IMG/VR virus record: IMGVR_UViG_3300035698_017566
Coordinates: 1-20,368 of that record
DNA: 20,368 nucleotides
Strand: one strand, 5' to 3'
Source: a virus
Shown here: positions 1 through 20,368 of the stretch, piece by piece
How the letters are laid out: the number at the start of each line of letters is the position of its first letter
How positions within the stretch are numbered: position 1 is the first letter of the stretch
The notes under the pieces: model-generated
Seen by the model: only the letters and a program-made list of their open reading frames with translations
Databases searched by the model: none
What the model was told of the DNA's origin: nothing
Program-made: the position numbers and the translations under genes

Positions 1-122
1 ACAGGCTGCTCAGCACGGGGTACTATGCTGGTATCCACCGGGAATTCGGGTTCAGTAGACAGGCTCTACAGACCCATCTGACTGCTATCAGACGTATAGT
101 CCACATCTATCTCTACAGATAA
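1..122 (+). CDS. C-terminal end of a helix-turn-helix protein (partial)
   Basis: The frame beginning at base 3 is open from the window edge to TAA at 120-122 and gives 39 residues. The piece reads like the last helices of a DNA-binding domain: the stretch HREFGFSRQALQTHL has the spacing of a helix-turn-helix (short hydrophobic helix, Gly turn, then a recognition helix starting at Ser-Arg-Gln). The start lies outside the window. It ends 132 bp before the small terminase gene, so it probably closes the preceding operon and could be a regulator or a DNA-binding replication protein. Family membership cannot be decided from 39 residues. The other two + frames are stopped within the first 81 bases. 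Confidence 0.5.
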   Translation, partial: RLLSTGYYAGIHREFGFSRQALQTHLTAIRRIVHIYLYR

Positions 123-170
123 TAATCCTGTAATATCCAGACTATTTTTAGGTCATACATATAAAATGCA

Positions 171-210
171 GATTCACGGATATATTCTTATGTGTATATA
201 TCCGTGAGTC
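171..210 (+). promoter_or_regulatory. Long near-perfect inverted repeat (15-bp stem)
   Basis: Bases 171-185 pair with 196-210: a perfect 12-bp core, TCACGGATATAT (174-185) against ATATATCCGTGA (196-207), is extended by one G-U, one A-T and one G-C pair. The loop is 10 nt (186-195). No T-run follows, so it is not a canonical intrinsic terminator. It could be a dyad operator, a terminase recognition site or an mRNA 5' structure; the sequence does not decide among these. Confidence 0.7.
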
Positions 211-230
211 ACCCTCAAAACATGAGGGTG
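210..230 (+). promoter_or_regulatory. Second leader hairpin, 8-bp perfect stem
   Basis: CACCCTCA (210-217) pairs perfectly with TGAGGGTG (223-230) around the 5-nt loop AAACA. It abuts the 171-210 inverted repeat and lies 24 nt upstream of the small terminase start codon. The left arm could alternatively pair over 5 bp with GGGTG at 246-250, overlapping the Shine-Dalgarno run, so a switch between two folds is possible but speculative. Confidence 0.6.
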
Positions 231-254
231 CGTGAACCCTGAAGGGGGTGTACT

Positions 255-632
255 ATGCCGAGGAAGAAGAAGACAGGCAGGCCATTAGATTATCCGACTG
301 CAGCTAAATTGCAGAAAGCTATAGATTCGTTCTTTGACAACACCCCCGTACCTACCGTGAATGGCTTAGCCCTGTACCTTGGATTCTATGACCGGCACTC
401 CATTTACGACTACAAGGAAAGGCCTGCCTTTTCCCCCGTGGTAAAAAGAGCACTGATGAGAATGGAGGATTACTACGAGAAGAAGTTGTCGGATCCTGAT
501 GCTAAACCCGCTGGTGTGATCTTCTGGCTGAAGAACCACAAGTGGAGCGACAGAACCGAAGTAGCTCACTCGGGTGAACTCAACGTCATCAGACTGCCTG
601 CTAAGAAGCGTGTGGGTGAGAAGCCGGACTGA
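255..632 (+). CDS. terS: Terminase small subunit
   Basis: The product (125 aa) has the features of a phage small terminase subunit, the DNA-recognition part of the packaging motor. It starts with a basic tail and a GRP motif (residues 8-10). A helix-turn-helix-like region follows (roughly 30-55), in which PTVNGLALYLGF and HSIYDYKE give the usual 'activate a cell cycle, choose a partner' pattern of TerS proteins. A helical region (60-85) that could oligomerise comes next, and the C-terminus is basic, ending in KKRVGEKPD. The segment AGVIFWLKNHKWSDRTEV (87-104) is typical of TerS families in which a WLKN.KWSD-like block precedes the tail. The start is ATG at 255 behind the Shine-Dalgarno run at 241-248. 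The stop overlaps the next start by one base (TGATGG), so it is coupled to the large subunit. Confidence 0.8.
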   Translation: MPRKKKTGRPLDYPTAAKLQKAIDSFFDNTPVPTVNGLALYLGFYDRHSIYDYKERPAFSPVVKRALMRMEDYYEKKLSDPDAKPAGVIFWLKNHKWSDRTEVAHSGELNVIRLPAKKRVGEKPD

Positions 633-2014
633 TGGAGTGGAATCCGCATCCCGGTCCTCAGACTGAGGCTCTAAGTAGGTCCGAGCGTGAGATCCTCTAC
701 GGAGGAGCTCGAGGCGGAGGTAAGACCGAATCCGGTAGGGCCTGGCTTGCTGAGCCTGAGTACATAGGCAACCCTCGATTCAGGTCTCTGGTCATCCGTA
801 AGAACTTCAAGGACCTATCTGACTGGATCTCCAAAGCCCGGGTCCTGTATCATGGGATGGCTCAGATCACAAGCACTCCTGCTGAGATACGCTGGAACGC
901 GGGAGGTGTCACAGTCATGGGGCACTGGGCGGACCCATCAGCTATCAGTCAGTACCTGGGACACGAGTTCCAAAAGATGCTGATCGAGGAGATCACGGAC
1001 TGTCTACCTACTGAGGTAGAGTATCTCAAGCTCCTTGGATCGGCGAGAAGCTCCGTCTCCGAACTCGTTCCTCAAGTGTTCTGCACGACCAATCCTGGCG
1101 GTCGGGGTCATTCTTGGGTGAAGAAGCGCTGGGTAGACGTAGCCCTCAACAAGACTTACATCGATCCTGAGACCATGCAGAGTAGGATCTTCATACCAGC
1201 TAAGATCAAGGACAACCCGACACTCTGTGAGGCAGATCCAGCTTATCTGGCGTACCTGGACAGTCTGCCTCCACGGCTGAGAGCAGCATGGCGGGATGGG
1301 TCCTGGGATCTTGCAGAAGGATCCTTCTTCAGTACCTTCGGCAGGCACATGGCTGAGGCCTCATTCCAGATACCTGAGAGATCCTGCTTCCGGAGGCTCT
1401 ATGGATCACTCGATATAGGCATCACGCATGCAACGGCATTCGGACTCTGGTACATAGCACCCGATGGGATTTGTCACAGACTTATGACTTATCTGCAGAA
1501 ACTTGACTCATCACGGGATCACGCTCATGCCATCAAGCAGGCGATAGAGAGCTTCCCTTACACGCATGGGCATCTGCCCGAAGAGATCTTCACCAGTCCG
1601 GATGCCTGGACCAAGACCCGACTGAATGAACAGCTCTGGAGGGCACCTATCGACGAGTATGAGGAAGAATTCGCAGGCAAGACCAGATTCGTGAAAGCTA
1701 ACGATGCCAGAGCCAACGGATGCCAGGTCATGTTGGAGATGTATGCCACACGGGACGGGAGACCTCAGAGCTACTACTTTGAGGAGTTCAACAGAGACTA
1801 CGAGGATTACATACCTGCAGGCATGACCAATCCGAATAAACCCGAGGAATATATCAAGACCTCTGATGATGGGGATGACCTGCGAGACGAGGTACGGTAC
1901 GGGATGGTAGGAGCTTACACAGTTCTGACCGGTGAGAGCAGAGCCAAGGCGAATCGAGAGCTAGCAGGCTCTTACAATACTGAGATGGCTGGTAAAGACT
2001 GGATGGACATGTGA
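632..2014 (+). CDS. terL: Terminase large subunit (ATPase-nuclease)
   Basis: This is the DNA-packaging motor and headful/cohesive-end nuclease (460 aa, normal length). The N-terminal ATPase domain shows Walker A GGARGGGKT (24-32), Walker B MLIEE (116-120) and a coupling motif TTNPGG (152-157). The C-terminal RNase H-like nuclease domain begins near GSLDIGI (258-264, acidic D261). It continues with SPDAW (322-326, D324) and ends with the DGDDLRDEVRYG block (413-424), which supplies the third acidic residue. It starts one base inside the TerS stop and ends in GTGA, overlapping the methyltransferase gene by 4 nt. No motif is missing, so it should be active. Confidence 0.95.
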   Translation: MEWNPHPGPQTEALSRSEREILYGGARGGGKTESGRAWLAEPEYIGNPRFRSLVIRKNFKDLSDWISKARVLYHGMAQITSTPAEIRWNAGGVTVMGHWADPSAISQYLGHEFQKMLIEEITDCLPTEVEYLKLLGSARSSVSELVPQVFCTTNPGGRGHSWVKKRWVDVALNKTYIDPETMQSRIFIPAKIKDNPTLCEADPAYLAYLDSLPPRLRAAWRDGSWDLAEGSFFSTFGRHMAEASFQIPERSCFRRLYGSLDIGITHATAFGLWYIAPDGICHRLMTYLQKLDSSRDHAHAIKQAIESFPYTHGHLPEEIFTSPDAWTKTRLNEQLWRAPIDEYEEEFAGKTRFVKANDARANGCQVMLEMYATRDGRPQSYYFEEFNRDYEDYIPAGMTNPNKPEEYIKTSDDGDDLRDEVRYGMVGAYTVLTGESRAKANRELAGSYNTEMAGKDWMDM

Positions 2015-2607
2015 ACCAGGAAAAACTCATAGAGAACAGAGATCGTCTGATAGAAACAGAGAATCGTCTGTTCGATCACTGTAAAACTACTGCCGGGACG
2101 TACCTGAATCTCGGCTGCGGTCCGCGGATCCTTGAGGGGTTCAGGAACATAGATAGATATGACGAGAAGGCTGACGTCCAGGATGACATCATGTTACTGG
2201 CGACTATCGATAGCGACACAGTCGATGTCATGTTTTCTGCACACTCTCTTCAGCATCTACCGATCCGTTATGTGCCCAGAGCTTTAGGCAGATGGTCAGA
2301 GGTGATGAAGCGTGGAGGGGAGCTTCTCCTTAGCATGCCGGACTTAGACCTGATCTGCCAGGCTCTGTTATCTAACGGAGAAGCTACGGCGAGACAGTGG
2401 CTCAAGTACACGCTGTTCGGGTATCAGGCACCTCCGGGATCCGATGACTCCTGTCTGCAGATGGATGAGGGTCAGTTCCATTACTCAGGATATGCTATGG
2501 CTGAGATCATCAGTCTGCTCAGAGGAGTAGGGATCGTGTGTGACAATCATTACCAGTATGACGGTTATTCGACTCCTTCATTTTTCGTACATGGGATCAA
2601 GGAATGA
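2011..2607 (+). CDS. SAM-dependent methyltransferase (type 11-like)
   Basis: The product (198 aa) is a class I SAM-dependent methyltransferase. Motif I is LNLGCGP (32-38). An acidic second strand NIDRYD (46-51) follows, then DVMFSAHSLQHLP (72-84), the equivalent of the 'hvlEHl' segment of the Methyltransf_11 group, and KRGGELLLSMPD (100-111), the post-IV strand. Relatives of this compact type often act on sugars or small molecules rather than DNA, and no DNA-methyltransferase catalytic motif (DPPY, PC) is seen. The N-terminal 25 residues form a charged helix. It begins with GTG at 2011 inside the terminase stop (GTGA) and ends in ATGA with the next gene, so it depends on translational coupling. 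The substrate is unknown; the DUF115 protein farther downstream makes a sugar substrate possible. Confidence 0.8.
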   Translation: MNQEKLIENRDRLIETENRLFDHCKTTAGTYLNLGCGPRILEGFRNIDRYDEKADVQDDIMLLATIDSDTVDVMFSAHSLQHLPIRYVPRALGRWSEVMKRGGELLLSMPDLDLICQALLSNGEATARQWLKYTLFGYQAPPGSDDSCLQMDEGQFHYSGYAMAEIISLLRGVGIVCDNHYQYDGYSTPSFFVHGIKE

Positions 2608-2882
2608 CTCCAAAGTCCACCGGGTGCAACCAGCTCGAGAACTGTAAGCTGTCGTTCATATCCTGGAAATGGGGCCTAACTTCACTGGCTGGCGCAGTAC
2701 TTTTACTGGCTGGACTGGCATACGCCGGAGGCTCTAAGCTAGAGGCTCTAACAGACACGAACATTCACTGCTCAGAGGGCATCAATCGTCTGGAGCGCAG
2801 AGTGAATGCACTGGAAAACCTGGACTTCAAGATTGATACTTTACTGGCAGAATTACGTGATTTCACTGGGGGAAGCAGATGA
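2604..2882 (+). CDS. Small single-helix membrane protein with coiled coil
   Basis: No family is recognised for this product (92 aa). It has one strong hydrophobic segment, about residues 25-42 (LTSLAGAVLLLAGLAYAGG), preceded by a short positively charged stretch (K20, W21-K22) and followed by an amphipathic helical tail. In that tail the heptad-like string INRLERRVNALENLDFKIDTL (about 60-80) suggests a short coiled coil. The topology would be N-in, tail-out. It overlaps its neighbours by 4 nt on both sides (ATGA), so it belongs to the accessory trio between terL and portal. One-helix proteins with a coiled coil include some holins, spanin parts and superinfection-exclusion proteins; nothing here chooses among them. 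No endolysin gene lies next to it, which weakens the holin idea. Confidence 0.6.
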   Translation: MTPKSTGCNQLENCKLSFISWKWGLTSLAGAVLLLAGLAYAGGSKLEALTDTNIHCSEGINRLERRVNALENLDFKIDTLLAELRDFTGGSR

Positions 2883-3190
2883 TTTATCCACATAAGTGTG
2901 ACAAATGCGGTTATTCTGCAGACGTTTATGCTCCGGCATCTGAGTCAGGGGCTGTGTATGACTGCCCGGAGTGTTTCACTGTGATGCGGCGCATTTTCAC
3001 TGCTCCAGGGTTGAATTGCACTGGATACTCCAGTGATCATCGGATCAATCCTCACACAGGTGCTGAGGAAGTGTGCATAGGGAATGATACTGAGGCTCTA
3101 AAGAAGCGGTGTGCTGCAGCTAAGAAAGCTCAGAGTGAGTACGACATACCTCGTGAGATCAAATCCAAACTTTGTGAGGCTCTATCATAA
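2879..3190 (+). CDS. FmdB-type zinc-ribbon protein
   Basis: The product (103 aa) begins with a zinc ribbon: C7-x2-C10 and C29-P-E-C32, spaced as in the FmdB/CxxC_CXXC_SSSS family ('Y.Y.C..CG...E...SE....CP.C....R.f.aPg'). The match continues with MRRIFTAPGLNCTG (36-49). The C-terminal half is charged and helical (KKRCAAAKKAQSEYDI). Small ribbons of this family are common in phage structural regions, but their function is not established; binding to nucleic acid or a structural zinc knot is the usual guess. It starts in ATGA overlap with the membrane protein and its TAA shares one base with the portal ATG (TAATG), so the portal is probably translated by coupling through this chain. Confidence 0.75.
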   Translation: MIYPHKCDKCGYSADVYAPASESGAVYDCPECFTVMRRIFTAPGLNCTGYSSDHRINPHTGAEEVCIGNDTEALKKRCAAAKKAQSEYDIPREIKSKLCEALS

Positions 3191-5043
3191 TGCCTGATAT
3201 GATGACATCGTACAAGGACATGAACAGTCCGACATCTTCAAAAGTCCAAGGCAATGCTCCTGATGCGAATAAGCAGACTTATCAGATGTGTATGGATCTG
3301 AAGCAGCGTGCTGTATCTGCCAGGAAGCAGTACGATCAGGACTGGGACAAGTACATGGAGTTCTATAGGGGCAGACAGTGGACATCCAAGAAGCGCCCAT
3401 CTTATAGAGCCTCCCCGAACATGAACATCTGTCGTCCTACGATCCAGACCATCCTTCCAATTATGACTGATCGTGAACCCTCGATCGATGTGAGTCCTAA
3501 GGAGCCTTCGGATTATCAGTTCGCCAGTACCGTCAATGAGCTCCTGGATACCTGGTGGAACGGCAACAACATGAACTTTGTGCTCAGCGAGATAGTATTC
3601 GACTCTCTGATCTATCCCATAGGCATGGCCAAGATCTGCTGGGATCCCGATGCACTCAATGGTCTCGGTGAGATCAATATGAAGCGTGTGGATCCCCGAA
3701 ACGTGTGGGTCCAGGATGGAGCGAAGGACTTCAATGATGAGAACGGTTATGTGATCGAAGAGACCAACATGCCGATCGGAGAGGCGAAGCTCAAGTTCCC
3801 GAAATACGCTGATCAGCTCGTAGCTACCTCAGCCAGCTCTGAGACTGATAAACATCTCGAGTCCAAGACATACTCCGGTCAGCTCACAGTCCAGTCCCCG
3901 ACCGACCAGGATGTGGGTATCTCCTCCAAGAACACATCAGGATCAGGAGGTACCGTAGGACGTACGGTGAAGCTCTGGGAGTGCTGGCTGGATGATGACA
4001 CCACTACCGAGTACGATTATGAGGATGAGGACGGTAAGAAGCAGAAGGGTCAGAAGAAAAAATTCCCGAGGGGACGTCTCATCACGATAGCCCCTGATCA
4101 GAAGCTGGTACTGCAGGACCTTGAGAATCCTTATTCAGACGCCAAGAAGCCTTATGTCCGGTTCATCGATAATGCTATCGCAGGGGCGTTCTATGGTGAG
4201 GGTGAGGTCGAGCCCCTTATGGAGACTCAGCAGCTCCTCAATAAAGCGGGAGCTACCATCCTGGACTGGATGAACATGGTCTCCAATAATGTCTGGGTCC
4301 TCGATGATGACTCCGGAGTCCGCCCCAAGGACATCACCAATCAGGTAGGTCTGGTACTGGTGAAGAAGCGCGGATCTGAAGTACGCCGTGAGCAAGCTCC
4401 TCCCATGCCCGATCAGGTATTCAAGTTCTTTGATGTACTGAAGAATCTTGCGGATACTCAGTCCGGTGTCCATGATGTCACACAGGGTAGGAAGCCCAGC
4501 GGGATCACTGCCGCTGAAGCGATAAGTGAAATGCAGGATGCTGCTCAGACACGTATCAGGCTCAAGGAGAGAAATCTCAATGGTTCTCTCACGCAGGCAG
4601 GCTCTATGGTAGTGTCCCGCATGCTCCAGTATTACACGGAGCCTCGTATAGTCCGTATCACTGGTCAGGGTCAGCAGTGGCCTGATTTCTACGAGGTATA
4701 TGTAGAGCAGGTGGATGAGGACAACTACACCCTGAATAAGAGGAAGTATGACTTTGATGAAGCCGCACGCCAGTACGTGGCTGTGGACTCTTGGGATCAG
4801 ATGGGTCCATCAGAGGGAGCATTCGATATTGAGGTGCATGCAGGCACAGCTATGCCTTACATGAAGGCTAAGAGAGCGTCTGAGGCGTTCAGGCTCTATG
4901 ATGCTGGAGTGATAGATCAGGAGGCTCTACTGGAAGCGGTGGATTTCCCGGGATATGAAGAGATCTTGAGGCGCATGCAGGAAGCGCAGGCAGCTATGCC
5001 TGTTGAAGGAGCTGTACCACCCCCAGCACCGGGAGTTATGTAA
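3190..5043 (+). CDS. Portal protein (head-tail connector)
   Basis: The product (617 aa) is the dodecameric ring through which DNA is packaged and ejected. The assignment rests on several points. It sits directly after the terminase block and before scaffold and capsid. Its length is right. Its sequence has a typical portal N-terminus with an aromatic/charged helix (QYDQDWDKYMEFYRGRQW, about 48-65), then NICRPTIQTILPIMTDREPSI (about 79-99), the common 'N.i...v....p.v...r..i.v.p' pattern. A conserved late helix region GRKPSGITAAEAISEMQDAA (about 433-452) is the usual 'G....g.TA.ea....e' portal segment. Residues 224-300 are Gly/Ser/acid-rich and may be a surface wing loop. The C-terminus is Ala/Pro-rich. 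It ends TAATG, overlapping the next small gene by one base. Confidence 0.9.
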   Translation: MPDMMTSYKDMNSPTSSKVQGNAPDANKQTYQMCMDLKQRAVSARKQYDQDWDKYMEFYRGRQWTSKKRPSYRASPNMNICRPTIQTILPIMTDREPSIDVSPKEPSDYQFASTVNELLDTWWNGNNMNFVLSEIVFDSLIYPIGMAKICWDPDALNGLGEINMKRVDPRNVWVQDGAKDFNDENGYVIEETNMPIGEAKLKFPKYADQLVATSASSETDKHLESKTYSGQLTVQSPTDQDVGISSKNTSGSGGTVGRTVKLWECWLDDDTTTEYDYEDEDGKKQKGQKKKFPRGRLITIAPDQKLVLQDLENPYSDAKKPYVRFIDNAIAGAFYGEGEVEPLMETQQLLNKAGATILDWMNMVSNNVWVLDDDSGVRPKDITNQVGLVLVKKRGSEVRREQAPPMPDQVFKFFDVLKNLADTQSGVHDVTQGRKPSGITAAEAISEMQDAAQTRIRLKERNLNGSLTQAGSMVVSRMLQYYTEPRIVRITGQGQQWPDFYEVYVEQVDEDNYTLNKRKYDFDEAARQYVAVDSWDQMGPSEGAFDIEVHAGTAMPYMKAKRASEAFRLYDAGVIDQEALLEAVDFPGYEEILRRMQEAQAAMPVEGAVPPPAPGVM

Positions 5044-5240
5044 TGGACAACAATATGGATTACGGGTCAACTGTACAGAAGAACCCTCAGGATTATGGGG
5101 ATACCATGAACAGGTACCGCAAGGGATCTCTGATGTCAGGGTCAGGCCGTATGGTCACTAACAAGAGTCAGGCGAATGCTATCGGGCAGGATATAGATGC
5201 CCGTAAACGTGCGCTTGGCAGAGTCATGGGAGAAGGGTAA
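5043..5240 (+). CDS. Small hypothetical protein after portal
   Basis: This 65-aa product is polar and has no recognised family. It is rich in Asn, Gly, Arg and Met, with a basic C-terminal helix (QDIDARKRALGRVMGEG). The end resembles, by eye, the ERKKALGRLVGGS stretch of the 128-aa virion-region protein encoded at 16903-17289, which may be chance or a shared binding motif. The start codon overlaps the portal stop (TAATG), so expression should be coupled to the portal. A role in portal or head assembly is a positional guess only. Confidence 0.6.
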   Translation: MDNNMDYGSTVQKNPQDYGDTMNRYRKGSLMSGSGRMVTNKSQANAIGQDIDARKRALGRVMGEG

Positions 5241-5242
5241 AA

Positions 5243-5467
5243 ATGCCTTATTACAATCCGGCTCGTGCCTACCAAAGGTACACTCAGCAGTACATGAATC
5301 GGCAGCCTGCACAGCCCGCTCCGGCGCAGCCAGCTCCGGCACAGGCCCCTGCAGCTCCGCGTGCTCCTCAGCTTCAGCAGAGGCCTGCGCAGGCTATCCC
5401 CATTAACTCTAACCCAGGCACAAACATGAGAGCTCAGGCTCTCCAACGTGCTGCTAGTCAGTACTAA
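5243..5467 (+). CDS. Small Pro/Ala/Gln-rich protein
   Basis: This product (74 aa) is of low complexity. The N-terminus is Tyr/Gln-rich (YYNPARAYQRYTQQYMNR), followed by repeated PAQPAP units (about 21-40) and a Gln/Ala-rich tail. An SD-like GGAGAAGGG (5228-5236) precedes the ATG at 5243, and the AAGGAGG after its stop serves the next gene. An antisense frame here is longer but has no ribosome site and is explained by the same repeat. No function is recognised. Such linker-like proteins between portal and scaffold genes may be virion or assembly factors. Confidence 0.55.
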   Translation: MPYYNPARAYQRYTQQYMNRQPAQPAPAQPAPAQAPAAPRAPQLQQRPAQAIPINSNPGTNMRAQALQRAASQY

Positions 5468-5476
5468 GGAGGAATT

Positions 5477-5983
5477 ATGCCAATGCCTATGCCTATGGGA
5501 GCACCTCCGTCTGGAGCCGTGCCTATGGGAGCACCTGCACCTGCACCTGCAGCACCACCAGTACCAGGTCCCGCACCGGCACCGGCTGCACCTCCTATGC
5601 CTGCTGCACCTCCTGCTGATCCCGGCAGTGAGAGTCCTGTGACAACAGCTCTGCAGACTCTAAGCTTATTCGCCAGCAGTCTCAAGAGCAAAAATCATCC
5701 GATGGCGGATAGAGTCATAGGGGATATAAAGGGGCTGCTTGCTACTCTGATGGAAGCAGGGACTCAGACGAATCAGACAGGAGTACCAGCACCTGAAGGT
5801 GAGGGGATGGCTCCTGAGATATCTCAGGGACTGCCTGGTGAAGGCGCAGCTCCAGCTATGGCTCCGGCTATGGCTCCTGAGGCAGCTCCTGCTGAGATGC
5901 CGAGGCCTATGGAAGAAGGAAAACTTATGGGATCAGCTCCGCGAGGATCGAAGCCCATGCAGAAAAACCCTGTCATACTATAA
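5477..5983 (+). CDS. Pro/Ala/Met-rich hypothetical protein
   Basis: The product (168 aa) starts at an ATG preceded by the strong SD AAGGAGG (5466-5472). Residues 1-52 are almost wholly Pro, Ala, Met and Gly, starting MPMPMPMG and including repeated GAPAPAPAAPP-like units. Residues about 55-97 form the only ordinary-looking part, a predicted helix pair (TALQTLSLFASSLKSK and ADRVIGDIKGLLATLMEAG). The rest is Pro/Glu/Ala/Met-rich again. At DNA level a 16-bp direct repeat, GCCTATGGGAGCACCT, occurs at 5491-5506 and 5521-5536. No family is recognised. Its position before the scaffold gene suggests a head-assembly or virion-associated role. Confidence 0.65.
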   Translation: MPMPMPMGAPPSGAVPMGAPAPAPAAPPVPGPAPAPAAPPMPAAPPADPGSESPVTTALQTLSLFASSLKSKNHPMADRVIGDIKGLLATLMEAGTQTNQTGVPAPEGEGMAPEISQGLPGEGAAPAMAPAMAPEAAPAEMPRPMEEGKLMGSAPRGSKPMQKNPVIL

Positions 5984-5993
5984 GGAGGCACTC

Positions 5994-6218
5994 ATGCCTG
6001 GATGTGATTTCACAGCTGGTGACAACGACACAGTACAGCACAGTAAGTACTCCACACAGCCGGATTCGCCGAAGACTGTTTCTGGTCCACTGGATACACC
6101 CACGACTGGTACAGAGCTTGATGGACGTGCACTGTCTTCTGGAGCACTTGGTAATCCCGATAATGCCCAGGGCAAGTTTCCTGAAGGAAATCCCCTGAGT
6201 TCACCTGTCGAATACTAG
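5994..6218 (+). CDS. Small hypothetical protein before scaffold
   Basis: This product (74 aa) is polar and probably unstructured, with many Thr, Ser, Gly, Asp and Pro residues and a short motif KFPEGNPLSSPVEY at the C-terminus. The start at 5994 is chosen because a perfect SD, AAGGAGG (5982-5988), stands 5 nt before it. The same frame runs open further upstream to 5799, but that part only shadows the preceding gene. It is followed by tandem UUCG hairpins and the scaffold gene. No family is recognised. Confidence 0.6.
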   Translation: MPGCDFTAGDNDTVQHSKYSTQPDSPKTVSGPLDTPTTGTELDGRALSSGALGNPDNAQGKFPEGNPLSSPVEY

Positions 6219-6221
6219 TCA

Positions 6222-6257
6222 ATCCTTCGGGATACACGTCAATCATCCTTCGGGATG
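6222..6257 (+). promoter_or_regulatory. Tandem UUCG-tetraloop hairpins before the scaffold gene
   Basis: Two hairpins stand in series: ATCC-TTCG-GGAT (6222-6233) and CATCC-TTCG-GGATG (6244-6257). Both have the extra-stable C(UUCG)G tetraloop. They lie 4-5 nt before the SD AAGGAG (6262-6267) of the scaffold gene and leave it free. No T-run follows, so they are not classic terminators. A matching pair stands at 11826-11863. They may stabilise or process the mRNA around the highly expressed scaffold and capsid genes. Confidence 0.7.
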
Positions 6258-6275
6258 TAACAAGGAGAGAAAGAA

Positions 6276-7220
6276 ATGCCAGCAGGATATGATGAAGCAG
6301 CCGCAGATGCCATCGCGAGTCTCAGCGCCGAAGCCGGTAATGAGCAACCCGAAGCCTCTGAAGCTACAGCCTCCGAAGAGGGAGCACCTGAAACTTCTGA
6401 AGTACCTGACTCTAGTGAGTCATCCACTGAGGAGACAGCAGCTGAAGAACCCCAACCGGGAGATGCCGATTTCGACCCACAAGCGTGGCAATTGAAATTC
6501 CGGGATCAAACAATTGTACCAAAAGATCGTAAGCATCTTGTCGATCTGGCGCAGCAGGGTTTCAGTTACAGTCAGCGGATGCAGCAGCTCAAACAGCAGG
6601 AACAGGATATCCAGGGTAAAGCTCAGCAGTACCAGCAGTATGAGAAACTTGCTCAGGCGTTCCAGTCCAATCCGCAGTTCCGGGATAAGCTGTTGGCGAT
6701 GTACAACGAATCCTTGGCTGGGGGAACTCAGCCCACTGAAAAACAGGCCGAGGCTCAAGAACAGGTCGCGCAGTTACCTCCTCAGCTCCTTCAGGAGATA
6801 GAGGATCTCAAGCAGTGGAGATCCCAGTATGAGGAAACGCAGATCGATCAGACTGTAAAGTCTGAGATTGAGTCTTTGAAGAGCAAGTATTCCCGTGAGG
6901 ATTGGGATGTGCCCAACACTGGCGGGATGTCATTGATGAAGGAGATCATCCAGCATAATTTCAACAACCCGGCGATGTCAATGGAACAAGCTTATCGGGA
7001 TATCATGTTCGATAAGCAGACAGCGCTAGCAAAGACTGACACCCAGAATGCGAAAGCTGAAGGGTTGAAGCAGGCAGCGGAGACCAGGAAGAAACAGGTC
7101 AAGGCTGGGGTTGTAGCTGGGAAAGCACCGGCGGCTCCTAAGGGAGGCAAAGGCGGGGTCAATCCTAAAGCATCATATGATCAGCTTGCTCAGCAGGCCA
7201 TAGCAGAGTTTGTTAAATAA
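6276..7220 (+). CDS. Capsid scaffolding protein
   Basis: This product (314 aa) acts inside the growing head and leaves before or during packaging. Three parts can be seen. Residues 1-65 are very acidic and low in hydrophobics (Glu, Ala, Ser, Thr). Next is a short folded part with QLKFRDQTIVPKDRKHLVDLAQQGFSYSQR (72-101), a block I know from scaffold proteins of short-tailed phages. A long Gln/Glu/Lys-rich coiled-coil region runs from about 101 to 200. The C-terminus is basic (KKQVKAG...KGGKGGVNPK) and ends in an amphipathic helix DQLAQQAIAEFVK; in P22 the basic C-terminal helices bind coat protein, and the same job is inferred here. It directly precedes the capsid gene, and no protease domain is present. 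Confidence 0.85.
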   Translation: MPAGYDEAAADAIASLSAEAGNEQPEASEATASEEGAPETSEVPDSSESSTEETAAEEPQPGDADFDPQAWQLKFRDQTIVPKDRKHLVDLAQQGFSYSQRMQQLKQQEQDIQGKAQQYQQYEKLAQAFQSNPQFRDKLLAMYNESLAGGTQPTEKQAEAQEQVAQLPPQLLQEIEDLKQWRSQYEETQIDQTVKSEIESLKSKYSREDWDVPNTGGMSLMKEIIQHNFNNPAMSMEQAYRDIMFDKQTALAKTDTQNAKAEGLKQAAETRKKQVKAGVVAGKAPAAPKGGKGGVNPKASYDQLAQQAIAEFVK

Positions 7221-7231
7221 GGAGTTTCATC

Positions 7232-8146
7232 ATGGCACTGACCTATTCCGAAATAACTGCAATCACAGAGAAATACTTTGTCAAGAAGCTTATTGACAAC
7301 GTCTTTGAGAGCAACGTACTGTTCTCACGTTTCAAGGACAAGCAGATTTTGCTTGACGGCGGAGAACGCGTTCTTATGCCCGTAGCGTATGCTACTACCA
7401 CAGCGTCTGGTTCGTACAGCGGTGCCGATACTCTCGACACTACTCCCAACGATCAGATCACATCCGCAGAGTTCACATGGACCCAGTACTATGCAAATAT
7501 CACGATTACTGGTCTTGACGAATTGAAAAACAGCGGTGACGCTGCCAAGGTTTCGTTCGTGAAGAGCAAGGTCCAGCTGGCAGAGAAGAGCCTGTCCGAT
7601 AATCTCGGTACAGATCTCTACAACCTTGGAACAACGTCCGGTGCCCTCATCGGTCTGCGTCTCGCGGTTGACAGCGCGGGAACTTACGGTGGGATCGATA
7701 GAGGTACCTACAGTTGGTGGGCTGCGCAGGAAGACGGCACCAACACAGTCCTCTCTATCCCTGTGATGGAAGCCACTTATGGTGACTGCACAGTTGGTAA
7801 GAGCAAGCCTTCTATCATGCCGACGACTCAGGACATCTTTGATGACTACCTGGCTCTTCTGCAGCCTCAGCAGAGGTTCACGGATTCCAAGACAGCTGAT
7901 GCCGGTTTTGTCAACTGCCTTTTCCGTGGTACACCTGTCGTGGTAGATCAGCACTGCCCGGCCTCCCACATGTTCTACCTCAATGAGGAGTACTGTCACC
8001 TCTATGTCCACAGCAAGCGCAACTTCAAGCTTGAGCCTTTCCTAAAACCAACCAATCAGGACGTGGCTACGGCGAAGGTTTACTGGGCGGGAGTGCTTGG
8101 GATTGATAATTGCCGCATGAATGGAAAATTAAACACCATCGCATAA
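7232..8146 (+). CDS. Major capsid protein
   Basis: The product (304 aa) should be the HK97-fold shell subunit. Evidence is its place right after the scaffold gene, a strong SD (AAGGAG, 7218-7223), and a composition rich in Thr, Ala, Gly and Asp. Its N-terminus, MALTYSEITAITEKYFVKKL, leads into the usual N-arm, an 'NVLFSRFKDK' helix and a beta region ITSAEFTWTQYYANITITGLD (about 77-97) with LAEKSLSDNLGTDLYN (spine-helix-like, about 117-132). A block GGIDRGTYSWW (about 153-163) recurs in phage capsid proteins of this type. There is no N-terminal delta domain and no protease gene nearby, so proteolytic maturation is unlikely. The C-terminal part (about 235-304) ends with VYWAGVLGIDNCRMNGKL. Confidence 0.9.
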   Translation: MALTYSEITAITEKYFVKKLIDNVFESNVLFSRFKDKQILLDGGERVLMPVAYATTTASGSYSGADTLDTTPNDQITSAEFTWTQYYANITITGLDELKNSGDAAKVSFVKSKVQLAEKSLSDNLGTDLYNLGTTSGALIGLRLAVDSAGTYGGIDRGTYSWWAAQEDGTNTVLSIPVMEATYGDCTVGKSKPSIMPTTQDIFDDYLALLQPQQRFTDSKTADAGFVNCLFRGTPVVVDQHCPASHMFYLNEEYCHLYVHSKRNFKLEPFLKPTNQDVATAKVYWAGVLGIDNCRMNGKLNTIA

Positions 8147-8184
8147 CTTGATTTTAAAGGACTTACGACGAATGGTTTTAGGAC

Positions 8185-8213
8185 TTGAATTCTCACCGAT
8201 CAGGCAGTATAAC
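8185..8213 (+). promoter_or_regulatory. Sigma70-like promoter before the endonuclease gene
   Basis: TTGAAT (8185-8190) and TATAAC (8208-8213) are separated by exactly 17 bases and match the -35 and -10 consensus at four or more of six positions each. The expected start of transcription is near 8220. That start lies inside the hairpin arm of the next entry, so a transcript from here would lack most of the 5' arm. This is the only good sigma70-type promoter I found in the window. Confidence 0.5.
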
Positions 8214-8237
8214 CTAAGGGTGACCTTTATCCTTGGG
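8213..8237 (+). promoter_or_regulatory. Shine-Dalgarno-masking hairpin of the endonuclease gene
   Basis: CCTAAGGGT (8213-8221) pairs with ATCCTTGGG (8229-8237) over 9 bp including two G-U pairs, with a 7-nt loop. It captures the first half of the SD run GGGGGA (8235-8240) for the ATG at 8246. A smaller alternative, ATCC-TTGGG-GGAT (8229-8241), covers the same SD. It should lower translation from transcripts entering from the capsid gene. Confidence 0.55.
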
Positions 8238-8245
8238 GGATTGTC

Positions 8246-8776
8246 ATGGTCAAAGAGAAGCTGTGCAGTAAGTGCCGGGTTTTAAAACATTCGTCGGAGT
8301 TCTATAAGAGAAAGTTACTGAAGTGCGGGCTTAGTAGTTGGTGTAAAGAATGCACAGAGATATTGGGAAAAGCAACCAAGGCAAGATACCGTGAGCAGAA
8401 CAAAGAGGCAGACTACAAAGGGTACAAGTACTGTGGGAAGTGTGGGAAGCGGAAGCCGAAGACACGGTTCCACAGGAACCGCACCACTAAAGACGGCCTC
8501 GAGTGGAGCTGCAAGCTGTGTCACCTTGATAAACAGATGCGGATCAGGATCGGGATTGTAAGGGAAGACAAGAAGAGGGTATTCCATGAGCAGAACGGTA
8601 AATGTGCAATATGCGGCAAAACAGCCAGGTCTTTTAAAGGGCTGCGCGTCGACCATTGCCATGATACCAAGAAGTTTAGAGGCCTCTTGTGTCATTTCTG
8701 TAATGTCGGTCTGGGTCATTTCAAGCACGACCCAGAGATACTCAAAAAAGCAGTGGAGTATCTGGGAAAACACTAA
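8246..8776 (+). CDS. Endonuclease VII-family HNH-type nuclease (probable free-standing homing endonuclease)
   Basis: The product (176 aa) has three zinc sites. Two N-terminal ribbons are formed by C7/C10 with C33/C36 and by C63/C66 with C89/C92; each is followed by an 'FY.....' or 'RFH.N' stretch as in small phage HNH proteins. The catalytic C-terminal domain (about 113-176) has C120-x2-C123, the DHCH motif (D136-H139) and RGLLCHFCNVGLG (145-157, C149/C152/N153), the signature of the T4 endonuclease VII (recombination endonuclease VII) family. T4 endo VII cuts branched DNA; stand-alone genes of this kind inside capsid operons are more often homing-type nucleases. It interrupts the head genes with a 99-bp spacer carrying its own promoter and hairpin, and uses more AAG, AGA and TTT-type codons than its neighbours, which fits insertion. 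Confidence 0.85.
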   Translation: MVKEKLCSKCRVLKHSSEFYKRKLLKCGLSSWCKECTEILGKATKARYREQNKEADYKGYKYCGKCGKRKPKTRFHRNRTTKDGLEWSCKLCHLDKQMRIRIGIVREDKKRVFHEQNGKCAICGKTARSFKGLRVDHCHDTKKFRGLLCHFCNVGLGHFKHDPEILKKAVEYLGKH

Positions 8777-8781
8777 CAGCT

Positions 8782-8805
8782 TGTGTGGAGCTTTTCATTC
8801 ACACA
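8782..8805 (+). promoter_or_regulatory. Hairpin with conserved 12-nt loop, copy 1
   Basis: TGTGTG (8782-8787) pairs with CACACA (8800-8805) around GAGCTTTTCATT. The SD AGGGAG (8805-8810) starts at the foot of the stem, and the ATG is at 8816. Copy 2 (9347-9370) has a different but perfect stem and an almost identical loop, so the fold, not the stem sequence, is conserved. Confidence 0.7.
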
Positions 8806-8815
8806 GGGAGTTATC

Positions 8816-9337
8816 ATGACAGCGTATGACTACAAGTCAGTAAATGAAGAGAGCGTATCGGCAGTGACCGCTACGCCTTCTGTTGACCTTGGTACAATCA
8901 GATTCAACGGCGGGATCCAGTATCAGTACATGTATAACGCTGGCGGAGCAGGTAACCAGGGCTGTCCGGTCCTCGTGACTGGTGCGACAGACTATAACTT
9001 CGTCACCACTTATGCGCAGATCGATACACTGACTGCTGCGGGTGCTGATGGGTTCGCATTTGCCGGAGTCCTCCACAATGCTACATGCGCAGCGTCATCG
9101 TACGCATGGGTAGCTCAGCGCGGTATGATCCAGTGCCGTCCGGAGTCTTCAGCTATTGAAGTCGGTGATGCTGTGCTTATTAAGGACGGTGGAAATGCTA
9201 TCATCGCACGTTCCGGAGTCACGGACACTGCTACTGCTGCAGAGTTGTGCTCGTTCATCGTCAACCCTGTAGTCGGTCAGGCCATGGAAGCGGCTACTGC
9301 TGCTGCTACTGGGACTATCTCAGTGTACATCCGATAA
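8816..9337 (+). CDS. Putative capsid decoration/head surface protein, copy 1
   Basis: The product (173 aa) is a Thr/Ala/Gly-rich beta protein with no recognised named family. It is the paralogue of the next gene: both share ESVSAVTATPS, DLGTIRF, YQYMYNAG, VTGATDYNF, LTAAGADGFAFAGV, NATCAASSY and ATAAATGTI in the same order, about 60% identity by eye. Start 8816 is chosen over an in-frame ATG at 8783 because SD AGGGAG (8805-8810) serves it, because the paralogue starts at the equivalent point, and because 8783 lies within the hairpin. Composition and position behind the capsid gene suggest a head decoration or accessory protein (inference). Conserved Cys residues (NATCAASSY) may matter for structure. 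Confidence 0.7.
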   Translation: MTAYDYKSVNEESVSAVTATPSVDLGTIRFNGGIQYQYMYNAGGAGNQGCPVLVTGATDYNFVTTYAQIDTLTAAGADGFAFAGVLHNATCAASSYAWVAQRGMIQCRPESSAIEVGDAVLIKDGGNAIIARSGVTDTATAAELCSFIVNPVVGQAMEAATAAATGTISVYIR

Positions 9338-9346
9338 CATCAACAG

Positions 9347-9370
9347 CTGACGGAGCTTTTTATTCGTCAG
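9347..9370 (+). promoter_or_regulatory. Hairpin with conserved 12-nt loop, copy 2
   Basis: CTGACG (9347-9352) pairs with CGTCAG (9365-9370) around GAGCTTTTTATT. The loop differs at one base from copy 1 (8782-8805), while the six-base-pair stem is changed on both sides. The SD AGGGAG (9369-9374) begins inside the last two bases of the stem, and the ATG follows at 9380. Confidence 0.7.
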
Positions 9371-9379
9371 GGAGTCATC

Positions 9380-9901
9380 ATGGCAGTATATGGAATGAAA
9401 CCAATTGAGATCGAGAGTGTGTCGGCAGTGACCGCTACGCCTTCGACTGATCTTGGTACGATACGGTTCTATGGAGGCAATAAGTATCAGTATATGTACA
9501 ACGCTGGTGCTGAGGCATACACAGGAGCTCCTGTGTGGGTGACAGGTGCGACAGACTACAACTTCGTCTCCACCTATGCCACATTCGCTGCTCTGACAGC
9601 AGCAGGTGCTGATGGATTTGCCTTCGCAGGTGTGGTACAGAATGCCACATGCGCTGCATCGTCGTATTGCTGGATAGCTCAGTCAGGTCTGCTTAATTGC
9701 CGTCCTCAGTCGTCTGCTATAGCGGTCGGGGATATGGTGCTCGCTGCGGATGACGGAAATTTCGTCATGTCCCGTACCGGAGTCACCAACACTGCTACTA
9801 CTGAAGAGCTTGCTTCGTATATCGCCAACACAGTTATTGGCGTGGCGCAGGAAGTTGCTACAGCAGCGGCTACTGGTACTATCGCAGTATGGCGTAGGTA
9901 A
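9380..9901 (+). CDS. Putative capsid decoration/head surface protein, copy 2
   Basis: This product (173 aa) is the paralogue of the protein encoded at 8816-9337, of the same length and order of motifs. An exactly shared 23-nt stretch at 8858-8880 and 9422-9444 points to a fairly recent tandem duplication or gene conversion. Differences cluster in surface-like stretches (e.g. NAGAEAYTGAPVW against NAGGAGNQGCPVL, residues about 40-53) and in the C-terminal third. Two slightly different copies could occupy different sites on the head or broaden surface properties. The leader hairpin was duplicated with the gene. Assignment to the head surface is by position and composition only. Confidence 0.7.
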   Translation: MAVYGMKPIEIESVSAVTATPSTDLGTIRFYGGNKYQYMYNAGAEAYTGAPVWVTGATDYNFVSTYATFAALTAAGADGFAFAGVVQNATCAASSYCWIAQSGLLNCRPQSSAIAVGDMVLAADDGNFVMSRTGVTNTATTEELASYIANTVIGVAQEVATAAATGTIAVWRR

Positions 9902-9908
9902 CTAACAA

Positions 9909-9968
9909 AGCCGAGTCGGGCAGGCAGTGCTGCTATCCCCCAGGGTATGCAGCCTGCCAGCCTTGGCT
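9909..9968 (+). promoter_or_regulatory. Large two-part hairpin in the leader of the DUF115 gene
   Basis: The outer stem AGCCGAG (9909-9915) pairs with CTTGGCT (9962-9968, one G-U). After a 3x3 internal loop, the inner stem GGCAGGC (9919-9925) pairs perfectly with GCCTGCC (9952-9958). The 26-nt terminal loop holds ATCCCCCAGGGT (9935-9946), which is complementary to the SD region (next entry). Only CTT follows, without a T-run, so it is not a normal terminator. Confidence 0.75.
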
Positions 9969-9991
9969 CTTAACCAATAATCCTGGGGGAT
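9935..9991 (+). promoter_or_regulatory. Anti-SD/SD pair: possible pseudoknot switch
   Basis: ATCCCCCAGGGT (9935-9946, in the hairpin loop) pairs with ATCCTGGGGGAT (9980-9991) over 12 bp: 11 Watson-Crick pairs and one G-U, ten of them contiguous. The second arm contains the whole SD run GGGGGA (9985-9990) of the ATG at 9996. A competing local hairpin AATCC-TGGG-GGATT (9979-9992) also covers it. This arrangement would form an H-type pseudoknot that hides the ribosome site. Confidence 0.65.
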
Positions 9992-9995
9992 TGCA

Positions 9996-11153
9996 ATGAG
10001 TGTGACAATAAACGAAAACGTACAGACAGCAGCACCTACTATCATACCGGATCCGGTTGACACTATCAATGTTGACAGGAACGTGATCGATAATTATGAG
10101 AAGACGATCGCGGAGCTTCGTGCAGAGGTAAATGCACGTGTACCTATGAAGCTCACCTTTCAGCAGCTGATAGAGCAGCCCCCGATTACTCGTGAGCAGA
10201 TGTATGAGCAGTCCTGCTCCAATGACAGCGTCACAGTGAAGTTCTGGCGTGATAAATGGGTGGGGCATACCCGGGAGAACATGGAGCTGTATGACTTCAG
10301 AGAACACAGTTCCATGACGTCCTATGCCAAGTACGCCTGCCGTCCTGTAGTAGTAGCTGGAAGCGGTCCTTCTCTGAAGAAGAACGCGCACCATCTCAAG
10401 GACAAGAACGAGAATATCGGTCTGGTGTCATGTCTGCACAATTTCGCCTATTTCATTGACAACGAAATAAAGTGTGACGGATACATCAACATGGACGCCG
10501 GGGACATTACGATCCCGGAGATGTCTCAGGGCGGGAAGCACCCAGAGCAGTATTACTGGGATGCCTCTAAGGATCAAACGCTCATAGCGGCATCTGTCAC
10601 CAAGCCTGAGCTTATTAAGCGATGGCAGGGCGACATCCAGTTCTTCCAGGCTCCCATACCTGACCAAGCTATCATGAAAGAGATATGGGAGATCACTAAA
10701 GGATTTGGTGTGTTCTACAATGTTGGAGGCAATGCTCTTGGAGCGACTTACTATCATGCACGTGCTATCCTGGGCGGGATGCCTATTGCTATGATCGGTG
10801 CGGACTTCGCATTCGATTACATGCATAAGTTTCACAGCTGGGACAGTCCCTATGATAAGCAGTTCGACGGAGTAGTGCCCTGCACAGACATATTCGGGAA
10901 TCGGGTATACACATGGCCCTCTTATCTGAATTTTTCCAAGTGGTTTCTGTCGCAGGCTATGGGCGGTAATGGAAATAATCCGATGATTATGATCAACTGC
11001 ACAGAGGGTGGAGTGCTTGGAGCATTTCCTCACGGGAATGTGAAGCATGTACATCAGATGGCACTGGTCGATTTCCTTCACATGTACAATCATTACACAA
11101 GAAAACCGGAGATGGTCGAAAACCCTCCGGATCAACCAAAACTCTTATTCTGA
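9996..11153 (+). CDS. DUF115 / Maf-MptE-like protein (putative glycosyltransferase)
   Basis: The product (385 aa) carries the DUF115 signature: PVVVAGSGPSLKKNAHHL (117-134), where the G-x-GPSL loop is the family's nucleotide-binding hallmark. Next come a Rossmann-like strand with 'GLVSCLHNFAYF' (142-153) and the later block GGNALGATYYHARAILGGMPIAMIGADFAFD (about 245-275), the usual 'a..fG......I.L.G.D.a' part. DUF115 occurs in motility accessory factors (Maf) that transfer nonulosonic acids to flagellin and in the archaeal pterin enzyme MptE; sugar transfer is the more likely activity here, but the substrate cannot be read. Residues 1-110 form a helical extension. It lies directly after the two putative decoration genes, so virion glycosylation is a reasonable inference. 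Its SD is buried in structured RNA. Confidence 0.7.
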   Translation: MSVTINENVQTAAPTIIPDPVDTINVDRNVIDNYEKTIAELRAEVNARVPMKLTFQQLIEQPPITREQMYEQSCSNDSVTVKFWRDKWVGHTRENMELYDFREHSSMTSYAKYACRPVVVAGSGPSLKKNAHHLKDKNENIGLVSCLHNFAYFIDNEIKCDGYINMDAGDITIPEMSQGGKHPEQYYWDASKDQTLIAASVTKPELIKRWQGDIQFFQAPIPDQAIMKEIWEITKGFGVFYNVGGNALGATYYHARAILGGMPIAMIGADFAFDYMHKFHSWDSPYDKQFDGVVPCTDIFGNRVYTWPSYLNFSKWFLSQAMGGNGNNPMIMINCTEGGVLGAFPHGNVKHVHQMALVDFLHMYNHYTRKPEMVENPPDQPKLLF

Positions 11154-11164
11154 GGAGTTGAACA

Positions 11165-11440
11165 ATGGCAGTAACTTTCGCTCGCAACTTCAGTGTCATG
11201 GGAGATCGCAGAGTCGTGTTCGGTCTCGTCACTGTTAGTACTACCACCTCCGGAGCAGTGGAGTCTGGTCTCTCTATTATTCATGGCGGCGGTTTCACGT
11301 ATCACAGCGCCACATCAGCTGTCCCTAATGCAGTAGTGCAGTTTAACGTTGCTTCCGGCGGATCAGAATCCAATGGAATGATCAACATTGCAACCTGCAC
11401 TGCAGGGGATGACTTCTACATCTACGCTATCGGCGAGTAA
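11165..11440 (+). CDS. Small beta-rich head-region protein
   Basis: The product (91 aa) is Ser/Thr/Val/Gly-rich and is probably all beta: FSVMGDRRVVFGLVTVS (9-25) followed by alternating strands and ending in GDDFYIYAIGE. The start follows GAGGAG (11153-11158) by 6 nt. It is the first of three small genes between the DUF115 gene and the adaptor. The pattern 'VMG..RVVFG.VT...T..' is, from memory, common in conserved phage proteins of unknown role in this position. A head accessory or decoration role is inferred from place and composition. Confidence 0.65.
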   Translation: MAVTFARNFSVMGDRRVVFGLVTVSTTTSGAVESGLSIIHGGGFTYHSATSAVPNAVVQFNVASGGSESNGMINIATCTAGDDFYIYAIGE

Positions 11441-11450
11441 GGAGGCCCCT

Positions 11451-11819
11451 ATGTACGGACAGTCCTTGGTTAAGGGTGCAACCCTGAGCCTTACAGCATC
11501 GGCTGCTACCGGCACTACTACAGACGCTACTGATATCAGAGGGTGCAACAAGGTCTTCGTGAAGATATCATCGTTCGCCAGTGCCTGTCCTGTAGTAGTG
11601 ATGGCTGCTGATACGGCTACGTCCTCCTCTCTCGGTCCTATCATGGTGCTGCACTCTACGGGTACAGCTCAGGTAGCTACATACACCATTGCCAGTACCG
11701 GGGAAAACGGAGATTCATTCTTTGATATCAGCAGAGTAGCGGGTTTGCCTTATGTGGGTTTCGCAGTTGCTTCAATGCCTGCAGTAGCAAGCACGTTGAC
11801 AGTATACAAATCGTTCTAA
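11451..11819 (+). CDS. Small Thr/Ser/Ala-rich head-region protein
   Basis: The product (122 aa) is predicted to be a beta sandwich: LSLTASAATGTTTD, then GCNKVFVKISSF (about 31-42), VVVMAADTATSSSLGPIMVL and the C-terminal VGFAVASMPAVASTLTVYKSF. The start at 11451 is chosen because AAGGAGG (11439-11445) precedes it; the frame is open further upstream but overlaps the previous gene without an SD. It resembles the preceding 91-aa protein in composition only. Function is unknown; an accessory head protein is the best guess. Confidence 0.65.
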   Translation: MYGQSLVKGATLSLTASAATGTTTDATDIRGCNKVFVKISSFASACPVVVMAADTATSSSLGPIMVLHSTGTAQVATYTIASTGENGDSFFDISRVAGLPYVGFAVASMPAVASTLTVYKSF

Positions 11820-11825
11820 GTGACA

Positions 11826-11863
11826 CACCCTCCGGGGTGAACAGTTAACCATCCTCCGGGATG
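11826..11863 (+). promoter_or_regulatory. Tandem UCCG-tetraloop hairpins
   Basis: CACCC-TCCG-GGGTG (11826-11839) and CATCC-TCCG-GGATG (11850-11863) are two 5-bp hairpins with C(UNCG)G tetraloops. They are followed by GTAACAGAAGGAG and the next start at 11883. Layout, stem length and trailing GTAACA match the pair at 6222-6257 almost exactly, with UCCG in place of UUCG. There is no T-run, so intrinsic termination is unlikely. Confidence 0.7.
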
Positions 11864-11882
11864 TAACAGAAGGAGTAGTATC

Positions 11883-12245
11883 ATGGCTAAGCGGCGTTCT
11901 GTTCTGACAAATGATGGAGATGTAATCTACGACCAGCTGGTAAACGGCGCGAGATACACGATAGAGCCCGGCAAGAGTATAGAGCTTCCGAGAGCTGAGG
12001 CTGTTATGGTGAGAGGGCACTACTGCGGAGCCTCTACCAGCACCCAGCTGTCTTTGGTTCACATGCCGATAGAGGGCGGATCTCCTGAACAGACAGAATC
12101 TAAGAAGATTTTTGTGTCCCCGGATGGTAAGGAATTCAAGTCCAAAGCGGGGCTGATGGGTCACATGCGAGCACTCGTTAAAAAGGGAGATTTCAAAGAT
12201 GACACCAGCATCAGTGCTGACAAACTGCAGGGCGCAGCTGTATGA
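11883..12245 (+). CDS. Head-region protein with degenerate C2H2-like segment
   Basis: The product (120 aa) is full length behind the SD AAGGAG (11870-11875). Residues 1-60 look beta-rich (TNDGDVIYDQLVNGARYTIEPGKS). Residues 77-96 read SPDGKEFKSKAGLMGHMR around their core, which keeps the C2H2 zinc-finger spacing of Phe, Leu and first His (F85, L91, H94) but has Ser79 and Gly82 where the two Cys should be, so it probably does not bind zinc. The last 47 bases overlap the adaptor gene in another frame. No named family is recognised; a small neck or head protein is possible. Confidence 0.65.
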   Translation: MAKRRSVLTNDGDVIYDQLVNGARYTIEPGKSIELPRAEAVMVRGHYCGASTSTQLSLVHMPIEGGSPEQTESKKIFVSPDGKEFKSKAGLMGHMRALVKKGDFKDDTSISADKLQGAAV

Positions 12246-12849
12246 GACCACAGCCACATACTGGACTGATGCTGAGCTCTACGGTTACATGTGGTACGGT
12301 GAGAGGGAGCTTGCGCAGTTAGTTCCGTGCACTGAGGCTGCCTTCCTTACTGCAACGGTGACTGATACCTCAGGGTATACGTCACCGTCCGATATCCTCT
12401 ACTATGATCGGGTGACCTATGACTCTGTGAAGCTCAAACGAGTGGATCAGACTGATGTGGATGCCCTGAACCGCAGAGGCTATGGAGCGTCATCTACCAC
12501 CGGTCAGCCTACCCACTACTACGAGTATGGTAAGATGGTCTATGTATGGCCTATACCGCAGGAAGCTGCCGACCTCAAGTTCTGGTACTTCTCAGAGCCC
12601 GCTGAGGTGACTGCTGCGGCTACCGACTTCACGGTGCCCTCCATGTTCCAGTCTTATCTGCAGGATTATGTCCTGTACCGGGCATGGGCTAAGGATGACA
12701 ATGAGGGGAAAGCCAACTTCTTCCGGCAGCAGTGGGAGAACGATAAACAGTTGGCCTACAATAACTGGGCACAGAGGGGGCAGAGGGACGGCTACCGTGT
12801 AGTTCGTGATGTGGACAATTACCCTGAAACTCAACTGGGGATGATCTAA
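12199..12849 (+). CDS. Head-tail adaptor (gp6/P22 gp4-type connector) protein
   Basis: The product (216 aa) should bind under the portal and begin the tail. Its N-terminus fits the adaptor pattern: a first helix with L-x-L-Y ('ASVLTNCRAQLYE'), then YWTDAELYGYMWYGERELAQL (21-41), the usual 'W.d.el..yl..a...l' block. A beta domain with PSDILYYDRVTYDSVKLKRVD (about 58-78) and TGQPTHYYEYGKMVYVWPIP (about 95-114) follows, then a C-terminal helical part FQSYLQDYVLYRAWAKD (150-166) ending in a tail. These blocks recur in phage adaptor proteins. I keep the start at 12199 despite a 47-nt overlap, because the first helix is family-typical and GGGAG (12185-12189) precedes it. TAACATGG leads straight into the hub gene. 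Confidence 0.75.
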   Translation: MTPASVLTNCRAQLYETTATYWTDAELYGYMWYGERELAQLVPCTEAAFLTATVTDTSGYTSPSDILYYDRVTYDSVKLKRVDQTDVDALNRRGYGASSTTGQPTHYYEYGKMVYVWPIPQEAADLKFWYFSEPAEVTAAATDFTVPSMFQSYLQDYVLYRAWAKDDNEGKANFFRQQWENDKQLAYNNWAQRGQRDGYRVVRDVDNYPETQLGMI

Positions 12850-12850
12850 C

Positions 12851-14776
12851 ATGGCATGGGGACCTAAGGTCTATCGCAGCTCCCTCCAGATCAATGCGCT
12901 AGATGGAGGCCTCAATTCGAAAATTCAGACGACTAATACTCCTCTGAATCAGTCTCCCGATCTGCGTAATGTGCAGTTCGATGACTATGGGGCTGTAGGT
13001 ACCGTCAATGGGTACAACCTATTCAACACCGCAGCGATAGCCTCAGCTCCTATCGATGGGCTTGGGCAATTCCCTGATGCCTCCGGGGATCAGACCCTGC
13101 TAGCGGCCTGTGACGGCACTATCTGGTACGCATCAGGCACGTCATTCGTGTCCATACCGTCCTCTACAGGACTATACACATCCTCTGTCGACGTAGGTAT
13201 GATCAATGTCGATGACTGGGTGTACATGTCCAATGGCTCAGTGCGCCCCTATAAGTATGACGGTACGAATTTCCAGACTGTAGGCGTAGATACTATCGCT
13301 GGAGGAGCCTCTGCAGTATCCAATGGATCCGGAGTCCTCTCAGGCACTTATAGGTATGCTCTGACGGGGGTCAACACCAGTAATGTAGAGTCGGACTACT
13401 CTGTCATCGTGGACAGCATAGCTATCGCTGGGGGTAAGGTCCAGCTTACTGATCTGCCTGTGTACCCGACCTCTTCCGGAGTAGCAGATAAGTATCTGTA
13501 CCGCACCACTGGTACTGCAGGATCTGACTCAGAGCTTTTCTACAGAGTCACTGCGATGACCAACGCCATAGTGGACTACGAGGACAATGCTTACGATTCG
13601 GAAATATTGACGGCAGCTCCTACTGACAATGGTACGATGCCCGCACTGAAGTTCCTAGTCTACTACCGCAGTAGAGTCTTCGGTTCCGGGAATGCCTTGA
13701 AACCATACAGGCTGTACTTCAGTGATGCTGGAGCTCCCGAGCATTGGCCCTCTACGAATTATATAGACATTGAAGACGGTGACGGGATGCCTATCACTGG
13801 TATCAATGCGTTCGGGAATGCCATCGTAGTTCATAAGAATGATGGTAAAGGACGCGGTTCAGTTTATCTGATCTACATAGGTGACTCTACAGGATACACG
13901 GACCAGGATAACTGGTATGTGTTCAAGAGCCCCTCAGCGTATTCATCGGTTTCTCACAAAGCACAGGCATTCTTCGAGAACCTCCTGTTCTTCCTCAACC
14001 GCGGCGGAGCTTACGGGCTTCAGGGTGATGATCTTGCCCGGTCTGCGGCTGATGCACAGCACGGTCGTTTCATGGTGGACTCCCTGAGCTGGGACGTAGA
14101 GCCTGACCTCAAAAAGATGGATATCTCTACGATTGATAAGTCGGCGGCTATTCAATTTGATCGGAAGATATGGCTCTCTGTGCCTTATGAGGCTGGAGCA
14201 GGCACCAACAACCGTATCTACATCTACGACTTTGAGAGATTCAGCGAAGCCGGGGATCAGAAGATAGGCGCATGGTCTTACAGGACAGAGCCTCCGGTGA
14301 ACTGCTGGGTAGAGAGTGACAGTACACTGTACGGCGGATCCTCTGAGGATGACGGCAGGGTCTACTCACTGTCTGCCACCAACTACAACTATGGCGGGTC
14401 AGCAATCGACTCTTACTTCTGGACTGCTCAGATGAGCGGTCAGGAAGAGCACCGTGAGTTCGTAAAAGTTTTCCGGTTCCTCTATATCACCCATGACTGT
14501 CCCGGTGATTGGGATATGACTCTGCTGTATCGTACTGACTTCAGTAATGATACCACTGCTGATACTGTGAATTTGGATTCCGGCGGTTCTGAGTGGGACG
14601 CCATGGAATGGGACAATGACACGTGGAACGGCGGTACCAACACGCAGAGGACTCGAGTTATCCTTGACGGTGCTGTAGGGAAGTGGGTCCAGTTCAAGTT
14701 CGCGACCAATTCAGCAGACAAGCATTGGAAAGTTCACGAGATAGAATTGCTCTATACACTGAGGAGTAGAAGATAA
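12851..14776 (+). CDS. Tail hub / stabilisation protein (P22 gp10- or T7 gp12-like)
   Basis: The product (641 aa) is a large beta-rich protein with the hallmark opening of phage nozzle/stabilisation proteins: 'INALDGGLN' (14-22), TPLNQSPDLRN and VQFDDYGAVGTVNGY (41-55), i.e. the usual 'GGl......l...qs...rNv.....G....r.G'. Repeated beta-blade-like segments follow: TLLAACDGTIWYASGTSF, VDDWVYMSNGSVRPYKYDG, YRSRVFGSGNALKPYRLYFSD and FGNAIVVHKNDG. This suggests a propeller-like body, and the C-terminal domain includes RIYIYDFERFS and GAWSYRTEPPVNCW. It is immediately downstream of the adaptor gene, and its TAATG stop overlaps the next start. Such proteins cap the portal-adaptor stack and form the tail nozzle. 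Confidence 0.8.
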   Translation: MAWGPKVYRSSLQINALDGGLNSKIQTTNTPLNQSPDLRNVQFDDYGAVGTVNGYNLFNTAAIASAPIDGLGQFPDASGDQTLLAACDGTIWYASGTSFVSIPSSTGLYTSSVDVGMINVDDWVYMSNGSVRPYKYDGTNFQTVGVDTIAGGASAVSNGSGVLSGTYRYALTGVNTSNVESDYSVIVDSIAIAGGKVQLTDLPVYPTSSGVADKYLYRTTGTAGSDSELFYRVTAMTNAIVDYEDNAYDSEILTAAPTDNGTMPALKFLVYYRSRVFGSGNALKPYRLYFSDAGAPEHWPSTNYIDIEDGDGMPITGINAFGNAIVVHKNDGKGRGSVYLIYIGDSTGYTDQDNWYVFKSPSAYSSVSHKAQAFFENLLFFLNRGGAYGLQGDDLARSAADAQHGRFMVDSLSWDVEPDLKKMDISTIDKSAAIQFDRKIWLSVPYEAGAGTNNRIYIYDFERFSEAGDQKIGAWSYRTEPPVNCWVESDSTLYGGSSEDDGRVYSLSATNYNYGGSAIDSYFWTAQMSGQEEHREFVKVFRFLYITHDCPGDWDMTLLYRTDFSNDTTADTVNLDSGGSEWDAMEWDNDTWNGGTNTQRTRVILDGAVGKWVQFKFATNSADKHWKVHEIELLYTLRSRR

Positions 14777-16890
14777 TGCCCGTAATCGCTACAGCTGCTA
14801 CAGCTGCAACTGCCCCGGTGGCTCAGAAACCAACGGGCACGACAATAGGAACACAGACTTATGAATACAAGCCCCCCACTATGGATGGTAAGTCTCAGTA
14901 CGATATCCAGCGTGAGAAAGTGCAGTCCGATGCTGAGAAAGAGCAGCAGAGACGCCAGGAGGCTCTAAGCCGTGAGTTTGCTTCCAGAGGTACACAAGAC
15001 TCCGGGATAGCTATCAAAGCCGGGTTAGAGCAGCAGAGAGGCATCCAGGAAGCTCGTGCAGGAGCTCTGTCCCAGATAGATGTGTCTCAGCTTCAGGCAG
15101 CAGAGCAGGCAGCACAGACTCAGGCAGGCAGAGAGTTCCAGGCTTCACAGACAGAGCTTGAGCGTGGTCTCCAGAGAGAGCTTACTTATGCGGACCTGAA
15201 TCTGCGTGAGCAGGGATTATTCGAAGAGGCTCGTCAGTTCGATAGCGAGCTTGATTTCCAGTCGTACGCTCTTGAGGGCGGATGGAACCAGGATGAGATC
15301 CAGAGAGCATGGCAGGCCTCTCAGAATGAATCGGGGAGAGAGCTTCAGAGAGAACTCACCTATGCGGACCTGTCCCAGCAGGAGCGCCAGCTGGCAGAAC
15401 AGTCCCGTCAGTTTGATAGTAAGGAAGCGTTTGACAGGTATGCACTTGAGCAGGGTATAGCCCAGGAGGTAGCTGATAGATCCTGGCAGGCATCCCAGAG
15501 TCAACTTGATAGGGAACAGCAGACCACTCTCCAGAACGTAGAGCTTACCCAGGATAATGCTCAGTTCCTGTCAGACCTCAACCTTCGTCAGGAAATCGCC
15601 GGAGACCAGTCTGATCAGTGGAGAACTGAGATGACTCAGCGCACGGCAGAGCTTGCTCAGCTTCAGAATCAGTTTGATGTATCGACTGGTCTTGAGCGTG
15701 AGAGACTTGGTCAGGAGATGGAGGCTCTACAAGCAGAGATTACCTCCCGCATGGAGCTTCTGAACACGGAGCTTGCTGCTCAGGAGTCTCTGGCTCTTAT
15801 CAATAACACCGCTGAGGAAGATCAACTGAGGCTGCAGATCGATGCTAACTCTCAGGATCTGCTTACAGAGCTGACCTCACGGGAGTCTATGCATGCTGCT
15901 GATCTCCAGAGGGATTACACAGCATTGAAGGATGCCTATGATCAATTTAATGCTTCTCAGGGACTTGATAGGGAGAGGCTGGCTCAGGAGCTAGTGGTGC
16001 AGCGCGGAGATTACCTCAACAGTATGAGGCTCTTAGAGCGCCAGCTCTCTGCTGAGGAGAGTATGGAAGAGCTCAAGTATCTCAACACTCTTGGACTCAA
16101 TGAGCAGATGGCAGGATTCGAGGGGGACATAGCCAGACTCGAGTCCGACCTTGCCATAGGTGAGATGGACTACGCTCAGATGCTTGATCTGCAGAAGGAG
16201 CAGGCACGGCTTAAGAGTGAGTACTGGTTCAACCTCGGTGCTTCAGCTTCCCCGCTTGATGCTCAGACACAGAAGAGGATGCACCTGATGCAGTGGACAG
16301 ATCCGATGAGCTACTACGCCTATCAGTCGGGTACTGCCGGGATGGCTCGTGAGGAGTTCATGCAGTCTCAGGAGTTCACTATGGATTATGTGAACTCTCT
16401 GATAGCCGGACTTGATACGGAGTCTCCAGCGTTCGCGGCTGCCGTGAACCAGATCTATGCGGAGATGGGTGTGTCCACTATCGATGAGATAGCAGGAGAG
16501 CCTTCTTCAAGCACTAATCCTTATGCCCTGGCTACCTCGGAGGACATAGGGTATGCGAATCTTTCCGGAGCCTCGGATCCTGCCCATCAGTATAACTCTA
16601 TCTACGATAATCTGATAGACACTACTGATCCGTGGGTAGCCTCTTACAAGAAGAACACCTCTGGAGCCAACTCATGGGAGTTTGACAACATGCCTCCTGT
16701 GGGTGAGTACTTCACTGTAGGAGGAAAGCTCTACTACTCTCTGAGTAACGCACATGAAGAAGTGGCCCTTGCTGGTCAGACCAACAGGTCTAAAGTTCAG
16801 ATATATGATGTGGACTCAGGGGAGACCTTGTGGATGTACACCCCGGACACTTCAGGCCTGACAGCGCCTGGCGGACAACCAAATATTTAG
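14776..16890 (+). CDS. Repeat-rich coiled-coil virion protein (probable internal/ejection protein)
   Basis: The product (704 aa) is mostly helical, Gln/Glu/Leu/Arg-rich, with no recognised family. Residues 1-45 are Thr/Ala/Pro-rich. A 58-residue unit is repeated in tandem: 119-176, 177-234 and, shorter, 235 to about 280 (markers WQASQ, QRELTYADL, RQFDS, YALE). A second duplication, about 45 residues long, starts at 299 and again at 390 (QF..S.GL.RERL.QE). The C-terminal 240 residues are more globular and contain NLGASASPLDAQTQKRMHLMQW. Position after the hub gene and before a Gly/Ala-rich set matches the internal core proteins of short-tailed phages, which are ejected ahead of the DNA; a long tail-needle-like protein is an alternative. 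It is coupled to the hub gene by TAATG. Confidence 0.7.
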   Translation: MPVIATAATAATAPVAQKPTGTTIGTQTYEYKPPTMDGKSQYDIQREKVQSDAEKEQQRRQEALSREFASRGTQDSGIAIKAGLEQQRGIQEARAGALSQIDVSQLQAAEQAAQTQAGREFQASQTELERGLQRELTYADLNLREQGLFEEARQFDSELDFQSYALEGGWNQDEIQRAWQASQNESGRELQRELTYADLSQQERQLAEQSRQFDSKEAFDRYALEQGIAQEVADRSWQASQSQLDREQQTTLQNVELTQDNAQFLSDLNLRQEIAGDQSDQWRTEMTQRTAELAQLQNQFDVSTGLERERLGQEMEALQAEITSRMELLNTELAAQESLALINNTAEEDQLRLQIDANSQDLLTELTSRESMHAADLQRDYTALKDAYDQFNASQGLDRERLAQELVVQRGDYLNSMRLLERQLSAEESMEELKYLNTLGLNEQMAGFEGDIARLESDLAIGEMDYAQMLDLQKEQARLKSEYWFNLGASASPLDAQTQKRMHLMQWTDPMSYYAYQSGTAGMAREEFMQSQEFTMDYVNSLIAGLDTESPAFAAAVNQIYAEMGVSTIDEIAGEPSSSTNPYALATSEDIGYANLSGASDPAHQYNSIYDNLIDTTDPWVASYKKNTSGANSWEFDNMPPVGEYFTVGGKLYYSLSNAHEEVALAGQTNRSKVQIYDVDSGETLWMYTPDTSGLTAPGGQPNI
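15130..15615 (+). repeat. Three tandem 58-codon repeats within the coiled-coil gene
   Basis: Units run 15130-15303, 15304-15477 and 15478 to about 15615 (the third decays). Exact period 174 bp. They share (R)(E/A/S)(F/W)QASQ, then RELTYADL in the first two units and RQFDS plus a YALE segment. DNA copies have diverged at many third positions, so duplication is old compared with the paralogue pair at 8816-9901. Confidence 0.8.
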
Positions 16891-16902
16891 CGGGAGGATA
16901 TC

Positions 16903-17289
16903 ATGGCTTTTGGAGTAGATGATGCACTGGCAATCGCTGGGATCGTGGCAACATTGGCCGCGATAGGAACTTCTGTTGGTTCATCTGCAGCGGGTAAGAA
17001 GGAAAAGACCAAGCAGCAGAATTATCAGGACAAACTCAAGACAATCCAGGATATCGATGACAAAGAAGCCCAGCAGGGTGAGCGCAAAAAAGCTCTCGGA
17101 CGTTTGGTGGGCGGTTCTGCAGCAGGATCCGTGCCGGGCAGCACTGACCCGCTTCCGCAGGCTCCTAAGGCTGGTACGCAGGCGAGCACCCTTAGTGGTG
17201 TCTCCGGTGCCCTGGGTTCTGCAGGTCAGTTAGCCGGTAATCTCAGTAGTGGTGACTGGCGTAAGCGCTACTCGAAATGGAGCAACTAA
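16903..17289 (+). CDS. Small protein with N-terminal hydrophobic helix (virion region)
   Basis: The product (128 aa) has a hydrophobic stretch at residues about 8-27 (ALAIAGIVATLAAIGTSVG) with small residues suited to helix packing. A charged helix follows (KKEKTKQQNYQDKLKTIQDIDDKEAQQGERKKALGRLV, about 32-70), then a Gly/Ser/Ala-rich tail. The SD GGGAGG (16892-16897) precedes ATG at 16903. By size, place and hydrophobic N-terminus it resembles T7 gp14-like inner-core proteins that reach the outer membrane; that comparison is positional. A holin is less likely, since one helix and no endolysin partner are present. Confidence 0.65.
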   Translation: MAFGVDDALAIAGIVATLAAIGTSVGSSAAGKKEKTKQQNYQDKLKTIQDIDDKEAQQGERKKALGRLVGGSAAGSVPGSTDPLPQAPKAGTQASTLSGVSGALGSAGQLAGNLSSGDWRKRYSKWSN

Positions 17290-17301
17290 AAGGAGACAGA
17301 A

Positions 17302-18540
17302 ATGCCAGCACAGCCTAAACGTACGTACTACTCGGATATGAATAGCTCCGGAGGATCCCGTTATATGGGTGAGGTACCGGATGCCCGCATGTTCGGCACT
17401 TCCGGTGAGACGGGCGTACAGCCCCCTGTGGCTGCGTCTAAGCCCGTACCCCCGTCAGTGGACCCTGGAAGACCTCCGCGGGATCCTGGTACAGTATATG
17501 AGGCCCAGGGAGATGATTACGCACCTGCTGCGGAGCCTGCCGGATCCGGATTCGGGGATAAGCTCGAGATGGGTGTGGATTTCGCTAAGGATAACTTTGC
17601 TGATCTGATCCTTCCGCTGATGGGAGTCATAGAGTCTCTTGCTACTAAGGGTGAGGGTACTGCAGCCAAGGAGGCTATAAAATCCTCGAGGATGCGGGAG
17701 TCTGCTAAGGAAGATATGAAGCAGAAGAGACTTGCCGGTGAGCTAGCTGGTGTGAAGGGCAAGGCTGAATCGGATAAGGTGGCCCACGGTCAGGAGTACC
17801 AGGAAAAAGTGAAGGCTCTTTTTGCTGATCAGTCCCTCTCAGAGGCAGACCGTCAGAAAATGGGTATGGTGCTGTATGAGGAGTACTTCCCGGAGCAGGC
17901 ATCAGGCAAGAGACTCGAAAGCACCCTCAAGAAGGAGGAGACGGGCATAAAGGCAGGGCTGGAGTTCGACAAAGCTAAGCTTAAAGCTGAGCTGGAGAAG
18001 GCTGGCAGCAAGTTTGATCAGGAGAAGAAGCTGCGGGATAAATTCTTTGACCAGTCTAAGGATTACATCCAAGTCCGCGATGCCTATAACAAGATTAAAG
18101 CGGTGTCCCCTACTGCTATGGGAGATCACTCTCTGATCTTCGGCTACATGAAGATGATTGATCCAGGCTCTACGGTGCGTGAGGGAGAGTTCGCTCAGGT
18201 AGGCAAGAATACAAATGTACCTGGATGGGTCGCTAACATCTACAACAAGGCCTTGAAGGGCACCCGTCTTAATGATCCTCAGCGTAATGACCTGCTTGCA
18301 CGGGTAGAGGAACTCTACGGCGGTCAGAAGAAAGGGTATGACACTTTAGAGTCTCAGTACACGAGTCTCGCTCATGACTATGGTCTTGATTCGAATAACG
18401 TGGTAGGAGGTGTGAGTCCTTCATCGACGATTACTCCTGAAGACAGGGAGGCTCTTACATGGGCTCAGGCTAATACAGGTGACCCTAAGGCTGAACAGAT
18501 ACTAACTATCCTGAGAGACAAATACCCCGGAGCTCTATAA
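17302..18540 (+). CDS. Putative internal virion / DNA ejection protein A
   Basis: The product (412 aa) has a disordered, Pro/Gly-rich N-terminus (1-85). A short hydrophobic segment follows (LILPLMGVIESLA, 102-114), then a long charged helical region (120-245) containing KKEETGIKAGLEFDKAKLKAELEKA. The C-terminal domain is conserved: KDYIQVRDAYNKI (253-265) and YMKMIDPGSTVREGEFA (282-298). This 'vrd.y..i....p...gD..lifgymKmlDPgStVRegEFA' block is well known from phage virion-associated proteins and structural-region genes of short-tailed phages, function unnamed. The start at 17302 follows AAGGAG (17289-17294). The TAATG stop overlaps the next gene. Confidence 0.75.
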   Translation: MPAQPKRTYYSDMNSSGGSRYMGEVPDARMFGTSGETGVQPPVAASKPVPPSVDPGRPPRDPGTVYEAQGDDYAPAAEPAGSGFGDKLEMGVDFAKDNFADLILPLMGVIESLATKGEGTAAKEAIKSSRMRESAKEDMKQKRLAGELAGVKGKAESDKVAHGQEYQEKVKALFADQSLSEADRQKMGMVLYEEYFPEQASGKRLESTLKKEETGIKAGLEFDKAKLKAELEKAGSKFDQEKKLRDKFFDQSKDYIQVRDAYNKIKAVSPTAMGDHSLIFGYMKMIDPGSTVREGEFAQVGKNTNVPGWVANIYNKALKGTRLNDPQRNDLLARVEELYGGQKKGYDTLESQYTSLAHDYGLDSNNVVGGVSPSSTITPEDREALTWAQANTGDPKAEQILTILRDKYPGAL

Positions 18541-20060
18541 TGCCATTTGATCCTGACAAGTACCTTACCGGCAAAAGCACTGAGGCTCCTAAGAGTACAC
18601 AGGAACTCACTGTGCATCAGGAGCCTTCCTCCGACTCATCCTTTGACCCTGTCTCTTACATAGAGGCTGTGAGTACGGTACCGGTGGATAGAGCTGGTAT
18701 AGCTACGGCAGCCCCTAAAGAGCCTGAGGCACCTGAGTCTCCAGGGCTGATGGACATACTGAGTTATTTCGTCAGTAATCCAAAGGAGATCCCGGGAGCT
18801 GCCGGAGCTGCTGCCAAGGTAGTAGGAAAAGAGGCGGTATCTCTTGGTAAGGGAGCAGTCGAGCACCCGATGCAGACAGCCAGAGGTGTCCGTGCCGGTA
18901 TCGAGAAGGCGACCCCATCCGTACTGAAGCCTATCGGTGAGCTCAATGAGTGGCTCACCGGAAGGGAGCAGCCGGATTACGAGCCCAAGACTGAGCAGGA
19001 GAAGAAGACTGCAGGAGTCACGGAGTTCACTAACCGCATGCTTCAGGGTCTCGCTCTTCAGTCAGCCCTGCCGGTACCGGGAGCTGCTGCGGGAGCAGGT
19101 AAGCAGGCTCTAACATTACTGGGTAAGGGTGCTCTGGCTAATGTGCCGTTTGTGGAGAAGGCGTTCAAGGAGGGCGGGATCAAGGAAGCCTCTAAGGAAG
19201 TTGCCCTGAATACTGTCATAGATGCAGCCCTGCTCGGAGGCTCTAAGCTCCTTAAAGCCATAGGCAAAGGACCGGCTCAGAAGGCATCAGAAGCGGCTGT
19301 GTCTGAGACCGTGAGGATCCTTGGAGGAAGAGGCAAAGGGACAGAGTCCATGCTTAATAGACTCCCCGACAGCATCACCCAGGCGATAGAGACAGCGGCT
19401 CAGTACTCGGATCAGCTTCCTAAGGCTAAGAATGCCGATGAGGCTCTAAAGAGTATTTCAATTATGTCCGATAATCTTACCTCAGCTATGTCCAGCTACC
19501 ATAAGGATGTAGCCAAGCTCGATCCCCTGGATCTTAAGGGCGCTCTGGATGACGCTCTGAAACAGACGTGGGATACACAGGCAGCTAAGGCTGGCGGGAG
19601 TGCAGCAGAGGGAGTTGTCAGTAAGATGTCAAAGGATCTGTATTCTATCTCTGAGTCCGGGGTGGTTGATCTTGGGACTGCCATGAATCTCCGCAGTATG
19701 GCTGCACGGACCTCAGCTGTGTCCAAGGATCCTTTTACACAGACAGCCTATGGTACCTTCGCTGAGAATATCGATCAGATACTGAAGACTGAGGCAGGCA
19801 AAGACGTGGAGCTTATCTGGATGGAGGATGCTATGCAGCAGCTCCTGAAAGCTGAGACCACACTGGCAGCAGGGTTCCCTGAGGCTGTAGCTAAGGCATC
19901 AAGTAAGGGATTCATGCCTACAGTGCTTGGTGCTGCTGGAGGGGCTGTAGCGGCTCCTGAGGGCAAACGCGGACAGGGAGCTGCTGTGGGAGCACTCGGC
20001 GGTGCCGGGATTGCAGGTCCTGGTATGGGTATAGCTCGAAGACTCCTTAGGAGATTTTAA
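18540..20060 (+). CDS. Putative internal virion / ejection protein B, Gly/Ala-rich
   Basis: The product (506 aa) starts with MPFDPDKYL, and a second FDPVSYI motif lies at 35-41; FDPxxY starts recur in phage internal virion proteins. Gly/Ala-rich segments at about 80-100 (IPGAAGAAAKVVGKEAVSLG) and 170-200 alternate with helices. The central part (260-440) is helical and charged. The C-terminus (about 453-506) is Gly/Ala-rich and strongly non-polar, then ends in GIARRLLRRF, a basic cap typical of membrane-active peptides. Together with the two preceding genes it may form the ejected channel. No lytic transglycosylase or peptidase motif is seen. It shares TAATG with both neighbours. Confidence 0.7.
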   Translation: MPFDPDKYLTGKSTEAPKSTQELTVHQEPSSDSSFDPVSYIEAVSTVPVDRAGIATAAPKEPEAPESPGLMDILSYFVSNPKEIPGAAGAAAKVVGKEAVSLGKGAVEHPMQTARGVRAGIEKATPSVLKPIGELNEWLTGREQPDYEPKTEQEKKTAGVTEFTNRMLQGLALQSALPVPGAAAGAGKQALTLLGKGALANVPFVEKAFKEGGIKEASKEVALNTVIDAALLGGSKLLKAIGKGPAQKASEAAVSETVRILGGRGKGTESMLNRLPDSITQAIETAAQYSDQLPKAKNADEALKSISIMSDNLTSAMSSYHKDVAKLDPLDLKGALDDALKQTWDTQAAKAGGSAAEGVVSKMSKDLYSISESGVVDLGTAMNLRSMAARTSAVSKDPFTQTAYGTFAENIDQILKTEAGKDVELIWMEDAMQQLLKAETTLAAGFPEAVAKASSKGFMPTVLGAAGGAVAAPEGKRGQGAAVGALGGAGIAGPGMGIARRLLRRF

Positions 20061-20368
20061 TGGCTGAATTCTCACTACCGCATTATCCGATGACCAATGT
20101 CACGGTCAATGATGCGAGTAAATGGAATAAAAATCTACTCGCTATAGAGACCGGGATCAATGACATGCAGGGCCCAACTGGGGTACAGGGGCCCACCGGT
20201 GCATATGGGGGTCCTCCAGGAGAGACCGGTATCCAGGGCACCAGAGGTGTAACCGGTCTTGCCAACTTCATCATCGATGACACGTTCCCGGCAGCACCTA
20301 CTGCTGATAAAACCCCTCTCATGTATTGGGACATCACCGATGAGGTCCTCTATTTCTATGAGACAGGA
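20060..20368 (+). CDS. Collagen-like tail fibre/spike protein, N-terminal part (runs off the window)
   Basis: The frame from ATG at 20060 (inside the preceding TAATG) is open to the window end, 103 codons. Residues 1-36 give a polar N-terminus (FSLPHYPMTNVTVNDASKWN) of the kind that attaches fibres to the tail. A collagen-like stretch (about 37-66) follows: GPT GVQ GPT GAY G GPP GET GIQ GTR GVT GL, nine triplets broken once by an extra Gly. After it comes a region IDDTFPAAPTADKTPLMYWDI. Short collagen-like triple helices act as rigid trimeric stems in phage fibres, so a trimeric host-contact protein is inferred. The receptor-binding end lies beyond the window. Confidence 0.75.
   Translation, partial: MAEFSLPHYPMTNVTVNDASKWNKNLLAIETGINDMQGPTGVQGPTGAYGGPPGETGIQGTRGVTGLANFIIDDTFPAAPTADKTPLMYWDITDEVLYFYETG

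Follow-up and report, generated by a model that had tools for sequence, protein, structure and literature searches.

The locus and the leader of the DUF115 gene

The window, i.e., the whole 20,368-base virus record analysed here, carries a block of head and packaging genes in the order terminase, portal, major head protein, homing-type endonuclease VII, two paralogous decoration-like genes, and a DUF115/MptE-like gene. The endonuclease VII gene, at 8246 between the head protein gene and the first decoration-like gene, has its Shine-Dalgarno sequence (SD), ATCCTTGGGGGATTG, inside a local hairpin (8206-8260) that resembles the SD hairpins of T4 homing endonucleases, and this SD segment closely resembles that of the DUF115 gene. 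The contig of a related phage contains a Group I intron (L007:2056-2317; Rfam RF00028, 76.9 bits). The decoration-like genes (8783-9337 and 9380-9901) are paralogous open reading frames in tandem, the second encoding a structural-type product of 173 aa on the plus strand, and their copy number differs among relatives; none lies between the head protein gene and DUF115 in L025. Neither product matched PHROG or Pfam, and the label "decoration-like" follows their position after the major head protein and their paralogy, which suggest such a role. A gene similar to that at 9380-9901 precedes DUF115 in most relatives.

The DUF115/MptE-like gene (9996-11153, plus strand) encodes 385 aa with a match to PF01973 (E 1.1e-16). 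The AlphaFold model of its product has a mean pLDDT of 89.5, and the best solved match to the predicted fold is the Maf glycosyltransferase 5mu5 (E 2.6e-9), followed by archaeal HPPK and sialyltransferases. The match to 5mu5 agrees with the Pfam assignment, and the product is probably a Maf/sialyltransferase-like glycosyltransferase, to judge from the modelled fold. The position of the gene suggests that it may glycosylate a capsid or decoration protein. The SD of the gene, GGGGGA (9985-9990, plus strand), is placed 5 nt before the ATG, and its duplex with the 16S tail (-8.4 kcal/mol) is comparable to those of other genes in the window.

A gap of 94 nt separates the stop codon of the second decoration-like gene (9899-9901) from the DUF115 start at 9996, and the leader structure lies within it (9902-9995), all of its elements on the plus strand. 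A sequence-only reading had described here a hairpin with two 7-bp stems, whose loop could form a 12-bp helix with the SD segment, and all of these elements are present. The hairpin (S1, 9909-9968) consists of outer, inner, and top stems: the outer stem pairs AGCCGAG (9909-9915) with CTTGGCT (9962-9968), and the inner stem pairs GGCAGGC (9919-9925) with GCCTGCC (9952-9958). RNAfold shifts the lower stem slightly (9913-9921/9960-9969) and adds a top stem (9929-9933/9949-9953). The hairpin alone has a z of -4.4 against dinucleotide shuffles, 1 of 200 being as good. The loop strand ATCCCCCAGGGT (9935-9946), within the apical loop at 9934-9948, is complementary to ATCCTGGGGGAT (9980-9991) on the SD side over 12 bp, comprising 11 Watson-Crick pairs and one G-U pair (helix S2); this complementarity was equalled in 0 of 300 shuffles. 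A single-stranded linker without G, TTAACCAATA (L3, 9970-9979), connects the hairpin with the SD side. A further local hairpin covering the SD (9979-9992), pointed out in the same reading, exists in the window; it is not kept in relatives and is therefore probably incidental. No second copy of the leader was found across the window record.

Loop-SD pairing in related leaders

DUF115 searches of IMG/VR yielded approximately 100 related loci. The same layout, i.e., a long hairpin whose loop strand can pair with the SD segment, followed by a short linker and the start codon, occurs in 15 distinct leaders (18 contigs), every one of them before a DUF115 gene: the window, L001, L002, L006, L007, L008, L025, L027, L028, L029, L038, L101, L120 (to which L121-L123 are identical), L190, and, as a weaker case, L009. 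Their hairpins have a mean z of -4.7 with differing stem sequences, and the leaders are too divergent for reliable sequence alignment. The S2 helix is CCCCCAGG/CCTGGGGG in the window, L006, and L007; TCCCCCTGGA/TTCAGGGGGA in L025; CCCCCCTT/AAGGGGGG in L008; CCCCTTGG/CCAAGGGG in L001 and L002; CCCCTTTGGT/ACCAAAGGGG in L027 and L029; CTCCCTTGGTGGT/ACCACCAAAGGAG in L028; CTCCTTTGGT/ACCAAAGGAG in L101 and L120; CCTTCTTTGCGGGAG/CTCCCGCAAAAGAGG in L038; and TGTGTGTGA/TCACACACA in L009. The 3′ strand of S2 includes the SD, at least partly, in 14 of the 15 leaders. The exception, L009, pairs just upstream of the SD through a GT/CA repeat, for which 29 of 300 shuffles are as good; a T-rich tract follows the hairpin of this leader (L009:4794-4900), possibly a hybrid of terminator and pseudoknot.

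Pairing between leader bodies and the last 26 nt before the start codon was compared for cognate and swapped partners, without choosing loops, in 30 leaders of at least 70 nt. The cognate sum was -486.7 versus -380.9 ± 18 for swapped partners (p<2e-5), and the signal is due entirely to the 14 motif leaders, the other 16, from the sister clade, having none (p 0.73). In the S2 core, ten distinct rows carry two-sided changes in 8 of 8 pairs, with 93.8% of cells paired versus 68.9% when shuffled, although the register was aligned by hand, which biases this count in its favour, a bias from which the swapped-partner test is free. The covariation score of the core is 0.697 versus 0.242, none of 500 shuffles pairs as well, and every slid register is worse. 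The related leaders are not independent of one another, but the nine different S2 sequences imply that compensated changes arose separately several times. Thus, where the earlier reading had asked for covariation in homologous leaders, the complementarity is retained in 15 leaders with extensive two-sided changes.

The association with DUF115 also emerged from searches that did not start from the gene. When 2,922 start codons from 91 loci were scanned blindly for a hairpin plus loop-SD complementarity, DUF115 starts took each of the top ten places. Furthermore, a DNA-only pattern (TCCCCCAGG, gap, CCTGGGGGA) matched 14 viral stretches, two of which are the known contigs L006 and L007; a new match, L190, has a strong hairpin and a correctly placed start codon, and its product is a DUF115 protein with 50% identity to that of the window over 105 residues.

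In a tree of 94 DUF115 proteins, which does not include the later-found L120 and L190, all 13 motif rows fall in one 20-row clade (SH-aLRT 100%), and the distribution of the motif needs three changes versus 12.4 for shuffled labels. Within the clade, L040 and L044 have plain hairpins in place of the element, and L031, L033, L035, and L103, whose gene start is close to the upstream stop, have none; the contig of L024 begins inside the leader, where element status is not readable. The element is therefore dispensable. In L025, DUF115 directly follows the head protein gene and the element is kept beside DUF115, which indicates that it serves the downstream gene. No relatives were found among named phages in 50,697 records, and GTDB genomes contained one partial relative in which the leader is not covered.

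A proposed lock on translation and its alternatives

The conserved pairing suggests that the leader is probably a cis-acting RNA lock on DUF115 translation. A stable hairpin would form just past the stop codon of the upstream gene, its loop would pair with the downstream SD segment to give an H-type pseudoknot, and the pseudoknot would keep 30S subunits away from the DUF115 SD. By analogy with established SD-sequestering RNAs, hiding the SD would lower translation, i.e., repress rather than activate it. DUF115 and the capsid protein genes appear to share a transcript, and DUF115, presumably needed in small amounts, could thus be translated less than the abundant capsid proteins or at another time; the lock may serve such dosage or timing. 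It may be a fixed attenuator, or be opened by a protein (possibly DUF115 itself), the ribosome, RNase processing, or temperature. That the pseudoknot is a true switch, with the lock under the control of the DUF115 glycosyltransferase, of its sugar-nucleotide donor, or of some other infection signal, is conceivable and rather doubtful.

In most leaders the hairpin begins 2-11 nt past the upstream stop. Translational coupling to that stop was rejected as the main role, being not required, as L025 keeps the hairpin far from the stop. Stop-codon read-through or frameshifting into DUF115 was likewise rejected: the frames coincide in L002, whereas in the window, L001, L006, L007, and L008 the DUF115 frame is either closed upstream or not in register. 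The internal loop can be read as a k-turn, but not consistently across members.

Stabilisation of the pseudoknot by a ligand, whether in a metabolite-sensing riboswitch or in a protein-bound operator, is an unlikely explanation. Several translational riboswitches control expression through a pseudoknot that hides the SD, and some members (L001, L002, and L027-L029) repeatedly show purine-rich internal loops of the G.A type, both of which favour a sensing role; against it, the 15 leaders share no conserved unpaired nucleotide, and the internal loops differ in size and position or are missing. Rfam gave no match at the window leader or at leaders in 11 related loci, and nothing at the L001 and L002 leaders; the best weak match (E 3.1) was on the other strand. 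The sequence-only reading had likewise recognised no named riboswitch class. Since conservation is confined to the pairs, the internal loops are variable, and no Rfam family matches, a simple attenuator or a protein-controlled lock is more likely than a ligand-binding aptamer, and autoregulation by DUF115 as a protein-bound operator is compatible with these observations. Of the gating of DUF115 translation that had been proposed from the sequence, the loop-SD pairing is supported by covariation and would gate translation, whereas the absence of a conserved unpaired nucleotide speaks against ligand sensing.

The hairpin and the loop-SD helix might instead be mutually exclusive, forming a thermal or kinetic switch, and the spacer limits do leave a full-length 12-bp pseudoknot tight. 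This explanation is quite unlikely. In constrained folds, the apical loop contains the loop strand, which 0-7 nt precede and 0-5 nt follow; the stem arms are unused in most leaders, and forcing S2 in place of the hairpin makes the nested energy 4-12 kcal/mol worse in most leaders, so the hairpin would nearly always win. The L3 linker of 14 leaders contains 1.6% G and 77% A+T, the hairpins 34% G; it spans 4-16 nt in most leaders and 25-32 nt in three. The leaders at L027:4442-4552 and L101:1836-1941 have such long linkers, that of L027 with a palindrome, TTCACGTGAA. The placement of the loop strand, the nearly G-free linker, and the lower stability of the nested alternative favour an H-type pseudoknot hiding the SD over the mutually exclusive folds that the sequence-only reading had left beside it. 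The S2 lengths (9-15 nt) exceed the reach of an L1 of 0-3 nt were all pairs formed; therefore, either S2 or the hairpin has to open in part. Approximately 8-9 of the 12 possible S2 pairs are sterically likely in the window, covering the G-run of the SD, and on this model both helices would form simultaneously.

Hiding of the SD might also depend on the transcript: read-through mRNA would be locked, and a late promoter inside the leader would give a short mRNA that lacks the loop strand and is translatable. Such a scheme is known from T4 (PMC2988022), L3 is A/T-rich, and one weak promoter-like match lies at 9954-9981. Transcripts from this match (9/12, one of 2 found in the region versus 1.2 expected) would begin close to the SD, the L3 segments have no promoter motif in common, and L3 is in most leaders as short as given above, which together make a transcript-dependent lock very unlikely.

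That the structure is an ordinary inter-gene hairpin (an intrinsic terminator, an mRNA stabiliser, or an RNase III site), its loop-SD match arising from chance and G/C richness, is highly improbable and already largely refuted by the cognate-pairing and covariation tests: several sister-clade leaders do have a plain hairpin there, some with a T tract (L049, L137), and the window hairpin alone is very stable, but chance cannot yield cognate-specific pairing or two-sided changes at every core pair, in the window the stem is followed by no T tract, the next 8 nt including 2 T, and no plus-strand terminator was called, and a stabiliser or RNase III site needs no SD complement, though such roles could coexist with the lock.

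Significance and comparison with known systems

The family is defined by pairing alone, with unusually complete covariation, and is tied to one gene in uncultured phages, where it would link translational control to a probable capsid-linked glycosyltransferase. Since only pairing is conserved, an ordinary nested covariance model would easily miss the element, and similar locks may therefore be common in phage late operons. If the leader proved to be a switch, it would represent a new class of phage regulatory RNA, by which capsid glycosylation would be timed or dosed during assembly. The kind of device, an SD-hiding pseudoknot, is already known; the leader family before DUF115 is very probably previously undescribed, having no entry in Rfam and none in the literature searched, a search that most subscription papers lay outside.

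In riboswitches of the preQ1-II and SAM-II type, the loop of a hairpin reaches over an A-rich linker to pair with an SD located downstream. The DUF115 leader shares this loop-SD pairing and differs from them in having no conserved aptamer nucleotides, no Rfam match, and possibly no ligand. In Escherichia coli, binding of S15 traps the ribosome on the rpsO pseudoknot. This operator is likewise a pseudoknot at the translation start that exerts translational control (PMC3014915), whereas in the DUF115 leader the SD itself is paired and there is no known binder. Among phages, the homing-endonuclease genes of T4 (I-TevI, segB, and mobE) have their SD in local hairpins that are absent from short late transcripts (PMC2988022). 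The DUF115 leader is similar in that a phage RNA structure hides the SD, but it does so through a long-range loop-SD helix and has no supported internal late promoter. To our knowledge, few phage pseudoknots of translational control are known. A review from 2010 considered that of T4 gene 32 perhaps the sole viral pseudoknot in translational autoregulation (PMC3014915). The T4/T2 gene 32 leader is, like the present one, a phage mRNA pseudoknot upstream of a start codon that controls translation; it is located 67 nt upstream, where it nucleates the binding of gp32 over an A/U-rich site, and does not itself pair with the SD (PMC3014915). By contrast, one strand of the putative DUF115 pseudoknot is the SD itself, and the gene under its control would encode a probable glycosyltransferase of the DUF115/MptE-like type rather than an SSB.
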